From NCBI GenBank assembly GCA_013178225.1, contig JABLXE010000003.1, forward strand, positions 248,001-312,000: a stretch of 64,000 bases of DNA. Reading direction: 5' to 3'. A program made the position numbers and the translations under genes. The DNA comes from Methanotrichaceae archaeon. GTDB lineage: Archaea > Halobacteriota > Methanosarcinia > Methanotrichales > Methanotrichaceae. Below, one piece after another: positions 1-64,000 of this stretch (positions are counted from its first letter, which is position 1; each line of letters starts with the position of its first letter). The notes beneath the pieces were generated by a model. That model searched no databases and was not told the origin of the DNA. It saw nothing but the letters and a program-made list of their open reading frames with translations.

Positions 1-564
1 GTAGAGGGCATAAGATGGCGTGCAGTGCAGCACTGTTACCCCGAAGTCCTGCATGATCTCCAGCTGGCGCTCTGTGTTTCCAACTCCTGAAGGCACAGCC
101 ATAGCCCCCATCCTCTCGATCCCGTAGTGCACTCCCAGCCCGCCGGTGAAGAATCCGTAATTGACCGCGTTCTGGAAGATATCGCCTTTGGTCACCCCCA
201 CCATCACGAAGTCGCGGGCCATGATGTCCGACCAGCTCTCGATATCATTCCTGGTGTATCCGACTACGGTGGGCTTTCCGGTCGTGCCGGAGGAGGCGTG
301 AACGCGCACCACTTCATCTCTTGGAACCGCAAAGAGGCCGAAGGGATAGTTCTCCCGCAGGTTGACCTTCTTGGTGGTGGGAAGCCGGGAGAGGTCTTTC
401 AGGCTCTGGATGTCCTGAGGGGCGATCCCCATCTCCTTCATCTTGTTATGGTAAAAGGGAACGTTTTGGTAGACCTTCTCAACTACGCTCTTGAGCCTCT
501 TTCGCTGAAGTTCTTCCAGCTCGGGCCGGCGCATTAGCTCAAATTCAGGTTGCCAGTAATTCAT
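1..564 (-). CDS. Phenylacetate-CoA ligase-like AMP-forming enzyme (partial)
   Basis: The first 188 codons of an adenylate-forming acyl-CoA ligase run off the left edge of the window. The N-terminus begins [19 protein letters not shown]. It is followed by a helical region typical of PaaK-type ligases and by the glycine/serine/threonine-rich ATP-binding signature [17 protein letters not shown] near residue 90. Family members activate a carboxylate to the acyl-adenylate and then to the CoA thioester. Methanogens often carry several whose substrates are unknown, so the aryl substrate is not assured. An in-frame ATG two codons upstream (570) is an alternative start; neither has a strong ribosome binding site. 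The C-terminal lid domain lies outside the window. Confidence 0.85.
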
Positions 565-755
565 CGTCATTACCCTGTGATTTTGAGGTAGCTGATAACA
601 TGCTACACGCTGCCATGAGTGATGAAGTCAGGGTATATCAATCGTTCCCTGCAGACGGCAAAACGGACATTGCCGGACAGCAGTGCACGAATCTCAGGCC
701 AAAACGGAAAAAGAGCGGAAGGAAAAGGCAATAGCTAAAATGGACAAAGGAGAGC

Positions 756-3700
756 CTAGCGCCCTTCCAGGCGCTTCTTCAGGCTCTCCAGCTCTCCGGT
801 CTTGTAGAGGTAGGCTCCGGCTCCGATGGCGATTAGCAGCACCAGTATCAGAGCTATCAGGGCCCAGTTATTCTGACTCTTTTCGACCGAGATCGTCGAA
901 CTCTGTCCGTCCACGCTTACCTGGTAGGTTCCCACTTCAGCGGGCTTGTAGCTGAAGGTCTCCGTGGCGTTCTCGCCAGGGGGAACCGTGACTTCCCTGG
1001 TCTCCACCACTTCATCGTTTACCTTGAACTCCAGAGTTCTGCTGTCCGGCTCGCTCCCCAGGTTGTGGATGTTGGCGACGACCTTCACGTTCTGGCCGGT
1101 TCCAGCGGTCTCCGGCGCTTGCAGGCCCACGACCTCGACCGGCGAGGCTACTGTGACCTTCCTGGTCGCGGCCTCGAAGCCCTCCTTCTCAGCCCTTATG
1201 ATGGAGTCGCCGGTTGCATTTGCAGCATAGGTGAGCGTGCCCACCGCCCCGGTGGTTCCTATATCCTGGCCGTCAAAGGACAGGTTTGCACCCTCCACAG
1301 GAGTCTGGTTCAGGCCGGTGGTGACGGTTATCACGAAGTTCTCTCCCTTTAAAACCTCAGAGGGGGCCGCAATTGCGAGCACGTTAGCCATGGCCTCGCT
1401 TGCCCTTGCCATCCTGGCCGCAGCTACGGAGGACATGACCTGCATGCTGGCCCGGCCTTCGTCAAAGCCCGTCTTCTTGGCGATCACCTCAAAGGTTCCG
1501 ATGGTCCTGGGAGTATAGCTGATCGAGCCTGAGGCATCGGTATTCCCGATGGTTGAGCCCGCCACAATCACCTGCGCTCCGTTAACCGCGTCGCTGCCCG
1601 ATTTGACGGTGATCTTGACCGTCTGGTCCAGCACCGCCTCAGAGATATTGATGGAAATAGGCTTTCCGCCAACCGACTTCAGGGCCACTGGAGCGAAGTT
1701 CCTGATGTCGTTGTCCGCCACCACGAACATCAGGTTGTCCATGATACTGACGGTCTTTCCCCGGCTCAGGCTGATTGAGCCGTCGTTTTGCATCTCTATG
1801 CCGTCATCAGAGAGGCTCTCGACCTTCATCTTGCCGTGGGCCTCGCCTTCTTCCACCGACTCAGGTGAATCTGAAACCTGGAAGATGCCGTCTACCGTTG
1901 CCAGATCGGCTTCGGTTCCCCGGAAAACGCTCTGGACATGGGCGGCGATTATGGGCACATCCTCTCCACCGATATCCACCTTATAGAGGTAATTTGAGGA
2001 GGTATCGATCGAGCTGGACGGAGTTACAACTTTGCTGTCCACTTCGCTACCGTCTTTGGCCAGGGCGAGGTAGACCTTGTTGCCGTTGATGTCCACCTGT
2101 TTGATCCGCAGCTCATAGCCCTCCTCCAGCGGCAGGACCGAGCCTGTAGCAATGGTCTGATCGTCGTCGCTGTCCATGAGAACTCTTCGCAGCTCCCCTT
2201 CACTGATAATGCTGAACGGATCGGTGAACTCGGTGTCGTCGTTATAGCCAGCGAAGAACTTGTCAGCCATGAAACCGATCACGTCATACTTGCCCCATTT
2301 GTTGAACTCGAATGACACGGATTGCGGCCTTGTCTCATAGAGCAGATCACCATCATCGATCTTGATGCCAGTGATCTTCGCAGTCAGGTTCTCAGTTCCG
2401 ATATCATCGTCTATATCGTAGTAGAAGCCCTCGAAGTTATAGGGATTCCAGGTGAACTCCATGCCGCTTTCGGGGACGACGACCGTTCCTCTGACCTCAA
2501 AGGTTCCCGTTCTCTCAACCGTGGGGGCGAACCTCAGGCTATCGGAGTCCGCTACCAGGAAGCCGACATTGCCGAAGATGTTCCTGACCGACCCCTTTCT
2601 GAGGGTCATGGTATCTTCGTTGGTCATGGTGATCTCGGTATCGCTTACAGTATCTACTTCCATCTCTCCGTACTTGTCTCCCTCTTCCACCGAGGCATAG
2701 GTATCAGCCAGCTGGAAGATGCCGTCCACCGTCACCAGATCGGTCTCTGTCCCCCGGAACACGTTCTGTATGTGGGCCATGATGATGGGAACATCTTTTC
2801 CGCCCACATCCACCTCATACTTATAGGTAGAGCTTCCGGCTCCGTCGGGGGATACCACTTTACTGTCGATCTCATCTCCATCTTCGGCCAAGGCAATGTA
2901 GACCTTGTTGCCGTTGATGTCGATCTCTTTGATGCGCAGCTCATATCCTTCTTCCAGCGACAGCGCTGAACCAGAGCTGATGGAGTTCTCCTCATCGCTG
3001 TCGATCAGCACTCTCCGGAGCTGTCCCTCGTTTATCAGGCTGGCCTCGTTGTCCACCACATCTGGGTTGGTGCCCGAATAGCCGGCGAAGTACTTCTCGG
3101 CCATGAAGCCCACCACCTGGTAGCTTCCCCAGTCGCCGAACTCGTAGTCCAGCGACTTCACCTGGGTCCGGTAGGTCAGATCGTCGGAATCAATGGTCCT
3201 GCTGGTATCGGATCCGGATTTATGAAGGTTGACCTCCAGCCGTTCCGTTCCCAGGTTGTCCTCGAAATCGTAGAAGAAGCCGGAGAAGGTGTTGTAATCC
3301 CATATGTACTGCAGTGGATCGCCCTCTCGCCATACCCGGTTCGGGAACTCCTCAACTATATCTATGTCCTCGACCTCTGCTGCCGTCTCTTCTTCCACAG
3401 TCTCATTATCGAGTGCGGTCTCATTGGCAGCAGTCTGGTTCTGGGATGAAGTTTCATTTTCGGCCACAGCGCTCTCCGCGGTGACGTTTTCGTCAGGCCC
3501 GGCGATCTCTGGCGTGGAATTCAAGGTCTCGGAAGAGGCTACGCTCTCAACCACCGGCTGGATGACAGAGCTTTGCTCCTCGATCTGGTCAGGAGTGATC
3601 GCTACCACAGGTTCTGTTGCCACGGGCTCAGTTTCCGCCGCCTCGCCGACGGCCTCGGAAGTATCCTCCACCGGATTTCCAACTGCTTCTGTGACAGGTT

Positions 3701-4169
3701 CGCCTGCATCCTGTTCGTCGACAACCTCTTCGCCAGCGTCCTCTTCCTGAGAAGGAGAGGCAGTCACCTCAGCCTCCAGAGATTCGGAAGAAATGGGCAC
3801 CATTTGAACTGGGGCCTGGTCCTGGGTTTCTTCCGCCTGGTTGGCGAGGTCTTGGTTCGCGGTGGAGGCATCCTCGGTTTCGGTAGCTGATGCGCCGGTG
3901 TCCGTCTCAGAGGAACCTTCGCTTGCCAATGCCGGCCTCAAGCTGCTGCTGCGTTTCTTAATATTTTCCGTAGATACTATCCCGTTGGCTCCGCTTCCCT
4001 GCGAAAGGAAATCTTTGCTGATAGCCGCTCCCCCTATGGCTTGTGAAGGCGCGCTTTCGGATCCGGAATCCGTTGCGGTTTCAGGGGTCTGGGCGCAAAC
4101 ATCAAACGGCAAAGCAGCTGCTACTATCAATAATAGCATGCAGACTCCGCCAACCCTGACATTATTCAT
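756..4169 (-). CDS. S-layer protein with two tandem S-layer domains and C-terminal membrane anchor
   Basis: This 1137-residue surface protein has a signal peptide (cleavage expected after residue 26, FDVCA/Q). An acidic Ser/Thr/Glu-rich stretch to about residue 270 contains many N-x-S/T sequons. Two homologous Methanosarcinales S-layer domains follow (about 275-560 and 565-825); both contain GYELRIK, INGNKVY and VFRGTE. Next come about three Ig-like/carboxypeptidase-regulatory-like beta domains (about 830-1095), a single transmembrane helix (about 1103-1123) and a short basic tail. This is the architecture of the Methanosarcina S-layer tile protein, which forms the cell lattice anchored in the membrane. 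The start is fixed by a strong GGAGGAG site just upstream. High expression is expected but not shown by the sequence. Confidence 0.9.
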   Translation of the reverse strand: MNNVRVGGVCMLLLIVAAALPFDVCAQTPETATDSGSESAPSQAIGGAAISKDFLSQGSGANGIVSTENIKKRSSSLRPALASEGSSETDTGASATETEDASTANQDLANQAEETQDQAPVQMVPISSESLEAEVTASPSQEEDAGEEVVDEQDAGEPVTEAVGNPVEDTSEAVGEAAETEPVATEPVVAITPDQIEEQSSVIQPVVESVASSETLNSTPEIAGPDENVTAESAVAENETSSQNQTAANETALDNETVEEETAAEVEDIDIVEEFPNRVWREGDPLQYIWDYNTFSGFFYDFEDNLGTERLEVNLHKSGSDTSRTIDSDDLTYRTQVKSLDYEFGDWGSYQVVGFMAEKYFAGYSGTNPDVVDNEASLINEGQLRRVLIDSDEENSISSGSALSLEEGYELRIKEIDINGNKVYIALAEDGDEIDSKVVSPDGAGSSTYKYEVDVGGKDVPIIMAHIQNVFRGTETDLVTVDGIFQLADTYASVEEGDKYGEMEVDTVSDTEITMTNEDTMTLRKGSVRNIFGNVGFLVADSDSLRFAPTVERTGTFEVRGTVVVPESGMEFTWNPYNFEGFYYDIDDDIGTENLTAKITGIKIDDGDLLYETRPQSVSFEFNKWGKYDVIGFMADKFFAGYNDDTEFTDPFSIISEGELRRVLMDSDDDQTIATGSVLPLEEGYELRIKQVDINGNKVYLALAKDGSEVDSKVVTPSSSIDTSSNYLYKVDIGGEDVPIIAAHVQSVFRGTEADLATVDGIFQVSDSPESVEEGEAHGKMKVESLSDDGIEMQNDGSISLSRGKTVSIMDNLMFVVADNDIRNFAPVALKSVGGKPISINISEAVLDQTVKITVKSGSDAVNGAQVIVAGSTIGNTDASGSISYTPRTIGTFEVIAKKTGFDEGRASMQVMSSVAAARMARASEAMANVLAIAAPSEVLKGENFVITVTTGLNQTPVEGANLSFDGQDIGTTGAVGTLTYAANATGDSIIRAEKEGFEAATRKVTVASPVEVVGLQAPETAGTGQNVKVVANIHNLGSEPDSRTLEFKVNDEVVETREVTVPPGENATETFSYKPAEVGTYQVSVDGQSSTISVEKSQNNWALIALILVLLIAIGAGAYLYKTGELESLKKRLEGR

Positions 4170-4230
4170 GAATCTCCTCCAGCTGATGACAATCTTTATA
4201 TATTAACGATATAGGTACTCTTTAAAGTGC

Positions 4231-4240
4231 CTTATATATT
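4231..4240 (-). promoter_or_regulatory. Candidate TATA box of the S-layer gene
   Basis: On the minus strand the sequence reads AATATATAAG about 65 bases upstream of the S-layer start codon. An archaeal start site about 25 bases downstream would give a leader of roughly 40 nt containing the GGAGGAG ribosome binding site. A second AT-rich box at about 4195-4204 lies too close to the start codon to leave room for that site. Confidence 0.5.
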
Positions 4241-4261
4241 TTGTGTCTTGCTCTTCTCTTT

Positions 4262-4942
4262 ATCAATTTGGCGTTACTAGCTTCTGGATATCCAGGTTCA
4301 ATGCCATCCCTAGTCTCTTTACGTTTATAAACCTGCTCTCAATCTCATTGGTGATTGGGCCAGAAGAAAAGCATGCGGTAAAGGCATTTCGCCGGACCGG
4401 ATGGCTTTGAAAGAGAGATGCGGCATTACCAACTGGGGGCGGGTCACGTCGATTGCACCAATACCCTTTCAGAGACGACATGCGAGAAGTGATTTGCTGC
4501 GGAACTCGAGGATACGATTAAAGGATACGATTATCTTGAAGGTCTCATTTCCAGGGTCTCAGTTTGCAGCTCTGAGCGGATTTCGGGGCCTTTGTGCCGA
4601 AGCAGAGATCCCGGACGCATCCGTCAGGACGAAGACGCCGCTTCATGCTTATGCAGAAATATTCGCAGCATTTGCAAGAGCAGCCCACGATTGCAGAACA
4701 GAAGCGTTGCCGCTGCCATCCCAGAGGTTGCCCTTTCTCCCGAGCCCCTGGCAGCCGTGAATTGAAGCCGTAAATGGAAACCTGATTGGACCTAAGGTAG
4801 AGTCCATCCTGTAGGGTCTGTCCTGCGCGAACCATTCGGCCGCACCTTTGGATGAAGCTGCAGTCCTGACGGTGCAGTCCCGACGGCCCAATAGCCAAAC
4901 CGGATTAAAATGGTTGAGATGGCCTTCTGCTTTTCGCGAAGC
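4262..4942. other. Gene-free stretch upstream of the S-layer gene
   Basis: About 680 bases with no convincing gene. Open frames on both strands overlap each other, lack good ribosome binding sites and encode cysteine- and arginine-rich translations resembling no family I know. No tRNA, repeat array or insertion-sequence ends were seen. Together with 5069-5456 this may be the eroded remains of older genes or an expanded regulatory region between the S-layer gene and glnA. Confidence 0.5.
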
Positions 4943-5068
4943 TCATCTCGATCTTGGGGGAACGACGTAGTTCCATCGCCAGACCTTAAATCCGACGGCG
5001 ATTATAGCCAAAAAGATGACCAATACCAGCAACGCTTGAAGATACTCTACAACAGTAATTATGTCCAT
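4943..5068 (-). CDS. Putative 41-residue single-span membrane protein
   Basis: A short frame starts at an ATG preceded by AGGTG at suitable spacing. It encodes MDIITVVEYLQALLVLVIFL and then AIIAVGFKVW, followed by a basic tail (WRWNYVVPPRSR). It is one hydrophobic helix of about 22 residues, with charges predicting N-out/C-in orientation. No family is recognised. Its hydrophobicity, good start context and position in an otherwise gene-free 1.3 kb region argue that it is real. Proteins this short are routinely missed by gene callers, and similar tiny membrane proteins occur elsewhere in this window (37126-37269, 41911-42123). A chance hydrophobic frame cannot be excluded. Confidence 0.45.
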   Translation of the reverse strand: MDIITVVEYLQALLVLVIFLAIIAVGFKVWRWNYVVPPRSR

Positions 5069-5456
5069 GCCCAACACCTAAAAAAGGGCCCTCCTCAAAG
5101 CTGATAAAGATTTTGGTATCCCGTTTCAGATAGCTGAGGATAGCCGATTCACTTTCGTGCTCTGTTCCCGGCAATTGCATCTTTCTTATCCCGGCATCCC
5201 CTAGAACCGACGGCAAAGAGAGCGGGCAGATTTTTGGTCCCCTACGGCGCTTTGAACTGCGACCTCCTCAGGGCCGGTTCCGCCTCTTGTCACCATCCAT
5301 AGGAGGATCAAATCGGTATCATTCAGCATGGTTAAGGCTGCAAAATATAATAGAGAATTATATTAAATTGTCGAGAGAGCAGTCCGGAAAATCCTGCTCT
5401 TGCCCCTCAAACCAGGACTTTTTAAAACCGGCTATTTCCCGGAAACCTGTTTTTAC
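5069..5456. other. Non-coding region upstream of glnA
   Basis: No supported gene. It contains an imperfect hairpin (agagcag 5376-5382 pairing with ctgctct 5394-5400, 11-base loop) and AT-rich stretches around 5340-5370. The hairpin could be a terminator or part of a regulatory region; nothing decides between these. Confidence 0.4.
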
Positions 5457-5495
5457 GGTATGAGCTTTTCATATCTGTTCGTTTACTTATAAATC
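5457..5495 (+). promoter_or_regulatory. Candidate glnA promoter with upstream inverted repeat
   Basis: A TATA-like TTATAAAT lies at 5487-5494, about 122 bases before the glnA start. Just upstream, at 5457-5475, GGTATGA and TCATATC form an imperfect 7-bp inverted repeat around a 5-base spacer, a geometry suitable for a dimeric regulator. A second TATA-like element (gctataaatt, 5567-5576) lies nearer the start codon, so the true start site is uncertain. The repeat does not match the published NrpR operators (GGAA-N6-TTCC or GGTA-N6-TACC). Confidence 0.35.
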
Positions 5496-5615
5496 TAATA
5501 ATTGCGGCATTTAATGAATTTATTTTTCTCACAATTTTTCATAAACTTTGTGAACCAATCTCAAATAGCTATAAATTGCGTTTTGAAGGATGGTGCAGTA
5601 TGGAGGACAGTAATC

Positions 5616-6950
5616 ATGAAGGAGCAAATAAAGACAAAGGATGACGTCTTTGCAGCCATAGATAAGTATGATGTAAGGTTCGTTAGATTCTGGTTTACAG
5701 ATATATTGGGAATACCCAAGAGCTTCGCCATCAACACCAATGAACTGGAAGGCGCTTTCAGCGAAGGCATGGGCTTTGATGGTTCCTCTATCGAGGGCTT
5801 TGCCAGGATTCACGAAAGCGACATGGTAGCCATGCCCGACCCCACCAGCTTCCAGCTGATACCCTGGAGGCAGCAGGAGAAGGGAGTCGCACGCATGTTC
5901 TGTGACATCCTCCGCCCTGATGGCAAACCCTATGAGGCAGACCCGAGGTACGTGCTGAAGAGAAACCTGGAGAGGATCAAGGACAAGGGCTACTCCTTCC
6001 TGGTGGGGCCGGAGCTCGAGTTCTTCTACTTCAAGAACGAATCCAGCACAGAGATCCTGGACACCGGCGGCTACTTCGACCTGACCACCCTGGATGCAGC
6101 ATCCGACCTCAGAAGAGACACCATCCTGGCCCTGGATTCCATGGGAATTGATGTGGAGTACAGCCACCATGAGGTAGCTCCCTCGCAGCACGAGATCGAC
6201 CTGCGATACATGGATGCCCTCAAGATGGCCGATACGGTGATGACCTACAAGATAGTGGTCAAGGAGATCGCCAGGAAATACGGCTGTCACGCCACTTTCA
6301 TGCCCAAGCCCATCTTCGGTCAGAACGGTTCCGGCATGCACGTCCATCAGTCCCTCTTCCAGGGCAAGAAGAACGTGATGTTCAACGCCGGAGATCCCTT
6401 CCACCTCTCCGATGAGGCCAAGTACTACATCGCCGGCTTGCTCAAGCACGCCCCGGAGATCACGGCGGTCACCAACCAGTGGGTCAACTCCTACAAGCGG
6501 CTGGTCCCCGGATACGAGGCCCCCGTCTACATCTGCTGGGCCCGCAGGAACAGGTCCGCTCTGGTCAGAGTGCCCATGTACAAGCCCGGAAAGGAGAACG
6601 CCACTCGCGTGGAGTTCAGGTCTCCCGACCCAGGAGCCAATCCGTACCTGGCGTTCTCGGTCATGCTGGCCGCAGGCCTTGCCGGAATTGCCAACAAGTA
6701 CGAACTCCCCGCACCTCAGGAGCAGGACATTTACCACATGACCGATGCCGAGAGGGCCGAGAGGGGAATCACATCTCTTCCGGGAAGCTTAAACGATGCC
6801 ATTGCCCTCACCGAGCAGAGCCAGCTGGTCCGCGAGGCGCTGGGCGATCACGTCTTCAATGCCTTCCTAACCAACAAGAAGAAGGAATGGGACGCTTACC
6901 GGATGAACGTGACCGAGTGGGAGCTGGAGAGGTATCTGCCCCTCCTGTGA
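5616..6950 (+). CDS. glnA: Glutamine synthetase type I
   Basis: This enzyme makes glutamine from glutamate, ammonia and ATP. At 444 residues it is the normal length for GSI. Signatures include GFDGSSIEGF near residue 55, the metal-binding GPELEFF, the ATP/metal motif FMPKPIFGQNGSGMH and the C-terminal RLVPGYEAPVYI and RVEFRSPDP. The residues around the bacterial adenylylation tyrosine (NLYDLP) are changed to DIYHMT, so control by adenylylation is unlikely. The frame is open upstream to 5502, but ATG 5616 is preceded by GGAGG at correct spacing and matches the family N-terminus (KTKDDVFAAIDKYDVRFVRF). The next genes form glutamate synthase, completing a GS/GOGAT pathway. A paralog lies at 57485-58810. 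Confidence 0.96.
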   Translation: MKEQIKTKDDVFAAIDKYDVRFVRFWFTDILGIPKSFAINTNELEGAFSEGMGFDGSSIEGFARIHESDMVAMPDPTSFQLIPWRQQEKGVARMFCDILRPDGKPYEADPRYVLKRNLERIKDKGYSFLVGPELEFFYFKNESSTEILDTGGYFDLTTLDAASDLRRDTILALDSMGIDVEYSHHEVAPSQHEIDLRYMDALKMADTVMTYKIVVKEIARKYGCHATFMPKPIFGQNGSGMHVHQSLFQGKKNVMFNAGDPFHLSDEAKYYIAGLLKHAPEITAVTNQWVNSYKRLVPGYEAPVYICWARRNRSALVRVPMYKPGKENATRVEFRSPDPGANPYLAFSVMLAAGLAGIANKYELPAPQEQDIYHMTDAERAERGITSLPGSLNDAIALTEQSQLVREALGDHVFNAFLTNKKKEWDAYRMNVTEWELERYLPLL

Positions 6951-6978
6951 GCCCCCAGTGGCTCACCCATTTTTACTT
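6947..6978 (+). terminator. Hairpin and T-run after glnA
   Basis: GTGAGCC (6947-6953) pairs with GGCTCAC (6960-6966) around a short loop, followed by a T-rich stretch. The stem overlaps the glnA stop codon. It probably separates glnA from the downstream glutamate synthase unit. Confidence 0.55.
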
Positions 6979-7088
6979 TTTATTTAATCCGCTACATTTG
7001 TGCTGATGAGGAGGCAATCGACTTTGAAAGGCAAAGGGCAAAGGCTCGCGATGGCTAAGGTTCATAAATGTTATGATCGTTTCTTAAA

Positions 7089-7099
7089 AACCTATAAAG
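7089..7099 (+). promoter_or_regulatory. Candidate TATA box of the glutamate synthase operon
   Basis: The sequence acctataaagc lies about 80 bases before the start of the amidotransferase subunit. It would give a leader of about 55-60 nt including the GGAG ribosome binding site. Confidence 0.4.
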
Positions 7100-7177
7100 C
7101 GTTTGTCGCGGCACCCTCACGCTTGCACCCTATCGGCTTGAATTGTGAAATAATCGTTGGCTGGAGTTCGAGATGCT

Positions 7178-8323
7178 ATGCCCAGGAGAAGACGGGAATT
7201 ATATAATAAAGAGATATGCGCCTGCTCCATCTTTGGGGCTATGAACCGGGATGGAGATCGATTTAAAGGCCAGGGCGTGATCGAGGCCATAGCGAATATG
7301 CATGTCCGAGGAAACGGCCTCGGAGGCGGCTTCGCGGCCTACGGTATTTATCCTCACTATCAGGATTATTATGCCTTTCACGTCATGTTTACCGGAAACA
7401 GCTGGGAGGCCAAGAGGTGCGCCAAACAGGACCTCGAGGCCTTCCTCTGCGAGAACTTCGACGTGGTCTACGATGAGGAGATTCCTCATGGCGACGAGAC
7501 CCTGGTCAGTGACCCTCCGCTGGTGTGGCGCTACTTTGTTCTCCCCAGCAAGAGCGGGGAGGACGCCAACCGGACCGAAGAGGATTATGTGGTCGAGAAG
7601 GTCATGTGGGTCAACACTCGCATCGAGAATGCCTACGTCTTCTCCTCCGGCAAGAATATGGGGGCCTTTAAAGGAGTCGGATATCCGGAAGAGATAGCCG
7701 AGTACTTCATGCTTGACCGCGAGTACGATGCCTATATGTGGACCGCACACGGTCGGTTCCCCACCAACACCCAAGCCTGGTGGGGCGGTGCGCATCCATT
7801 CGGGCTGCTGGACATAACCGTAGTCCACAATGGCGAGATCTCATCTTACGGCACCAACCGCTGGTACCTGGAGATGTACGGCTATGCCTGCACCCTCCAG
7901 ACAGATACCGAGGTGATCGCCTATGCCGCGGATCTGCTGATGAGACGGCAGCATCTGCCCATATCCCTGGTAGCCAAGATCCTGGCCCCGCCCATCTGGA
8001 ACTCCATAGACAGGATGAACGAATCTGAGAAGAAGCTGCTTACCACTCTGAGAATGGTTTACGGCCCGCTGCTGATGAACGGCCCCTTTGCCGTAATAAT
8101 AGGCGAGACCGGCCGCATGATCGGGTTGACAGATAGAATCAGGTTGCGACCGCTGACTGCGGCCACAAGAGGAGAAATGTTCTATCTCTCCTCTGAGGAG
8201 GCGCCGATAAGGCTGATATCGCCTGAGCTGGATTCGGTCTGGACACCCAACGGGGGAGAGCCTGTTGTCGGAGAACTAAAAAACATAAGGATGGTAAAGG
8301 ATGAAGTCATTCCTCTTTCCTGA
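7178..8323 (+). CDS. Glutamate synthase, class II glutamine amidotransferase subunit (archaeal split type)
   Basis: This subunit releases ammonia from glutamine for glutamate synthesis. It is the N-terminal amidotransferase domain of bacterial GltB carried as a separate 381-residue protein. The catalytic Cys is probably in CSIFG (residue 16), implying removal of a short basic propeptide. Family motifs GRFPTNTQAWWGGAHPF, HNGEIS and the GltB-typical LQTDTEV are clear. ATG 7178 is preceded by GGAG; an in-frame TTG at 7157 is less likely. The stop overlaps the next gene by 23 bases, so translation is coupled to the FMN subunit. In archaea this domain, the FMN domain and the GXGXG domain are usually separate polypeptides, as here. 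Confidence 0.92.
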   Translation: MPRRRRELYNKEICACSIFGAMNRDGDRFKGQGVIEAIANMHVRGNGLGGGFAAYGIYPHYQDYYAFHVMFTGNSWEAKRCAKQDLEAFLCENFDVVYDEEIPHGDETLVSDPPLVWRYFVLPSKSGEDANRTEEDYVVEKVMWVNTRIENAYVFSSGKNMGAFKGVGYPEEIAEYFMLDREYDAYMWTAHGRFPTNTQAWWGGAHPFGLLDITVVHNGEISSYGTNRWYLEMYGYACTLQTDTEVIAYAADLLMRRQHLPISLVAKILAPPIWNSIDRMNESEKKLLTTLRMVYGPLLMNGPFAVIIGETGRMIGLTDRIRLRPLTAATRGEMFYLSSEEAPIRLISPELDSVWTPNGGEPVVGELKNIRMVKDEVIPLS

Positions 8324-9815
8324 ATTCCAGGTATTTAGGGACGAAAACCTTTGTGACCAATGCAGGGGCTGCGAGAGACAGTGCGCCTTCGGGACGCACA
8401 GGTATGACGAGACCCAGGACAGGATGATATCCGACGACTTCAAGTGCGCTGGATGCCAGAGATGCGTGATATTCTGTCCCAAAGGTGCCATCACGATACG
8501 GCCTACTCCCTCGTCCTACCGGCCCAACGCCAACTGGTCGCGAGAGAAGATCGAAGACCTGAAAAGGCAGGCTGAGACCGGCGGGGTAATCCTGACCGGC
8601 TGCGGCAACGACAAACCCTTCCGCATTTACTGGGACCATATCGTTCTCAATGCCTCTCAGGTCACCAACCCCTCCATCGACCCTCTGCGAGAGCCCATGG
8701 AGCTGCGCACGTTCCTGGGATCCAAGCCCGATTTCATCGATCTGAAGGTCGATGGAGATCATGTGGATATCGATACCAGAATTGGCCCCAATCTGATGAT
8801 AGAGGCGCCGATTCTCTTCTCCGCCATGTCCTACGGAGCTATCAGCTACAATGCCTTCAACGCGCTTGCCCGCGCCGCCTGCTCTTCGGGCACCTTTTTC
8901 AATACCGGCGAGGGAGGCCTTCCCAGGGAGATGCGGGAAGAGTTCGGCCGCTGCGCCATAGTGCAGGTGGCGTCGGGAAGATTCGGCATAGATGCCGAGT
9001 ACCTGAACTGCGCGGCTGCTGTGGAGATCAAGGTCGGACAGGGAGCCAAGCCGGGAATCGGCGGCCATTTGCCCGGAGAGAAGGTCTCGCAGTCTGTAGC
9101 CTCCACCAGGATGATTCCGGCCGGAGCCGATGCTATTTCGCCGGCTCCGCATCACGATATCTACTCAATCGAAGATCTCTCCATGCTGATTCATGCCCTA
9201 AAGGAGGCCACCAACTACGAGAAGCCGATCTCGGTCAAGATTGCGGCCGTTCACAACTTCGCGGCAATAGCTTCGGGAATTGTGCGAGCGGGAGCAGACA
9301 TCATCGCCATAGACGGCCTGCGAGGAGGTACAGGGGCCGCACCCAAGGCCATTCGAGACAACGTCGGAATTCCAATCGAGCTGGCCATCTCCTCGCTCGA
9401 CCGGCGGCTGAGGGATGAGGGCATAAGGAACCGCTGCTCCATCATTGCCGCGGGCGGAACCAGGTGCAGCGCGGATGTGATCAAGGCCATTGCGCTAGGC
9501 GCTGACGCAGTTTATATAGGAACGGCGGCATTGGTAGCCATGGGCTGTAACCTGTGCCAGAAGTGCTATACCGGCAAGTGCAACTGGGGCATATGCACTC
9601 AGGATCCGCGCCTGTCTGGCAGGCTCAACACGGATATCGCCGCCATGCGGCTGTCCAATCTCCTGGCCGCCTGGTCTCATGAGATAAAGGAGATGCTGGG
9701 CGGCATGGGCATCAACGCCCTGGAGTCGCTACGAGGAAACAGGGATCACCTGCGGGGCGTGGGACTTTACGAATGGGAGCTGGACGTACTCGGCATCAAG
9801 GGCGCCGGAGAGTGA
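8301..9815 (+). CDS. gltB: Glutamate synthase, FMN-binding central subunit with N-terminal ferredoxin domain
   Basis: This 504-residue subunit is the catalytic core that reduces 2-oxoglutarate plus ammonia to glutamate. The N-terminus has two 4Fe-4S motifs (LCDQCRGCERQC near residue 18 and KCAGCQRCVIFCP near residue 50), absent from the bacterial large subunit. The FMN-dependent TIM barrel follows, with GGTGAAPKAIRDN and IIAAGGTRCSADVIKAIALG. A 3Fe-4S site typical of GltB has spacing C-x5-C-x4-C in CNLCQKCYTGKC near residue 415. The ferredoxin domain suggests electrons come from reduced ferredoxin or the partner Fe-S proteins downstream rather than from an NADPH subunit, since no GltD-like flavoprotein is encoded here. 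Confidence 0.95.
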   Translation: MKSFLFPEFQVFRDENLCDQCRGCERQCAFGTHRYDETQDRMISDDFKCAGCQRCVIFCPKGAITIRPTPSSYRPNANWSREKIEDLKRQAETGGVILTGCGNDKPFRIYWDHIVLNASQVTNPSIDPLREPMELRTFLGSKPDFIDLKVDGDHVDIDTRIGPNLMIEAPILFSAMSYGAISYNAFNALARAACSSGTFFNTGEGGLPREMREEFGRCAIVQVASGRFGIDAEYLNCAAAVEIKVGQGAKPGIGGHLPGEKVSQSVASTRMIPAGADAISPAPHHDIYSIEDLSMLIHALKEATNYEKPISVKIAAVHNFAAIASGIVRAGADIIAIDGLRGGTGAAPKAIRDNVGIPIELAISSLDRRLRDEGIRNRCSIIAAGGTRCSADVIKAIALGADAVYIGTAALVAMGCNLCQKCYTGKCNWGICTQDPRLSGRLNTDIAAMRLSNLLAAWSHEIKEMLGGMGINALESLRGNRDHLRGVGLYEWELDVLGIKGAGE

Positions 9816-9822
9816 TGGCATA

Positions 9823-10623
9823 ATGGCCAGGGCGGAGCTGGATGAGAGTGTTCCCAGGTGGGATCCGATGGAACAGGCAGAGATTGATGCACGAGGAATC
9901 GCAACCAGAGAGCTGAACGACAGGCTAAGAGACCTGATGAAGGCCGGCATCGAGCACGTGGTGCTGAAAAACGTCTGCGGTCAGAGATATATAGGGACCA
10001 GGCTCTATACGCCCGAGAAGAAGAAGATGGAGATAGAGATCTTCGGCACTCCCGGAAACGATTTGGGGGCCTTCCTTTACGGCCACAATATCAGGGTACA
10101 CGGAAACGCCCAGGACGGCGTCGGAAACACCATGGACGACGGCGAGATCGTGGTGGAGGGAAGGGCCGGCGATGTCCTGGGGATGTCCATGAGAGGCGGA
10201 AAGATCTTCATCCGGGACAATGTGGGCTACCGGACCGCCCTGCACATGAAGGAGTTCGAGGACAAGAAGCCGCTCCTGGTAATAGGCGGCACCTCTCAGG
10301 ACTTCCTTGGCGAATACATGGCAGGCGGAACGGTGATACTTCTCGGATTGGGGGATCGGACTCATCTGGCCAACCACATAGGAACGGGCATGCACGGAGG
10401 AGCCATCTACCTGCGGGGAGCCGTAGATCCGTCCCAGGTGGGAAAGGAGGTGGCCATATCTCCACTAAGCGACCCGGACCGAGAGCTGTTGAAGAAACAC
10501 GTGGGCGAATTTGTGAGCAATTTTCCCGAGTTGAACCTGGACCTATCGGAGATCATGAAGAAGGAGTTTGTCAGACTTTCCCCACGGTCCAAGAGGCCTT
10601 ATGAGAAGCTCTATACCTACTGA
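9823..10623 (+). CDS. Glutamate synthase GXGXG-domain subunit
   Basis: This 266-residue right-handed beta-helix protein corresponds to the C-terminal domain of bacterial GltB. Regularly spaced glycine turns are visible in GNDLGAFLYGHNIRVHGNAQ and GRAGDVLGMSMRGGKIFI, and again around GGTSQDFLGEYMAGGTVILL. In the bacterial enzyme this domain braces the amidotransferase and FMN domains; in archaea the separate proteins are assumed to assemble. It starts 7 bases after the FMN subunit and is clearly co-transcribed. A related GXGXG fold occurs in formylmethanofuran dehydrogenase FwdC/FmdC, but the position behind gltB decides the assignment. Confidence 0.93.
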   Translation: MARAELDESVPRWDPMEQAEIDARGIATRELNDRLRDLMKAGIEHVVLKNVCGQRYIGTRLYTPEKKKMEIEIFGTPGNDLGAFLYGHNIRVHGNAQDGVGNTMDDGEIVVEGRAGDVLGMSMRGGKIFIRDNVGYRTALHMKEFEDKKPLLVIGGTSQDFLGEYMAGGTVILLGLGDRTHLANHIGTGMHGGAIYLRGAVDPSQVGKEVAISPLSDPDRELLKKHVGEFVSNFPELNLDLSEIMKKEFVRLSPRSKRPYEKLYTY

Positions 10624-10692
10624 GACCAGAATTCCGGAGCTCAAAGCTTCAGCCTGCAAGATCTTGAGGAGGGATTAAAGATTCGGGTTTAT

Positions 10693-11118
10693 GTGGACAT
10701 CAACCGCTGCATAGGATGTCGTTCCTGCGAGGTGGCCTGCAAGAGGGTTCACGAGGGCAAGGGACACATGAACGTTCATTTTTCCGGCGATCACGCCTCA
10801 GTGCCGGTCTTCTGCCATCACTGTGAGGACGCCACCTGCACCATGGCCTGTTTTTCAGGTGCCCTGTACAAGGACGGAGAGAAAACCGCGTTTGCACTGG
10901 ACAAGTGCACCGGCTGTGGCCTCTGCCGCCTGGCCTGTCCCTTCGGGGTGGTGTGGACCAATAAGCTGGCCCACAAGTGCGACCTGTGCGCAGGACGGGA
11001 TATTCCGGCCTGCGTACAGACCTGTCCGGCCAATGCACTCACCACCGATTACGATAAAACCCTGAAGAGGGCCAGGTCCAGAGCGGTTTTGGCTGCCGCT
11101 CATGGAGGTAGAAGATGA
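10693..11118 (+). CDS. 4Fe-4S ferredoxin-like protein of the glutamate synthase cluster (HycB/NrfC type)
   Basis: This protein of about 141 residues has four cysteine clusters: CIGCRSCEVAC at the N-terminus, CHHCEDATCTMAC, CTGCGLCRLACP, and HKCDLCAGRDIPACVQTCP. This is the pattern of four-cluster electron-transfer subunits in molybdopterin enzymes and hydrogenases. It probably feeds or accepts electrons at the glutamate synthase. The coordinates use the GTG at 10693, the first canonical start. However, an AGGAGGG at 10667-10673 lies 18-19 bases upstream of that GTG and perfectly spaced for an ATT at 10681, which would add four residues (RVYV after initiator Met) normal for the family. The next gene begins 4 bases before its stop. 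Confidence 0.85.
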   Translation: MDINRCIGCRSCEVACKRVHEGKGHMNVHFSGDHASVPVFCHHCEDATCTMACFSGALYKDGEKTAFALDKCTGCGLCRLACPFGVVWTNKLAHKCDLCAGRDIPACVQTCPANALTTDYDKTLKRARSRAVLAAAHGGRR

Positions 11119-11534
11119 TTCGAGTTGATGCCAGCAAATGCCTGGGCTGTTACTCATGCTCCAATGTGTGCCCAAATAAATTCATAACCCGGGAGGAGAC
11201 GGAAGACCGGCGGACCATTCACTTCGCCAGGTGCAGCGAGGAATGCGACCTGTGTGTTGAGTTCTGTCCCGCCAAGGCCCTGACCCTGGTTCCGCTGGAC
11301 CTAGAATGCGAGGAGCCGAGTGTATCTTTTGAGCTGGTGCCCTGCAAGATCTGCGGCGCTAAATACGCAACTGAGCCCATGCTGCAAAGGGTCGAGGCCT
11401 CTTTGCCGCAGGAGTTGCAGAAGGATACGTCAGGCCTTGCCTGGATCAGGATCTGTCCGGTCTGCCGGCGGGACCTGGAGGCCGAGAGGGCCGCCAAGCA
11501 GCTGGTGCTGGGAAGAAGCCGGAAAAGCCTCTGA
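11115..11534 (+). CDS. 4Fe-4S ferredoxin with C-terminal zinc-ribbon-like region
   Basis: This 139-residue protein has CLGCYSCSNVCP and CDLCVEFCPAKAL ferredoxin clusters in the first 60 residues. A second cysteine pair region follows (CKICGAKYA near residue 77 and CPVCRRD near residue 116), reminiscent of the C-terminal region of hydrogenase subunit HycF. It overlaps the preceding ferredoxin gene by 4 bases (ATGA), so the two are translationally coupled and likely act together as the electron supply of the split glutamate synthase. A hairpin terminator follows. The family role is inferred from context; similar proteins serve hydrogenase and CO-dehydrogenase complexes, but none is encoded nearby. 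Confidence 0.78.
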   Translation: MIRVDASKCLGCYSCSNVCPNKFITREETEDRRTIHFARCSEECDLCVEFCPAKALTLVPLDLECEEPSVSFELVPCKICGAKYATEPMLQRVEASLPQELQKDTSGLAWIRICPVCRRDLEAERAAKQLVLGRSRKSL

Positions 11535-11541
11535 AGGCCGC

Positions 11542-11580
11542 GAAAGCCCTGTACCAAGGCCGGGCTTTCTTCAATTTTTT
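11542..11580 (+). terminator. Terminator of the glutamate synthase operon
   Basis: GAAAGCCC (11542-11549) pairs with GGGCTTTC (11562-11569), an 8-bp perfect stem with a 12-base loop, followed by a T6 run ending at 11580. It stands right after the second ferredoxin gene. Confidence 0.65.
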
Positions 11581-11656
11581 GGGTCTCGATATTTTAGTGC
11601 CAGAAAAATATTGTATTTTTAAATTTGGTTTTTAAATTTGTTTTTGAATTAAAAGA

Positions 11657-12205
11657 TTATAGGTCGTGGATGACCTTCAGCCGAAGCTTGGAGAAATCCT
11701 CCTTGACCTCCACCATGAATCCCATTCCGGAAAAAATCTCCTCCAGCTCGATGCGGACGAACTTCTTGGAGAGATCGGAGCCGAAGATCAGCGTGAACTC
11801 GCTCTTGGCCGTCTTGGAGAGCGTGAAGAGATTGCACATCTCCAGCCTCCTGAGGATGCTCTCGGCATTGAAGAGCTTGTGCTTGAACTGTTCGGCGTGG
11901 GCCCGGGAGACCTCGCGATGCATATCCCAGAACTTCTCCTTTTCGGGATGAGACTCGATGAAACCCAGGAATAAAATCCAGTGGTCTATGTCCAGTATGA
12001 TGTGCTCGCCTGCAGCGAGCATTTCCGCGTGAGTGTAGACCTTTTTGTCCTCGGCGAAGTCGAAAAGGGACTTGTGCCGTCCAAAGAATTTCAGCGACTC
12101 CCGCATCAGCTCGCTCTGAGACATCCCCAGGTCCTCTTTCATCTTCTTGAACAGGCCCGCAGTTTCTTCATCCAAAGCGATAGTAATCCTTTCCGGCGAC
12201 TTCAT
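11657..12205 (-). CDS. Ribbon-helix-helix transcriptional regulator (CopG/NikR-like N-terminus)
   Basis: This 182-residue protein begins with an RHH DNA-binding motif (ERITIALDEETAGLFKKMKE, then GMSQSELMRESLKFF). A larger mostly helical C-terminal region (about 55-182) shows no recognisable ligand domain. The N-terminal strand would pair in a dimer to contact operator DNA. The C-terminus ends with an alternating hydrophobic pattern (FMVEVKEDFSKLRLKVIHDL) that could be an oligomerisation or sensing domain. It converges on the glutamate synthase operon from the opposite strand and has its own TATA box. The regulon is unknown. Confidence 0.75.
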   Translation of the reverse strand: MKSPERITIALDEETAGLFKKMKEDLGMSQSELMRESLKFFGRHKSLFDFAEDKKVYTHAEMLAAGEHIILDIDHWILFLGFIESHPEKEKFWDMHREVSRAHAEQFKHKLFNAESILRRLEMCNLFTLSKTAKSEFTLIFGSDLSKKFVRIELEEIFSGMGFMVEVKEDFSKLRLKVIHDL

Positions 12206-12270
12206 TTGCCCCTCTCACTTTTTCCTTGGATTTTTGCGCTTAACGTATATTACCTTTTTCAGACATTATC

Positions 12271-12281
12271 TTTTTATATAG
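12271..12281 (-). promoter_or_regulatory. TATA box of the RHH regulator
   Basis: The minus strand reads CTATATAAAAA, 66-76 bases upstream of the RHH start codon. It would place the transcription start about 40-45 bases before the ATG. Confidence 0.5.
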
Positions 12282-12466
12282 AAAAGCCGGAACACGATTT
12301 CCTCTTGGGCCTGGCTACAAAGACCGATATCATTATATTCCGAAACCGAGCAACCGTCAATTATGACCTGGATGAAAGATAAAGAGAAATACAGCGAAAA
12401 GGACCGAGAGAAGTTGGAGAAGGGCAGCGGAGACATCAAAGTTGTGACTTTGATCTGCAGCAGAAT

Positions 12467-13564
12467 CTACCGCTTTTTTTCCTGGTGAAACCGGGATTTG
12501 ATGCTCCGGTTGCCGAGGATCTCACAGATCCCGGCAGTTTTCTCTTTTAGCCCGGCGATGACCTCACCGCGGCTCTTTCCGGCGGCAAGTACCGATAGCA
12601 CAGGATCGCCCCTTTCAATCCGGGACCCGGGCCGAGGTATATCCGTCCGGTCCCCGCTCCTCAGGTCTTCCCCGATCACCAGGTCCCGGACCGCGTAGAT
12701 TATGGCCCGGCCGGCAACGGTCAGAGGTTGCGGCCTCTCTGGAAGCAGCCCTTCGAAGGCCAGCCGGTGGGCTTCGAAGACGTTTTGGCCGGTGGAAAGC
12801 TCGATTGCATCCAGGCTTCCCTGAAAGCGGGGATTCACCTCTACCACCACCGGGCCTCCGTCGGTTAGAAGAAAATCAACGCCGTTGCTTCCCCAGAGCC
12901 CCAGATCCGCAACTATCTCCTCAGCCATCTCCGCCATCCCGGGACAGGCGGGCTCCAGCGGGGTTATGTTCCCGCAGTATCTGAATCCCTCTGCACCCGT
13001 CCAGGCCTCGCCGATCAGCTGCTCGTTTGCGGAGACTGCCCGGGCCCGGCCTCCGGCCCCGATCACCGAAACGCTGGCCGGCCGCCCTTCAACAAAATCC
13101 TGAACTATCATCCCATCTTCCAGGCAGAGGTCTTCTTCTCTTAAGACCAGCCGGCATCCGGATCCCCCAGCGCCTCTGCGGGGCTTGACCACCGCAGGAT
13201 AGGTGGTTCCTTGGGCCCGATCACGGGTGGCAATGGCCGGATATCCCCTCTTCTCCAGCCAGCGGGACAGCCACAGCTTGTCCGATACCCGGAAGGCAGC
13301 ATCGGGCGGGTTGTTCAGAACCCGGCAGCCCTCAACCTGAGCATCCTCCAGACCTGAGCCCAGCACCACCGCATCGGGAGAGAATCGCTTTATTAAGGAA
13401 TTGAGATCGCCCGGACCGCAAGTCCTTTCAAGCAGAACCGTCTCAAGGCTGCAGTCCTGCAGGTCCAGATCGCAGAAGCAATCGGCGGCTATGACCGAGT
13501 GGCCCGCTCTGGCGGCAGAACAGGCAATGTGCCTGATATTAATTCCCGCCGCCAGAATCTTCAT
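12467..13564 (-). CDS. ATP-grasp carboligase-like protein (COG2232 type)
   Basis: This 365-residue protein has the ATP-grasp order: N-terminal pre-ATP-grasp domain (MKILAAGINIRHIACSAARA), ATP-binding PAVVKPRRGAGGSGCRLV near residue 130, and metal-binding GVDFLLTDGGPVVVEVNPRF near residue 230. It resembles the methanogen proteins described as ATP-dependent carboligases related to biotin carboxylase. Such enzymes join a carboxylate to an amine or thiol through an acyl phosphate; the substrate is unknown. One alternative is a role like MfnD, the ATP-grasp tyramine-glutamate ligase of methanofuran synthesis, but the length and motifs fit COG2232 better. Its start overlaps the stop of the upstream Trm56 gene by 4 bases. 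Confidence 0.75.
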   Translation of the reverse strand: MKILAAGINIRHIACSAARAGHSVIAADCFCDLDLQDCSLETVLLERTCGPGDLNSLIKRFSPDAVVLGSGLEDAQVEGCRVLNNPPDAAFRVSDKLWLSRWLEKRGYPAIATRDRAQGTTYPAVVKPRRGAGGSGCRLVLREEDLCLEDGMIVQDFVEGRPASVSVIGAGGRARAVSANEQLIGEAWTGAEGFRYCGNITPLEPACPGMAEMAEEIVADLGLWGSNGVDFLLTDGGPVVVEVNPRFQGSLDAIELSTGQNVFEAHRLAFEGLLPERPQPLTVAGRAIIYAVRDLVIGEDLRSGDRTDIPRPGSRIERGDPVLSVLAAGKSRGEVIAGLKEKTAGICEILGNRSIKSRFHQEKKR

Positions 13565-14112
13565 GGGGAGATTCCGTCCTCCGGCTTGGACTGGTGAGAG
13601 CCGATCACCTTCTTGCTGTGAGCTGAGGGAATGATCTTGAGGCCGCCTTCGAACTCCCGGGATAGCTCAGAACCCTCGAACAGCCGGTCCAAAAACACGG
13701 CTAAAGCCGCCACCTCGGAGTGGGGCTGGTTTCCAACCCCTATGTTCCAGTCCGCCAGATCGTACATCTCCGCCGGAACCTTCTCAGCTCCCACCACCAC
13801 CAGCAGGCGGTCGCAGCTGCGAACCTCGTCTATTACCTCCGGCAGATTGGATCCGTACATGGTCAGATGCACCACCTTTCCTCCCGCCTCCTTCCAGCGG
13901 AAAACCTCGCCCTTCCAGCTCACCCCGGCTTTGAGACGAAAAGTTCCGCCCCACCTGGCAGCGGCGTCGTTCAGGCTCTCCTCAATGCTGGAATCGCGGC
14001 CGGAGAGCAGCATCTCCTCTGCTCCGAAGGCTCTGGCCACCAGCCCCACATGGGTGGTGATTCTCTTATCCCTCTCCGGCCGGTGGCCCAGGCGCAGAAC
14101 CACAACTCGCAT
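13561..14112 (-). CDS. trm56: tRNA (cytidine(56)-2'-O)-methyltransferase
   Basis: This 183-residue archaeal SPOUT methyltransferase 2'-O-methylates C56 in the T-loop of tRNAs. The N-terminus VVVLRLGHRPERDKRITTHV, the central HLTMYGSNLPEVIDEV, and the knotted SAM-binding VVGAEKVPAEMYDLADWNIG and VGNQPHSEVAALAVFLDRL are characteristic of the family. It is the first gene of a two-gene minus-strand unit with the ATP-grasp protein (ATGA overlap). The divergent RecJ-like gene starts 75 bases away, so the two promoters share this interval. Confidence 0.94.
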   Translation of the reverse strand: MRVVVLRLGHRPERDKRITTHVGLVARAFGAEEMLLSGRDSSIEESLNDAAARWGGTFRLKAGVSWKGEVFRWKEAGGKVVHLTMYGSNLPEVIDEVRSCDRLLVVVGAEKVPAEMYDLADWNIGVGNQPHSEVAALAVFLDRLFEGSELSREFEGGLKIIPSAHSKKVIGSHQSKPEDGISP

Positions 14113-14187
14113 GGCCGGGAAGAATCCGGCATGTTATTTATCTCCTTTCCAAAATCGATAAATTCCTGAGCTGCGTCTGCTTGAAGG

Positions 14188-16326
14188 ATGAACCTGTGCG
14201 ATAATTGCCGGGGCAAAGGCTACCTGGTCGTAGGAGAGCGGACCTGCCCCAATTGTGGAGGCAGCGGAAAGACCGATTCCATAAGCCTGGGGGCGGCCTC
14301 GGATAGCGATATGAAGGAGCTGATCGAGAACGGGGCTGCCAAGTGCGCCGTCTGCCGGGGTTCAGGCAAGATCCCGGTGACTGAGACCTGTCAGGCATGT
14401 GGGGGCCTCGGTCGCGAATACACCTGCGTGGTGTGCGGCTCACGGCTCAACAACAAAGGTGAGCTGTGCGAGCGCTGTTCCAAGAAGCCTCTGGTGCATA
14501 TCCTGGACCAGGCCTGCGACACCGGCGATCTGGTCGTGGGAGGGGTCTATCAGGGCACCGTTTCCGGTCTGGCCAACTTTGGAGCCTTCGTGGACCTAAA
14601 CGACCACGTTCGCGGCCTGGCCCACAACAAATACCTGAAGAGCCGACCGGAGGTGGGAGACACCCTGCTGGTCAACGTGAGAAGCATCGCTCCCAACGGC
14701 AATATCGAGCTGGAGCCGGTCGAGCTTCGGGAATACAATACCGTGGAGGTGGAGAAGGATCTGCCGATCTCCAAGGTCGGCGAGCTGCAGAAGATGGTCG
14801 GCAAGCTGGTGATGATCAAGGGAGAGGTCATCCAGGTGAAGCAGACCGGAGGCCCGACCATCTTCACGGTCGCAGATGACGGCGGCCTGGTCTTCTGTGC
14901 CGCCTTCGAGCGAGCCGGAGTGCGGGCCTACGCCGAGATCGACAGCGAGATGATGGTGCGGGTGGCAGGTGAAGTCACTCTCCGGAACAACCAGGTTCAG
15001 ATCGAGATCCGCTCCATGAAGAGGCTGTGGGGCGGAGATGCGGCCAAAGTGAAGGACTCAATCGAGCAGGCCATAGACAGACGGGCCGAGCCCAGCGACG
15101 TCCCCTTCCTGGTACAGAGCGATGTCCTCACTTCCCTCAAGCCGGCCATGAAAGCGGTGGCCAAAGAGATACGAAGGGCGGTTCTCAAGTCCCGGCCAAT
15201 CGTCGTTCGGCACCACGCCGATGCCGACGGGATCACCGCAGCGGTGGCCATTGAGACGGCCATTCTCCCGCTGATAAAAGAGGTGGGAGGGCCCGATGCC
15301 GAATACTACAACTACCGCCGGGCTCCATCCAAAGCCCCCTTCTACGAGCTGGAGGACGTGACCAAAGACCTGAGCTACGCTCTCGAAGACCAGAGCAGAC
15401 ACGGCCAGAAGATGCCGCTGATAGTCCTGATGGATAACGGCTCCACCGAAGAGGATGTGCCGGCCATGAGGCAGGCCCAGGTCTACGGGCTGGAGATGCT
15501 GGTCGTGGACCATCACCACCCTCACAAGATCGTGGACCAGTTTCTGATCGCCCACGTCAATCCCGCGCACGTGGGCGGCGATTTCGGGGTCACCACCGGC
15601 ATGATCGCCACCGAAATTGCACGCATGATCTATCCCGCAATCGAGAGCAAGATCCGGCATTTTCCGGCGGTATCGGCGGTCGGAGACCGGAGCGAAGCGC
15701 CGGAGGCGGGGCTGTTCATAAAGCTGATCGAGGACCGCTTCAAGCGCGAAGACCTGAAGAAGATCGCCCTGGCCCTGGACTACGAGGCCTTCTGGCTGCG
15801 CTTCAATGAGGGCCGGGGACTCATCAACGACATCCTGTGCTTGGGAAGGCTGGACCGTCACCAGAGAATCGTGGATTTGCTGTGCGAGCAGGCCGAGGCG
15901 GCAATCGACGAGCAGCTCCGGGCCTCCATGGGCAACGTCAAGAGCACCAGGCTTCCCAACGGCGTGGTGATGAACGTCCTGGACGTGGAGAACTTCGCCC
16001 ACAAGTTCACCTTCCCGCCGCCGGGAAAGACCTCCGGCGAGGTGCACGACCGTCTGTGCCAGAGGTTCTCGGACAAGCCTGTGGTCACAATCGGCTACGG
16101 CCCAGACTTCGCAGTGCTGCGCTCCCGCGGAGTGCGCATGAACATCCCGCAGATGGTAAAGGAGCTGATGGAGGAGATTCCCAACGGCGGGGTCTCGGGC
16201 GGCGGACACCTGGTGGTGGGGTCCATCAAGTTCGTGGGCGGAATGAGGAAGGAAGTGCTGGCCAAGATGGCGGAGAAGATCGCTGCCTGTTCGGTGGACG
16301 CGGTCGTCCCCGCGCCCAGGGCCTAA
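14188..16326 (+). CDS. Archaeal RecJ-like DHH-family phosphoesterase with DnaJ-type zinc finger and S1 domain
   Basis: This 712-residue protein belongs to the archaea-specific RecJ-like group (COG1107). Two DnaJ-type CxxCxGxG zinc-finger repeats occupy residues 4-75 (CDNCRGKGY, CPNCGGSGK, CAVCRGSGK, CQACGGLG) with a further CxxC pair (CVVCGSRL). They are followed by an S1 RNA-binding domain (GGVYQGTVSGLANFGAFVDL, about 110-185), an OB-fold (about 200-280), and a DHH/DHHA1 nuclease core (VRHHADADGI near 345, VVDHHHPHK near 440, GGGHLVVG near 670). All DHH metal ligands are visible. Family members degrade single-stranded nucleic acids. The S1 and zinc-finger modules suggest RNA or RNA-primed DNA; this is inferred. 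Confidence 0.9.
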   Translation: MNLCDNCRGKGYLVVGERTCPNCGGSGKTDSISLGAASDSDMKELIENGAAKCAVCRGSGKIPVTETCQACGGLGREYTCVVCGSRLNNKGELCERCSKKPLVHILDQACDTGDLVVGGVYQGTVSGLANFGAFVDLNDHVRGLAHNKYLKSRPEVGDTLLVNVRSIAPNGNIELEPVELREYNTVEVEKDLPISKVGELQKMVGKLVMIKGEVIQVKQTGGPTIFTVADDGGLVFCAAFERAGVRAYAEIDSEMMVRVAGEVTLRNNQVQIEIRSMKRLWGGDAAKVKDSIEQAIDRRAEPSDVPFLVQSDVLTSLKPAMKAVAKEIRRAVLKSRPIVVRHHADADGITAAVAIETAILPLIKEVGGPDAEYYNYRRAPSKAPFYELEDVTKDLSYALEDQSRHGQKMPLIVLMDNGSTEEDVPAMRQAQVYGLEMLVVDHHHPHKIVDQFLIAHVNPAHVGGDFGVTTGMIATEIARMIYPAIESKIRHFPAVSAVGDRSEAPEAGLFIKLIEDRFKREDLKKIALALDYEAFWLRFNEGRGLINDILCLGRLDRHQRIVDLLCEQAEAAIDEQLRASMGNVKSTRLPNGVVMNVLDVENFAHKFTFPPPGKTSGEVHDRLCQRFSDKPVVTIGYGPDFAVLRSRGVRMNIPQMVKELMEEIPNGGVSGGGHLVVGSIKFVGGMRKEVLAKMAEKIAACSVDAVVPAPRA

Positions 16327-16429
16327 TCATCGAATCTGTGCATTTATTTAATTATATATCGTTATTAATTTAAAGATTTATTACGAATACTTTTATCTTA
16401 CCCTTCCGCGATCCCATCATCGTGATTTC

Positions 16430-16765
16430 ATGAGTGAGCTTTTGGAAGTGGTGATTACCAAGGATGACTACCTGGAATTCCTGGCCCAGCGGCTGCGTCT
16501 CACGGGCTCCTGCCAGCGGGACATTGAGAACATCAGCTTTCCGTTTCTCCTCTCCTCGGGAAGCGAGATGCTGCGAACCTACATACTGAACGCCACCGAG
16601 TTTTCGACAACCCTTGCCGACGAGTACCGGCTTCCCGACCGCGGATTCATGTGGTTTCTGTTCTCTCAGGCCCTAAAAGAGATTCACGCCGAGCCGAATC
16701 GAGTGGTCATAAGATACGAGCTGCAGGAAGAGTATCGAAAGCCGTTCAAGATGTTCTACCTCTGA
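16430..16765 (+). CDS. Conserved-looking hypothetical protein, 111 residues
   Basis: I do not recognise this small soluble protein. It is mixed alpha/beta with an acidic N-terminus (SELLEVVITKDDYLEFLAQR) and an aromatic segment (GFMWFLFSQALKEIH). There are no metal motifs or membrane spans; its one cysteine (TGSCQRD) is not part of a cluster. It has an AT-rich promoter region (16345-16400 includes several TATA-like runs) and normal GC-rich codon use, so it appears genuine. Its 3' end overlaps the convergent radical SAM gene by 10 bases. Confidence 0.7.
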   Translation: MSELLEVVITKDDYLEFLAQRLRLTGSCQRDIENISFPFLLSSGSEMLRTYILNATEFSTTLADEYRLPDRGFMWFLFSQALKEIHAEPNRVVIRYELQEEYRKPFKMFYL

Positions 16766-17874
16766 GGCCTCCAGCTTCCCGTGAGCCGGCCTTCCAGGGC
16801 CATCCGCCCCAGCCCGGCCTCGACCTCGGGCGCAAGCGGCGAAGGTGCCGAGTGCTCCAGGGGTGTTCCCGGAAGCGGCATGAAGCTATGAGCCCGGACC
16901 GTTCCTCCCATTGCCACGATCTCCCGCGCCAGGTTCAGGGTCAGGTGCTGATCCTTTGGCCCCTCCATCGGCAGCCTGAAGATCAGGTCCACCTGCGGGA
17001 CGATGCCGTGAGAGCGGCAGAGATCGCAGGCTATGAGCACCTCTTCTACCCCATGCCCCCGCCCGATGGCTTTCAGAACTCTCTTACTGCCGGACTGCCC
17101 CCCTATGCTGAGGGTCTGGTTGGCGCAGTGCTGCACGATCAGCTCCAGGGCCTCCTCAGAGACGAACTCCGGGCGGACCTCGGAGGGGAAGGTGCCGAAG
17201 TAGATGGGCTTCTGCAGTTCGCTGAGGTTCCTGAGCAGGCCCTTTACCCGGTCCAGGCGGGGAGTGCGCCCGTCGCTCCCGTAGGCCAGCGAGTTGGGGG
17301 AAGTGGTCCGGATGTCCCTGAGGCGGCGGGCGAACCTGGCGATTACAGGAACGGACCGGTGTCGCATGCGGCAGCCGAACAGGCGGGGAGTCTGGCAGTA
17401 GGAGCAGCCCCAGGGGCAGCCGCGCGAGATCTCGATCGGCGCCAGGATGTTCTTGAACGGGGGATAGAGGTCCAGGTCCACGGGTTCCCTGTGTGGGGTG
17501 ACCACCACCTCACCGCCTCTCTTAAAGGCGATTCCCGGCACCGTTTCCAGGTCCCTTCCTTCCGCTAATGCGTCGATCAGATGTGGCAGCGTCGCCTCTC
17601 CTTCGCCCAGCACGACGACGTCGAAGTATTGCAGCACCTCCTCCGGCCGGGCCGAAGGGTGAGGCCCTCCGGCGACGAAGACGCTCTCTGCCCTTGCCGG
17701 CGCCCCAGCGACCTCGCAGTAGACCTCCCCGGCCTGGGCGGTGGCCAAGCTGTAGAGCATAATTCCCGGCCGGGGCCTGGTCGTCAGCTCAGCTCTTACC
17801 AGCGGCAGAAGAGAGGCGATGCTGTAGGCGTTCTTCCGGTTCCAGCGAATCCAGACCTCAGGCTCTCGGGTCAT
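16756..17874 (-). CDS. B12-binding domain/radical SAM protein (TIGR04013-like, MJ1487 family)
   Basis: This 372-residue protein has an N-terminal cobalamin-binding-like Rossmann region (VFVAGGPHPSARPEEVL near residue 67, VVLGEGEATLPHL near 86). A radical SAM core with CPWGCSYC (near residue 153) binds the 4Fe-4S cluster. TLSIGGQSGSKRVLKAIGRG and VDLIFRLPMEGPKDQ are typical of this methanogen family, whose reaction is unknown. The first residues lie inside the end of the adenine deaminase gene (17-base overlap), so it is translated from the same message. The pairing does not by itself indicate purine metabolism. Confidence 0.85.
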   Translation of the reverse strand: MTREPEVWIRWNRKNAYSIASLLPLVRAELTTRPRPGIMLYSLATAQAGEVYCEVAGAPARAESVFVAGGPHPSARPEEVLQYFDVVVLGEGEATLPHLIDALAEGRDLETVPGIAFKRGGEVVVTPHREPVDLDLYPPFKNILAPIEISRGCPWGCSYCQTPRLFGCRMRHRSVPVIARFARRLRDIRTTSPNSLAYGSDGRTPRLDRVKGLLRNLSELQKPIYFGTFPSEVRPEFVSEEALELIVQHCANQTLSIGGQSGSKRVLKAIGRGHGVEEVLIACDLCRSHGIVPQVDLIFRLPMEGPKDQHLTLNLAREIVAMGGTVRAHSFMPLPGTPLEHSAPSPLAPEVEAGLGRMALEGRLTGSWRPQR

Positions 17875-19582
17875 CTTCGCAGAACAGGGGCACGAAATCG
17901 AATCTGCCGACGTCCACCAGGCCCCGATCGGAGAGCTTCAGCTCCGGGATCACCGGCAGGCAGAGAAAGGAGAGGGTCATGAAGGGGTCCCTCAGCCGGC
18001 AGCCCAGTTTGCGGGCCGCGTCGGTGCAGTCGTCAATTCTCTCCGCGACCTCCATCATGCACCTCTCGGAGAGCAGACCGGCCACAGGCAGCGGAAGGCG
18101 GGCCAGGACCCGGCCCCCGCCGACTGCCGCCATGCCTCCGCCCATCTCCTCGACCGCCCGGGCTGCCGCCAGCATCTCCTGCGATGAGGTTCCCACCACG
18201 GCCAGGTTGTGAGAGTCGTGGCAGACCGAGGTGGCTAAAGCGCCCGAGCGAAGGCCGAAGCCTCTCACCAGCCCCAGGCCGATGTTTCCCGAGGCCCGAT
18301 GCCTCTCCACCACCGCCATCTTGAGTATGTCCTGATAGAGGTCTGCCACAACCATTCCCTGCGACGTCCTTGGGACCAGCATCAGCAGTTCGGTGACGAT
18401 CTGATCGGGGACTATGCCGATCACCCTGGCAGGACCGGGGCGGGCTGCGATGTCAAAGGATGTGGCGTCCAGCTCCGGCAGGTTCATGGTACGGCGTTTG
18501 AGCGCCGGGGCGTCGGGCGTGCAGGCGGTCAGATGCCCGTTCTCGGCCACCACCCGTCCGTCCTTTAGAACTTTGGTAACATTCAGGCGATCTAGGTCGT
18601 CGAGGACAGCGATGTCGGCCCGGTATCCGGGAGCAATCGCCCCCAAATCAGAAAGGCCGAAGTAGGAAGCAGCGTTGAGGCTGGCGATCTGCAGCGCAAT
18701 CACCGGGTCCAGCCCTTCCCGAACAGCCGTTCTGACCATGAAGTCGATATGCCCCTCGCGCAGAATGTCGGCCGGGTGCCGGTCGTCGGAGACGAAGAGG
18801 AATCGACGTGAGTTGGCGGCCTGAACCAGCGGAAGCAGATCCCTGAGGTTCTTGGCGGCGCTCCCCTCCCGGATATTGATGTGCATTCCCAGGCGGAGCT
18901 TCTCTCTGGCCTCAGCCAGGGTTGTGCACTCGTGATCTGACTCGATGCCGGCTATGATGTAGGCGGCCAGATCCCTTCCGGAGAGAAGAGGAGCATGCCC
19001 GTCGACCTTCTTCGAGCCTGCCAGGCGGATCTTCTTCAGGACCTCCGGATCGCGGAAGATTACGCCCGGGTAGTTCATGACCTCGGCCAGGCCCAGCACG
19101 CGGGGATGGTCCATCAGCTCAGCGAGGGAATCGCAGTCCAGAACAGCGCCCGAGGTCTCAAGGGAGGTTGCCGGAACGCAGGACGGCAGCATTGCGTAAA
19201 CCCTCAGGGGAAGGTCCCGGGAGGACTCAAGCATGTACCAGATGCCGTCGCTTCCGAGCACGTTGGCGATCTCGTGAGGATCGATTATAGCAGTGGTGGT
19301 CCCCATGGGCACCACTGCACGGGCGTATTCGGGAATGGTGACCATGGCGCTCTCGATGTGCACGTGCCCGTCGATGAACCCTGGTGTCAGGGTCAGGCCG
19401 GTGAGGTCGAGGACCTCGCGGGCGGATTTGCAGTCGAAGCCCACCACCCGGCCCTGGTGGATGGCAACGTCTTCCCGGTGAACCTCTCCGGACAGGGTGT
19501 TCACGATGTCTGCGCCCTCCAGCAGGAGATCGACCTCTTTCTCGCAGCCGGCCGCAGATATCAGTTCCTCAAGGCAAGCCAT
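17858..19582 (-). CDS. ade: Adenine deaminase
   Basis: This enzyme converts adenine to hypoxanthine and ammonia for purine salvage. It is 574 residues, typical for the amidohydrolase-type Ade. It has the metal-binding GFIDGHVHIESAM near residue 70, TTTAIIDPHEIANVLG, KKVDGHAPLLSG, and the second-half motifs VSDDRHPADI and TSVCHDSHNLAVVGTS specific to this family. The ATG has no strong ribosome binding site and lies about 20 bases from a TTTAAG-containing stretch, so a leaderless or short-leader transcript is possible. The radical SAM gene overlaps its 3' end. Confidence 0.94.
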   Translation of the reverse strand: MACLEELISAAGCEKEVDLLLEGADIVNTLSGEVHREDVAIHQGRVVGFDCKSAREVLDLTGLTLTPGFIDGHVHIESAMVTIPEYARAVVPMGTTTAIIDPHEIANVLGSDGIWYMLESSRDLPLRVYAMLPSCVPATSLETSGAVLDCDSLAELMDHPRVLGLAEVMNYPGVIFRDPEVLKKIRLAGSKKVDGHAPLLSGRDLAAYIIAGIESDHECTTLAEAREKLRLGMHINIREGSAAKNLRDLLPLVQAANSRRFLFVSDDRHPADILREGHIDFMVRTAVREGLDPVIALQIASLNAASYFGLSDLGAIAPGYRADIAVLDDLDRLNVTKVLKDGRVVAENGHLTACTPDAPALKRRTMNLPELDATSFDIAARPGPARVIGIVPDQIVTELLMLVPRTSQGMVVADLYQDILKMAVVERHRASGNIGLGLVRGFGLRSGALATSVCHDSHNLAVVGTSSQEMLAAARAVEEMGGGMAAVGGGRVLARLPLPVAGLLSERCMMEVAERIDDCTDAARKLGCRLRDPFMTLSFLCLPVIPELKLSDRGLVDVGRFDFVPLFCEDDPRA

Positions 19583-19756
19583 GAAAAGCGGTAAAGCGAC
19601 TTTGGCTTAAAACCGTTGTGAAACGGATCATGTCAGAGCCGCTTTTAAGTGAGGTTGAGGACGGCAAAGAAGGCCCCTCATGAAAGAGACTCTGCATGCG
19701 AAAGCTGCCGGAACCCAAATCCTTTTCATCTGCAACCTGCAAAGTATAGTATTAAA

Positions 19757-20557
19757 ATGAAGCTTGAGATTGCCATCGCCGGTCCCAGGGTCCATGATGT
19801 AGGCTACCGATATTTTCTGATGAGCCATGCCATGTCGCTGCGGATCAGGAGGTTTGAGGCCCACAATATGGAGGGCGATTGCGGAGAAGAGGTGCTGATC
19901 CTGGTCGATGGCGGAGAGCGTGAGATTGAAGCATTCAGGGCTTTAGCAGAGACCAAAAGGCCGGAACGTGCAGAAGTATCGAATGTCGTGGTTAGAGATT
20001 ACGACGGCGATGTCATGAAGATAGGCGAATACGCCCAGTTCTGCACAACGGTCCAGTTGAATAAAGCTATCCCGCTTCTGCTGAGCATGAATGAGAAGAT
20101 GAGTATTGTAGTAGAAAAGCAAGAGCAGACTATCTCGGAGATCAGGGTGGTCGGACAAAAGCAGGACCAGACCATATCGGAGATTCAAGGCCTGGCGGGA
20201 AAGCAGGATCAGACCATATCGGAGATTCAAGGCCTGGCGGGAAAGCAGGATCAGACCATATCGGAGATTCGAGGACTGGCGGGAAAGCAGGATCAGACCA
20301 TATCGGAGATTCGAGGACTGGCGGGAAAGCAGGATCAGACCATATCGGAGATTCGAGGACTGGCGGGAAAGCAAGACCAGACCATATCGGAGATTCAAGG
20401 ACTGGCGGGAAAGCAGGACCAGACCATATCGGAGATTCGAGGACTGGCGGGAAAGCACGACCAGACCATATCGGAGATTCGAGGACTGGCGGGAAAAGCA
20501 GGACCAGACCATATCGGAGATTCAGGGCTTACGGGGCGACCTGGCGGTGAAGAATAG
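19757..20557 (+). CDS. Acylphosphatase-domain protein with 14-residue tandem repeats; C-terminus frameshifted
   Basis: The first 95 residues or so form an acylphosphatase-like domain (IAGPRVHDVGYRYF, with the catalytic-type Arg in VGYR and a candidate Asn in AHNME). From about residue 121 the protein consists of ten 14-residue units of the form KQDQTISEIRGLAG, a multiple of the heptad and probably a helical stalk. In the last unit an extra A (run of four at 20494-20497; other units have three) shifts the frame and gives a stop at 20557. Without it the frame continues to 20624 as SEIQGLRGDLAVKNSIEWQA and then RIERDIRVIKSKLQIR. ATG 19757 is chosen because it begins the family domain. The function of such fusions is unknown. 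Confidence 0.75.
   Translation: MKLEIAIAGPRVHDVGYRYFLMSHAMSLRIRRFEAHNMEGDCGEEVLILVDGGEREIEAFRALAETKRPERAEVSNVVVRDYDGDVMKIGEYAQFCTTVQLNKAIPLLLSMNEKMSIVVEKQEQTISEIRVVGQKQDQTISEIQGLAGKQDQTISEIQGLAGKQDQTISEIRGLAGKQDQTISEIRGLAGKQDQTISEIRGLAGKQDQTISEIQGLAGKQDQTISEIRGLAGKHDQTISEIRGLAGKAGPDHIGDSGLTGRPGGEE
20117..20537 (+). repeat. 42-bp in-frame tandem repeat, ten units
   Basis: Ten consecutive 42-bp copies, most differing by only a few bases, encode the 14-residue unit of the acylphosphatase-domain protein. The central units (about 20160-20500) are nearly identical, indicating recent expansion by slippage or unequal recombination. The final copy carries a one-base insertion. There are no unique spacers, so this is not a CRISPR array. 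Confidence 0.95.
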
Positions 20558-20763
20558 TATCGAATGGCAGGCCAGGATTGAGAGGGATATCAGGGTTATC
20601 AAGAGCAAACTGCAAATTCGCTGAAGCTATTTTGCAGGATATCCCCATTTCATAGCCATCCCCATTTCATAGCCAGCGATAAATCGCCTTTCTTAGCAGG
20701 AGAAGCCTGGCATCCGACCATGACCGGAGCTAAAAATACAACGCAGCGAACTTGCGTTTTTCA

Positions 20764-21570
20764 ATGAGAGATTGTTTTAAGCGCCTGACCCGTTCGGAGG
20801 AGACAATTTCGCAGTCCGGCTATTTCCAGCAGATCGGCGACATTGCCATCCTGTCCCTGCCGCCTGAGCAGCGAGATGCCAATGCCGAGCTGGCCAGGGC
20901 GCTGATGCTGCGCCACAGGAAAATCAGGACGGTACTCAACAAGGTCACCAAGCTGGAGGGAGACCGGAGAGTGGCCGGCTTCGAGATCCTGGCCGGAGAT
21001 GGAACGGAGACCGTTCACCGGGAAAACGGCTTCCTCTACCGCCTGGACCTGGCCCGGACCTTCTTTTCCAGCCGCATGAACTACGAGCACGCCAGAATCG
21101 CCGCCCAGGTCGGTCCGGGCGAGACTGTGCTGGTCCCCTTCGCCGGCGTGGGGCCCTTTGCCATCCCGCTGGCCGCCCGAGGGGCGCGAGCGCTGGCAGT
21201 GGAGAAGAACCCGGATGCCTGCCGCTATCTGCAGGAGAATGCCAGGCTGAACAGGGTTGCCGGGAACCTGGCAGTTCTGAGAGGGGATGCCTTTCTGCTA
21301 CCGGCCATGCTGAATGTCGAGTTCGACCGGGCGGTCGTCCCCACTCCCTACGGAAGAGACGATATTTTGGAGAGGGTGCGTCCGCTGGTCCGCTGTGGAG
21401 GGATGATCCATTTTTACACTTTCAAGAAGAAATATCAGATTCCCGAACTGGCCGAATCCTATGAGCAGATGGGACTGCAGGTGCAGCTTTATCGCAGGTG
21501 CGGAAACGTGGCCCCAGGGGTCAGCAGGTGGGCTTTTGATATTATAATCATAAAGCAAGGAAAAAATTGA
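20764..21570 (+). CDS. Trm5/Taw2-family tRNA methyltransferase-like protein
   Basis: This class I SAM-dependent methyltransferase of about 268 residues belongs to the Trm5/TYW2 group (COG2520). The N-terminal D2-like region contains IGDIAILSLPPEQ. The linker TFFSSRMNYEHARIA corresponds to the Trm5 signature and VPFAGVGPFAIPLAARGA is the SAM-binding motif. VPTPYGRDDIL replaces the NLP-type motif seen in classical Trm5, so m1G37 formation is not certain; a wyosine-pathway or other role is possible. Taw1, the next wyosine enzyme, is at 53959-54876. An in-frame TTG at 20752 would add four residues; neither start has a ribosome binding site. Confidence 0.8.
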   Translation: MRDCFKRLTRSEETISQSGYFQQIGDIAILSLPPEQRDANAELARALMLRHRKIRTVLNKVTKLEGDRRVAGFEILAGDGTETVHRENGFLYRLDLARTFFSSRMNYEHARIAAQVGPGETVLVPFAGVGPFAIPLAARGARALAVEKNPDACRYLQENARLNRVAGNLAVLRGDAFLLPAMLNVEFDRAVVPTPYGRDDILERVRPLVRCGGMIHFYTFKKKYQIPELAESYEQMGLQVQLYRRCGNVAPGVSRWAFDIIIIKQGKN

Positions 21571-21679
21571 AGATATTATTAAAATATTTACATGTTTAAC
21601 GTCAAATTTAAAATTTTGGCTATTTGATAGTTAAATTAAAGTAGATGAATGAATTCAAAAACCCACGGAGAAGAGAGCT

Positions 21680-23386
21680 ATGGGCAAAGTAAGTATCCAT
21701 GGGTCCGAATACGCTGTTGGCAAAGTGTTTAGTGACGAATTTGCCTTTCATATACCCCTTTATCAGCGCCCTTATTCGTGGACAAACGAACATGTAGGAG
21801 AATTATTAGATGATTTACTAACATTTATTCAAAATGAAGGGAATATTGATACCCTTGAAATGAATCCCTATTTTCTTGGGAGCATTGTTTTAATAAAGGG
21901 GGAGGAGCCCGATTCCCAGATTGTAGATGGCCAACAGCGGCTGGTGACAATGACAATTCTGCTATCGGCCCTTAGACAATTAATCGGATCAGGAGATGCA
22001 AAATCTATTACAAAATTTATTTATGAAGAGGGAAATAGCATGACCGGCACGCCTGATCGCTATCGTTTGACCATGCGGGAAAAAGACGCATCTTTCTTCC
22101 AAGAATATATACAAGATAACGGTGGAATTTTAAAGCTTCATGAAGTAAATCCCGATATCCTCTCCGAAACTAAGAAAAATATAATGGATAACGCAATATA
22201 CATCCTTTCAATATTGGAAAACTTGCCCGAATATGAGTGCACAAAGCTAGCTAAATTTCTAATTAATAGATGTTTTCTTGTTGTCGTGACTACACCTGAT
22301 TTCGATTCTGCATATCGAATCTTTTCGATTCTTAATGATAGGGGATTAGATTTATCACACACAGATATTTTAAAAGCTGATATAATTGGAAAAATTCCCT
22401 TTGACCAACAGGAATCCTATGCTGAAAAGTGGGATATCACCGAGGAAATGCTCGGGCGCGAGATCTTTCAAGAACTTTTTGCTCATATTCGAATGATTTA
22501 TCGGAAAGGCAGATCAAAAGATACAATCCTAAAAGAAATCCGACAATATATCAAACCGGATAGTAATCCTCAAAATTTTATCAACAATGTCCTTGAGCCT
22601 TATGCTAACTCTTTTTATTCAATAAAATATAATAATTATCTAGATATTAATCGCTTAAGGGAAAATACAAACCAAAAGAAGATCGGTTACATGCTTTCGT
22701 GGCTAAATCGAATAGATAATTCTGATTGGCTCCCCCCAGCAATTCTCTTTCACTCTTTAAATAGAAATAAACCTGATCAATTGATACGCTTTTTTTCTGA
22801 TTTGGAGAGACTTGCAGCAGGACTTATGATTCAAAGGATGAATATCAATAAAAGAATTGAAAGGTATGGCCGATTATTAACGGCCATTCAGAATGAGGAT
22901 AGCCTCTATTCGAATGACTCACCTCTTCAGCTGACGCCACAAGAACGAAGAAGCATAAGGAATACCCTCAATCGGGAAGACTTTTATTTATTGAAGAATG
23001 TTCCAAGATACGTTCTTCTTCGCTTGGATGGCGCAATGTCTGAAGGAACCGCAACATATGATGAGCCAATAGTCACAGTAGAGCACGTGTTGCCGCAAAA
23101 CCCTCCAGAAAATAGTGCTTGGAATGAGTGGTTCCCAACGCCAAAAGATCATTCGAAATACGTTAATCGGCTAGGTAATTTGGTTCTTCTTTCTCGAAAG
23201 AAAAATAGTAGTGCTAATAATTATGATTTCTCAAAGAAAAAAGAAAAATATTTTGCAACTAGCGGGGGTATATCCCCATTTGTTCTGACAATGAAAGTGT
23301 TGGATTTGGAGTCTTGGACCCCTAATATAATAGATTCGCGACAAGAGGAGATGTTAAAAGTAGCAAAGACATTATGGAGGTTATAA
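21680..23386 (+). CDS. DUF262/DUF1524 putative nuclease (GmrSD-like)
   Basis: This 568-residue protein has an N-terminal DUF262 (ParB-like) domain, with HIPLYQRPYSWT near residue 25 and the nucleotide-hydrolysis motif VDGQQRLVTMTILL near residue 85. A C-terminal DUF1524 His-Me/HNH-type nuclease domain contains VEHVLPQNPPENSAWNEWF near residue 475 and RLGNLVLLSRKKNSSANNYD. This layout is shared with type IV restriction enzymes GmrSD and the phosphorothioate-linked SspE, so a defence role is likely but inferred. The gene is strikingly AT-rich with A/T-ending codons compared with its neighbours, and the flanks are AT-rich too. It therefore looks horizontally acquired. No partner gene is adjacent. 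Confidence 0.88.
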   Translation: MGKVSIHGSEYAVGKVFSDEFAFHIPLYQRPYSWTNEHVGELLDDLLTFIQNEGNIDTLEMNPYFLGSIVLIKGEEPDSQIVDGQQRLVTMTILLSALRQLIGSGDAKSITKFIYEEGNSMTGTPDRYRLTMREKDASFFQEYIQDNGGILKLHEVNPDILSETKKNIMDNAIYILSILENLPEYECTKLAKFLINRCFLVVVTTPDFDSAYRIFSILNDRGLDLSHTDILKADIIGKIPFDQQESYAEKWDITEEMLGREIFQELFAHIRMIYRKGRSKDTILKEIRQYIKPDSNPQNFINNVLEPYANSFYSIKYNNYLDINRLRENTNQKKIGYMLSWLNRIDNSDWLPPAILFHSLNRNKPDQLIRFFSDLERLAAGLMIQRMNINKRIERYGRLLTAIQNEDSLYSNDSPLQLTPQERRSIRNTLNREDFYLLKNVPRYVLLRLDGAMSEGTATYDEPIVTVEHVLPQNPPENSAWNEWFPTPKDHSKYVNRLGNLVLLSRKKNSSANNYDFSKKKEKYFATSGGISPFVLTMKVLDLESWTPNIIDSRQEEMLKVAKTLWRL

Positions 23387-23433
23387 TCACAGTACTTTTA
23401 AATTATACCTAATATTTATATTAGTGTCCTACT

Positions 23434-25314
23434 TCAAAACATCTTCCTTGCCATATCCACAACGATGCATCCCCGCTCGCACCTGCCGCAGCGCGTGCAC
23501 CTGCGCGGATCAACGGTGATCGTATCCCTGACTTTAATGGCTCCTCTCGGACAGCTCTTCTCGCAGATCCCGCAGGCGTTGCACATCTGCACCCGGGCGA
23601 TGGTTTTAACCGTCTGCCTCAGCAGCTCTTCGGCCTCCCTCTCCGGCGCTACGACCATGATGTGTCCCCCGGCCGAGACCGTGACCCGGCCCTTTTCCGT
23701 CTTGACCAAGGCCGTTCCCAGCTCCTCTGAGAACTTGACCTCTCCGACCATGTTGAGCGCATTTGCCACCGCCGCAAAGGGACGGGCCTCCGGAAGGCTC
23801 AGCCGGGCTTCGATTGAGTGCTCAAGGCCGCAGGGAGACCTTCCCCACACCACCTCCAGCCTGGCTTCATCCTTTGCAGCTGCGGCCGGACGGAGAAGGA
23901 TCCCGGCAGATTCGGCCAGCTCCCGTATCTTGGGAGGGTGGCTCTTCCAGCGCCAGAACCCAAGCTCCACGAAGCGCCGGTCCAGGCCCTGCTCTTTGGC
24001 CCACTGCAGCAGAAACGCGTTCCACCTCTGGTAAAGCTCAGGATGGGTCTCTTTGGTATTCTCGAACTCCGACTGCAGAGATGCCGGACACAGCCAGCAG
24101 CCGATCCTCTCGTAGTCCTGATCGTAGAGAGGATTGGGAGTGTAGCCATTCCAGTGGATGTAGAGCATGACCTCGAGCGCATTCCAGTTGCGGATGGGGC
24201 TCAATGTGAGCTGGCCGGGAACGTAGGGGTTCCTCTCGATGAAGCCGATGCGGGCCCGGTTGAAGGACTCGTAGATCCGTCTTCCCTCCACGGTCACGCA
24301 GCCTTTGGGATAATGGTCGGCTATGAAATCAGTGAGGGGGCCGAGCTTATTGGTCTTGCAGCACCAGCGGTAGTCCTTGGCCGGGGGCCCGAAGCGCCCG
24401 GCCTGGGAGAAGAACCGGTTCTCTCCCGAGATCTCGTGCAGCTTCAGTCCCTCGGCAGCTGAGAGCCTCCGGACATAGTCCACGGTCTCGGGAAACTCAA
24501 GGCCGGTGTTGATGAAGATCAGCTCGCACTCCGGCCGGACCTTCCTGGCCAGGATCAGCGCCGCCAGGCTGTCCTTTCCGCCGCTGAAGGACACGTTGAC
24601 CGGCAGGCGGTTCCTGGATAAAAAGTCGTCCAGCTCGCGCAGGGCTATCCGCTCAATCTTCTTCAGGTGAGCCTGGTTGGCGCGGATCACGCCGGAGAGA
24701 GACGGCAGGCGGGAACTTAAACGCAGCTTCTCGCGCGAGAGGTCCTTTACCCGCACCGCCGGCGATCCGTTCCGCCAGCGCACCACCCCGACCCCTGTGA
24801 GGCGGCCCATCCTCAGGATGACGCAATCCCCCTCCTCCAGGCCTGTGAGGGGGGTCTCCAGCTGGGATCCGTCTATCCACTTGCCCTTCAGGTGGCCTCG
24901 CAGCTCCGGGCTGCAGGAAAGCACCTTCTTTTCGGCATGATCCGCCAGCAGCAGGGCTCCATCCAGCTCAAGATCCAGCCGGTAGGTGCTGGCGGCCGGG
25001 TCAAACCAGATGGTAGCGATGTTTCGCCCGTCGAGTATGACCTGATCCCGCCGGTCCAGCCCGGCGATCTTGTTCAGGAGAATTATGCGCCGATCCAGAA
25101 AGCCGGACCAGCCGTAGTGCTTCCGGAAAAGTTCAATTAGACGCTCTCTTCCCGCAGGCGAGCACAGACGCACGTCGGCAGGTGGCGAGAGCTGCAGGCG
25201 CTGGCCAGAACCCCCGCATTGCGAGCACTTGGGAGAAAGAAGGGGGAGGTTGCAGGCCGGACACCAGAAAAGGTCTTTTTTGCCGGGGGAGAAGGTGCGA
25301 CTGTGCTGATCCAT
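23434..25314 (-). CDS. PAPS reductase-family protein with zinc ribbon and C-terminal ferredoxin domain
   Basis: This 626-residue methanogen protein is modular. An N-terminal zinc ribbon (CPACNLPLLSPKCSQCGGSG) is followed by a middle region to about 200 that may be PUA-like. The PP-loop adenylyl/PAPS-reductase core contains VNVSFSGGKDSLAALILA near 235, WCCKTNKLGPL near 320, and CWLCPASLQSEF near 405. Two 4Fe-4S clusters stand at the C-terminus (CNACGICEKSCP and CTRCGRCERGC). Homologues in methanogens are annotated as phosphoadenosine phosphosulfate reductases, but the extra domains suggest a different sulfur-transfer or RNA-modification reaction. It is transcribed alone, with no other sulfate-assimilation gene nearby. 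Confidence 0.85.
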   Translation of the reverse strand: MDQHSRTFSPGKKDLFWCPACNLPLLSPKCSQCGGSGQRLQLSPPADVRLCSPAGRERLIELFRKHYGWSGFLDRRIILLNKIAGLDRRDQVILDGRNIATIWFDPAASTYRLDLELDGALLLADHAEKKVLSCSPELRGHLKGKWIDGSQLETPLTGLEEGDCVILRMGRLTGVGVVRWRNGSPAVRVKDLSREKLRLSSRLPSLSGVIRANQAHLKKIERIALRELDDFLSRNRLPVNVSFSGGKDSLAALILARKVRPECELIFINTGLEFPETVDYVRRLSAAEGLKLHEISGENRFFSQAGRFGPPAKDYRWCCKTNKLGPLTDFIADHYPKGCVTVEGRRIYESFNRARIGFIERNPYVPGQLTLSPIRNWNALEVMLYIHWNGYTPNPLYDQDYERIGCWLCPASLQSEFENTKETHPELYQRWNAFLLQWAKEQGLDRRFVELGFWRWKSHPPKIRELAESAGILLRPAAAAKDEARLEVVWGRSPCGLEHSIEARLSLPEARPFAAVANALNMVGEVKFSEELGTALVKTEKGRVTVSAGGHIMVVAPEREAEELLRQTVKTIARVQMCNACGICEKSCPRGAIKVRDTITVDPRRCTRCGRCERGCIVVDMARKMF

Positions 25315-25414
25315 AAGCGATTATGGCGGCTCTCGCAGCCAAGATATTTAACTGCTCGCCACAGCGACCATTCCGTTCAATGGAGCCCCGGGCGAAACCC
25401 GGCCTGAAGAGCCG

Positions 25415-26506
25415 CTAGGCGCGGACCTGACCGTCTCCGAGTTCGATTCTCAGGCCCCGGTTATCGACCCTGGTGGCAATCGCGATCTTCAGCCCCAGGG
25501 GCTCAATGAGCTTTGCTATCTCGCCTTCGCTGCGGTCGGTGACGACAGCAATGCTCGGCCCAACCGAACTCATCCCTGCGAACTCGATGCCGCTCCCGCG
25601 CAGCTGGCTCATGTAGCGGTAGATCTCAAAGCTGTGGTGCTCCACCTCAGCCCGCTTGGAGCCGCGAAACTCGATCTCCCAGATGACGTCGCCGATCTTT
25701 CGCAGGTCGCCTCTCTCCAGAGCGGGGATCAGGTCCATGAGCAGGAAGTAGGCTTTCATCTCCCGGTCCTGGTAATCCAGGTTTCGGGCCCGGTTCATGA
25801 GCAGGTCGAACTCGGATCTTCCGGCGGAGGAGACCGCGGTCGGGGGGATGATTACGAACACGTTCTGTTTCTCCGCGAAGGTGTGACGGTAGGCCAGCGC
25901 CAGCTCATCCCCGGTGATGACCATCCCGCCGTAGGTTGCAGCCGCGGGGCCGACGCCGGTCTCAAAGCCGAGAGCGACGCGCCCGTCTTCCGTCTCCTCC
26001 ACGTAGTTGTTCCCCAGCAGGAGGCGGATCTGCTCTGAACTCAGAGGCGATCCGAGCGAAGCGTTTACGCCGTGGCCTACAGCCAGCAGGACCGATCCCG
26101 TGGACCCCAGGCCTACGTGCTTTTTCTGGTGATCCCAGACCCTGATGCGAAAGCCGCCCTGATAGCCCAGCACGCGTCTTAGGACCTCCACGAAATGGCG
26201 GACCATGGGCTCGCGAGAATATTCTATCTCCAGGCCTGAAGGGATGCACTCCACCTCGGCTCCGCAGTATATCTGGATGGCGAAACCTAAACCGCCCCCT
26301 CCTGGGCGGTTGGGGGCGAAGCGGTTCATGTCCAGAACGGTCAGGTGAATTCTGCCCGGCACGGTAACTTTGACCGTCCCCGAGATGGGCTTGGGCAAAT
26401 ATCGGCTCTCCAGGCCCAGGGTGTTGATGTGTTCTCCGGGAAAAAAGGGCGAGAACTCGTACTCCACCAGGTCCAGGTCGCCGCCGCGTATCTTCATCTT
26501 GGCCAT
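25415..26506 (-). CDS. GHMP-fold beta-ribofuranosylaminobenzene 5'-phosphate synthase-like protein
   Basis: Family members condense p-aminobenzoate (or 4-hydroxybenzoate) with PRPP in the first committed step of methanopterin synthesis. This 363-residue protein has the diagnostic VTVPGRIHLTVLDMNRF near residue 44, a GHMP glycine-rich loop (KKHVGLGSTGSVLLAVGHG) and GFETGVGPAAATYGG. The frame is open upstream to an ATG at 26602, but ATG 26506 is preceded by GGAG at ideal spacing and begins MAKMKIRGGDLDLVEYEFSP, so the shorter form is chosen. The nearest TATA box (26762-26771) lies 256 bases upstream, with a possible gene remnant between. It could be a divergent paralog with another GHMP activity. 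Confidence 0.8.
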   Translation of the reverse strand: MAKMKIRGGDLDLVEYEFSPFFPGEHINTLGLESRYLPKPISGTVKVTVPGRIHLTVLDMNRFAPNRPGGGGLGFAIQIYCGAEVECIPSGLEIEYSREPMVRHFVEVLRRVLGYQGGFRIRVWDHQKKHVGLGSTGSVLLAVGHGVNASLGSPLSSEQIRLLLGNNYVEETEDGRVALGFETGVGPAAATYGGMVITGDELALAYRHTFAEKQNVFVIIPPTAVSSAGRSEFDLLMNRARNLDYQDREMKAYFLLMDLIPALERGDLRKIGDVIWEIEFRGSKRAEVEHHSFEIYRYMSQLRGSGIEFAGMSSVGPSIAVVTDRSEGEIAKLIEPLGLKIAIATRVDNRGLRIELGDGQVRA

Positions 26507-26636
26507 GTTCGTCTCCTTCACGAGCAGCAATCGAAAGTAGATGCTCTTTCCCGAGGCCGTGAGGGCAAGTCCATAAGCCACACTGCACCCCTCCAGGCGC
26601 ATCTCTTGAGACTGGGGTTTTCAGATCGTCGCCAGC

Positions 26637-26717
26637 CGCAATTCTGGTTACAATGGAGTCGATCCCCCGGCCTTTAGGCGCGGCGTGCGCAAAGAGCGCC
26701 ATCAGCTCCGCAACCAT
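26637..26717 (-). pseudogene. Possible N-terminal remnant of a DUF2148-type ferredoxin-domain gene
   Basis: Right after a good TATA box the minus strand encodes MVAELMALFAHAAPKGRGID followed by SIVTRIAAG. This resembles the N-terminal AAELMA..APKGRGVD..VT segment of DUF2148 proteins. The frame then continues without similarity into antisense of the synthase gene. No metal-binding C-terminal part is present. It may be the stump left by a deletion, placing the synthase behind another gene's promoter. The match is from memory and short. Confidence 0.3.
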
Positions 26718-26761
26718 CTCTACTGCCGTCTCTGCCGTGGAAGCAGTGATTTGGCGAAATT

Positions 26762-26771
26762 ATATTTATAG
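26762..26771 (-). promoter_or_regulatory. TATA box upstream of the methanopterin synthase-like gene
   Basis: The minus strand reads CTATAAATAT here, a good archaeal TATA box. The predicted start site (about 26738-26745) lies 230 bases before the supported start codon at 26506, an unusually long leader that contains the DUF2148-like stump. Confidence 0.45.
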
Positions 26772-26809
26772 ATGTGAGGAGAAAACCTAAAAGAGAACTC
26801 TCAAATTAT

Positions 26810-26868
26810 GGGGGAGCGAGGTGCTAGAAGCCCTCGTACCTCAGACAAAAGCTTAATTCTCGCCCCCC
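26810..26868 (-). other. Structured element downstream of the cold-shock gene
   Basis: GGGGG-A-GCGAG (26810-26820) pairs with CTCGC-CCCCC (26859-26868), giving ten base pairs with one bulge. Inside, GAGGTGC (26818-26824) can instead pair with GTACCTC (26836-26842), so the two stems compete for GAG. It lies 47 bases beyond the cold-shock stop codon and before the next promoter. It could be a 3'-UTR structure, a terminator or a small RNA. Confidence 0.4.
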
Positions 26869-26915
26869 AGGCCTGAATGGCTCAGCAGGGGCGCAAACTC
26901 TTGTATGCAGCAGAT

Positions 26916-27110
26916 CTATGCCTTTTCTACTTTGTCTGCCTTGGGGCCTCTTTCGCCCTCTACTCCTTCAAAGGTGACTTTATCGCCCTCGGCGATGGAA
27001 ACGCCGGGCTTCAGCCCGCTGGCGTGGACAAAATAGTCCTTTCCGTCGTCCCCAGTTATAAATCCGAAATGCTTGGTTCTGTTGAAAAACTTCACGGTAC
27101 CTGTAACCAT
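26916..27110 (-). CDS. Cold-shock domain protein (CspA family)
   Basis: This 64-residue single-domain nucleic-acid chaperone has both RNP motifs (KHFGFITG and DYFVHASGL; bacterial RNP2 is VFVHFS) on a five-stranded OB barrel, beginning MVTGTVKFFN. Bacterial Csps melt RNA structure at low temperature. In archaea they are patchy, known from some methanogens and haloarchaea, and thought to be acquired from bacteria. An A/T-rich leader (27111-27170) precedes it and a strong structured element follows. Confidence 0.94.
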   Translation of the reverse strand: MVTGTVKFFNRTKHFGFITGDDGKDYFVHASGLKPGVSIAEGDKVTFEGVEGERGPKADKVEKA

Positions 27111-27289
27111 TTTTTATTCCTCTGTAAGCTAACGAGAATATTAGCTTAATTAAAAGAGGTGCCCTTAACTCCTATTTAACCATTTCCTCAGGAAGATGGG
27201 GGATGAAATCCAAACGGGCCCCATCCAGCGGGTTTGCCGCCCTGAAAAGGAAAGAATAAAAAGATATTCATTCGGGACTGCCGGGAGAG

Positions 27290-27571
27290 CTACTTGCCGA
27301 ATAGCTTTTTGACCACCAGTGTAAGAATGGGGCTGCCCTCATCGATTACACTGGCGCTGTAGAGCCAGCCCTCGAACTTGGGAAGAGATCCCTTGACCAT
27401 TATGGCTCTCCCCTCGAGATTGGTGAGGCTTATTTCATGCTGTATGACCGCATCCGTCTCGGGAATGGCAGGATGTTCCACCCGGGTCAGCTTGACCGAA
27501 CAGCAGCCTGCAGCCTCTGGTATCAGGACGGTAAAGCGGCCGTTCTCAACGATTCCCAGAAAATTGTCCAT
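27290..27571 (-). CDS. Hypothetical protein, 93 residues
   Basis: This small soluble protein is not recognised. It is predominantly beta with a hydrophobic centre (GRFTVLIPEAAGCCSVKLTR, then LEGRAIMVKGSLPKFEGWLY) and a C-terminal strand-turn (SPILTLVVKKLFGK). The middle segment loosely resembles OB-fold or lipocalin-like strands, but no signature is present. It starts at ATG 27571 after an AT-rich region with no ribosome binding site. Codon use is typical of the genome. Confidence 0.65.
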   Translation of the reverse strand: MDNFLGIVENGRFTVLIPEAAGCCSVKLTRVEHPAIPETDAVIQHEISLTNLEGRAIMVKGSLPKFEGWLYSASVIDEGSPILTLVVKKLFGK

Positions 27572-27822
27572 TTTTGTTCACCATAATTAGATAGATTTTC
27601 TTGACTAATATAATTTGCGCACATTTGCGCCAAATCGCTCATGTAATTCAGCCATAACTCAGCCCCCAGATCGGTTCAGCGCCATTACTATCGGGATGAT
27701 TTTTCAATTGATCTCATCAGGGCCTGCGGGCCGTGCGGCCTATGCGATGCTACCAAAAAAGCCAGCCCCAGGGCCGGAAAAATAAACAGGACCCTACAGT
27801 CCGAAACAAAAGGCTTTGCCTA

Positions 27823-27894
27823 TGGACTTGGCGGGATTCGGACCCGCGGCCTCCGCCTTGCGAAGGCGGCGATCTACCACTGATCTACAAGCCC
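27823..27894 (-). tRNA. tRNA-Ala (CGC)
   Basis: A complete cloverleaf of 72 nt. The acceptor GGGCTTG pairs with CAAGTCC and contains the G3-U70 wobble that identifies tRNA-Ala. The anticodon stem CCGCC/GGCGG encloses TTCGCAA, anticodon CGC. The T arm is GCGGG-TCCGAAT-CCCGC, with discriminator A. CCA is not encoded. It lies only 17 bases downstream of the aEF-1B gene on the same strand and is probably on the same transcript or driven by a promoter inside that gene. Confidence 0.97.
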
Positions 27895-27911
27895 CAAAAA
27901 CATTAAAAAGT

Positions 27912-28175
27912 TTAGAGCAGGCCTACTTCTTCGACTTCGACCGACTCCACTCCGGGAACAGCCGCAAAGGCCTTCTCGGTATCATCAGTGCCGACTTTAT
28001 CTCCCTGAATGGTCACGACGATTAACGCCTTAAGACCAAAGGCAATGGGCATTTCTTCCATGGCATGCAGCCTGGCATAGCTTGGAACGACTGCCTTTAT
28101 GCCCTCTTTCAATGTGTTCAGATCCACGTCTGTACTCTCAGGCATGACCCGGGTCCTTACCGCTACCTCACCCAT
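27912..28175 (-). CDS. ef1b: Translation elongation factor aEF-1 beta
   Basis: This 87-residue guanine nucleotide exchange factor for aEF-1alpha has the archaeal-length single domain. The signature regions are [36 protein letters not shown] and the C-terminal [13 protein letters not shown]. The ribosome binding site GAGGTG overlaps the stop codon of the zinc-ribbon gene just upstream (11 bases between coding regions). Zinc-ribbon protein plus aEF-1B is a widely conserved archaeal pair. Confidence 0.96.
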
Positions 28176-28186
28176 GCAAATTCACC

Positions 28187-28357
28187 TCACGGACCTGTGA
28201 AACCGCATACTTTGCAGGTATAGGCATTGCTTTGCTTTTTGCATCTGTTGCACCGGGCAATAACTGTGCCGCAGCTGGGACACGGAAACTTCGCTCCGCC
28301 AACTCCGGTTAGGGTTATGCCGCATGAAATGCATCTCTCTGGCGTTTCTTCCTTCAT
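28187..28357 (-). CDS. Small zinc-ribbon protein (HVO_2753 family)
   Basis: This 56-residue protein consists almost wholly of four CxxC knuckles: CISCG, CPSCG, CNRCK and CKVCG. They form two zinc-binding sites. It is conserved in euryarchaea upstream of aEF-1B, as here. The haloarchaeal homologue is a two-zinc-finger protein linked to swarming and biofilm formation. The start ATG 28357 has GAGGAT just upstream. It belongs to the minus-strand unit zinc ribbon, aEF-1B, tRNA-Ala. It is short enough to be missed easily; the cysteine pattern and the conserved neighbour make it convincing. Confidence 0.93.
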
Positions 28358-28432
28358 GGTATCCTCTGGGTGTTGATGTATCTCCCTGTATAAACTTTCC
28401 CGTACGTCTGAACCGCTCGGGAGTCTTGCATC

Positions 28433-29041
28433 TCATCCTTTTATAACTGTTCCGCCCCGGCCGCATTTCAGGGACCTGACGAACTCCTGTGCACGGCGGC
28501 CGTCAAGCACCCAGCAGCTGCGCCCCTCCAGGAGATGAAGCGCGCCCTGATCGATGCAGCTGTCCCGTCCCAGGAGCGATGATGCAGGGATCTCGGCGGC
28601 CAGCCGGCCATCTACCACCACTCCGCCTACATTGGTGGCCTTGATCAGGGGTGCATCAAGCCTGCGCGCCACCCATGCCGCTATCGAGTCCGAGGTGTAA
28701 TCCCAGCTGTGCTCGATTCCCCGGTCATCCTCCCGCAGGGCCTGATAGGGCAAAAGGACCTCCAGGCCCTCGCTCCTTCTGATCTCCGTGGTGAGGCCCG
28801 CCAGGCATCCGTCCGCCAGGAAGTAGGCGTACTGCTCCATAGCCAGAACCGCCATCCAGTGCGCGGCCTCCTGCGATAGACGGTGGCGGGAGTACAGGTC
28901 CCGCACCAGGTCGGCCATGGGACCGCCACCCGGAACCACCAGAAAGCTGTAGCCTTCGGCAGCGAGGCCGGATAGAGAACCCATCAGAGCCCGCGACGAA
29001 TCGATCAGACTTCCTCCGATCTTCAGCACATAGAAGGGCAT
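28433..29041 (-). CDS. mfnE: Amino acid kinase family protein, MfnE-like (methanofuran biosynthesis)
   Basis: This 202-residue protein has an amino-acid-kinase fold. It begins MPFYVLKIGGSLIDSSRAL, has the phosphate-binding LVVPGGGPMADLVRD near residue 40, then SWDYTSDSIAAWVARRLDA and LIKATNVGGVVV. MfnE phosphorylates [5-(aminomethyl)furan-3-yl]methyl phosphate to the diphosphate during methanofuran assembly. Length and motifs fit MfnE rather than aspartokinase or UMP kinase. The frame extends upstream to 29140, but the family N-terminus is at 29041. No ribosome binding site is visible, so the gene may be leaderless. Confidence 0.82.
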   Translation of the reverse strand: MPFYVLKIGGSLIDSSRALMGSLSGLAAEGYSFLVVPGGGPMADLVRDLYSRHRLSQEAAHWMAVLAMEQYAYFLADGCLAGLTTEIRRSEGLEVLLPYQALREDDRGIEHSWDYTSDSIAAWVARRLDAPLIKATNVGGVVVDGRLAAEIPASSLLGRDSCIDQGALHLLEGRSCWVLDGRRAQEFVRSLKCGRGGTVIKG

Positions 29042-29251
29042 GAGGAGATAGGTTAGCTCAAAACACCTATTTGAGGCCCGCTCACGTGAGGAGGCGCAGG
29101 TTATAAGTTGAAGCAGATTTCTCCTAAAGAAAATAACCAAAGGCCGATTGGATGTAGGGTAAGGAGGGATGCTTCACCTAATCGACCTTTGACGTACAGA
29201 GGCACGTTGCATGTCGCACATAAGCCTTGCGGTTGCCTCAGAGGCCGTTTC

Positions 29252-29665
29252 ATGAAGACCCCGCTTTTGGCAGCAGATGCCGTAATACTCTACGCCGAGG
29301 GCCTGGTTCTCATAAGGAGGGACAATCCTCCGTTCGAAGGCTGCTATGCCCTTCCGGGTGGTTTTGTGGAGGTGGGAGAGACCGTGGAGGAGGCGGCGAA
29401 GAGAGAGGCCAGAGAGGAGACCGGGCTGGACATCGAGCTACTGGGGCTGGTGGGAATTTACTCCGACCCTGGCCGGGACCCGAGAGGCCACGTGGTATCT
29501 GCAGCCTACCTGGCCCAGGGCCGGGGAGAGATGAAAGTGGGATCTGACGCCCGCTCTGTTGCGGTTTTCTCCCTGGATGATCTCCCCTCTTTGGCCTTCG
29601 ATCACCAAAAGATAATCAGCGATGCGCTGATCTTCCGCGACTCACTTCTTCGGCGGTCGAATTAA
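29252..29665 (+). CDS. Nudix hydrolase
   Basis: This 137-residue pyrophosphohydrolase has a perfect Nudix box, GGFVEVGETVEEAAKREA then REETGLD (residues about 38-62), with all metal-binding glutamates. The N-terminus LAADAVILYAEGLVLIRRDN and IYSDPGRDPRGHVVSAAYLA resemble the ADP-ribose pyrophosphatase-like group. The substrate is not determined by sequence. ATG 29252 is supported by GAGG 9 bases upstream; the open frame further upstream (to 29108) has no similarity to the family. Confidence 0.92.
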   Translation: MKTPLLAADAVILYAEGLVLIRRDNPPFEGCYALPGGFVEVGETVEEAAKREAREETGLDIELLGLVGIYSDPGRDPRGHVVSAAYLAQGRGEMKVGSDARSVAVFSLDDLPSLAFDHQKIISDALIFRDSLLRRSN

Positions 29666-29758
29666 GACAGAGCGGATCGTGGCGAAGCGATCTGCTCCAC
29701 CCGGCATCTTAAAGAGCGTGCAGCTCATGGCATAGCCCGCTGATTTAGGAGATGTGCA

Positions 29759-31438
29759 ATGGCCGAGACGAGAGAGCTCATTGAGAAGTATGCGCTGCAA
29801 AACGCGGTGAAGTACAACCTGGCCCCCAATGCCGGAGCGGTCATGGGAAAGCTGATGGGAGAGCACCCTGAGCTTCGAGCCCAGGCCAAGGAAGTCAATC
29901 CTCTGGTGAAGGAGGTCCTGGCCGAGATCGCAAAGATGAGCCCTGAAGAGTGGAAGGAGCGGCTGGAGAAAATCGCGCCCGAGCTTCTCCAGGAGCTGTC
30001 CGTTCGCAAGGAACCGGCCAAGGGTCTGCCGCCTCTCGAAGGAGCTGATGGCGGGGTGGTGATGCGCTTTGCCCCCAACCCCAACGGCCCTCCCACTCTC
30101 GGAAGCGCGAGGGGGATCATCGTCAACTCCGAGTACGTAAAGAAGTACGGCGGCAGGTTCCTGATCCGCTTCGACGACACCGATCCGGTGAAGAAGAGAC
30201 CCATGCCCGAGGCCTACGGCTGGTACCTGGAGGACTGCGCCTGGCTGGGTGCAGTGCCGGACCAGGTGATCACCGCCAGCGAGAGGGTTGCGTCTTACTA
30301 CGGGATAGCCGAGGAGCTGATCCGACGCGGCGGAGCCTACGTCTGCGGCTGCGCACAGGAGACCTTCAAGGAGCTGAAGGACAAGGGAAGGCCCTGTCCG
30401 CACCGCGATCAACCGGTGGAGATGAACCTGGACCTGTGGAAGAAGATGCTTTCCGGAGAGCTTTCCGAGGGCCAGGCGGTGCTGAGGGTCAAGACCGACA
30501 TGTCGCACAAGGACCCGGCCATACGCGACTGGGCGGCTTTTAGAATCGTGACCACGCCGCATCCCCTGGCCGGATCCAAATACCGGGTGTGGCCGCTCCT
30601 GGACTTCGAGTCAGCGGTGGAAGACCACCTGCTGGGGGTGACCCACATCCTGCGCGGAAAAGACCTGATGGACAGCGAGAGGAGGCAGGGCTACCTCTAC
30701 CGGCATCTGGGCTGGGAGTATCCCAGGGTGGTCCACTGGGGAAGGATCAAGATTCACCAGTTCGGGTCGTTTAGCACCAGCAAGCTCCGGCGGGCCATCG
30801 AGGCCGGCGAGTACACGGGCTGGGACGACCCGCGTGTCCCGACGGTGCGGGCCATGCGCTGCCGGGGAATCCAGGCCGAGGCCCTGAGGAAGTTCATGAT
30901 CGACCTGGGTGTGGGCGAGACCGACATCAGCATCAGCATGGATTCCATCTACGCCGAGAACCGCAAGATCGTGGACCCAATCGCCAACCGCTACTTCTTC
31001 GTCTGGGACCCGGTGGCTCTCGAGATCGAGGGAGAGGCCCCGGCCGTGGCTTACGCGCCGCTTCATCCGGCAATCGACCGGGGTGAGCGGGCAATTCCCG
31101 CCGGAAACTCGGTCTTCATCTGCAGAAGCGACCTGGAGGGCCTGAAACCCGGAGACCGGGTCCGCCTGAAGGACTTCTGCAACCTGGAGATCCTGGAGAC
31201 TGAGCCTGCCAGAGCTCGCTTCCTGGGAAAAGAGGTGGGCAAGAAGATGAAGATCATTCACTGGGCCCCCAAGAACGGCCTGCCGGTGAAGGTCCTGGGG
31301 CCGGAGGGAGTCGATGAGGGACTCGGCGAAGAAGGAATCGCCGGAGAGCTGAACCGGGTGGTGCAGTTCGAGCGCTACGGGTTCGTGCGTATCAACCGGC
31401 TGGGCGAGCCGATCGTGGCGTACTTCGCACACCGCTGA
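29759..31438 (+). CDS. gltX: Glutamyl-tRNA synthetase, archaeal type
   Basis: This 559-residue synthetase charges tRNA-Glu, probably also tRNA-Gln for later amidation. The archaeal N-terminal extension covers about residues 1-100. The class I catalytic core starts at MRFAPNPNGPPTLGSARG, where the HIGH signature reads TLGS. FDDTDPVKKRPMPEAYGWYL, LRGKDLMDSE and the KMSKS-equivalent FSTSKLRRAIEAG follow, then the beta-barrel anticodon domain of the archaeal/eukaryotic GlnRS-like type. The altered HIGH motif is the only oddity and the rest is well preserved, so I take the enzyme as active. The convergent prenyltransferase gene ends 15 bases after its stop. Confidence 0.95.
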   Translation: MAETRELIEKYALQNAVKYNLAPNAGAVMGKLMGEHPELRAQAKEVNPLVKEVLAEIAKMSPEEWKERLEKIAPELLQELSVRKEPAKGLPPLEGADGGVVMRFAPNPNGPPTLGSARGIIVNSEYVKKYGGRFLIRFDDTDPVKKRPMPEAYGWYLEDCAWLGAVPDQVITASERVASYYGIAEELIRRGGAYVCGCAQETFKELKDKGRPCPHRDQPVEMNLDLWKKMLSGELSEGQAVLRVKTDMSHKDPAIRDWAAFRIVTTPHPLAGSKYRVWPLLDFESAVEDHLLGVTHILRGKDLMDSERRQGYLYRHLGWEYPRVVHWGRIKIHQFGSFSTSKLRRAIEAGEYTGWDDPRVPTVRAMRCRGIQAEALRKFMIDLGVGETDISISMDSIYAENRKIVDPIANRYFFVWDPVALEIEGEAPAVAYAPLHPAIDRGERAIPAGNSVFICRSDLEGLKPGDRVRLKDFCNLEILETEPARARFLGKEVGKKMKIIHWAPKNGLPVKVLGPEGVDEGLGEEGIAGELNRVVQFERYGFVRINRLGEPIVAYFAHR

Positions 31439-31453
31439 ATAAAAACAGGCTCT

Positions 31454-32269
31454 TCAGATCAGATTTTGCAGGGCACCCGCCAAAAACGCCACCAGCGCCA
31501 CCGCCATGCCCTGCTTCAGCGCCTTTTGTGCGCCGGAGGAATCGCCCTTCAGGATTTTGGCCGTGGACCACAGCAGCAGCAGATCTGCGACCGCAACGAT
31601 TGCCAGGTAAGCCGTCCCAAAGGGAGCCAGAAAGCTCAGGGCCACCGCTATGAGGGAAAAGATTGCGGCCAGGACTGAGGAGACCCTTTCTCCGGCCAGG
31701 ATGGGAAGAGTCCGGGCTCCACCCTGGCGGTCTCCCTCCAGGTCCTCGATGTCCTTGGCGATCTCCCGGCTCATGGTGGCCAGAAGGGAGAGCGAGAAGG
31801 GCACGAAGTTGGAGTAGATGCCCTCCAGCCCGAACGCCGCTCCGCCGAAGATGAAGGTGGACCCGGTGAGGTAGGCCACACAGACGTTTCCCGCCAGAGG
31901 CGTGGCCTTGAGGTTCCGGGCGTAAAAGAAGAGCAGAAGCGAGTTCAATATGCCGATGGCCAGGCAGATCTGGTTCACTAGGGCAGCCAGAACGCATCCC
32001 GATAGAAAGAGCACTGATGACCAGGCCATCGCCCCCCGGGGGCTGATGCGGCCGCTGGGAATTGGCCGCCCGGGCCGGTTCACACGATCTATCTCCCGGT
32101 CGTAGTAATCGTTGACCGCGTTTCCGGCTCCGGTCACCAGAAAGACGGCCAGGAAGATGAGGGCTCCGGTCTCCAGGTCCCGTCCTCCAGCTATCAAGAG
32201 GCCGATGATGGAGGCTGCAGCCGCCATGAGACAGTTGAACGGACGCAGAATCTCCAGCCATGCCTTCAA
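31454..32269 (-). CDS. Geranylgeranylglycerol-phosphate geranylgeranyltransferase (UbiA family)
   Basis: This 271-residue integral membrane prenyltransferase adds the second geranylgeranyl chain to make digeranylgeranylglyceryl phosphate, the core archaeal lipid. It has about eight or nine transmembrane helices. Both aspartate-rich sites of UbiA enzymes are visible: NDYYDREIDRVNRPGRPIPS near residue 52 and AKDIEDLEGDRQGGARTLP near residue 170. The N-terminus LEILRPFNCLMAAAASIIG is typical of DGGGP synthases. The start at 32269 lies 24 bases after the HTH gene stop, so the two genes may share a transcript. Confidence 0.93.
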   Translation of the reverse strand: MKAWLEILRPFNCLMAAAASIIGLLIAGGRDLETGALIFLAVFLVTGAGNAVNDYYDREIDRVNRPGRPIPSGRISPRGAMAWSSVLFLSGCVLAALVNQICLAIGILNSLLLFFYARNLKATPLAGNVCVAYLTGSTFIFGGAAFGLEGIYSNFVPFSLSLLATMSREIAKDIEDLEGDRQGGARTLPILAGERVSSVLAAIFSLIAVALSFLAPFGTAYLAIVAVADLLLLWSTAKILKGDSSGAQKALKQGMAVALVAFLAGALQNLI

Positions 32270-32293
32270 TTGATCAAGTCCCCTGCGGCCGTT

Positions 32294-32644
32294 TCAGTTG
32301 TCGATGCCGCGTATCAGGTATAGCACATAGATCTCAGTTAAGTATCTGTCGATGTTTTGGGAGAGCTGTCCCTGCCAAGCCCTGGACTTTTCAGCGATCT
32401 GCAAGAGATAGGTGCTGCGGTTTCCATTCGCTGGCCGCTCCCGGTAGATCAGGCCGGAGCTGACAAGCTTGCGGACAATTCTCGAGCAGGTGTTGCTCTC
32501 AATTCCCATGATCTTCCAGAGGTCGGACTGAAGCAGGCCACTGGAGCTTCCGGCTATCAGCTCCAGCGCCTGGTCCTGCAAAGACGGTGCAGCCCGATTT
32601 GCGGCCTTGGCAACCTTTCCCGACATCGCGACCCCGGCATCCAT
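32294..32644 (-). CDS. Winged helix-turn-helix regulator (MarR/Lrp-like)
   Basis: This 116-residue protein has one winged-helix domain. ALELIAGSSSGLLQSDLWKI is the first helix, followed by GIESNTCSRIVRKLVSSGLI as recognition helix, and a wing containing RERPANGNRSTYLLQ. A C-terminal helix (SQNIDRYLTEIYVLYLIRGI) could dimerise. An internal Met (MSGKVAKAANRA, 32626) is an alternative start. It precedes the prenyltransferase gene on the same strand. Similar regulators are common in Methanosarcinales; its target is unknown. Confidence 0.72.
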   Translation of the reverse strand: MDAGVAMSGKVAKAANRAAPSLQDQALELIAGSSSGLLQSDLWKIMGIESNTCSRIVRKLVSSGLIYRERPANGNRSTYLLQIAEKSRAWQGQLSQNIDRYLTEIYVLYLIRGIDN

Positions 32645-32861
32645 AAACGAAACTTATATTATTTTAATCTAAAGTCATGAACATCTATCGTATAAATCTT
32701 TTGTGCAAATCCACACCTTTTTGGAAAATAATTAGGCAGATATACGCTGAAAAACCAGATCATTTCTGGAAAATCAATTTTATACAAAAATAGGATGAAG
32801 AATGAAGATAGTAGTAACTTCATTTCTCTGGCCCCGTCAGATGCCGGCTGCGGAGAACCGC

Positions 32862-33668
32862 TCAGGGAACGGGAAAGCGGGAGCGGATCTCCTTGCTCCT
32901 GAGAACCGGCAGGCCCAGTTCCTGGAGAAGATCCGAAATTCTCGTTTTCTGAGCCGACCGGAGTGACTTTTTATCCATGAAGGCGTAGCCGGCTCCCGAT
33001 CTTTCGCGTGCCAGGAGAAGAACTTCCCCGTCCAGCATATCCACCTGGTAGCTGGAGAACATGTGACCGAAAGCGATCTCCGCCTCGGACATCAGGCCGG
33101 TCTGTCTGGATACGTAGTGGCCGCCGCCGAACCCCAGGAAGACAGGAAGGCTGAGAATCTCCAGGTCGAGGATGGACCTGGCCACGACCTCTCCCAGCAC
33201 CGGGTCGGACCACTGCTCTGCTGTGCTTCCGATCTCGGCGAAGAACGAGGGCGTCTTTACCTCTGTTGGCCCGTGATGGGTGGCCTCCGCTGATATTTCG
33301 AAGCCTTCGGGAGCGAGTTTTCGCAGATTGGCCAGAAACGACCGAAGTGCGGCCGGAGCAGCGGCTGCAAGTTCCATTTTTTCGTCCACCATCTGGCCGG
33401 TGAAGTGTCCGCCCAACCAGGGCGTCCCGCTCCTGGCCTCGTGCCGGGAGGCAAAGACCAATACATCCGGAACGATCCCCAGCTCCTCCAGCCGCCGGTC
33501 CAGGCCGTCCTGTTTGGTCTGCCTTCCGTCGTGGATTATCAGGGACCTGCTTCCGGACCGCCGGTAGCCTTCAAATTCCGTCCAGCGCTCCATCTCCAGC
33601 AGCCGCAACGCTATATTCCGGCTGGCCGGGTCTGCAGTCGTGCAGACGATGGCTACCTCGCCCTTCAT
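32862..33668 (-). CDS. dtdA: D-aminoacyl-tRNA deacylase (archaeal/plant DTD2)
   Basis: This enzyme hydrolyses D-aminoacyl-tRNAs so that D-amino acids do not enter translation. At 268 residues it is normal for archaeal DtdA. Family motifs include VLVFASRHEARSGTPWLGGH, TGQM, ATHHGPTEVKTPSFFAEIGS, VVARSILDLE and FGGGHYVSRQ, carrying the conserved histidines thought to be at the active site. Its first codon is 6 bases after the stop of the upstream double-HTH regulator, suggesting one transcript. Confidence 0.94.
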   Translation of the reverse strand: MKGEVAIVCTTADPASRNIALRLLEMERWTEFEGYRRSGSRSLIIHDGRQTKQDGLDRRLEELGIVPDVLVFASRHEARSGTPWLGGHFTGQMVDEKMELAAAAPAALRSFLANLRKLAPEGFEISAEATHHGPTEVKTPSFFAEIGSTAEQWSDPVLGEVVARSILDLEILSLPVFLGFGGGHYVSRQTGLMSEAEIAFGHMFSSYQVDMLDGEVLLLARERSGAGYAFMDKKSLRSAQKTRISDLLQELGLPVLRSKEIRSRFPVP

Positions 33669-33674
33669 TGGCCT

Positions 33675-34742
33675 TCAGATCTCTTTTCCGACGCTGAGCA
33701 TCTTGGCGACCATGGGTGCGTAGCCGATCTTCGTCTCCCTGATCTCGCCCAGAGGCATTATCACGTGCAGAGGTCGGTCTTTTATCAGCCCTTCAGCAGA
33801 CAGAGCCCTCAGCTCCTGGTCCATGCGGCTCTTCAACTCGGGATACCCTGTGGACAGGAAGGCGCCGAATATCTCTCCCGGCTGCAGGTAGCTGTAAAGC
33901 GGTGCGCCGATTCTGCGGAAGGCCTGGTAGACTTTAGCCAGATCCTCGCGGTCGTGGCCGTGCCTGATCTTGATATGGTAGAAGGACATAAGCTCGCAGC
34001 AGACCTTCTGCCAGTCGATGTAGGCCTCGCGGGTCAGGAGTCCGCTCTGGAAGAACTTGGTTCGCTTGCCGGAGATGGTGGGCCGGGATATGCCCGTTCT
34101 GCGGGAAAGCTCCAGATCTGAGAGCATGGGATACTTGACGAAGGCGTAAAGCGTCATCTTATCCTTCTCGGTGAGCCTTGAGTCTTCGCTCAAGGGCACT
34201 TTGGGAGGCACAATTTCTTCCGGGAGATCTGACCGGCCAAGATCGAAGATATTGTTGACCGCCAGGGCTGCATCGGCCAGATAGCTGGACACCTGGAAGG
34301 GATAATGATAGAATTCTACGCTCTCGATGAAGTCCTTCTGGTAGTACTCGTCTATCAGGGGCTCGAAGTTGACCTTGAAGTCCGTCAGGCTCTGGGAATA
34401 GAAGCAGGAGACGGAATCGGTGTCGGTAGATACGTGCGATACGCAATTGGGGTAGTTCATCCACTCCAGAAAAGCGCGGGTACCTTTCCTGACGTCGAAG
34501 GGCGCGGCTGGCTTGTACTTCACAAAGACAGCAGTCATGATCTCGGCACCAACCGCCTCGCCAGAGGGAACATTGAGAAGCTTGATCAGCTTCCAGTCTT
34601 TGAACTTTCGTTTGCTTTTGAAGATAGTTGATCGATCCACACCTATATTGGAAGCGAGGTCTATGTCACTAAAACCCGGATATCTGGCAAGACCGTAAAG
34701 AACTAATCTCTCCTTTGATGTTAATTTTAGCTGCATTTGCAA
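33675..34742 (-). CDS. Tandem Lrp-like HTH transcriptional regulator
   Basis: This 355-residue protein is made of two homologous halves. Each starts with an Lrp/AsnC-like helix-turn-helix (LTSKERLVLYGLARYPGFSD at the start, and LTEKDKMTLYAFVKYPMLSD near residue 190), with the recognition-helix segments GVDRSTIFKSKRKF and GISRPTISGKRTKF. An alpha/beta region of about 130 residues follows in each half. Such duplicated regulators occur in Methanosarcinales; ligand and regulon are unknown. A TATA box (CTATAAATAC on the minus strand, about 34758-34767) lies so close to the start that the message is probably leaderless, perhaps from the second Met (MQLKLTSKERL). Confidence 0.78.
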   Translation of the reverse strand: MQMQLKLTSKERLVLYGLARYPGFSDIDLASNIGVDRSTIFKSKRKFKDWKLIKLLNVPSGEAVGAEIMTAVFVKYKPAAPFDVRKGTRAFLEWMNYPNCVSHVSTDTDSVSCFYSQSLTDFKVNFEPLIDEYYQKDFIESVEFYHYPFQVSSYLADAALAVNNIFDLGRSDLPEEIVPPKVPLSEDSRLTEKDKMTLYAFVKYPMLSDLELSRRTGISRPTISGKRTKFFQSGLLTREAYIDWQKVCCELMSFYHIKIRHGHDREDLAKVYQAFRRIGAPLYSYLQPGEIFGAFLSTGYPELKSRMDQELRALSAEGLIKDRPLHVIMPLGEIRETKIGYAPMVAKMLSVGKEI

Positions 34743-34919
34743 TCCATATACTTTTTTAAGTATTTATAGATTGCCTGTTCTAGAGGTCAGTAAGATGGCA
34801 ATTTTGCAACAATTGCAGGACCAAGAGACAAAATTTGGGAGGATTTCGTCCAAGGCCTGGAGATTGAGAAGACCCCTCAGGCATTCAACGCTTCGGATGG
34901 ATATATGCATGCCCCTTTC

Positions 34920-35474
34920 TCAGAGGTCGATGTACTCCTTCCTGGCCACCGAAAAGGGCCTGTCGTGCCCCGGAATCACGATATCCGCCAATTCCATGAT
35001 GCGGTGCATGCTGGACACGGCTAAAGTCCGGTCCACGTGCAGCGCGGGCGGCACGTCTTTTGCGAAGTTGCCAAGTGTGGGCAGGGCATCGCCGGCTATC
35101 ACCACGGTCTCGTCACCTTCCACGACCACCGATACGCTGTCCATAGAGTGACCGGGGGTGTACATGGTCCACACTCCGGGGCAGATGATTTGCCCATCCT
35201 CCGGCAAAAGCAACCTGGCCAGAGAGAAGAGGCGGTTATTTGCACAGTGATCGGGATGATGGTGCGTGTTCACCAGGATATCGATGTCCTTTGGGGAGAG
35301 TTCCATCTCTGCCAGGGCTGCAGCGATCTGACCGCCATCGCCCTCCGCGCCGCTATCCACCACAATCTTCTTCGAGCCGGCCAAAATAAGCGTGACGGAA
35401 GACCTGGCATCGAGTATCTCACCCTCCGGGCCCCGCAGGATGAAGCCGGGTTTGAGAAGCCGAACCTGGGGCAT
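34920..35474 (-). CDS. Metallo-beta-lactamase fold hydrolase
   Basis: This compact 184-residue MBL-fold protein has its metal ligands in order: VNTHHHPDHCANN (HxHxDH, near residue 70), TPGHSMDSVSVVVEG (His near 108), VVIAGDALPT (Asp near 127) and IVIPGHDRPF (His near 170). The set is complete for a two-metal site, and the length suits MBLAC1-like or lactonase-like small hydrolases. The N-terminus VRLLKPGFILRGPEGEILDA is typical of that group. The substrate cannot be told. The purB gene lies upstream on the same strand with 30 bases between. Confidence 0.87.
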   Translation of the reverse strand: MPQVRLLKPGFILRGPEGEILDARSSVTLILAGSKKIVVDSGAEGDGGQIAAALAEMELSPKDIDILVNTHHHPDHCANNRLFSLARLLLPEDGQIICPGVWTMYTPGHSMDSVSVVVEGDETVVIAGDALPTLGNFAKDVPPALHVDRTLAVSSMHRIMELADIVIPGHDRPFSVARKEYIDL

Positions 35475-35504
35475 AAAAATATCTGAGCAGGCCGGTTTGG
35501 CCCC

Positions 35505-36848
35505 TCAGGCCGCGAGTCTCTGCAGCTTTGCGTTCAGCCTCTCCACCTGCGCGACAGCAGTCCCGATGTACTTATGCGGGTCCAGCAGATCGCGGATCTC
35601 CTGAGCAGAGAGGACGCGCGTCACCGCCTGGTTCTCCAGCAGGACCTCTGCCAGCTCTCGCTTCTCCTCAAAGGCCTTCATGGAAGACTGGCGCATTATT
35701 TCATGGGCCTGCTGGCGGCCCACTCCTCGCTTGGCCAGCTCCACCATCACATTTTCGGCCATGTTCAGGCCGTGCAGCATGGTGAGGTTGGCCTCGATGT
35801 TCTCCGGCCGCAGCCGCAGGTTGGACAGGGTGCGAATGGCCAGGGTGATGAGGTGATCGGTGAACACGAAGGCCTCCGGGAACACCACCCGCTCGCAGCT
35901 GCTGTTGGTCAGGTCGCGCTCATCCCACAGCGGCACATTTTCGAGAGCGGGAAGGACCTGAGCTCTGACAATTCTGGCCAGGCCGCAGATCTGCTCCGAC
36001 TTGATGGGATTCCTCTTGTGGGGCATGGTGCTGGACCCGACCTGCTTCTTTCCAAATCCCTCTTCTACCTCTGCAATCTCCGTCCTCTGCAGAGTCCGGA
36101 TCTCGGTGAAGATCTTGTCCAGGGTGGTTGCCACCAGGGCCATCCAGAACACCATCTCCGCGTGTCTATCCCGCTGTACCACCTGGTTGGAGACATCCAC
36201 TTCATTGAGGGCAAGATGTCTCATCACCAGGCTCTGTATCTCCATGCCGCGAGGCCCGTAGGCGGCCTGGGTTCCGACAGCACCGCTGATCTTTCCGACG
36301 GCTGCGCGCGGTCGCAGCTGCTCCAGCCGCTCGATGTGGCGCGCGACTTCCGATGCCCAGATCGCGAAGCGCAACCCGTAGGTGGTGGGGACGGCGATCT
36401 GGCCGTGAGTCCTGCCGGCGCAAACCGTATTCTTGTTGTTTACGGCCATGCCCAGCAGAAGCGCGAGCAGCTTTTTCAGCTTGGGCCCCAGCACATCCAA
36501 CGAAGCCCTGATCTGGAGGCCCGTTGCCGTATCCAGGATGTCGTTAGAGGTGGCACCCAGGTGAATCCACTCTCCCGCAGCGCCTGGACATACCTCCGCC
36601 ATGGCCAGCACTACCGCCATCATATCGTGGCCGATCTCGTCCTCGATCTGCTTTGCCCGCTCCGGGCTGGCCTTTTCGGCCGCCGCTGCAACCTCCGCGG
36701 CAGTTCCCGCCGGGATCAGACCCAGCTCTTCCTCTGCCCAGGACAGCGCCGCTTCCACGCGGAACAAGCAGCGCAGACGGAAATCCTCCTCCCAGATGGT
36801 CTTCATCTCGGGAGTGCCATACCGGAAATCTATGGGATGAATAGCCAT
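35505..36848 (-). CDS. purB: Adenylosuccinate lyase
   Basis: This enzyme acts twice in purine synthesis, releasing fumarate from SAICAR and from adenylosuccinate. At 447 residues it is the usual length. It begins MAIHPIDFRYGTPEMKTIW and carries the superfamily signature GSSTMPHKRNPIKSEQICG near residue 265. The catalytic-region motifs WIHLGATSNDILDTA and AGRTHGQIAVPTTYG are present, as is the C-terminal LDPHKYIGTAVAQVERL. The N-terminal ATG is followed immediately by conserved sequence. PurD is encoded at 59026-60444, but no purine operon is formed. Confidence 0.96.
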   Translation of the reverse strand: MAIHPIDFRYGTPEMKTIWEEDFRLRCLFRVEAALSWAEEELGLIPAGTAAEVAAAAEKASPERAKQIEDEIGHDMMAVVLAMAEVCPGAAGEWIHLGATSNDILDTATGLQIRASLDVLGPKLKKLLALLLGMAVNNKNTVCAGRTHGQIAVPTTYGLRFAIWASEVARHIERLEQLRPRAAVGKISGAVGTQAAYGPRGMEIQSLVMRHLALNEVDVSNQVVQRDRHAEMVFWMALVATTLDKIFTEIRTLQRTEIAEVEEGFGKKQVGSSTMPHKRNPIKSEQICGLARIVRAQVLPALENVPLWDERDLTNSSCERVVFPEAFVFTDHLITLAIRTLSNLRLRPENIEANLTMLHGLNMAENVMVELAKRGVGRQQAHEIMRQSSMKAFEEKRELAEVLLENQAVTRVLSAQEIRDLLDPHKYIGTAVAQVERLNAKLQRLAA

Positions 36849-36984
36849 GAGAGGATGTTTATTTCAATTGGGTTGATGGAGCTTTTGGTTGCCCGTAATG
36901 GAGGTTTTTGGAAAATAACCGGATGGTTCAGGAAAATATCAGAATCGTTAACAAAAGCACTCGCATTTCCCAAAATTCGAGACC

Positions 36985-37125
36985 GGCTTGGAAAAGGATA
37001 ATATAAATAAAGATAGAATGTTTTATCTGGCTATTCTGCCGGAGATTTCTGTGAACTGTCCTGAGAGCCGATCAGGGCATTTTCCGTTCAGCTGCATCCT
37101 TCCCGGTTTCCGATTCCCTGGAAAC
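36985..37125. other. Intergenic region with AT-rich promoter-like sequence
   Basis: Between purB and the small membrane protein the sequence holds an AT-rich block (aatataaataaaga, about 36999-37012) that could serve as a TATA region. No other feature was seen. Confidence 0.25.
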
Positions 37126-37269
37126 TCAAATCACAGCTGCAACCAGGAATATCAGCGCACAGGCCAGCAGGAATAGAAATGATGCGTTTTCCGTAGAGAT
37201 CACTCCAGGGATCGCAGGATCATATCTCGTTGCCAGAGGGTCCTTCTGCACATAATCGTATAACGCCAT
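37126..37269 (-). CDS. Putative 47-residue single-span membrane protein
   Basis: A short frame at ATG 37269, preceded by GGAAA at correct spacing, encodes MALYDYVQKDPLATRYDPAI, then PGVISTENASFLFLLACALI and FLVAAVI. The first 28 residues are polar with several aromatic and proline residues; the last 18 or so form one hydrophobic helix ending at the C-terminus, as in tail-anchored proteins. I do not recognise it. The good start context, tail-anchor layout and genome-like codon choice argue for a real gene. It is too short for most gene finders. Confidence 0.5.
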   Translation of the reverse strand: MALYDYVQKDPLATRYDPAIPGVISTENASFLFLLACALIFLVAAVI

Positions 37270-37534
37270 AGTCGGTTTCCTGTATCGGCAAATCGCTCTT
37301 GGATATGCCGCATTACCTATTCTATTCCGTCTGATTATTTAAGGCTTTTTGCCACAAATTAAGGGAATGATAGATCTCTAAGGATTATATTTTGGATTAT
37401 TGGCTGGCTTTTTCAGTAAAATTGCGCTTGTTTAAAGAATTATATTTACAAATATGATTTTAGCAATTACACCTTTTTTCCTATTATACCTGATACTCGG
37501 CCAGAGGCAATCGTCGGCAATTCAACCATAGAAA

Positions 37535-38350
37535 ATGCCGAAAAAATCTATTAAACATAAGGGAGAAATGGGCTATTTAATGTTTGAATTTCTTTTTCTG
37601 CCCTTTTACCTGGTGATTCTGATCCTGATACTGGCCGTTCCGATAATATTTATATACCTTTTTTTGCGCCTATCCGAAACCGCGTTTGAGCAGGTGGGTT
37701 TCGATCACTGGCACGCGTCTTTGGCCGTATTCGGGTCCGTTTTAGGAAGCCTGGTAGACATACCCTTGAGCACAGTTCCAGTTTCAGCCTATCCGCAGTG
37801 GTACGTCCTTTTAGCCAGTTACCTATCTCAGAATTTCTCCGTCCAGTTTCATCCCGTCTACCTGGCGGTAAACGTCGGAGGCTGCATAATTCCCCTGGCC
37901 ATTTCCACCCATCTGCTGATCCGGGGCCAGGCCTCCGCAAAAAAGGCCCTTCTAGGGATTATCATCGTTGCCGTGATAACTTATTCTGTTGCCATGCCCG
38001 TTCCGCGCGAGGGCATAACCCTGCCCTTCTGGATCTCGCCACTTCTGGCCGCCTTATGCGGCCTAATCCTGGCCGGGGGCTATCGAGGGGCAGCGCCGCT
38101 GGCGTACATCAGCGGCACGCTGGGCACCCTTCTGGGCGCAGATATTCTGATGCTGCTCACCCCCGGCGTTCTTCCGCTGCTCTCGCCGCTGCAGGCCCAG
38201 ATGAAGCCCCTGGTACTATCCATCGGTGGAGCAGGCGTGTTTGACGGCATATTCCTGACCGGAATTATGGCCGTTCTCCTGGCAGCGGGAATAGTCTGTC
38301 TCTTCCGCGGCTCCTGCGAGGAGGTCTCAAAAAGCCAGCCCAGAAAATAG
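37535..38350 (+). CDS. DUF1614 integral membrane protein
   Basis: This 271-residue polytopic membrane protein has about seven or eight hydrophobic segments, beginning FLFLPFYLVILILILAVPII. It shows the DUF1614 features: FDHWHASLAVFGSVLGSLVD, SLVDIPL, VNVGGCIIPLAISTHLL and GTLLGADIL. The conserved glycine/asparagine and charged residues within helices suggest transport or a membrane enzyme, but the family has no known function. The first Met is followed by a basic stretch; an internal Met (GEMGYLMFEF) could be the true start. The upstream 265 bases are AT-rich and hold its promoter. Confidence 0.83.
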   Translation: MPKKSIKHKGEMGYLMFEFLFLPFYLVILILILAVPIIFIYLFLRLSETAFEQVGFDHWHASLAVFGSVLGSLVDIPLSTVPVSAYPQWYVLLASYLSQNFSVQFHPVYLAVNVGGCIIPLAISTHLLIRGQASAKKALLGIIIVAVITYSVAMPVPREGITLPFWISPLLAALCGLILAGGYRGAAPLAYISGTLGTLLGADILMLLTPGVLPLLSPLQAQMKPLVLSIGGAGVFDGIFLTGIMAVLLAAGIVCLFRGSCEEVSKSQPRK

Positions 38351-38464
38351 CAAAAGGGCAGACCTGGGCTGCAGGATACTGCTAAATCGAGAAGGCCGTT
38401 TTATGAGGGATCAAGTCCTCTACGGGAACCGGCCTCTACGGACGGCCAATGCCCCCCCCAATCC

Positions 38465-38707
38465 TCAAATGGTCACTCCTATCAGATTAAGGGCTATTAC
38501 CAGCACTGCCCCCAGCACCCCGCCAAGCGCGCAGATGATTATCACCAGCCAGCTATATCCGATCCCCAGTCCGGCAAATGTATTGGCCAGGAAGAGAATT
38601 AACAATCCCACCACGGCATTAATGGCAAAGTTTTTGAGGGAGCGGAGAACCAGGACAGCCCCAAATATGATTACGATTATAAGCAGCAACAGGCCTAGCT
38701 CGATCAT
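38465..38707 (-). CDS. BofA-family (pro-sigmaK processing inhibitor-like) membrane protein
   Basis: This 80-residue protein has three hydrophobic helices, beginning MIELGLLLLIIVIIFGAVLV. It carries the BofA family pattern LRSLKNFAINAVVGLLILFL (loop with conserved Lys/Asn) and a glycine-rich last helix (WLVIIICALGGVLGAVLVIA). BofA in Bacillus regulates an intramembrane protease during sporulation, but archaeal members have no known role. It starts 39 bases after the stop of the large symporter-like sensor on the same strand and could be the fourth gene of that operon. Confidence 0.85.
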   Translation of the reverse strand: MIELGLLLLIIVIIFGAVLVLRSLKNFAINAVVGLLILFLANTFAGLGIGYSWLVIIICALGGVLGAVLVIALNLIGVTI

Positions 38708-38746
38708 GGCCTATAGCTATGGAAAAATCTCCTATTAAAAGGATCT

Positions 38747-41700
38747 TCAGACCTCAAAGGGCTCAAGCTCGCTCTTGAGCCTGTGAAGCTCTTTGGTGTC
38801 CAGCGACAGGGGATCGATATGAACCAGCATTATGGCATCTTTTATGGCTATTTCATCCCTCTGAGATTGGATGAACCTGAGCACAGTCTCATAGTTGCTC
38901 TGAGTTATCAGATAGCCTAAACCCTCCAGCAGGATGACCGGGTAGTTGGCCCGGCTCAGGAACTCGGAGATCATGCTGGACAGCCGGGGGAAGTTGGTCG
39001 GATCGACCGTTCGAAATCCCGGCTCGCTCTTCTGGGTGAGCCAGATGACCGTCTTCTGGGAGATGCCGTAGCGCTCGAAAAGGGTATCGGGATTGTAGCG
39101 GCTGATGCAAAGGCCATCCATGCCGTGGTTTACCAGCTCAGCGTAAAGCTCCATGCTCTTGCTGGGCTTGGTCTCCTCCACCACGTAAGTCGTCCCTGGA
39201 ACCAACAAGACCTCATAGCGGCTCCGTCCGTAGCTCTTCATCAGGTTTGCCACCGATGCACCAAGATCGAACTCCTGGTCGTGCTTCTTGATGATCCGGG
39301 CCAGCCTTCTAATCGCCACGAAGAAGGCACGACGGCTGAGCACAATGCTCGCGTCCACTCTGAGGTTTGGCGAGGGAGACCTCACGGCATCTCGCATATC
39401 GGGCTCACAGCTGGCCTCTGGAGATTCATCAGACGGCCGCTTCTGTCCTGCCTCTTCGAAGAAGCCGCCGGCGGAGATCAGGTCATTAGCCTCATCGATG
39501 ACGTCTCTCTTTACGGCCTCGTCGAGCCGGGAGAGCATGGTCTGTGAGAAGACCGAGAATAGATAGTAAGACAGCGGTCCCAGAGTAAATATCAGCTCTC
39601 TGGCCTCGGCAATTTCGCCCTTTAGATCGATGTGCACGAATTCGTGTCGCTCCGCCAGAACGAGCCTGGATTTGCGGGCTAAGAGCTCAATTTCGTAGAC
39701 GAAGTCCAGCACCTCTTTTTCCGGAACCAGGGTCTGATTGGCTTTCACCAGCATCTCGATATTGTCCAGCAGCACCAGGCTGTTCTTGCTGGATTCGACG
39801 AATGATTTCAAAGTCATAAACAAGAGCGGCAGGTTGGTTGGAGAGATATAATGATCCTTTCCCCGCTCCCGGCCGAGCACGATTATCGGAGTTTCCTTAA
39901 AACCCCATCTGCTGCGAACTTCATCCGGGTCCAGATGAGTGACGCACAGCCCCTCTACACCATGAGTTATCTGATCGGTGAATACCTCATACCCTTTCTC
40001 CGGAACTATGAAGATATGTCCGGGTGGCAGATCGTATGTAGCCTCTGTGGCTACAGCCGCTTCAACTACCGGCCTCACAGGAACGCTATCCTCAACGATC
40101 ATCCTGGTGGTCGATGAGCCCACCGAACCGGTCAGGACCCTCTCGAACGCGTTCCACAGTTCTAAAAGCTGCTTGCCATCGATCGTCTCCCGGTCGGTGC
40201 CGAGACGGGCCAGTTCCGCATCCACCAGAAATGTCGCCCTGTCCTGGCCCACGTAAAGTGCCAGGGTTGACTCAAGCTCTGCCACGGTTCCCATTTGAGC
40301 GATGCTCATTTTGGCCGGTTTCAAAGACTTCCCTTGATAGATGTCCACGAAGGCTTCTGCCTGGGCTTCTTCTTCCGGGCTGGGCTTATACAGGAGCGAG
40401 ACCAGCACGAAGAGGCTGGCGTTGACCAGAAGGCTCCAGAATAAAGAGTGCGTCCATATGTCCAGCTGCGAGCCTAAGAGGGCGGTGGGCTTGAAAACCG
40501 TGAGGCCGGCCGGCCCGTTCTTCACCAGACCCTCGTAAAGCCAGCTTCCCTCGCTGGCCAGTGCCGGTATTAATGCCGTGTAAATCCAGAGGAATAGTCC
40601 CGAGACCAGTCCGGCCACAGCTCCCAGACGGTTGCCTTTCTTCCAGTAGAGGCCGCCTAAAGCCGCAGGCGCAAGCTGACTTACAGCCAGGAAGGAGACA
40701 ATGCCGATCGATGCCAGGATGTCGTAGGCCACCAGGCGGGAATAGAGGTAGCCGAGCATCACCACCAGGAGTATGTTGAGCCGCTTCATATTGATGAGGG
40801 TAGCCGGAAGGTTCTTTCCCTTACCGATTTTTCTCAGCAGGTACGGCAGCTCCAGGTTGTTGAGCATCATTCCTCCGACGGCCACGGACTCGACCATTAT
40901 CATGGCGGTTGCGGCAGAAAAGCCGCCTATAAAGACCAGACCGGCCAGCAGGTTCTGACCGTGACTCTCGGGAATGGATATTACGTAGGCATCCGCCAGC
41001 CCGGGAGTCTTCAAGAGGACGCCAGCAAAGGCAATGGCCGGGACGAACAGGTTTATGAGCAGCATGTAGAGGGGAAAGAGCCACATGGCCTTTTTCAGCT
41101 GTTTTTCTTCGGCGTTCTCCACCACGGTGACGTGGAACTGTCTGGGGAGAAGAAGCACTGCGAAGAAGGATATGAGGGTGAGCGAGAACCACAGGGTGAA
41201 ATCCACATCTGTCAGCTCCAGATATTGGGGAGCTTGAGATATCTGGTCCAGGATTACATGGTATCCTCCGAACATTCCATAGACCACGTAGACTCCCACC
41301 AGCAGAAAAGCCGCCAGCTTCACCACCGACTCGAAGGCCACGACGAGGATCAGGCCCTCGTGGTGCTCCATCGGGTCCATGTGTCTGGCCCCGAAAATTA
41401 CCGCGAAGACCCCCAGGAGCAGGGCCACGATCAACCTGCGCGTTCCGTCGACTCCGAACAGCAATGTGTGTCCGGATAGAACATCCAGTGAGATGGATAT
41501 GGCTATAAGCTGCAGTGCCACGTAGGGTGTGACCATGACCAGGCTCAGAACCGCAACCAGTGCGCCGATTACGTAGCTGCTTCCATACCGATAGCTTATG
41601 AAATCGCTAATCGAGCACAGACGGTACTCTTTTGAGACACGAATCATTTTCCTGATCAGGACCCAGCCCAAGGTCATGGCCAGGACAGGACCGATGTAAA

Positions 41701-41914
41701 TGGGCAAGAACTCGAGGCCGGTCGTGGCCGCCCGGCCTATGGAACCGTAATACGTCCAGGCGCTGACGTAGACGCATAGAGATAAAGCATAAACATAAGG
41801 GTTTTGCACAATGCTCCGGCCTTCCAGCCCGCGACGGACGGCATACTGAGCTATTCCGAACAGGAGCAAAAGATACAGCACCATCACGACGATTGCGAGC
41901 TGCGGGCTGATCAA
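38747..41914 (-). CDS. Solute:sodium symporter-like sensor with STAC-like region and two DUF835 domains
   Basis: This 1055-residue protein starts with an SLC5/SSS transporter-like membrane domain of about 12-13 helices (residues 1-500), including ALSLCVYVSAWTYYGSIGRA and AGLVFIGGFSAATAMIMVES. Residues about 520-610 match the STAC linker known from CbrA-type sensor kinases (EAFVDIYQGKS then AFERVLTGSVGSSTTRMIVE). No histidine-kinase domain follows. Instead there are two DUF835 domains (about 620-765 and 900-1055). Each has a GLC(V/I)(T/S) strand after a GYEVF- or TYVVEE-type start and an LLD/LLEG Walker-B-like strand (VLLDNIEMLVKANQTL, VILLEGLGYLITQSNY). The start overlaps the stop of the small membrane protein by 4 bases. 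The inferred role is a substrate-responsive membrane sensor. Confidence 0.88.
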   Translation of the reverse strand: MISPQLAIVVMVLYLLLLFGIAQYAVRRGLEGRSIVQNPYVYALSLCVYVSAWTYYGSIGRAATTGLEFLPIYIGPVLAMTLGWVLIRKMIRVSKEYRLCSISDFISYRYGSSYVIGALVAVLSLVMVTPYVALQLIAISISLDVLSGHTLLFGVDGTRRLIVALLLGVFAVIFGARHMDPMEHHEGLILVVAFESVVKLAAFLLVGVYVVYGMFGGYHVILDQISQAPQYLELTDVDFTLWFSLTLISFFAVLLLPRQFHVTVVENAEEKQLKKAMWLFPLYMLLINLFVPAIAFAGVLLKTPGLADAYVISIPESHGQNLLAGLVFIGGFSAATAMIMVESVAVGGMMLNNLELPYLLRKIGKGKNLPATLINMKRLNILLVVMLGYLYSRLVAYDILASIGIVSFLAVSQLAPAALGGLYWKKGNRLGAVAGLVSGLFLWIYTALIPALASEGSWLYEGLVKNGPAGLTVFKPTALLGSQLDIWTHSLFWSLLVNASLFVLVSLLYKPSPEEEAQAEAFVDIYQGKSLKPAKMSIAQMGTVAELESTLALYVGQDRATFLVDAELARLGTDRETIDGKQLLELWNAFERVLTGSVGSSTTRMIVEDSVPVRPVVEAAVATEATYDLPPGHIFIVPEKGYEVFTDQITHGVEGLCVTHLDPDEVRSRWGFKETPIIVLGRERGKDHYISPTNLPLLFMTLKSFVESSKNSLVLLDNIEMLVKANQTLVPEKEVLDFVYEIELLARKSRLVLAERHEFVHIDLKGEIAEARELIFTLGPLSYYLFSVFSQTMLSRLDEAVKRDVIDEANDLISAGGFFEEAGQKRPSDESPEASCEPDMRDAVRSPSPNLRVDASIVLSRRAFFVAIRRLARIIKKHDQEFDLGASVANLMKSYGRSRYEVLLVPGTTYVVEETKPSKSMELYAELVNHGMDGLCISRYNPDTLFERYGISQKTVIWLTQKSEPGFRTVDPTNFPRLSSMISEFLSRANYPVILLEGLGYLITQSNYETVLRFIQSQRDEIAIKDAIMLVHIDPLSLDTKELHRLKSELEPFEV

Positions 41915-42123
41915 CTCTCAGACCCCCGGTCAAACCAATATAGAATTGCTATGATCAATATCCACACTGCGCTGATATAGGCGAGAACCGTAGGGATGGA
42001 CGCTGCACTCATGCGACCTATTGCCAGGGAGAGGATGGGCCAGTTGAACAGCACTGCTCCTAGGAAGAAGAGGAGAATCCAGAACTCGTCCTGCGAGAAT
42101 AGATCTTTTGGGGAGAGTGCCAT
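41911..42123 (-). CDS. Small two-helix membrane protein, likely accessory subunit of the symporter-like sensor
   Basis: This 70-residue protein has two hydrophobic helices (FWILLFFLGAVLFNWPILSL and TVLAYISAVWILIIAILYWF) with a short polar loop and an acidic tail. It lies between a KaiC-like ATPase gene (3 bases) and the symporter-like sensor (4-base overlap). SSS transporters and CbrA-type sensors in bacteria are often encoded with such short two-helix partners (DUF485, DUF3311 and DUF4212 types), and this is taken as an archaeal counterpart. The sequence itself is too short to assign a family with confidence. Confidence 0.78.
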   Translation of the reverse strand: MALSPKDLFSQDEFWILLFFLGAVLFNWPILSLAIGRMSAASIPTVLAYISAVWILIIAILYWFDRGSES

Positions 42124-42126
42124 GTT

Positions 42127-42807
42127 CTAGAGACCTGGGTATACGGTTAGTCCTTTGGAAGATATATCTAATGCATATTTGCCCAGATGATGAGCGGTCC
42201 CGCTCATCTTCAGGACTTCTATCGACCGCCTGCGAAGCAGGTTGACCTCGGCGTTCTGGAGCAGGATAATCCCATCAGCCACCTGGGCAATCTCCACCGG
42301 GTAGGGCCTTTCCGGGATAGAGTCGCCTGTGACCAGGGCTACGGCTTTGTAGTCTTTTATCAGATGGGATAGCCTCAAGAGAAAGCGCCTGTAGTTTTCG
42401 GAGAACAGGTCCAACAAGACCGAGAGGCAGTCTATCACCACCCTTCTCGGACGATGCCTTTCCATTTCCAGTTCAATGATCTTTAGAACCTCATCAGAGT
42501 TTGTCGGCTGCTCCAGAACAACTTCCAGGTCTGAGAATACGATGTCCTTTCCAAAGTACTTGCTGTCGGCGAAATCGTAGGTGGCGATGAACTTTAAGAC
42601 GCATTCAGGTGACCCGCCAAGAGTCAGGAAGCAGAGCCCGCGCTCGCCGAGCTGTGCACCTTTGAATAGGAACTGGCTGCAGAAAGTGGTCTTTCCGGAG
42701 CCCACATCCCCTGCCACCAGGATCAGAGATGGGACCGGCAGCCCTCCTTCGAGCATCTCGTCCAGACCCGGAATTCCGATTGGAGCTCTATCTATCAAGC
42801 AGATCAT
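42127..42807 (-). CDS. KaiC/RadA-like RecA-superfamily ATPase
   Basis: This 226-residue single-domain ATPase has the GvpD/KaiC/Rad55-like archaeal form: RAPIGIPGLDEMLEGGLPVP at the start, Walker A AGDVGSGKTTFCSQFLFKG near residue 32, and Walker B RRVVIDCLSVLL near residue 120. A C-terminal segment (RRRSIEVLKMSGTAHHLGKY) matches the KaiC pattern RRxLxVLKMRGTxH. The KaiC phosphorylation-site pair is not obvious. As first gene of the operon with the small membrane protein and the SSS-STAC-DUF835 sensor, it is probably the soluble output or regulatory ATPase of that system. This is inference from context. Confidence 0.88.
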   Translation of the reverse strand: MICLIDRAPIGIPGLDEMLEGGLPVPSLILVAGDVGSGKTTFCSQFLFKGAQLGERGLCFLTLGGSPECVLKFIATYDFADSKYFGKDIVFSDLEVVLEQPTNSDEVLKIIELEMERHRPRRVVIDCLSVLLDLFSENYRRFLLRLSHLIKDYKAVALVTGDSIPERPYPVEIAQVADGIILLQNAEVNLLRRRSIEVLKMSGTAHHLGKYALDISSKGLTVYPGL

Positions 42808-43084
42808 TCGTCCTTATTATATGTTTGATTTCGTATTGCAGCGAGGATCCTCAATGAGATCACCAGCAACGCAAACGACCTAATGCCATGTATCTTAGAT
42901 ATATGCACTGGAGACATAATAAAACTATATGCTATCACGCCGAAAAGTTCCTTCATCTTTGTGTCCGATTTGGTTGACATCTTGTTGGGGCGTATGTAAG
43001 GGAATATTCCGAGACTCGGATACGATCGCCGTCCTTCCAGACTGCTTTTATATTAGAAGTCCATTCTGTGGCAGGTGATTCGGG

Positions 43085-44389
43085 TTGATTCTCAGGACTC
43101 ATTACACAGGTGACGTAACTCCGGAAATAGACGGCACAGAGGTGACGCTTGCCGGCTTTGCGCACGAGATTCGCAACCTGGGAGGAATCGCCTTTCTGGT
43201 CCTCCGGGACCGCAAGGGCTTCGCCCAGATAACCCTGGTAAAAAAGCTGGTGGACAAAGCCACCTTCAAGAAAGTAGCCGGCATCAGCCGGGAGAGCGTA
43301 GTTCAGGTCAGAGGAATGGTGAAGGCGGAGGCCAAGGCTCCGGGAGGCTTCGAGATACTTCCGACCGAGGTGCAGGTTCTGAATGCCGCCGAGGTCCCCC
43401 TGCCCATGGACCCCACCGAAAAGGTGGAATGCGAGCTTGATACCCGCCTGGACTCGCGCTTCATGGACATCCGCCGGCCCTGCGTGCTGGCGGCATTTGA
43501 GATCGAGAGCGCGGTTCTTCGTGTCCTGCGGGATTACTTCTACCGCCAGGGAATCACCGAGGTCTTCACGCCCAAGATCGTGGCAGCGGCCACCGAGGGC
43601 GGCACCGATCTATTTCCCATAAGCTACTTCGAGAGAGAGGCTTTCCTGAACCAGAGCCCCCAGCTCTACAAGCAGATGCTCATGGGCGCTGGGATGGACC
43701 GCGTCTTCGAGATCGGCCCCATCTTCCGGGCAGAGGAGCACGATACCCGCCGCCACCTGAACGAGGCAATCTCCATTGACATCGAAGTGAGCTTTGCCGA
43801 CGACAAGGATGTAATGGACATCCTGGAGGGAGCTGTGGTCTCCGCCTACCAGTACGTGGCCGAGAACTGCTCGCGACAGCTGGCAGCGCTCAACCTCGAT
43901 TTTCAGGTTCCGAAGGCTCCGTTTAAAAGGATCACCTACACCGAGGCCCTGGAGCTGGCCAAGGAGGGCCGCAACGTGCCCATGCAGTGGGGAGACGATC
44001 TGGATACCGAGACCGAGAGGTTCCTGGGCGAGACCATCGGCGAGCATTATTTCCTGACCGACTGGCCATCATCCATCAAGCCCTACTACACTCTGCCCTA
44101 CGAGGACCGTCCCGAGATATGCCGGGGATTCGACCTCATGCACCCCAGGATGGAGCTGGCCAGCGGAGCACAGAGAGTCCACGACCATGCCATGCTGGTC
44201 GAGAGGATCAGAGGAAAAGGCCTGGACCCCTCAGGCTTCGAGTTCTACCTGAAGGCCTTCCGCTACGGCATGCCCCCGCACGCCGGCTGGGGACTCGGAC
44301 TCTCCCGTCTGATCATGACCATGCTCAAACTGGAGAACATCCGGGATGCAGTGATATTTCCGAGAGACCGGAGAAGGCTGGTTCCCTGA
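43085..44389 (+). CDS. aspS: Aspartyl-tRNA synthetase, archaeal type (probably nondiscriminating)
   Basis: This 434-residue class IIb synthetase has an N-terminal OB-fold anticodon domain ([20 protein letters not shown], then [13 protein letters not shown]). The catalytic core contains motif 2 [28 protein letters not shown], and motif 3 [14 protein letters not shown]. The compact archaeal form often also charges tRNA-Asn; no asparaginyl-tRNA synthetase is visible here to test that. The start is TTG 43085, preceded by AGGTGA. There is no in-frame ATG at the conserved N-terminus, so the TTG start is well supported. Confidence 0.96.
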
Positions 44390-44564
44390 GAACCTCCGCA
44401 TCCTTTCCTCCTTTTTCTAGCTTTCCTCTTTCTTATTCTATGCCCCAGGTTTCCAGAATATCGATCCGGCACTTTCGGTAGGCGGATTCTGCTGAGTTCA
44501 TCCTTCTGCGGCGATTTCTGCTCCGAACGAAAGATCTATCTTCCGGATAGAATATTCTGACTCG

Positions 44565-45143
44565 ATGAAAGGTCAAGTGTTTCTGACCATATTGTTTCTT
44601 TTAACCGTATTGAACAACGTGCAGGGCCATGATCTCGAATTTTACCGGCATGCGCTCTGGAGCGACTCCTACCGGGACCGCCAGGACGTGAGCGGCCCTG
44701 GCATAATCGTCGGAAATCTAACCATCTGCCAGGACCAGGAGTTCCTGGAAAGGCTGGCGGATCTCCTCAAGCACTATAAGTTCGAGAAGACCTTCGAAAA
44801 CGATGTCTTCGATTGCTCGGATATGAGCGCCATCACCTGGAACATCCTGGTCAACCGCGGCTACGACGCCAGGATCATGTTAGGGGATACGGGATCAGAC
44901 TTTCATGCCTGGGTGATGGTCCGCGACGGCAGCGCCTGGACGGCAGTGGAGACCGTGCACAACCCGCAAAATGAGGTGGGAAGAGTGGCCGAACCAGATA
45001 ATGTGTGGATTCAGGATTATCCCCAGTACTTCTGTGGATGGATGTTCAACAGCAGCGAGGAGATGAAGATCTTCACCGATGACACCGTTGCGGTGCGCTC
45101 CGACACTCCGATGTCGCTTCTGCCGGTGCGGGCCCTGAACTGA
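44565..45143 (+). CDS. Exported transglutaminase-like protein
   Basis: This 192-residue protein starts with a signal peptide (MKGQVFLTILFLLTVLNNVQ, cleavage near GHD). The middle contains a transglutaminase/NlpC-like triad arrangement: Cys in FDCSDMSAITWNILVNRGYD near residue 87, His in GSDFHAWVMV near residue 114, and an acidic residue in WTAVETVHNP. NSSEEMK and GNLTI are possible glycosylation sites. It therefore looks like a secreted protease, or a noncatalytic transglutaminase-fold protein, acting at the cell surface. Fold assignment is from motif spacing. ATG 44565 lies in an AT-rich leader without a clear ribosome binding site. Confidence 0.7.
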   Translation: MKGQVFLTILFLLTVLNNVQGHDLEFYRHALWSDSYRDRQDVSGPGIIVGNLTICQDQEFLERLADLLKHYKFEKTFENDVFDCSDMSAITWNILVNRGYDARIMLGDTGSDFHAWVMVRDGSAWTAVETVHNPQNEVGRVAEPDNVWIQDYPQYFCGWMFNSSEEMKIFTDDTVAVRSDTPMSLLPVRALN

Positions 45144-45207
45144 GATGCCGGGGCCAGGAGACCAAGAGGGCCGAAACTCTCAAGTTAGGAATCCTCAACC
45201 GTTTACG

Positions 45208-45633
45208 ATGGTCAAAATGGGATACCTGGACGAGATAAAGAAGAGTGGCCGGGAGGCGAATCCGTTCTTCCTGACGATGGGAATTGAGATCGAATCCTTC
45301 GGTGATGGGGAGGCCAGACTCACCATGCCCGTTCGGCCGTCGATTCTCAACGGTCAGGGCTGGATGCAGGGCGGGCTTTACGTGGCTTTGGCCGACGAAG
45401 CCATGGCTTTAGCGCTTTACACCGTTTTGGATGAGGGTGAGCTGATCGCCACCATCTCCGAGAACACATCGTTCCTGCAGGGCGCTCGTGAGGGCCGGGT
45501 GGTGGCTTGTGGAAGAGTGCTCAAGAGAGGGCGGCAGGTGGCCTTCACCGAAGGGAGTGTGAGACTGGATAGCACGACAGGTGATGTGCTGTCTGAATCC
45601 CGGGCCTACTTCACCGTGATGCGGAGAAAATAA
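45208..45633 (+). CDS. PaaI-type hotdog thioesterase
   Basis: This protein of about 141 residues has a hotdog fold. It contains NPFFLTMGIEIESFGDGEAR, the substrate-binding NGQGWMQGGLYVALADEAMA (equivalent to the HGGxxxxLaDxA motif with HG replaced by QG), and a C-terminal region ending in SESRAYFTVMRRK. Family enzymes hydrolyse aromatic or other acyl-CoAs. The partial phenylacetate-CoA ligase-like gene at the left edge is a conceivable partner, but far away. The frame opens 2 bases after the preceding gene; ATG 45208 or 45217 fits the family better than 45145. Confidence 0.82.
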   Translation: MVKMGYLDEIKKSGREANPFFLTMGIEIESFGDGEARLTMPVRPSILNGQGWMQGGLYVALADEAMALALYTVLDEGELIATISENTSFLQGAREGRVVACGRVLKRGRQVAFTEGSVRLDSTTGDVLSESRAYFTVMRRK

Positions 45634-45703
45634 GGACCCTCTCAGTTGACCTTCCCAATTACCGGGGAGGGGCCGTCCTTTCAGCTCTATCAGACGTTTC
45701 AGC

Positions 45704-45910
45704 TCATCCTGCGGGCCGAAAGCCGGTCATTCCCCGGTCTTTCTGCTGAAGCGCCCTCACCATCTCTCCAGCAGCCTCCGCATCCTCCGCCCGGGCCAGT
45801 ATCCTGGCCTTGGCCAGAGTAGTCCTTCTTCCGCAGGGGCAGGTTCTGGTCTTTGCGCCCTCCTGGGCATAAAGATGTCTTCCACAGCGGCAGCGGAAGA
45901 TCAGGTACAT
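45704..45910 (-). CDS. DUF1922 zinc-ribbon-like protein
   Basis: This 68-residue protein has MYLIFRCRCGRHLYAQEGAK then TRTCPCGRRTTL, a four-cysteine metal site characteristic of DUF1922, and a helical tail (EDAEAAGEMVRALQQKD). A methanobacterial homologue (MTH1184) has a solved zinc-binding fold but no known function. It follows the S8e gene on the minus strand (19 bases between), so it is probably translated from the ribosomal protein transcript. Confidence 0.88.
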   Translation of the reverse strand: MYLIFRCRCGRHLYAQEGAKTRTCPCGRRTTLAKARILARAEDAEAAGEMVRALQQKDRGMTGFRPAG

Positions 45911-45929
45911 TTCCTGAAAGAGAAAGAAT

Positions 45930-46313
45930 TTACTGGGGTGGCAGCAGGACTGCGTTGATTACGCCATCCTGGCCGGGGCGGTTGGTGACCATGGCATCCC
46001 CCAGTTCGGTCTTGATAATGGCACCCTTGGTAACGATGTTTCTGCGGGTGTAGTGCAGGTTCGCCTTGTTGCTGGTTACGGTCTCGATCTTGGCCTTCTT
46101 GGTCGTCCCGGTCTTAGGATCGGCAACGGTCGCCAGATTTGCTCTCAGAAGGCGCATTTTGTGATTTCCGCCCAGCGTTTCAATCTGCTTCTTTCGGTTA
46201 TCAGCAATAGTGGTATCGCTGGCTTCCCGACCAGTCTCATACTTGCGCTTGCCACGGGCCAGAATCAGCTTCCCGCCGGTGGATTTCCGTCCATTTTTTC
46301 CTTGCCAACGCAT
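45930..46313 (-). CDS. rps8e: Ribosomal protein S8e
   Basis: This 127-residue small-subunit protein begins MRWQGKNGRKSTGGKLILAR. It has KRKYETGREASDTTIAD, NRKKQIETLGGNHKMRLLRA and the C-terminal TNRPGQDGVINAVLLPPQ. Archaeal S8e is shorter than the eukaryotic form, as here. The frame continues upstream to 46490, but ATG 46313 matches the family start. Confidence 0.96.
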   Translation of the reverse strand: MRWQGKNGRKSTGGKLILARGKRKYETGREASDTTIADNRKKQIETLGGNHKMRLLRANLATVADPKTGTTKKAKIETVTSNKANLHYTRRNIVTKGAIIKTELGDAMVTNRPGQDGVINAVLLPPQ

Positions 46314-46416
46314 GATACTATTCTCCAGACCGGGTACCTTCTTAAAAGCTCGATATTTAATGGTTGTGGTAAACGCAAATCTTCCCTCAGCTTGCGGACA
46401 AAGGATTGCTCTTAGC

Positions 46417-47979
46417 CTAGCACAGCCTCTTCGCCATGTAAGGGCCACATCGCTCGTATCCCAGCCGCCGGTAGTATTCCCGCGCTCCAATCCCGCTGGT
46501 TACCTGAAGGCAGTCATAGCCCCGGCTCTTGGCCAGGTCTTCAGCAGCATAAAGCAGCCTGGACCCAAAGCCCCGGTGCTGCCAGCCATCTTTTTTCGTT
46601 CCCAGAGGCACCAGCGGCCCGTAGACATGAAGCTCCCGGATCCGTGCCTGCCCTGCCAGTCGCAGCCGCAAAAAGCCGATCAACGTCTGGTCGCCTCTCT
46701 CGAAGGACAGGAAGTGCTCTTCTCCTCCACAGGCCCCGTAAACCTCGTCCCGCAGCTCCGCCTCGCCTTCTACGACCCCCTTGAGCCCCGCCTCCCGGCA
46801 GCGAATGCAGCGACACCTGCCTCCCCGGTCCTGAAGCCTGCGAAGAGCAAGCTGCCGGAGATTGGATTTCTTGACTCCAGCAACGATCAGCTGGGAGGGA
46901 ATGTCCCTCTGCACCCGCTGCAGCCGGACGTAAACGGGCAGCAGCTCTTTTACTCTGGAGACCAGCAGAGCAGCGTCATCGTCCTCTAAGGGATGGTACT
47001 TCCCCCGCCGGTACCAGCGGTAAAGCTCGGTTCCCTCGATCACCAGGGTGGGGTAGATCTTGAGATAGTCAGGCCTAAAGCGCGGGTCCGAAAACAGCTT
47101 CCGGAACATCTCCAGATCCGTCTCAGGAGAGGAGCCGGGAAGCCCGGGCATCATGTGAAATCCAACTTTTAATCCCGCGTCGCGCAAGAGGCGGTTGGCT
47201 CTGACCGTGTCCCCGACGCTATGGCCCCTGCGGACGCCCTGCAAAATCTCATCGCTGAGGCTCTGCACCCCCAGCTCGACCTTGGTGGCCCCTAGAGATA
47301 GCATTACCTCAAGCTGCTCTTCCCGGCACCAGTCCGGCCGGGTCTCGAAGGTGGTGCCGATGTTTCTCACCGCGGCCCTCTCGTTGGTGCGGGCCGCCTC
47401 CTCAAAGGTCTGAAAGGCAAAAGAGGGCGAGCGTGAGACCGACGCAGGAAAGTCGTTCATGGCCTGCAGGCATCGTTTGATAAACCAGGCCTGGTAGCCC
47501 AGAGGCCTGGAGGTCATGGTCCCGCCCATGATTATCAGCTCGGCCTTGTCCAGGGGGTGGCCGATCTCCTGCAGCTGGTGCAGCCTGGCCGCGACCTGAT
47601 CGTAAGGATCGTAAGCGTGCTGGGCCGCTCTCATAGCCGCAGGCTCCCGGCCGGTATAGCTTTGTGGTGACTGTACCTCGCGGGCCGCGCCTCCGGGACA
47701 GGGAACGCATACCCCGTGAGGGCAACGGGCCGGTGAGGTCATGGCTGCTATCACCGCCACTCCGGAGAGGGTGCGAGTGGGCTTTCGCACCAGCATCTTC
47801 AGACGATCGCGCTCTTCCGGCCCCGCCTGGGCCAGTATATCAGCGTTGCTGGGAAGGCTGGACAGTCCGCATTCCCTGGCCAGGGCCTTCTTTCCCGCCT
47901 CCAGATCGGCATCGGTCGAAATTTCGCCGCTGAGCACGGCCTCAACTATAGCCCGCAGCCCGGATTTCACGCGATCCAA
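46417..47979 (-). CDS. elp3: Elp3, tRNA uridine(34) acetyltransferase (radical SAM and GNAT)
   Basis: This 520-residue enzyme modifies the wobble uridine towards cm5U. The radical SAM cluster motif is CPHGVCVPCPGG near residue 86. Elp3-specific segments include SPQSYTGREPAAMRAAQHAY, IIMGGTMTSRP, VELGVQSLSDEILQGVRRGH and the zinc-binding CRCIRCREAG. The C-terminal acetyltransferase domain contains GTKKDGWQHRGFGSRLL (acetyl-CoA loop) and GYDCLQVTSGIGAREYYRRL. Archaeal Elp3 acts without the eukaryotic Elongator partners. It overlaps the upstream nitroreductase gene by 13 bases. Confidence 0.96.
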   Translation of the reverse strand: MDRVKSGLRAIVEAVLSGEISTDADLEAGKKALARECGLSSLPSNADILAQAGPEERDRLKMLVRKPTRTLSGVAVIAAMTSPARCPHGVCVPCPGGAAREVQSPQSYTGREPAAMRAAQHAYDPYDQVAARLHQLQEIGHPLDKAELIIMGGTMTSRPLGYQAWFIKRCLQAMNDFPASVSRSPSFAFQTFEEAARTNERAAVRNIGTTFETRPDWCREEQLEVMLSLGATKVELGVQSLSDEILQGVRRGHSVGDTVRANRLLRDAGLKVGFHMMPGLPGSSPETDLEMFRKLFSDPRFRPDYLKIYPTLVIEGTELYRWYRRGKYHPLEDDDAALLVSRVKELLPVYVRLQRVQRDIPSQLIVAGVKKSNLRQLALRRLQDRGGRCRCIRCREAGLKGVVEGEAELRDEVYGACGGEEHFLSFERGDQTLIGFLRLRLAGQARIRELHVYGPLVPLGTKKDGWQHRGFGSRLLYAAEDLAKSRGYDCLQVTSGIGAREYYRRLGYERCGPYMAKRLC

Positions 47980-48500
47980 CGCACCATCTCGCCAAGGTCT
48001 CTCTGAGCCGGCGGGAGGGGAGATTCTGCCGGCCAGCCCAGGGATATTATGGCCACCGGCAGAACCCGGATCTCCAGGTCCAGAGCCTCGCGGACGATCT
48101 GGTCGTCAAAGGCCCCCGTCCAGCAGGCTCCCAGGCCCTGGTTGTGGGCGGCAAGAAGAAGGCACATGGTCGCCGCTGCTGCATCCTGAATGGAGAAGAG
48201 CGATCCCCGGTCCCCGTACCTCTGCGACGATCGATCCACATCGGCGCACACCACCACCAGCGCTGAAGCGGTCTCCACCTGGCTCTGTCCGTATGCCGCG
48301 ATGGACAGGGCTTTTCGCATCTGGGGGTCGGTTACCACTATGTATCTCCTGGCCCGCAGGTTTCCGGCTGAAGGAGCTGCTTCTGCATTGCGGATCAGGC
48401 TTTGCACCAGCTCTCTTGAGATCCCCTTTTTCTGGTACTGCCGAACCGACCTTCTGCCTCGCAGGACATCCTCGAAGTCCATCAACCAATGCATCGGCAC
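47967..48500 (-). CDS. Nitroreductase family protein
   Basis: This 177-residue FMN-dependent oxidoreductase of the nitroreductase fold has RRSVRQYQKKGISRELVQSL near residue 18, AEAAPSAGNLRARRYIVV near residue 40, AAAATMCLLLAAHNQGLGAC near residue 108, and the C-terminal LPVAIISLGWPAESP. Arg/Ser/Arg at the start and the Asn after SAG bind FMN in relatives. The substrate is unknown. Its stop lies inside the start of elp3 (13 bases), so the two are cotranslated; no functional link to tRNA modification is known. Confidence 0.9.
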   Translation of the reverse strand: MPMHWLMDFEDVLRGRRSVRQYQKKGISRELVQSLIRNAEAAPSAGNLRARRYIVVTDPQMRKALSIAAYGQSQVETASALVVVCADVDRSSQRYGDRGSLFSIQDAAAATMCLLLAAHNQGLGACWTGAFDDQIVREALDLEIRVLPVAIISLGWPAESPLPPAQRDLGEMVRWIA

Positions 48501-48536
48501 TCCGTGAATATGAAATTTTGTCTTCCTCTGGCAGAG

Positions 48537-49487
48537 TCAGGCGTACTCCCTGCAGCACAGCGGGTCCACCCTGCCCAGCTGTCGCAGAAACACGCCATTC
48601 TCGTTCATGATCAGGTAGGTATCTCGCGTCTCCTTCCGGCATCCGGCATTCTCCTCGGCCAGGAAGCAGCCGGTGTTCACGGCCACAGGTCCCCCCGGCC
48701 TTTGATAGAGGTCCGGCCGGTGGGTGTCGCCGTAGACGAAGAGATCGGCCCGTCCGCCGTTCTGCTCGCGGATGAACCTGATTATGGCCTCGTACTGCCG
48801 CTCTATCGGAGTGAATCTAAGAGTCTTGAGAACGCTGGCCTTGAATCTGTAAAAGAAACTGGATACTTTCCACAATCTCTCCTCCAGTTCCACCATCTCG
48901 CCGATGTAGCTGGAGCGATAGATGCTCTCGTAGGCGTAGGTCATCATCATCTCCAGGTCCGAGGGGGACAGATCCTCGCCCGAAAGCCTTCTCAGCTGTT
49001 CTATCAGCTGGATGGAGAAGCTTTCCAGGCCGTCGAGGTGATGGCCGTGTGAGAACATCACCGATCTGCTGCGGCACCGGGTACAGTAGGTCGGATAAAA
49101 CATCTCTATCGACTGGCCGTTGATCCTCTGAGACCACCTCAGGTTGGGCGAGTATATGGAAAACAGGTCGCCTCTGGCTACCCTCTCCAAAAGCTCGTTT
49201 TCCTGATGCATCACCGCCAGATGGTGATCGTGGTTTCCGACCACATATCTCACCCTCAGGTCCAGATCTGAAAGCCTGCGGAAGAAGAAGACGGAGTCGC
49301 GCAATGCCTTCTCCGGCCGGACCCTCCAGAAATCGAAGATGTCTCCCAGGAGCACCACCTCATCACAGCCTCCCCCGAACTTCCATATCTCCCAGATGAG
49401 CTGACCCACGCTATCAGAGTTTGAAAGGGTCGACCTGTCCAGCCCGAAGTGCGTATCAGAAATTACAGCAATGGATACTATGTCCAG
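48537..49487 (-). CDS. Calcineurin-like metallophosphoesterase (start codon unresolved)
   Basis: The protein shows the metallophosphoesterase ligands in order: SIAVISDTHFGLD, VVLLGDIFDFWR, VVGNHDHHLAV, MFSHGHHLDG and DLFVYGDTHRPDL. A CxxC pair (TYCTRCRSR) is an extra. The first canonical start is GTG 49409, but that would remove the essential first motif (DTHFG, about 49457-49443). The frame is open to a stop at 49499-49497 with no ATG, GTG or TTG. CTG 49487 is used here; ATA 49481 or ATT 49472 are alternatives. An ATG at 49500 is out of frame by one base, just before a G5 run (49491-49495), so a one-base error or mutation there is equally likely. Confidence 0.8.
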   Translation of the reverse strand: MDIVSIAVISDTHFGLDRSTLSNSDSVGQLIWEIWKFGGGCDEVVLLGDIFDFWRVRPEKALRDSVFFFRRLSDLDLRVRYVVGNHDHHLAVMHQENELLERVARGDLFSIYSPNLRWSQRINGQSIEMFYPTYCTRCRSRSVMFSHGHHLDGLESFSIQLIEQLRRLSGEDLSPSDLEMMMTYAYESIYRSSYIGEMVELEERLWKVSSFFYRFKASVLKTLRFTPIERQYEAIIRFIREQNGGRADLFVYGDTHRPDLYQRPGGPVAVNTGCFLAEENAGCRKETRDTYLIMNENGVFLRQLGRVDPLCCREYA

Positions 49488-49640
49488 AAACCCCCTTCAT
49501 GCTCCGGAGGTGAGCTATGACTTTTATTATTTATAAATATTATGAGGCGCTCTGGGATTTCCGTAAATTTAAGACTTATGGATTTCAAGCCATCCCAAGC
49601 AAAAGGCAAAAATAGCTGCCCGGGCAGGTTTTGGGTGATC

Positions 49641-50513
49641 ATGATAAACATCGCCATTCCCAAGGGCAGCTTGCTCAACCAGACCCTGCAGCTGTTTGAG
49701 CAGGCCGGCCTGGAGATTCGCAGAACCGAGCGAGAGTACAACGCCCGGGTCAATGATCCCCGCATCGGCAAGATCAAGATCCTGCGTCCTCAGGAGATAC
49801 CCACCTACGTCGCCAAGGGCTACTTCGATCTGGGCATATCCGGAACGGATTGGATCATGGAGTCAGGGGCAGTCGTGGCTACGGTTACCGAGCTGAACTA
49901 CGGGAAGCAGGGACCGGGGAAGGTAAAGCTGGTAGTGGCCGTTCCCGAGGACCACGGCTATAAAAACGCGAGGGACATCCCGCCCGGAAGCAGAGTGGCA
50001 ACCGAGTACCCCAACCTGACCACCTCCTTCTTCCAGGGGCTGGGGATACCGGTGGAGATTCAATTCTCCTACGGTGCAACCGAAGCCAAGGTGCCGGAGC
50101 TGACCGACGTGGTCGTGGATCTGACCGAGACCGGATCCACTCTCAGGAAGAACGGGCTAAAGATCATAGACGTGATGCTGGAGTCCACCTCAGAGCTCAT
50201 CGCCAACAAGAAGAGCTGGGCCGACCCCGAGAAGCGGGAGGACATCCTGGCGGTGGAAACTCTCCTGTCCGCGGTCATCAGGGCACGCGAACGGGTGCTG
50301 CTGGACATGAACGTCCCCGAGGACCGGATAGATGAGGTGATATCAATTCTTCCGTCCATGAAGAATCCCACCATCTCCAAGCTCTGGAACTCGGGCTATT
50401 ACGCAGTCGAGACGGTGGTGGACAGGTCACAGGTAAACCTGCTGATCCCAAGGCTCAAGAAGGCGGGAGCTGAGGACATACTGGAGCTGGCCATCTCCAA
50501 GATCGTGCCCTGA
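49641..50513 (+). CDS. hisG: ATP phosphoribosyltransferase, long form
   Basis: HisG condenses ATP with PRPP in the first step of histidine synthesis. The 290-residue length marks the HisG-long type, with a C-terminal ACT-like regulatory domain (about 215-290, ending ELAISKIVP) that normally binds histidine for feedback inhibition. Motifs include INIAIPKGSLLNQTLQLF, LGISGTDWIMESGA, the PRPP loop VVDLTETGSTLRKNGLK, and the ACT region NPTISKLWNSGYYAVETV. ATG 49641 follows GGTGATC and matches the family start; the longer frame upstream does not. No other his gene is adjacent. Confidence 0.96.
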   Translation: MINIAIPKGSLLNQTLQLFEQAGLEIRRTEREYNARVNDPRIGKIKILRPQEIPTYVAKGYFDLGISGTDWIMESGAVVATVTELNYGKQGPGKVKLVVAVPEDHGYKNARDIPPGSRVATEYPNLTTSFFQGLGIPVEIQFSYGATEAKVPELTDVVVDLTETGSTLRKNGLKIIDVMLESTSELIANKKSWADPEKREDILAVETLLSAVIRARERVLLDMNVPEDRIDEVISILPSMKNPTISKLWNSGYYAVETVVDRSQVNLLIPRLKKAGAEDILELAISKIVP

Positions 50514-50536
50514 GAGCTAAAGAAAGCGCGCAAATT

Positions 50537-50570
50537 CCGCTCCTGAGGGGCGGCCCTTGGGATTTTTTTT
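50537..50570 (+). terminator. Terminator after hisG
   Basis: CCGCTCC (50537-50543) pairs with GGGGCGG (50547-50553, one G-U pair) around a 3-base loop, followed after 9 bases by a run of eight T (50563-50570). Confidence 0.6.
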
Positions 50571-50659
50571 CTATAAAAGTAACGTTTAGAGGACGGGAGA
50601 TTTTAGAAATTAGATTTGAGCAGAGGACGTTTGCTCGAAAAACCGCGACTAAATTTTAG

Positions 50660-50734
50660 CGGGCGTGGGGGGATTCGAACCCCCGATCTTCAGCTTAGGA
50701 GGCTGTCGCCTTATCCTGGCTGGGCCACACGCCC
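50660..50734 (-). tRNA. tRNA-Arg (CCT)
   Basis: A 75-nt cloverleaf. The acceptor GGGCGTG pairs with CACGCCC, the D arm starts GCCC, and the anticodon arm ACAGC-CTCCTAA-GCTGA gives anticodon CCT. The T arm is GGGGG-TTCGAAT-CCCCC, with discriminator G. CCA is not encoded. The first pair of the anticodon stem (A-A) is a mismatch. An AT-rich upstream element (TTGATATACG on the minus strand, about 50768-50777) may be its promoter. Confidence 0.96.
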
Positions 50735-50793
50735 ATTATTGAAGCCTCTCCCGCGTCTGCCAATCACGTATATCAATCTTTCCGGGGAAGGCC

Positions 50794-52317
50794 TCAGCGA
50801 ATGAGCATGCCTGAGAGCACCACCACGAACAGCCCCAGGAAGAACCAGCCCAGGATGCCCTCCAGCATGGCCAGGTGCCTGTAGAACCCCACCGGATAAG
50901 TGTTCACCGGGGCCTGCGACGTGGTGAACATCGCGGTGGAAAAGTACACGGCGTCTATAAAGGAGACGCGATTTCCGGGAACCACTTTCGCCGATCCTCC
51001 CGCGATCTCCAGCCCCTCGAACTCAAACTTCCTCATTCCGTTGCCGACGTACAACGCCACCCCGAAGAATATGATGGTGAAGAGGCACCAGAATATGGTG
51101 TAGCTGACGCGAACCCCGTAGCCCGCAGAGAGCCAGGCTATGATGTCCACGAACTTGGTCCAGCTCCAGGGTTCCTGCTCCTGGGAGATCCGGCGGTACT
51201 GGTAGTAGCAATCGTCGGCATCGTCGAACCACTCCAGGTTCTTGTAGTTCTTGACCAGGGCCAGATAGGCCGCGCCGTTGAAGACCAGAAGATCCTTTAT
51301 GGTGTCCCAGCGGACCATGAACTTCGAGAAGTCCGAGTTGTTCAGGTTCAACTGCGCGCCCGGCCCGAATTTCGCATCCTCAAGCTGCATGCTGTAAAAT
51401 CTGGAGCCCTCCAGGATCAGCCCCTTATTGAAGTTTGCTTCTGTGAAGTGAGCGTTGTCCGAGAATTTGGCCAGGCCGAAGAAGGCCACCTCCTTGAAAT
51501 CGACACCCGCAAAGTCTGCAAACCCCCCAAAACTGGCCAGGCCGAAGGTGGTGCCGTTGGTGAACTGGGCACCCCTGAAGATAACATCTCCGTTGAAGCT
51601 GGTGGCAGCAAAGCTGGCATTTCCCAGAAATCTGGTGCTGCCGAAATTAGATATGCCGTCAAACTGGGAATTGGTGAATCCCGTGAGGCTGGAGAATTGA
51701 GCGCTATTGAAGGAGACCAGCTGGGAGAACTGGGCGAAGTCGAAGCTTACGCGGTCCCTGAACTTCGTCCCCAGGAAGATGGCGTCGCCTGCAAAACGGG
51801 CGCTGGCAAAGCTTGCCTCCTTTCCGAATTCCGACATGGTGAAGGCGGCCATTCCGCTAAAGCGGGTGTCGCGGAAGTCGGTCTGCCCTGAGAACGTCGT
51901 TCCCTCGAAGCTTGCGTCCTCCAGAAATCGAGCCTTTCGAAAGCTGGTGCGGTTCATGAACTCAGTTCCGGAAAACGATACCGGCTGCTGGAAGGTTACA
52001 TCCTCGAAGTTGGCAGGCCCCTGGATCCTGGACCCGGTAATGCTTATGGATTGTTCCACAGGTCCTGAAAGTCCGCTCAAATCGAGGTAGCCGGTGACGG
52101 TTACGTTGTGGTAGCTCACCTTTTCTCCGGACCTGACCATAGACAGGATCTGTTCAGATGTAATCACCTGCTGGGTTGCAGGCTTCAGATCCGGGAGGGA
52201 TGACGAACTCTGGCCGGGGCTATCCTGCGCCAGCGCCGGGCCGGCCAGGGCCGAAAATTGCAGCAAAACCACCAGGACGATGGTCAAGGCGTCTATTGAT
52301 ATCGGTAAGGCTCTCAT
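50794..52317 (-). CDS. Exported pentapeptide-repeat protein with ion-channel-like C-terminal domain
   Basis: This 507-residue protein has a signal peptide (cleavage near GPALAQ). A long pentapeptide-repeat region covers about residues 95-320: ADF/ASF-type pentads such as FSGTEF, FLEDASF and FAGDAIF, predicted to form a right-handed quadrilateral beta-helix. A conserved WFDDADDCYYQYRR segment precedes a membrane domain of three helices. Its last two flank a re-entrant pore-like segment (DAVYFSTAMFTTSQAPVNTY), as in two-helix K+ channels. The TVGYG filter is absent; SQAPV stands there instead. It may be an ion channel gated by an extracytoplasmic sensor. A frameshifted paralog (52361-53840) lies just upstream. 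Confidence 0.85.
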   Translation of the reverse strand: MRALPISIDALTIVLVVLLQFSALAGPALAQDSPGQSSSSLPDLKPATQQVITSEQILSMVRSGEKVSYHNVTVTGYLDLSGLSGPVEQSISITGSRIQGPANFEDVTFQQPVSFSGTEFMNRTSFRKARFLEDASFEGTTFSGQTDFRDTRFSGMAAFTMSEFGKEASFASARFAGDAIFLGTKFRDRVSFDFAQFSQLVSFNSAQFSSLTGFTNSQFDGISNFGSTRFLGNASFAATSFNGDVIFRGAQFTNGTTFGLASFGGFADFAGVDFKEVAFFGLAKFSDNAHFTEANFNKGLILEGSRFYSMQLEDAKFGPGAQLNLNNSDFSKFMVRWDTIKDLLVFNGAAYLALVKNYKNLEWFDDADDCYYQYRRISQEQEPWSWTKFVDIIAWLSAGYGVRVSYTIFWCLFTIIFFGVALYVGNGMRKFEFEGLEIAGGSAKVVPGNRVSFIDAVYFSTAMFTTSQAPVNTYPVGFYRHLAMLEGILGWFFLGLFVVVLSGMLIR

Positions 52318-52360
52318 TGACAGTGCAGCCTAGGAAGTCATGATCATTTAATCTTATAAA

Positions 52361-53840
52361 TCATCTGATCATAATATTGCTCAGCGAGACCAAGAACAGA
52401 GCCAGCAATAGCCATCCCAGCAATCCTTCGATGATGACCGCGTATCTGTACCGTCCCAGGGGAACGAAGTCCACCGGGGCCTGGGCTATGAAGACCATGG
52501 CGCTGAAGTAAAGGCTCTCCTCAAGTCCGGCATTCCCCCGGTCTGAAATTGCCTTCTCGTCCGCCCTGGCGATTCCCCGCCCGAATACGAAGAGCAGGGC
52601 GAAGAAGACTATGGCCGCAATGGAGAGCAGGACCGTATAGGCAGGCCTCACCCCGTAGCCGCAGGATATCCAGGCAGCGACGTCGGCGATCTTGGTCCAT
52701 CCCAGTGGCTCTTTGTCCTGAGTTGTCCGGCGGTACTGGAAGTAGCAGTCGTTGGCGTCGTCGAACCACTCCAGCTCCCGGTAGTTCTTGACCAGGGCGA
52801 TATAGGCCGGACCGTCGTACTGCAGATGGCCGGAGAGCGTCTTCCAGGGAGCTTCCAGCCGGAAGAACTCTGCGTCGCGGAGATCTATCCTGGAGTCCTC
52901 CGCGAAAGTTGCGTTTTCCAGCTTGATGTTGTGAAGCTGCGCCCCGACAAGGTTCAAGCCGCCGCCGAATCGAGAGCCTTCGAGCTGGGCCAGTCCCTCG
53001 AACTCGGCCAGGCCGAAGACAGCATCTCCTGAAAAGTCGACCGATCCGAAATAGGCAGCGGCATCGAACCGGGACAGGAGGAAGCTGGCCTCCTGGGAAA
53101 AGCGAGATGAAGCGAAGCTGGCCCTGGTCCTGGAAGTTCGCCCCGGCAAAGACGGCAGATCCCTGAAAGGAGGTCCCATCGAAGTTCGAATACTGGTCGA
53201 AACGGGCATTGATGAAGTTGACCTGGCCAAAACTGCTGTTGCTGAAGTCCGCGTTGCCTTTGAACTGGCACTCCAGGAAGCTCGCGTTCTCTAGACTCGC
53301 ATTCCAGAATCCGCAGTAGCCTCCGAAAGAGGTGAAGTTGAAGTCGGCGCGGCCCTCAAATCGAGCTTGATTAAATAGGGTGTGTGAAAGGCTGGCATCG
53401 ATGAAGCTCACGTTCTTAAAGGTCGCATTGGAGAAGCTGCTGTCGTCGAGAAACTGAGCCAGGAAGAAGCTCGCATCGTCCGGAAACCGGACATCCTTGA
53501 AGCTGGTGCTCTTGAAGAACTGGGCCGCCGAGAAGTCGGCACTCTTATCGAAGACGGTGCCTTCAAAATCGACGAAATCCGCGAAACTCGTGCCCAGGAA
53601 ATTTGCACCGTGTATTGTGGAGTTGGTGATGGAGAAGGTGCCGTTCACGCCCAGGCCGCTCAGATTGAGATCGCCGGTTATCTCTACGCAATCGCAGGCC
53701 ACAGGCCGTCCCGTTTGCACCCTGGAAAGGATCTCCCCTGCTCCGACCTGCTCACCGTCCGCCTTCACAGGCAGCCATAAAGCCACGGTCAGCAGGACCA
53801 ATAACATAACAGTTTGCCAGGACACTACCCTATGGCTCAT
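52361..53840 (-). pseudogene. Second pentapeptide-repeat/ion-channel-like protein, interrupted by a one-base frameshift
   Basis: This is a paralog of the preceding gene with the same order: signal peptide (SHRVVSWQTVMLLVLLTVAL), pentapeptide repeats, WFDDANDCYFQYRR, and a channel-like end with AQAPVDFVPLGRYR where the selectivity filter would be. The frame from 53840 is good until about 53127 and then switches by one base. The continuation (ASFASSRFSQEASFLLSRF onwards) is in another frame and runs to 52361. Removing one base of the CCC at 53122-53124 restores a continuous protein of about 493 residues. Both halves keep normal codon use and conserved residues, so decay is very recent or the extra base is a sequence error. 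Confidence 0.85.
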
Positions 53841-53958
53841 CGGTGTAGTTATGTAAGCCTTCTCTTTTGGCCCTTCGCATTTGCCGCAAGCGGCGGATCT
53901 CCCGGCCCCGTCTTCCCTGGATTAGCTATATATCGGTTGTGCATTCCCCTGAATAGCA

Positions 53959-54876
53959 ATGGATGATGATTCGGCCAGACGGACCCTGGCCAAGCAGGGC
54001 TATCATTTGTCGGGCTCGGGCGCGGTTAAGCCATGCCTGTGGCTGAGGCGCAGCCTGAGGGGCGGAGACCAGTGCTACAAGCACCATTTCTACGGCATCT
54101 CCAGCCACCGCTGCGTGCAGATGACGCCCACCATGAAATGCAACCACCTCTGCCTTCACTGCTGGAGGCCAATTGACGGCCCCCTGCCTTCGCCAAAGGA
54201 GGCCACCGAGCCCAAGGAGCTTCTGGACGGCCTGCTGAGGGAGCAGCTGAGGATACTCACCGGATATGGCGGGTCGAAGACCACCGACCTGGCCAGGCTG
54301 GAGGAGGCCAGGCACCCCAAACATGTGGCCGTTTCTCTAATCGGCGAGCCCACTCTCTATCCCTACCTGGATGAGCTGATCAAGGAGATAGGGTCCCGCG
54401 GCATGACCTCCTTCCTGGTGAGCAACGGCACCTGCCCCGATGTCCTGGAAAAGGTTTTGCCGACCCAGCTCTACCTCAGCCTGAACGCACCGCAGGAGAG
54501 ACTCTACAAACAAGTATGCAATCCCGCCGGAGATCTATGGCCGAGAATTTTGCAGAGCTTGAGGCTGCTGAAGGATCATCCCAGCAGGACCGTGGTCCGG
54601 TTGACCCTGGCCAGGGGCCTGAACCTGCAGGACCCAGAAGGATATGCGCGCCTTATAGAGCAAGCCGAGCCAGATTTCGTGGAGGTGAAGGCCTACATGC
54701 ATCTGGGGCGTTCGAGAACCCGGCTGGACCGCGATTCCATGCCCGAACATGCTCTTATCATGGACTTCGCAAAAGAGCTCGCGAAGGTTCTGGGCTACGT
54801 TGTGGAAGCGGATGTGCCGCTTAGCAGAGTGGCGCTTCTATCCCGGGACGGCGCGTGCAGGATGCTGAAAGTATAG
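53959..54876 (+). CDS. taw1: 4-demethylwyosine synthase
   Basis: This radical SAM enzyme condenses pyruvate carbons with m1G37 of tRNA-Phe to form the tricyclic wyosine core. At 305 residues it is typical of archaeal Taw1/TYW1. It has the radical SAM motif CNHLCLHCW near residue 62 and the upstream cysteines (CYKHHFYGISSHRC) that bind the second 4Fe-4S cluster. VSLIGEPTLYPYLDEL, LVSNGTCPD, LYLSLNAPQERLYKQV and EVKAYMHLGRSRTRL are also characteristic. A Trm5-family protein that could provide m1G37 is at 20764-21570. Confidence 0.95.
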   Translation: MDDDSARRTLAKQGYHLSGSGAVKPCLWLRRSLRGGDQCYKHHFYGISSHRCVQMTPTMKCNHLCLHCWRPIDGPLPSPKEATEPKELLDGLLREQLRILTGYGGSKTTDLARLEEARHPKHVAVSLIGEPTLYPYLDELIKEIGSRGMTSFLVSNGTCPDVLEKVLPTQLYLSLNAPQERLYKQVCNPAGDLWPRILQSLRLLKDHPSRTVVRLTLARGLNLQDPEGYARLIEQAEPDFVEVKAYMHLGRSRTRLDRDSMPEHALIMDFAKELAKVLGYVVEADVPLSRVALLSRDGACRMLKV

Positions 54877-55240
54877 GGAGCAGCCTTGCGGGTGAGGCAT
54901 CGCCGGATGCTGCGAGAGGCCAACTCTTCATCAAATCAAAATGAGATAGCGAACAGGCAAACGCTTCCATAAAATGGCCAGGAAGTAAGAGTGGCAACAC
55001 AGCAGCCGATCATTGTGGATCTTTAATTCGGAATCTAAATTCGGATTATAAATACGGATAATATTATGCTAATTATTATTTTTAGGTAATCGTATCGCCA
55101 TTGATCCGAGCCTTATTGGAATAGACGGCATTTGAAAAGGAGGCAGCAATCCAGTGGGAAAACTATTTTTGCGGGTAGTTTCATTGGAGGCTCGGCGTAG
55201 GTATCGATGAATAAATATCCGGCAAAATTCGGGGGCGTTC
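54877..55240. promoter_or_regulatory. Intergenic region upstream of the receiver-domain gene
   Basis: No gene seen in 364 bases. A TATA-like GATTATAAATA lies at about 55036-55046 within AT-rich sequence where the element tcgga-t/acggata recurs (about 55028-55052). If this is the promoter, the receiver message would have a leader of about 170 nt; otherwise the promoter is nearer the start and not recognised. Confidence 0.35.
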
Positions 55241-55633
55241 ATGGCATTGCGAGAGACTAGAGTGCTGCTGGTGGAAGACAATCCCGAGCACGTCTTCGTC
55301 ACCAAGAGGATTCTAAAATTAAACAAGCTCGACAGAGATTTGATCCTGGCGGACAGCGGAAGAGACGCGCAGCAAGCGCTGGAGAGCTGCGCGGAGAAGG
55401 GCGCTCTTCCCGGACTCATTCTCCTGGACCTGAACCTTCCCGACATAAGCGGAATCGAGCTTCTGACCAGGATCAAGAAAGACCCCCGCTTCAGCCCCAT
55501 ACCTGTGGTCATTCTCACCGGCTCCAACGTGGACGACGACATCCAGAGAAGCTATGACCTGGGCGCAAGCACCTATCTGGTGAAGCCCATCTCCAGCCAG
55601 GCGCTGATGTCGGCCCTGGGAAACCTACTCTGA
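55241..55633 (+). CDS. Stand-alone response regulator receiver protein (Rcp1-like)
   Basis: This 130-residue single receiver domain has no output domain. Acidic residues are in LLVEDNPEHV (residues about 9-18), the phospho-acceptor Asp is in LILLDLNLPDISGIELL near residue 67, Thr is in VVILTGSNVDDD and Lys is in TYLVKPISS. Spacing NPEHVFVTKRIL and the insert before the acceptor resemble Rcp1-type regulators partnered with phytochrome-like or PAS histidine kinases. No kinase is encoded in this window, so the partner must lie elsewhere. Its last 9 bases overlap the convergent endonuclease gene. Confidence 0.93.
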   Translation: MALRETRVLLVEDNPEHVFVTKRILKLNKLDRDLILADSGRDAQQALESCAEKGALPGLILLDLNLPDISGIELLTRIKKDPRFSPIPVVILTGSNVDDDIQRSYDLGASTYLVKPISSQALMSALGNLL

Positions 55634-56482
55634 TTTCTCCGCCAGGGCTCTTACCAGCTGCAGATTTGCCGCATCGTCTCTTCTATCGTCAACCGGAGTC
55701 TCCAGTATCAAGGGCCGCTCCGCCACAATTTGATTCGACAGGATGACCCTGAAGCCTTCAAGGCCGATCTTTCCAAGACCGATGTGCTCGTGGCGGTCAA
55801 GCCCCGATCCCAGATCCCCTCGCGAATCGTTTATGTGGACCAGCCTGAGCCTCTCCTGGCCTACCAGGGCGTCAAACCGGCGCAGAGTCTCCTCCACCCC
55901 GTCAGGCGTTCTCAACTCATAGCCTGCGGAGAAGAGATGGCAGGTGTCCAGGCAGACGCCGATGCGCGACTTATGGCCGGCCCCCAGGGCTTCGATTATC
56001 CCCTTCAGATCCTCAAAACTGCTGCCCATGCTGTTCTTTTGCCCGGCCGAGTTTTCCAGCAGCAGAAGCACATCATTTCTCGAGATCGAGAAGGCTTCTT
56101 CGATGGCCGCGACGATCCTCTTTTGGCCCTCGTCCTTTCCTGCGCCCAAATGGCTTCCCAGATGTGTCACCAGATACGGAATCCCCAGGGCCTCACACCT
56201 CGAAAGCTCAACTGCCAGCGCCTGCACCGACCGGGAATGGACGTCCTCTTTGGGGGAGGCCAGGTTGGGCAGATAGGGCATGTGATCCACTGCTAAAGAC
56301 AGGCCGCTGCCGGCCATCTTTTGCCTGAAGCTCGCTGCCTCTGCGGGATTGAGGTCCCTGTACTTCCACCCTCTGGGGTTTCGCGAGAATATCTGAAAAA
56401 CGTCGCATCCGCGCCTCTCTGCCCTGTCGACCGCGCGATCTATTCCGCCGGCGATGGAGACATGCAATCCTGCGCGCACCAT
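55625..56482 (-). CDS. nfo: Endonuclease IV (AP endonuclease)
   Basis: This 285-residue base-excision-repair enzyme cuts DNA at abasic sites with a trinuclear zinc centre in a TIM barrel. It begins MVRAGLHVSIAGGIDRAVDR. Zinc-site motifs are visible: VTHLGSHLGAG, LLLLENSAGQKNSMG, IGVCLDTCHLFSAGYEL, LVHINDSRGDLGSGLDRHEH and the C-terminal LILETPVDD. ATG 56482 is followed directly by conserved sequence; a TTG three codons upstream is the alternative. Confidence 0.95.
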   Translation of the reverse strand: MVRAGLHVSIAGGIDRAVDRAERRGCDVFQIFSRNPRGWKYRDLNPAEAASFRQKMAGSGLSLAVDHMPYLPNLASPKEDVHSRSVQALAVELSRCEALGIPYLVTHLGSHLGAGKDEGQKRIVAAIEEAFSISRNDVLLLLENSAGQKNSMGSSFEDLKGIIEALGAGHKSRIGVCLDTCHLFSAGYELRTPDGVEETLRRFDALVGQERLRLVHINDSRGDLGSGLDRHEHIGLGKIGLEGFRVILSNQIVAERPLILETPVDDRRDDAANLQLVRALAEKSE

Positions 56483-56678
56483 GATTCTCAAAAGTGCCCT
56501 TTCAGCATCGTATGTTCGTCAAGATCATCAAAGAATATTTAGGTGCGGTGGCAAAGAGGACCGCGGTGCCGATGAAGACCAAAATAACTCTGACCACCGT
56601 GATGAGCCCTATGAGTGCTGAGGCACCGCTAGACCCGGGCCTTCAGGCCAAACCTGCACCCGGGCCCGGCCTCTACGG

Positions 56679-56978
56679 CTAGCGAGACTTCGCCCAGCTG
56701 TCGATGTGATCGATCAGGTTCAGCTCCACGATCTTTCGCGCATCGTAAAGCATCTCCGATACATCCTTTAGGTCCAGATATCTCTTAACCCCAGCTCTGT
56801 CGACCACCTCGATCTTCTCCCCAGGCCTGGACTTGGAGATGACCCTGATCTCCTTGGCCAGATCGGAGCAGGCTTTCTTCAGGTAAGTAACGGAGTAGTC
56901 GGAGACGGACTTTCGGTCGCTAAGGTTGCGATTGACCTCTTTGATGGACCAGCACATGGTGTGGACATCATCGAACAT
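56679..56978 (-). CDS. Hypothetical protein, about 99 residues
   Basis: This small helical protein is not recognised. It begins MFDDVHTMCWSIKEVNRNLS. It contains YLKKACSDLAKEIRVISKSR, a central GEKIEVVDRAGVKRYLDLKD that could be a beta hairpin, and a final helix LNLIDHIDSWAKSR. High charge and lack of hydrophobic spans indicate a soluble protein. A GTG three codons upstream (56987) is an alternative start. It is transcribed away from the tRNA-Trp/tRNA-Lys pair, which lies 68 bases beyond its start codon on the same strand. Confidence 0.68.
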   Translation of the reverse strand: MFDDVHTMCWSIKEVNRNLSDRKSVSDYSVTYLKKACSDLAKEIRVISKSRPGEKIEVVDRAGVKRYLDLKDVSEMLYDARKIVELNLIDHIDSWAKSR

Positions 56979-57045
56979 AATTTTCACAATCCTGAAACTG
57001 GATCGCCTTGGGAGCTATTTAAGGACTGCGTTATACAAAAATAGG

Positions 57046-57255
57046 TGGGGCTGGTGCGATTCGAACGCACGATCGACGGGTCTCTCCGATACTGAAGTGT
57101 TACAGCCCTCGAAGAACGGTGGCTGGTAACAACCCATTTCAGTGCTCCAACGGATCATCAACGACCTCCCCGTCGAGAGGCCTCAGCAGACCCGTTGCTC
57201 ATCATCAAATTATACCGCTGGAGCCCGTCGCCCTACCTGACTAGGCCACAGCCCC
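57046..57255 (-). tRNA. tRNA-Trp (CCA) with 136-nt intron
   Basis: Exon 1 (57255-57218, 38 nt) and exon 2 (57081-57046, 36 nt) form a full cloverleaf. The acceptor GGGGCTG pairs with CAGCCCC, the anticodon stem ACGGG pairs with CCCGT around CTCCAGA, and the T arm is GTGCG-TTCGAAT-CGCAC with discriminator A. The intron lies between positions 37 and 38, the canonical archaeal site cut by the splicing endonuclease. Ten bases separate it from tRNA-Lys upstream, so both are on one transcript. CCA is not encoded. Confidence 0.96.
57082..57217 (-). ncRNA. C/D-box guide RNA within the tRNA-Trp intron
   Basis: Read on the minus strand, the intron has box C ATGATGA (57199-57205), a 12-nt guide, box D' CTGA (57183-57186), box C' TTGATGA (57155-57161), a 12-nt guide and box D CTGA (57139-57142). 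The D' guide contains CGGGTCT, complementary to AGACCCG across the intron/exon 2 junction; its fifth base before D' faces C39. The D guide CCGTTGGAGC pairs with GCTCCAGCGG (one G-U), and its fifth base faces C34. It should therefore direct 2'-O-methylation of C34 and residue 39 in its own precursor, as known for Haloferax tRNA-Trp. Confidence 0.92.
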
Positions 57256-57265
57256 GGTTATAAAG

Positions 57266-57339
57266 CGGGCCGAGAGGGATTTGAACCCCCGACCTAAAGG
57301 TTAAGAGCCTTTCGCTCTACCTGACTAAGCTACCGGCCC
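57266..57339 (-). tRNA. tRNA-Lys (CTT)
   Basis: A 74-nt cloverleaf. The acceptor GGGCCGG pairs with TCGGCCC (one G-U), the anticodon arm is AAAGG-CTCTTAA-CCTTT with anticodon CTT, and the T arm is GGGGG-TTCAAAT-CCCTC, with discriminator G. CCA is not encoded. It is first in a two-tRNA unit with tRNA-Trp. Confidence 0.97.
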
Positions 57340-57361
57340 GGACTTTCCCACGTACGATGCT

Positions 57362-57371
57362 ACATATATAC
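57362..57371 (-). promoter_or_regulatory. TATA box of the tRNA-Lys/tRNA-Trp unit
   Basis: The minus strand reads ACGTATATAT about 25 bases upstream of the mature tRNA-Lys 5' end, matching archaeal tRNA promoters. Confidence 0.5.
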
Positions 57372-57484
57372 GTTTCGGGTGAGAGCCATCAAAACCGATG
57401 CTGCCAAAGGCCCTGAATAAAAAAATTGTGAATGGCAGCGGAAGCCCGAAAAAAAGAGACCGCAGGGGATTTGAGCCCGCCCTT

Positions 57485-58810
57485 TTAAAAGAGGTTTAAG
57501 TACCTCTCGATCTCCCACTGGTGGACGAAGGTATTGTACTCCTGCCATTCCAGGTTTCCGAGGCGCGAGATGTTGTTGTAGACGTGCTCGCCCAGAGCTG
57601 CGCGTATGACCTGGTCCTGTTCCAGGCAGTCTAAGGCCTCCTTCAGGTTGGAGGGAAGCGTCCGTATCCCCAGCTTCTGGCGCTCGGCCTCTGTGAGATC
57701 GTAGACGTTGAAGTCCACCGGATCGCCGGGATCAATTCCCCTCTTTATGCCGTCCAGGCCCGCGGCCAGAATGACGGCGAAGGCCAGGTAGGGGTTGCAC
57801 GACGGGTCAGGCGACCTGAACTCAAGGCGCGTGGACAGGCCGCGGCCGGCAGGTATCCTAATCAGCGAGGACCGGTTGGGGCCGGACCAGCTGATGTACA
57901 CCGGTGCCTCGAAGCCCGAGACCAGACGCTTGTAAGAGTTTATGAGCGGGTTGCTGACCGCGGTGATGGCAGGAGCGTGCTCGATCAAGCCGCCCACGAA
58001 ATACCTGGCCAGATCGCTGATATTCATGGCCATCTCCGGATCGAAGAACGCGTTCTCGTCTCCCCGGAAGAGCGAGATGTTGGCGTGCATTCCTGAGCCC
58101 GCCGCGCCGTAAATGGGTTTGGGCATGAAGGTGGCGCATAGGCCTTCCCGCATGGCGATGGTCTTGGTCACATACTTGAAGGTCACCACCTTGTCGGCGT
58201 TCATGATGGCGTCGTCGTAGACGAAATCGATCTCATGCTGCCCTTTGGCCACTTCGTGGTGAGAGGCTTCGATGGTGAATCCCATCTGTATCAGGGCTCT
58301 GATGATCTCGCGCCTAACATCCTCTGCCAGGTCTACAGGCCCCAAATCGAAATATCCGCCGAAGTCGTGGGGAACCGTCGAACAGCCGCTGCTTCCCTTC
58401 TGGAAGAGGAAGAACTCGAGCTCTGGGCCCACCTTCATCGAATAACCCATCTCCTGAGCCCGTTCCAGCTGCCTTCGCAGGACCGATCTGGGCGCGCCGT
58501 CGAAGGGCCGGCCGTTGGGAAGGAAGACGTCGCAGATGATCCTGGCCTCGTTCGAGCCGTCCTTGAGCCGCCAGGGCAGGAGGGCGAAGGTGGAGAGGTC
58601 GGGCTTGAGAACCATGTCGGACTCCTGAATCCGGGCAAAGCCCTCAATGGACGAGCCGTCGAAGGATATGCCGCTCCTGAGGGCCTTTCCCATCTGCGTG
58701 GCAGGTATGGCCACGTTCTTGACTATGCCCTGAATATCGGTAAATTGAAGCCGGATGGTTTCAACATTCTTCTCTTGAATGGTGCTGAGCAATTGCTCTT
58801 GTGAGTACAT
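57485..58810 (-). CDS. glnA: Glutamine synthetase type I, second copy
   Basis: This 441-residue paralog of the enzyme at 5616-6950 has all GSI motifs: ISFDGSSIEGFARIQESDM, VGPELEFFLF, FMPKPIYGAAGSGMH, INSYKRLVSGFEAPVY and RLEFRSPDPSCNPYLAF. The position of the adenylylation tyrosine reads FNVYDLTEAE, so it retains a Tyr in YDL context. The start ATG 58810 has GGAG upstream. The two copies differ in many positions and probably arose by old duplication or separate inheritance, perhaps with different nitrogen-dependent expression. A NifI1-like PII gene lies 2.7 kb away. A direct repeat ATACCTA (58884-58890 and 58900-58906) stands before its likely promoter. Confidence 0.96.
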   Translation of the reverse strand: MYSQEQLLSTIQEKNVETIRLQFTDIQGIVKNVAIPATQMGKALRSGISFDGSSIEGFARIQESDMVLKPDLSTFALLPWRLKDGSNEARIICDVFLPNGRPFDGAPRSVLRRQLERAQEMGYSMKVGPELEFFLFQKGSSGCSTVPHDFGGYFDLGPVDLAEDVRREIIRALIQMGFTIEASHHEVAKGQHEIDFVYDDAIMNADKVVTFKYVTKTIAMREGLCATFMPKPIYGAAGSGMHANISLFRGDENAFFDPEMAMNISDLARYFVGGLIEHAPAITAVSNPLINSYKRLVSGFEAPVYISWSGPNRSSLIRIPAGRGLSTRLEFRSPDPSCNPYLAFAVILAAGLDGIKRGIDPGDPVDFNVYDLTEAERQKLGIRTLPSNLKEALDCLEQDQVIRAALGEHVYNNISRLGNLEWQEYNTFVHQWEIERYLNLF

Positions 58811-59025
58811 GTATCATCATCTCCTGCGGCAGGCGCAAAAGAACTGCCATTCGCCAAGGCTTATGAAGATTTAAGAGTGGGCAATACCTACGCTTTAATA
58901 TACCTATGCAAAGGAATGGAACGTTCGCCACTTGATATTTTAAGTTAAATTAATAATAGTTCCATAATATCAAATCCTTATCCGGCAAATATGCTTATCT
59001 AGGGGTTGTCTCCTCGGATTCTACC

Positions 59026-60444
59026 ATGTCCGGCGCAAAGGTTCTGGTGATAGATGCAGGAGGCAGAGGTAACGCTGTAGCGCACGCTTATGCCAGGAGC
59101 CCCCTGGTAGAGAAAGTGTATGTAGCTCCCGGCAATGCGGGAAGCTCAATTATGGATAAATGCCACCTGGCAACGCACGATCAAACGCCCCTCAAGTCCA
59201 TCCCGGAGCTTCTATCCTTTGCCGAAAGCCAGGGGATCGACCTGACCTTTGTAGGGCCGGAGGGATATCTTTCGGACGGAATTGTGGATTGCTTCATCGA
59301 GGAGGGACAGACGATCATCGGCCCCAGCCGTGAGGCTGCCATCCTGGAGGGGTCCAAGTGCTACACCAAGGACCTCCTGAAGGGCCTCGGAGTCCCGGTT
59401 CCGCCCTGCAGCAACTTCTCGCAGGCTGGAGAGGCCAGAGAATACGCCAGGCAGTATTGTGCCGAGCATCCGGAAAAGGGCCTGGTGGTCAAGGCCGACG
59501 GGCTGGCCGCCGGAAAGGGATCGGTTGTCTGCAGCAGCCTCGAGGAATCTCTGTCCACCATAGACCGGATAATGGAGGCTCCCAAGATATTCGGCGGGGC
59601 CGGAGACCGGATTGAGATCGAGGAGCGGCTGGAGGGACGCGAACTGATGTTCTTCTGCTTGAGCGATGGAAGGGCAGTCCTTCCGCTGGAGTCGGCCCTG
59701 GATTACAAGCAGGCCTTCTCCCAGGACGAAGAGGTGGCCATCAGGCTGTTCAATAAGCTCTCCAAAAACCCCAACCTGGACAACAACCCCAACACCGGCG
59801 GAATGGGCGGCTTTTCTCCTCACCCCTGGCTGGACCAGGAGCTGACCGAGAAGATCATGAAGCGCATTGCCGAGCCCACGGTTCGCGGATTTTGCGAGAA
59901 GACCGGCCGCGAATACCGGGGGATAATATACTTCGGGCTGATGATCGATCAGAACCGCGATCCCTTCGTCCTGGAGATCAACGTGCGGCTTGGAGACCCC
60001 GAGGCAGAGGTGATCCTCCCGCGGCTTGAGACCGACATGTACGAGCTTTCACTGGCGCTCTCGGAGGGGAGGCTGAAGGGATTCGAGCTGCAGTGGTCTG
60101 ACGACTGCTGCCTGGGAGTGTGCGCCGTATCCGGCCGGGCCATCAAACCCCTTTCCAGCGGAGGCGGCGAGAGGCCGGGCTATCCCGGCGATCATTACAC
60201 CAACATGCCCATCTCCGGCCTGGAAAAGGTTGACCCGGACGTCCTGGTCTATCACAACGGCACCGCCTGGGGAACCGATGCCAAGGGCAAAAGCAGGCTG
60301 TTCACCACCGGAGGACGCGTGCTCACCCTGGTAGGAAGGGGGCCGACTCTGGCAAAGGCCAGGGAAAAGGCCTACGACAACATCAAGAGGATACGCTTCA
60401 ACGGGATGCGCTACCGCCGCGACATCGGACTGGGCTACACCTGA
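59026..60444 (+). CDS. purD: Phosphoribosylamine-glycine ligase
   Basis: PurD makes glycinamide ribonucleotide in purine synthesis. This 472-residue ATP-grasp enzyme begins MSGAKVLVIDAGGRGNAVAH. It carries the ATP-grasp motifs GLVVKADGLAAGKGSVVCSS near residue 150 and IEERLEGRELMFFCLSDG near residue 200. The PurD signature NTGGMGGFSPHP near residue 255 and EINVRLGDPEAEVILPRLET near residue 315 are present. The glycine-rich N-terminal loop reads DAGGRGNA rather than the usual GxGGREHA. kae1 follows after 9 bases. Confidence 0.95.
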   Translation: MSGAKVLVIDAGGRGNAVAHAYARSPLVEKVYVAPGNAGSSIMDKCHLATHDQTPLKSIPELLSFAESQGIDLTFVGPEGYLSDGIVDCFIEEGQTIIGPSREAAILEGSKCYTKDLLKGLGVPVPPCSNFSQAGEAREYARQYCAEHPEKGLVVKADGLAAGKGSVVCSSLEESLSTIDRIMEAPKIFGGAGDRIEIEERLEGRELMFFCLSDGRAVLPLESALDYKQAFSQDEEVAIRLFNKLSKNPNLDNNPNTGGMGGFSPHPWLDQELTEKIMKRIAEPTVRGFCEKTGREYRGIIYFGLMIDQNRDPFVLEINVRLGDPEAEVILPRLETDMYELSLALSEGRLKGFELQWSDDCCLGVCAVSGRAIKPLSSGGGERPGYPGDHYTNMPISGLEKVDPDVLVYHNGTAWGTDAKGKSRLFTTGGRVLTLVGRGPTLAKAREKAYDNIKRIRFNGMRYRRDIGLGYT

Positions 60445-60453
60445 GGAGAAAAA

Positions 60454-61440
60454 ATGATCGTATTCGGTCTGGAGGGCACGGCCTGGAACCTGAGCGCAGC
60501 GCTGGTTGACGAACGCGAAGTCCTGTACGAGAAGAGCGCCACCTACACCCCGGCCAAGGGGGGCATACACCCTCGTGAAGCATCGCAGCACCACGCCGAG
60601 CACATGGCCAGAGTGGTCGGAGATGTGATCGCCTACGCCCGCGAAAACGATCTGCAGATGGATGCCGTAGCGTTCTCGCAGGGTCCGGGACTGGGTCCCT
60701 GCCTCCGGACCGTGGCCACGGCGGCCAGAGCCCTGTCCTTGAAGCTGGAAGTGCCGCTTTTGGGAGTCAACCACTGTGTGGCCCACATCGAGGTGGGCAA
60801 GTGGCGCAGCGGCTCGACCGACCCTGCAGTGATCTACGTTAGCGGAGCCAACACCCAGGTGCTGGCCTTGAGGCAGGGCCGCTACCGGATCTTCGGAGAG
60901 ACCCTGGACATCAGCATCGGAAATGCAATCGACAAGTTCGCGAGAACTGTCGGGCTGTCACATCCCGGAGGGCCCAAAGTGGAAGAGCTGGCAGGGAAGG
61001 CCCGGCGGTACATCCCCCTGCCCTACACGGTGAAGGGCATGGACCTGTCGTTTTCCGGGCTTTCCACTGCAGCCACTGAAGCGGCCAAGAGCCACGACCT
61101 GGCCGACGTTTGTTACAGCCTCCAGGAGACGGCCTTCGCCATGCTGGTCGAGGTCACAGAGCGGGCCATGGCCCATGCCGAGAAGAAGGAGGCCATGCTG
61201 GTAGGCGGCGTGGGAGCCAACAAGCGCCTGGGAGAGATGCTCGACATCATGTGCCGGGAGCGCGGAGCCAGGTTCTTCTTGCCGGAGAGAAAGTACATGG
61301 GCGACAACGGCTCCATGATCGCCCACACCGGCCTGATCATGTTCAAGAGCGGCATTCGAACTCCGCTGGCCAAGTCTTGCGTCCGGCCGGGCTTTCGTAC
61401 CGACGACGTAGAGGTGACCTGGGGCCCAACGAATTCCTGA
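60454..61440 (+). CDS. kae1: tRNA N6-threonylcarbamoyladenosine transferase Kae1
   Basis: Kae1 transfers threonylcarbamoyl to A37 of ANN-decoding tRNAs as catalytic subunit of the KEOPS complex. At 328 residues it has the metal-binding ASQHHAEHMARVV near residue 45, FSQGPGLGPCLRTVATAAR, VYVSGANTQVLAL, LSFSGLSTAATEAAK, and the nucleotide-binding VGGVGANKRLGEML and GDNGSMIAHTGL. In many euryarchaea the protein is fused to the Bud32 kinase; here it ends after VEVTWGPTNS and the next gene is convergent, so Bud32 must be encoded elsewhere. It is probably co-transcribed with purD. Confidence 0.95.
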   Translation: MIVFGLEGTAWNLSAALVDEREVLYEKSATYTPAKGGIHPREASQHHAEHMARVVGDVIAYARENDLQMDAVAFSQGPGLGPCLRTVATAARALSLKLEVPLLGVNHCVAHIEVGKWRSGSTDPAVIYVSGANTQVLALRQGRYRIFGETLDISIGNAIDKFARTVGLSHPGGPKVEELAGKARRYIPLPYTVKGMDLSFSGLSTAATEAAKSHDLADVCYSLQETAFAMLVEVTERAMAHAEKKEAMLVGGVGANKRLGEMLDIMCRERGARFFLPERKYMGDNGSMIAHTGLIMFKSGIRTPLAKSCVRPGFRTDDVEVTWGPTNS

Positions 61441-61462
61441 GCCAAAATACGGTCTTTGCGGG

Positions 61463-61777
61463 TTACAGCCCCATCTCGCCGGTCCGTATGGTGTGCGCCT
61501 CTTCTATGGAGGCCACAAAGATCCTGCCGTCACCAATGTTTCCCGTTTTGGCGTGATCCTTGATTATCCGGACCGCTTCCTCTACCCGTTCGTCTTCCAG
61601 CACCATCATCAGCATGGTCTTGGGCACGTCGTAGTTCAGACCGTGAACCTCCACCCCCTTCTGCTTTCCCCGCCCGTATACGTCAAACCTGGTGACGGCG
61701 GCATAGCCTTCGTCTCCCAGCGCTCCCACAACCCGGTCCACCATCTCCGGCCTCACCACGGCCCAAATCATCTTCAT
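61463..61777 (-). CDS. PII-family nitrogen regulator, NifI1-like
   Basis: This PII protein of about 104 residues begins MKMIWAVVRPEMVDRVVGAL. The T-loop region is GRGKQKGVEVHGLNYDVPKT, and the end has GNIGDGRIFVASIEEAHTIR then TGEMGL. The ferredoxin-like core and 2-oxoglutarate/ATP-binding regions are complete. The short T-loop without the GlnB/GlnK uridylylation Tyr context, and the KGVEVHG and PKTMLMMV patterns, resemble NifI1, which with NifI2 controls nitrogenase. No nifI2 or nif gene is adjacent, so it may act on glutamine synthetase or an ammonium transporter instead. ATG 61777 is chosen over an upstream TTG (61792). Confidence 0.88.
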   Translation of the reverse strand: MKMIWAVVRPEMVDRVVGALGDEGYAAVTRFDVYGRGKQKGVEVHGLNYDVPKTMLMMVLEDERVEEAVRIIKDHAKTGNIGDGRIFVASIEEAHTIRTGEMGL

Positions 61778-61952
61778 GGCAAACAAATCCAATCGAGAAC
61801 TGTGTATATCGAGCTATTTGAGATCTGCCAGTAACTCTTAAGAAATCTTGAGCACTAACCGGGAATTGTCCGATCTTCGGAGAAGCCACGGCAGAGCGCC
61901 ATGGACTGTAGCTGGGCTTTTATCCTGCCGCTTGCAAAGTCAAACTCCGAGC

Positions 61953-62741
61953 ATGAAAGACAAACAGAGGAGCCGGTACTGGGAGGTGGATGTGGTGCGG
62001 GGCCTGGCGGTGTTCATGATGGTGTGCTACCATCTGGCCTTCGACCTCAATTACTTCGGCCTGGTCCGGATTGACATCCGCTCCGGACTGTGGTTTTTCC
62101 TGGCCCGCGCCACCGCCGCCCTCTTTCTGCTGCTGGTAGGCCTATCTCTCTCGCTCAGCTACAATTCCGCCAAAAGACAGAGATTGGAGCGCGGCGAAGG
62201 CGCGTCCCTCTTCCTAAAGTTCGTCCGCAGGGGTCTGTGGATATTCTCGCTGGGAATGGCCGTGACCCTGGCCACCTACCTGCTGCTGGAAGACGGATTC
62301 ATCGTATTCGGAGCGCTGCACCTGATCGGCGTCTCCATCATCCTGGCCTACCCGTTTCTCAATCTCGGAAGGTGGAATATTTTCATAGGTGTAATGATTA
62401 TATTAATAGGAGCCTATCTTCAGTCCCGGTCGTTCGCCTTTTCCTGGCTGCTCTGGCTGGGGCTGATCCCGGAAGGGTTCTACAGCCTGGATTACCTGCC
62501 GCTATTTCCCTGGTTCGGCGTGGTGCTGATAGGCATTTTCGCAGGCCAAAGCCTCTATCCCGGTGCAAAGCGCGGGTTTTGTCTGCCGGACCTATCCGCC
62601 GCCTGCGGGATGCGTCAGCTCTCGATAGCGGGCAGGAATTCGCTATCAATCTATCTGCTCCACCAGCCGCTGATAATTGTCGCGCTCCTCCTGCTGAGCC
62701 CGGATCTCCAATCCGTTTTGACCCTGGCCTTCTTGAATTAA
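61953..62741 (+). CDS. Heparan-alpha-glucosaminide N-acetyltransferase-like membrane protein (DUF1624)
   Basis: This 262-residue polytopic membrane protein has about seven helices. It begins RYWEVDVVRGLAVFMMVCYH, the diagnostic start of the HGSNAT/DUF1624 acyltransferase domain. GALHLIGVSIILAYPFL with an in-membrane His, LDYLPLFPWFGVVLIGIFAG and AGRNSLSIYLLHQPLIIVAL follow. The family transfers acyl groups across the membrane onto sugars, so a cell-envelope or lipid glycan may be the acceptor; this is inferred. ATG 61953 is preferred over an upstream start at 61848 because the family homology begins there. Confidence 0.85.
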   Translation: MKDKQRSRYWEVDVVRGLAVFMMVCYHLAFDLNYFGLVRIDIRSGLWFFLARATAALFLLLVGLSLSLSYNSAKRQRLERGEGASLFLKFVRRGLWIFSLGMAVTLATYLLLEDGFIVFGALHLIGVSIILAYPFLNLGRWNIFIGVMIILIGAYLQSRSFAFSWLLWLGLIPEGFYSLDYLPLFPWFGVVLIGIFAGQSLYPGAKRGFCLPDLSAACGMRQLSIAGRNSLSIYLLHQPLIIVALLLLSPDLQSVLTLAFLN

Positions 62742-62781
62742 GCGAAATATAAAAATAGCAATTGGCGAAGGAGGAGTAGCG

Positions 62782-62979
62782 ATGGAAGGACAGAACAGAA
62801 AGAACATCCGGCCCGGATTGCAGGTTGATGTGGTCCTGAAAAAGGACCAGCGAACGGGCAAGAGAACCCGGGGAATCGTGAAAGAGATACTCACCAATTC
62901 ATCCCATCATCCCCACGGCATAAAGGTCAGGCTGGAAAGCGGAGAGGTCGGACGGGTTCAGGAGATTATCCGTTCGTGA
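62782..62979 (+). CDS. YwbE family protein
   Basis: This 65-residue protein contains NRKNIRPGLQVDVVLKKDQR, TGKRTRGIVKEILTNSSHHP and HGIKVRLESGEVGRVQEIIR. These match the YwbE/DUF2196 family, small SH3-like basic proteins spread over bacteria and archaea with no firm function. A strong GGAGGAG precedes the ATG. Confidence 0.93.
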   Translation: MEGQNRKNIRPGLQVDVVLKKDQRTGKRTRGIVKEILTNSSHHPHGIKVRLESGEVGRVQEIIRS

Positions 62980-63094
62980 CCGGATTCTTGACCGGGCTCT
63001 TGATTGGATTCCTGACCTGATTGAATCGGACGAAAAAAAAGAGCGCGTGACAAAATGCCGGCAAAAATCTCTGAAGCGACCGGAGGAAGGCTTC

Positions 63095-63712
63095 TCAGAC
63101 CAGTCCGTTCCTCTCTTTTAATCCCGAAAATACCGGCAGACCGCTCTTCAGGGTGGCCTCCGCTTGGGTCAAATTTTGGGAGGCGATATCTTCTCCGCTA
63201 ACGGAGATTATGGTTGAGAGGTTCTGCAGGTCGTCTGTGAACCGGCCGTCGAACTTCACTGCCAGCGGCCGGTAGCGTGCATACTTGTCCTGGAAGTCCG
63301 AAAAAGAGCCTGACAGTCGGCCGTACTCCTCTGCGGCCTGGACTGACCTCCCCTGGGTCGAAAAATTCAGGGTGGCATGGTAGGGCTCTTCCACGCCGGA
63401 CAGATCCTCGACGAAGGTATTCCTGGTTAGAATTGCGCTGCCATAGCCCCCCACAACGGCGATGACGATCATTCCCGCTACGGCGGCATAAACCAGGCGC
63501 TTGTCGCTCTTGCGCTTTATATTTCCGCAGGTGTCCCATTTGAGCAGGCTGTAAACCCCGCAGGTTCCAGAGGCAGCCTGAATGATGAACATGGCCGCGA
63601 CCAGGTAAAGCAGCAGCTGCCATTCGCCTGCTCTCCAGAAAAACGCGGTCAGGATGAATATCTCAGCCACATAGGCCCGCAAAAGGCGCTCATTTAGCCC
63701 CAGGTTCTTCAC
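63095..63712 (-). CDS. Membrane protein with N-terminal DUF2892 (YgaP-like) domain
   Basis: Residues 1-60 form the two-helix DUF2892 unit (NLGLNERLLRAYVAEIFILT then LLLYLVAAMFIIQAASGTCG), with the usual GxCGxYSLL end that carries a conserved Cys. A third helix follows (YAAVAGMIVIAVVGGYGSAI, about 75-95). The C-terminal 105 residues are soluble, largely helical, with N-x-S/T sequons (NFST, NLST, NLTQ), consistent with an extracytoplasmic domain. The domain combination is uncommon; function unknown. Confidence 0.8.
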   Translation of the reverse strand: MKNLGLNERLLRAYVAEIFILTAFFWRAGEWQLLLYLVAAMFIIQAASGTCGVYSLLKWDTCGNIKRKSDKRLVYAAVAGMIVIAVVGGYGSAILTRNTFVEDLSGVEEPYHATLNFSTQGRSVQAAEEYGRLSGSFSDFQDKYARYRPLAVKFDGRFTDDLQNLSTIISVSGEDIASQNLTQAEATLKSGLPVFSGLKERNGLV

Positions 63713-63897
63713 AGGGCGCTATCTACATCATATCCTTGCTTAAGGCACTGTCGCTGCGAGGGGCTTTCCTCGGGCAGACCTATCGGGCCTGCAAAAGATT
63801 TCTGCATTCCCTTTTCGCTGCATCCGGGCTTCTTGACGAATGGCATTCTTTAAAAAGCGATAACAATCCACCCGTAGACTCTTGCTTGTGGTAAAGA

Positions 63898-63906
63898 CTT
63901 ATAAGG
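63898..63906 (+). promoter_or_regulatory. TATA box before the last gene
   Basis: CTTATAAGG lies about 65 bases upstream of the ATG at 63967, giving a predicted leader of about 40 nt. Confidence 0.45.
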
Positions 63907-63966
63907 ACAGAAAGCCCTGCAAAGGTCCGTTAACAATGTGAAGAGTATCCCGTCGGGTGATATGCG

Positions 63967-64000
63967 ATGAAGCCCCTGCACTTCGAAGCCATTTACGACA
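63967..64000 (+). CDS. Start of a gene cut by the window edge
   Basis: Only eleven codons are visible: MKPLHFEAIYD. ATG 63967 has GGGTGAT at proper spacing and a TATA box further up, so a gene very likely begins here. The xxFEAIYxxG-like start resembles DUF104/AF2212-type small antitoxins, but eleven residues are too few to decide. Confidence 0.5.
   Translation, partial: MKPLHFEAIYD

Follow-up and report, generated by a model that had tools for sequence, protein, structure and literature searches.

A bacterial-type CbrX-SLC5-STAC unit joined to a DUF835 pair in Methanotrichaceae, and its candidate KaiC-like output

Transporter-linked sensors and the Methanotrichaceae locus

Among the described relatives of the system presented here is the Pseudomonas sensor CbrA, whose small companion CbrX is encoded directly 5' of cbrA in an overlapping frame and remains attached to the SLC5 domain of the sensor in the published structure (PMC13022988, PMC6591292). 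Residue K196 of CbrA fills the Na2 site of this transporter-like domain, and it has been proposed to couple transport to protons (PMC13022988). As for the archaea, STAC-containing signalling proteins were stated to be absent from them in 2017 by the same group that had described the STAC domain (PMC5715377), and putative kinases containing an SSS domain occur in a few of them, such as Nitrosocaldus (reviewed in PMC7918813).

The window analysed in this work comprises 64,000 nucleotides of contig JABLXE010000003.1 of a Methanotrichaceae archaeon. Between positions 38465 and 42807 the four ORFs of interest lie on the minus strand and are transcribed in the order KaiC-like ATPase, 70-residue membrane protein, 1055-residue sensor and BofA-like protein. 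The KaiC-like ATPase (P0002, 226 aa, 42127..42807, minus strand) is recognized by PF06745 (7.8e-37), and a gap of only 3 bases separates its gene from that of a CbrX-like membrane protein with two helixes (P0003, 70 aa, 41911..42123, minus strand). The stop of the latter overlaps by 4 bases with the TTG start of the sensor (P0001, 1055 aa, 38747..41914, minus strand), an arrangement that suggests translational coupling of both genes. A sequence-only reading of this DNA had described three tightly linked genes with a BofA-like one downstream, and the ORFs and spacings were as it gave them. A core role of the BofA-like small membrane protein (P0004, 80 aa, 38465..38707, minus strand; PF07441, 5.3e-8) was rejected because this co-oriented neighbour is found 3' of the sensor in only 15 out of 20 loci read (not found at L059, L071-L073 and L077), and it is probably external to the core. 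In one relative (L074:4523-4905) the BofA-like gene seems to be tandemly duplicated 3' of the sensor. A DUF1614 membrane protein on the plus strand of the window (37535-38350) converges with the BofA-like gene, and lies near it in several relatives as well.

The membrane unit and its DUF835 output

Residues 8-613 of the sensor match the CbrA chain solved by cryo-EM (10ed_A, E=3.5e-77), a match that covers both the SLC5 and the STAC domains. The sodium/solute symporter-like SLC5 domain (residues 1-510, 40385..41914, minus strand) is not called as SSF by Pfam in this protein, and the corresponding part of the predicted model finds its fold matches in the structures of NIS, SGLT1 and SMCT1. Regarding the STAC domain (residues 543-611, 40082..40288, minus strand), 71 bacterial STAC domains were combined into a profile that matched the whole sensor with E=3.9e-10 and the stretch 543-611 with 1.1e-8, whereas CbrA itself scored 1.2e-5 and the best of 1000 shuffled controls 0.026. 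Such a match, far beyond both the CbrA score and the shuffles, together with the four helixes of the model that follow the last membrane helix (544-555, 557-570, 580-595 and 601-607), indicates that the STAC domain is real, in agreement with the linker anticipated from the sequence alone. The full-length model reached a moderate confidence (pLDDT 74, pTM 0.49), and the relative placement of the domains is consequently left without a claim.

A closer look at the solute pocket shows that K199 of the sensor occupies the position of K196 in CbrA and is invariant across all the relatives examined, and that residues Y49, W53, F69, Y73 and F408 are identical in both proteins. The differences with CbrA concern S53, which is S or T, A56, mostly replaced by T, and F248, replaced by S. 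The conserved lysine and pocket suggest that the protein may bind a solute and take it up in a proton-coupled manner. As the pocket residues are shared by nearly all the bacterial relatives, they do not reveal the ligand, and the attempt to deduce its identity from them was rejected.

The tiny membrane protein encoded upstream, previously regarded as a new component, turned out to belong to a known class of partners of SLC5-STAC proteins. A two-helix protein is encoded directly upstream in most of 74 bacterial SLC5-STAC loci, and a profile made from 20 of these bacterial proteins, CbrX itself excluded, matched P0003 with 2.1e-14, above all of 2000 shuffles. The same profile recognized the 17 Methanotrichaceae homologues tested (17/17), well above 2000 shuffles, and a homologue precedes the sensor in each of the 20 loci read (in L061 seen by its reading frame), so that no loss was found. 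A phmmer search of P0003 against the PDB gave no match. On the basis of the profile, P0003 is best described as a CbrX-type subunit, and its connection with CbrX comes from position, size, topology and the bacterial relatives.

At the C-terminal side, Pfam detects neither HisKA nor HATPase in the sensor, but two DUF835 stretches in their place (1.9e-50): domain 1 (about residues 634-815, 39470..40015, minus strand; PF05763, 7.2e-13) and domain 2 (about residues 861-1055, 38750..39334, minus strand; PF05763, 1.1e-37). The CbrA match, the fold and Pfam thus bear out the earlier description of an SLC5-STAC protein with a DUF835 pair where the kinase would be. The bypass of phosphorelay that it also proposed holds for the protein itself; beyond the protein, such a bypass would be conjectural. 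The predicted model of the pair (pLDDT 86, pTM 0.83) found KaiC structures as its top PDB matches, with probability 1.00 and both domains aligned, although global TM-scores stayed at ~0.25 because the relative orientation of the domains differs from that of KaiC. A motif scan of the pair in the window found no Walker A, and the model is consistent with a degenerate KaiC-like tandem devoid of this motif, which agrees with the proposal of DUF835 as an inactivated KaiC (PMC5847659). At the sequence level, a DUF835 profile gave no match among PDB sequences, and its profile-profile comparison with the linked KaiC family, based on shallow alignments, was not significant. Domain 2 is the most conserved part of the sensor, with a mean identity to P0001 of 73.5% in comparison with 66.8% for SLC5, which favours the existence of a dedicated partner surface.

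In ten bacterial relatives scanned, the output following STAC was a histidine kinase in eight, a GAF-SpoIIE module in one and a GGDEF-EAL module in another, indicating that swapping of outputs is normal for the SLC5-STAC input. The two exceptions are a deltaproteobacterial protein with a GAF-SpoIIE phosphatase (L087:7918-9216) and one of Pseudomonas tumuqii with GGDEF-EAL (L120:7006-8283).

Distribution, ancestry and the linked KaiC-like ATPase

A search for the complete architecture, as suggested by the sequence-only reading, found a full-length orthologue in 49 of 50 Methanotrichaceae genomes covering all 11 genera, three of the 49 being fragments in incomplete assemblies. These orthologues are single copy and 57-70% identical. 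Among 394 Halobacteriota genomes no full-length match was found outside Methanotrichaceae, where only DUF835 matches were obtained. A STAC protein is thus near-universal in this family, in contrast with the stated absence of such proteins from archaea (PMC5715377). The best 74 non-Methanotrichaceae loci of the genome scan were all bacterial (39-46% identity), and the closest relatives among the matches listed were bacterial SLC5-STAC kinases, with those of Nitrospirota as the nearest ones. In a tree of SLC5-STAC sequences, Methanotrichaceae form a single clade (support 1.0) placed beside Nitrospirota (0.83). The simplest reading, with moderate support, is that an ancestor of Methanotrichaceae probably took up the CbrX-SLC5-STAC unit from bacteria.

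The linked KaiC-like protein has matches among KaiC chains of the PDB down to 2.4e-45. Its nearest relatives are KaiC domains, and the GvpD-type identity formerly considered for it was not supported. The protein keeps a Walker A (GDVGSGKT, residues 33-40), while the FEES of KaiC aligns with LGGS, the pair of glutamates being replaced by GG; in its orthologues this position reads GG, SE or GH. With the Walker A kept and the glutamates substituted, P0002 may bind ATP and hydrolyse it poorly.

Linkage with the sensor was found conserved in the relatives, where the sensor persists in nearly all the genomes and is accompanied by its P0003-type gene, but the KaiC neighbour followed this pattern only in part. 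The linked gene is present in 29 of 50 Methanotrichaceae genomes (19/33 of those of high quality) and adjoins the sensor gene in 27 of the 27 genomes with both on one contig, while in the remaining two a contig end or a stretch of absent sequence interrupts the locus. On the other hand, it is missing from 21 of the 50, including 14 of the 33 of high quality, where the sensor is intact. Mapped on the sensor tree, the linked KaiC is ancestral and was lost about seven times, some of these losses being possibly assembly gaps, and in 7 of the 20 loci read directly aspS adjoins the P0003-type gene without KaiC between them. Where present, the gene is under purifying selection (dN/dS ~0.03-0.2). In one genome (L058:10426-11035, G001) the KaiC-like gene is split over two frames near the Walker A, possibly through decay or an assembly error.

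With the sensor intact in so many genomes lacking it, the role of obligatory partner was rejected for the linked KaiC, which is instead an accessory. The earlier idea that solute binding is signalled to this very ATPase thus keeps its ancestral and linked candidate, but it does not stand as a general rule. As DUF835 is equally conserved in genomes devoid of the linked gene, the case for this KaiC as the necessary output is weakened. Other KaiC-like ATPases are retained in the genomes that lack it. In a second operon of the genome to which the window belongs (L002:272-3241, contig C5 of G000), a PAS histidine kinase, a second DUF835 protein, a PadR-like regulator and a KaiC-like ATPase are encoded, and in all seven sampled genomes having a second DUF835 protein (7/7) its gene and a KaiC gene are separated by about 1 kb. 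The repeated vicinity in both operons indicates that DUF835 and KaiC are evolutionarily associated, even if the KaiC of the sensor operon is itself accessory.

A proposed mechanism and its place among known systems

Somewhat above even chances, in our view, an ancestor of Methanothrix acquired a bacterial CbrX-SLC5-STAC transceptor, which came to be connected to an inactive-KaiC output acting through contact with KaiC-like proteins. The CbrX-type peptide and SLC5 would make up the membrane part, which would bind a small solute and perhaps carry it by proton coupling, like CbrA. Beneath the transporter, STAC would sense the conformation of SLC5 and pass the solute-dependent state to the DUF835 pair, a nucleotide-dead tandem that would replace the kinase and act most likely by protein contact: depending on the state of the transporter, it would recruit, cap or release KaiC-like ATPases together with their clients. 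The co-encoded KaiC-like protein would be the ancestral partner, and in lineages deprived of it another cellular KaiC-like ATPase, or a different partner, may stand in. The fusion with archaeal DUF835 domains would have followed the acquisition from bacteria. In Pseudomonas, CbrA signalling persists without SLC5, and deletion of STAC or CbrX has a limited effect (PMC6591292, PMC7096432, PMC5715377, PMC13022988), so the coupling of solute to output may be weak.

It is possible, though rather unlikely, that the protein is mainly a transporter, with STAC and the DUF835 pair as a regulatory tail through which KaiC or the energy state gates uptake and no signal is sent outwards. The complete SLC5 fold and its pocket with a proton-coupling lysine are what such a transporter would need, STAC lies against the transporter base in CbrA (PMC13022988) and was proposed to control the flow of solute, and a KaiC-like partner that binds ATP could report the energy charge; however, the closest relatives listed are sensors with signalling outputs, and the higher conservation of DUF835 domain 2 compared with the transporter favours a dedicated partner surface. 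A doubtful option is a mixed KaiC-type ring of active and dead domains, formed by the linked KaiC-like protein with the DUF835 pair, in which two dead positions supplied by the membrane protein would switch the ATPase activity. The KaiC-like fold of the tandem and the presence of neighbouring DUF835 and KaiC genes in each of two distinct operons agree with such a ring, but the linked ATPase of the Methanotrichaceae clade lacks the KaiC glutamates and is dispensable. Finally, the idea that a bacterial symporter gene and an archaeal DUF835 gene were fused by chance or by the assembly, with no special function, is hardly conceivable, since it has the mixed ancestry and nothing more in its favour and is already refuted by a full-length architecture repeated in 49/50 genomes and 11 genera, with the operon and overlap conserved and the P0003-type gene upstream in 20/20 loci.

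Methanotrichaceae (the Methanothrix family) are obligate acetate methanogens, a way of life that makes acetate an attractive candidate ligand. A more specific form of the favoured transceptor reading, which we hold as unlikely in its entirety, is that a transceptor for acetate or a related carboxylate reports substrate supply into the archaeal KaiC-like network without phosphorelay, the kinase having been swapped for a dead KaiC tandem; if true, it would represent a new class of transporter-coupled signalling. A gene of 633-635 aa behind the Nitrospirota sensors, taken by its length for an acetyl-CoA synthetase, was discarded as such because it encodes a CBS-DUF294 nucleotidyltransferase, and hence offers no direct link to acetate. 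Downstream of the SLC5-STAC kinase, L089 and L149 (both checked with Pfam) and L109 carry a sigma-54 response regulator and this cNMP-CBS-DUF294 nucleotidyltransferase, and L109 also a DnaQ-like exonuclease.

With this operon, SLC5-STAC proteins gain a further non-kinase output and DUF835 a membrane input, and it illustrates how a sensor of bacterial type can be connected to archaeal signalling components. Two poorly understood subjects, the STAC/CbrX transceptors and the KaiC-like networks of archaea, meet here in a single testable operon, where about seven natural losses of KaiC provide a built-in comparison for the contacts of DUF835.

No precedent for a CbrX-SLC5-STAC unit with a double DUF835 output was found in the literature consulted on SLC5-STAC systems, nor was DUF835 with a transporter input in that consulted on archaeal DUF835 proteins. 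With CbrX-CbrA of Pseudomonas (10ed, PMC13022988) the system shares the SLC5 domain of 13 helixes, STAC, the lysine at the Na2 site, most pocket residues and the small two-helix peptide encoded directly upstream with an overlap. Unlike CbrA (SLC5-STAC-PAS-HisKA-HATPase), it lacks PAS, HisKA and HATPase in favour of two DUF835 domains, its operon has no CbrB-like regulator, the identity over SLC5-STAC is 33%, and F248 of the CbrA pocket is a serine. The Nitrospirota histidine kinases of the SLC5-STAC type (L088, L089, L098, L109 and L149) are closer (~41-46% identity, the closest branch listed), and the CbrX-like gene found upstream of them shares the FNWP segment, but they end in PAS-HisKA-HATPase, and in most cases a sigma-54 response regulator comes next. 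Compared by their descriptions, CrbS/MxtR and RpuS, which respond to acetate and pyruvate (PMC5715377, PMC9100948), follow the same SLC5-STAC logic with small carboxylates, whereas they are hybrid histidine kinases with LuxR-type regulators. As to the archaeal KaiC-like hubs (Makarova et al. 2017), insofar as they are outlined in PMC5847659, they also have a KaiC-like ATPase beside a sensor, although the one linked here is dispensable and without the KaiC glutamates. The archaeal REC-DUF835 and REC-PAS-DUF835 proteins (PMC5847659) are soluble and take their inputs from REC and PAS, in contrast with the membrane unit described here, with which they share the DUF835 output proposed to be an inactive KaiC.

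Follow-up and report, generated by a model that had tools for sequence, protein, structure and literature searches.

Tandem archaeal pentapeptide-repeat proteins carry a potassium-channel-like pore domain with a replaced selectivity filter and a probably inverted topology

RESULTS

Two tandem genes couple a pentapeptide-repeat domain to a two-helix membrane domain

The acetate-eating, methane-making archaeon studied here carries two tandem genes on the minus strand at positions 50794-53840 of the window, the window being the whole 64,000-nucleotide stretch of Methanotrichaceae DNA that was analysed. Copy 1 lies at 50794-52317 and copy 2 at 52361-53840, and the order of parts is common to both: a signal peptide, Pentapeptide_3 repeats, a helical joint with the motif WFDDA(D/N)DCY(Y/F)QYRR, and two hydrophobic helices that flank a short helix and a loop. 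This anatomy, with its coordinates and strand, had been proposed from an unaided look at the letters (the sequence-only reading), and open reading frames (ORFs), Pfam, alignment and AlphaFold bear it out.

Copy 1 is an intact ORF of 507 aa, and its AlphaFold model has a mean pLDDT of 88.1 (86.5 for the C-terminal part modelled alone). Sequence reading and hydropathy place a signal peptide with an AXA-type end at about residues 1-31 (52225-52317, minus strand, as are all features below); its hydrophobic helix, residues 8-24 in the model, ends ALA/QD. The pentapeptide-repeat beta-helix follows at about residues 66-335 (51313-52122; PF13576, E 1.1e-33), with Pentapeptide_3 scores of 115.6 bits in copy 1 and 74.3 bits in copy 2 against a gathering threshold of 27. 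By model comparison it shares the right-handed beta-helix of HetL (PF13576; PDB 3du1) with a Z of 21.2 over 226 residues, but differs from HetL, which we take to be soluble, in being predicted to be exported and in its fusion to a membrane domain. The family alignment and the model helices define the joint with its interfacial helix (about residues 337-403; 51109-51309), which contains WFDDADDCYYQYRR and an invariant GYG preceding the first transmembrane helix. The model then gives TM1 at residues 404-424 (51046-51108; mean hydropathy 2.09), a pore helix at 453-466 (50920-50961) and TM2 at 479-506 (50800-50883); SQAPV occupies residues 467-471 (50905-50919), as marked by alignment, ortholog conservation and a DNA pattern. 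Pentapeptide families are the sole Pfam matches of copy 1 above threshold, with no recognised catalytic domain; a named-family search returned no NCBIfam or PADLOC family for either copy, and a viral sequence collection contained no relatives of them.

Copy 2 has the same type of architecture, split by a frameshift into two overlapping ORFs in different frames, an N-terminal one at 52521-53840 and a C-terminal one at 52361-53230. The frame changes near 53117-53132, and the C-terminal domain downstream is intact, with QAPV at 52472-52483 (counted from the C-terminal end of the ORF). We considered a programmed frameshift and set it aside because the positional counterpart of copy 2 in genome G003 (L176), which neighbours copy 1 there, also has broken frames, at other places. 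A sequencing error is a possible source of the frameshift.

The membrane domain is homologous to potassium channel pores

A profile of the C-terminal domain (joint plus the two helices) matched KirBac3.1 in the PDB at E 0.001, in an alignment that sets pore helix, loop and TM2 against their counterparts. When the rows bearing GYG were taken out of the profile, KirBac3.1 was still the top match in the same register, at an E of 0.99 that is not significant. Individually, 24 of 52 family members match Ion_trans_2 (best 2e-17), and the NCBIfam family K_channel_Meth weakly matches the pore of GYG-bearing members. The window copies themselves fall below the Pfam gathering thresholds, copy 1 against IRK (E 0.044, 14.1 bits vs 22.7) and the C-terminal part of copy 2 against Ion_trans_2 (E 0.091, 13.1 bits vs 22.5), and a PDB sequence search with full copy 1 gave no match. 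Both the profile and the model place a two-helix domain with a re-entrant pore helix in copy 1. The model superposes on KirBac3.1 with a Z of 11.8 and an rmsd of 2.1 over 86 residues, where a Z near 12 can reflect an arrangement common among helical folds and the input alignment of the model contained GYG rows; a Foldseek search with the model had a best E of 0.05 and none below 0.001. Together, the 2TM/P-loop domain is homologous to potassium channel pores, and the channel-like character that the sequence-only reading had given it is supported by the KirBac3.1 profile match and the AlphaFold model. The likeness to KirBac3.1 and other 2TM potassium pores (Ion_trans_2, IRK) takes in TM1, pore helix, loop and TM2, which profile and model both align in register; the window copies differ from such pores in lacking TxGYG, in having a signal peptide and a pentapeptide ectodomain, and probably in their orientation in the membrane.

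The potassium filter has been replaced by clade-specific loops in Methanotrichaceae

No signature of potassium channels is better conserved than the TxGYG filter. Both copies lack it: in the alignment, SQAPV(N) of copy 1 and AQAPV(D) of copy 2 take the columns of T-V-G-Y-G-(D) in relatives, as the sequence-only reading had it. Scanning 84,980 species genomes yielded 69 loci, and outside the Methanotrichaceae most members have the potassium filter. It reads TVGYGDWYP in ANME-1 (L081), a Methanosarcinales MAG (L082), ANME-2 (L103) and a Heimdallarchaeote (L085), TLGYGDWYP in a further Methanosarcinales MAG (L097), TIGYGDWYP in Splendidivirga (L087, Bacteroidota) and a Euryarchaeota MAG (L079), and TIGSGDLYP in L084; Methanosarcina (L080) has TFGNND and a Bacteroidales member (L086) TLGTVK. 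Among the close relatives read within Methanotrichaceae, only M. harundinacea UBA1 (L054/L083) retains TIGYGDWYP; two distant signal-less cousins have TPGYAL, and the other loops include TSQAPVN, SQGPI, AQSPA, ANSKG, AKTQV, GGTPD and SATPSE. Almost throughout Methanotrichaceae (Methanothrix), then, clade-specific loops stand in place of the potassium filter. The existence of GYG-bearing relatives, which the sequence-only reading had missed, identifies the window loop as a rewritten potassium filter and not an unrelated pore.

A further group of signal-less archaeal pentapeptide/2TM channel proteins (L148-L163) shares the joint, the GYG before TM1 and the pore domain with the window copies. These cousins differ in having a cytoplasmic-type N-terminus, filters that are mostly TLGYGD or SLGYSN, and a more positive N-flank and C-terminus. 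Several of L150-L154 start with a cysteine-rich motif (CKFK...CPLEALPGEEYCYWH) followed by pentapeptides, and L150-L154 have the same joint and pore as the family, with SLGYSN-type filters. Separately, in L097 and L103 (Methanosarcinales/ANME-2) an insertion of some 100 residues separates TM1 from the pore helix.

The filter alignment comprised 141 domains after removal of duplicates (identical last 110 residues) and of rows with X in the matched part; matches ending more than 8 positions before the model end, including the insert-split ANME-2-type L097 and L103, also fall outside it. A tree of 109 rows was built with the filter columns excluded, after removing rows of >=88% identity and domains shorter than 115 residues. 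On this unrooted tree, changes between GYG-like and other filters number at least 6. We infer that GYG was ancestral to the family, because it is present in Archaea, in Bacteria, in the signal-less cousins and in potassium channels at large.

The GYG directly before TM1 forms part of S-C-G-Y-G-V-R (window 51109-51129), in which copy 1 has alanine in place of the cysteine. Both glycines are invariant in the family alignment, GYG-filter members included, and this GYG is not the filter. The idea that the filter had been relocated to this site was rejected because members with a GYG filter also carry it.

SQAPV is under strong purifying selection in one clade

We assembled 30 orthologs (copy 1 and its 29 best relative matches, L001 and L010-L038), picking each ORF on residues 46-440 so that the pore was excluded from the choice. 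SQAPV is present in 28 of the 30, the exceptions being AQGPV (L029) and SQSPA (L038). The 11-residue window around the filter has a mean conservation of 0.961 (rank 9 of 497 windows, 7 tied), compared with 0.936 for the pore helix, 0.871 for TM1 and 0.699 for the beta-helix. All four codons are used for each of the alanine, proline and valine across the 28 distinct sequences. Such retention with freely varying synonymous codons shows that SQAPV is under strong purifying selection in copy 1 orthologs, as the sequence-only reading had suspected of QAPV. At the DNA level, an exact pattern for MFT-x-SQAPV occurs once each in 28 of 50 family genomes, covering 5 of 11 genera, and its reversed control nowhere; a degenerate pattern for SQAPVNTY has one match in the 64 kb window, at copy 1, and none in 100 shuffles. 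More broadly, 37 of the 50 family genomes have a match at E <=1e-100, with none in the nine genomes of genus g10.

Beyond this clade the loop varies. Deeper members of the copy 1 clade have QSPA, QSPP or QAPA, so the shared core is Q-small-P, and paralogs elsewhere in the family have QGPI, NSKG, KTQV or QSPA in place of QAPV, which thus marks one clade. Checking whether QAPV is invariant among homologues, as had been suggested at the outset, returned QGPI, NSKG, KTQV and others in other clades; QAPV is therefore not a universal filter, and its retention in two diverged copies, once put forward as evidence of constraint, is weak evidence. Copies 1 and 2 are not sisters in the 109-row tree, where AQAPVD of copy 2 falls outside the copy 1 clade in an unsupported placement, so recent duplication does not explain the QAPV of both.

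Signal peptides and charge point to a probable inversion of the pore module

Signal peptides are found in 79 of 133 members, GYG-filter members included, and have clear n-, h- and c-regions and AXA-type ends across Archaea and Bacteria. The C-terminal domain has exactly two hydrophobic segments in 90 of 109 rows and three or four in 19. A signal peptide followed by only two membrane helices would make the P-loop face the cytoplasm, opposite to its placement in KcsA, a topology that the sequence-only reading had not considered.

We compared flank charges between the 79 members with a signal peptide and 34 without, the other 20 of the 133 being placed in neither class; L004, L053, L149 and L156 were assigned to the class without by hand, and a strict-rule match of L045 was disregarded. 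Subtracting the loop charge from the summed charge of N-flank and C-terminus leaves a net 1.37 in members with a signal peptide and 5.65 in those without (p 6.6e-12). All four flanks shift, by p-values that ignore relatedness: the N-flank (2.24 with vs 3.18 without, p 0.007), TM1 to pore (0.52 vs -0.56, p 0.0014), filter to TM2 (1.49 vs 0.44, p 6.4e-7) and the C-terminus (1.14 vs 2.35, p 3.4e-12). Within the near family only (79 vs 16) the differences hold except at the N-flank (p 0.063), and under a stricter signal-peptide rule, which admits ATG starts only and misfiles copy 1, they hold except again at the N-flank (p 0.49). A tree-corrected comparison of charge with signal peptide had 3 supported pairs, about 1.8 of them in the expected direction, and was not significant. 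The shift agrees in direction with what the positive-inside rule would predict for opposite insertion. Signal-peptide members nevertheless retain a small positive excess of N-flank and C-terminus over the loops (+1.37); taken alone, this would favour the KcsA orientation. The density of N-glycosylation motifs offers a weak test that goes in the right direction, with 2.15 N-x-S/T per 100 aa in signal-peptide members and 1.03 in those without, ratios to the reversed motif (2.72 and 2.0) overlapping. In sum, good indirect evidence suggests that the P-loop module is probably inverted relative to KcsA.

In four members of Methanothrix type (L044, L048, L125 and L126), the filter reads KTQV or KTLV, the signal peptide is missing and the C-terminus is more positive. 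These four are candidate cases of reversed insertion in a single genus.

Copy 1 lies in a conserved housekeeping neighbourhood

On one side of copy 1 lie hisG, a metallophosphatase, a nitroreductase and an Elp3-like gene, and on the other a wyosine radical SAM gene and others. These neighbours are conserved in several genera, with hisG at 6 and the radical SAM gene at 7 of 9 compared loci. Judging by this conserved housekeeping synteny, copy 1 appears to be inherited as a core gene, as opposed to belonging to a mobile or defence island. Searched against Pfam, the nine neighbouring genes included no nucleotidyltransferase; eight could be named and one had no match.

DISCUSSION

We favour, with a probability of roughly 0.5, the reading that these proteins are built on an inverted channel scaffold like that of GluR0, with a pentapeptide ectodomain, a derived Gln-Pro filter and a probably non-potassium-selective pore. 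Copy 1, and copy 2 before its breakage, would be an exported surface protein with a cleavable signal peptide, an outer beta-helix, the joint and the 2TM/P-loop domain. The chain would enter TM1 from outside, so that, as in GluR0, the module sits upside-down compared with KcsA: its loop would dip into the membrane from the cytoplasm, and the C-terminus would lie outside. In this lineage TVGYG appears to have given way to clade-specific loops, that of copy 1 being S-Q-A-P-V-N, kept by purifying selection. The protein would presumably act as a tetramer, with a pore gated by the outer beta-helix and joint. The narrowest part of this pore would be a ring of Gln and Pro, in the simplest form four Gln468 side chains, past which ions may move without potassium selectivity. 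In AMPA receptors, too, the inverted loop has a glutamine at its tip. In KcsA terms, a proline-bearing loop without the two glycines cannot build the four carbonyl sites of the potassium filter, so potassium selectivity of the copy 1 pore is very unlikely. The conserved loop and pore helix speak for a working narrow part, while the proline may make it a closed loop.

GluR0 has a signal peptide, two transmembrane helices and GYG, and PhoA fusions indicate a topology opposite to KcsA, with cytoplasmic fusion sites falling short of significance (PMC13099474). Glutamate receptors are described as inverted potassium channel pores joined to binding proteins (PMC6385376). The window copies resemble GluR0 in their signal peptide, outer sensor domain and two helices with a P-loop, but copy 1 has no periplasmic-binding-protein ligand domain (Pfam finds pentapeptide repeats alone), the filter is replaced, and the ectodomain is confined to the N-terminal side.

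A wider proposal, which we judge on balance unlikely and offer tentatively, is that the family uses the potassium pore in both orientations, switched by gain or loss of the signal peptide, and that the upside-down Methanotrichaceae branch evolved new filters, SQAPVN being the main conserved one. Its members would be gated by a beta-helix, like ionotropic glutamate receptors without glutamate-receptor ancestry, and would have a selectivity unseen in known P-loop channels.

The main rival, itself somewhat doubtful, is a non-conducting surface sensor or anchor, in which the channel frame would be a tetrameric stalk for the beta-helix and the loop would seal it or bind a cytoplasmic partner. The loss of GYG from almost all Methanotrichaceae clades in favour of many different replacements, the proline in the loop, and a beta-helix without a recognised catalytic domain all fit this picture. 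However, a mere plug should drift, and the higher conservation of loop and pore helix than of TM1 and beta-helix is the pattern of a working pore; a partner-binding loop would also be conserved.

We consider it improbable that the N-terminal helix is not an exporting signal peptide and that the beta-helix is cytoplasmic, with the loop facing outward as in KcsA. The homologous signal-less cousins, with cytoplasmic-type N-termini and channel filters, lend this canonical orientation some weight, as does the charge balance of signal-peptide members, which is not outright inverted. Against it stand the well-formed signal peptides of both domains of life, the charge shift in all four flanks, a doubled N-x-S/T density (though with overlapping reversed-motif ratios), and the precedent of GluR0.

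Little credence attaches to a Hailong-like role in defence, where a nucleic acid signal in the cytoplasm would keep the channel blocked until infection releases it. HalA of that anti-phage system (PDB 9nyi_A) aligns with the model across joint and pore together (Z 11.3, rmsd 4.0, 154 residues), although HalA was absent among the PDB profile matches listed. None of the nine neighbouring genes is a nucleotidyltransferase, the housekeeping synteny is conserved, and the sensor domain is predicted to be extracellular; there was also no match in the 2023 PADLOC library, which probably predates Hailong. Moreover, HalA binds a DNA signal, according to the 9nyi entry title and PMC13275509, and no HalB-type gene lies near the copies. 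Least probable of all is that these are decaying pseudochannels whose filter was lost by drift, as the broken frames of copy 2 and its G003 counterpart might suggest: this is likely for copy 2, barring sequencing error, but largely refuted for copy 1, given its unbroken frame, its conserved synteny and the strong purifying selection seen in 28 of 30 orthologs.

Each domain family involved is known, and the combination of an exported pentapeptide domain, a probable inversion and conserved replacement filters appears to be new, in that our literature search did not find it: among the matches listed, with subscription papers mostly outside its reach, none concerned a pentapeptide-repeat P-loop channel of this kind. 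A filter that was replaced and then frozen is a natural experiment on other uses of the P-loop frame, for which the GYG-bearing relatives serve as controls. If the inversion is true, an outer sensor would have been coupled to an inverted pore by a second route in addition to that of glutamate receptors, and the signal-less sister proteins would reveal how the orientation of a pore can switch. The Methanothrix hosts are major methane producers with the copy 1 gene in their conserved genome, and the loop, replaced and since then kept nearly constant, suggests that they maintain a functional pore or gate of a sort not yet familiar.
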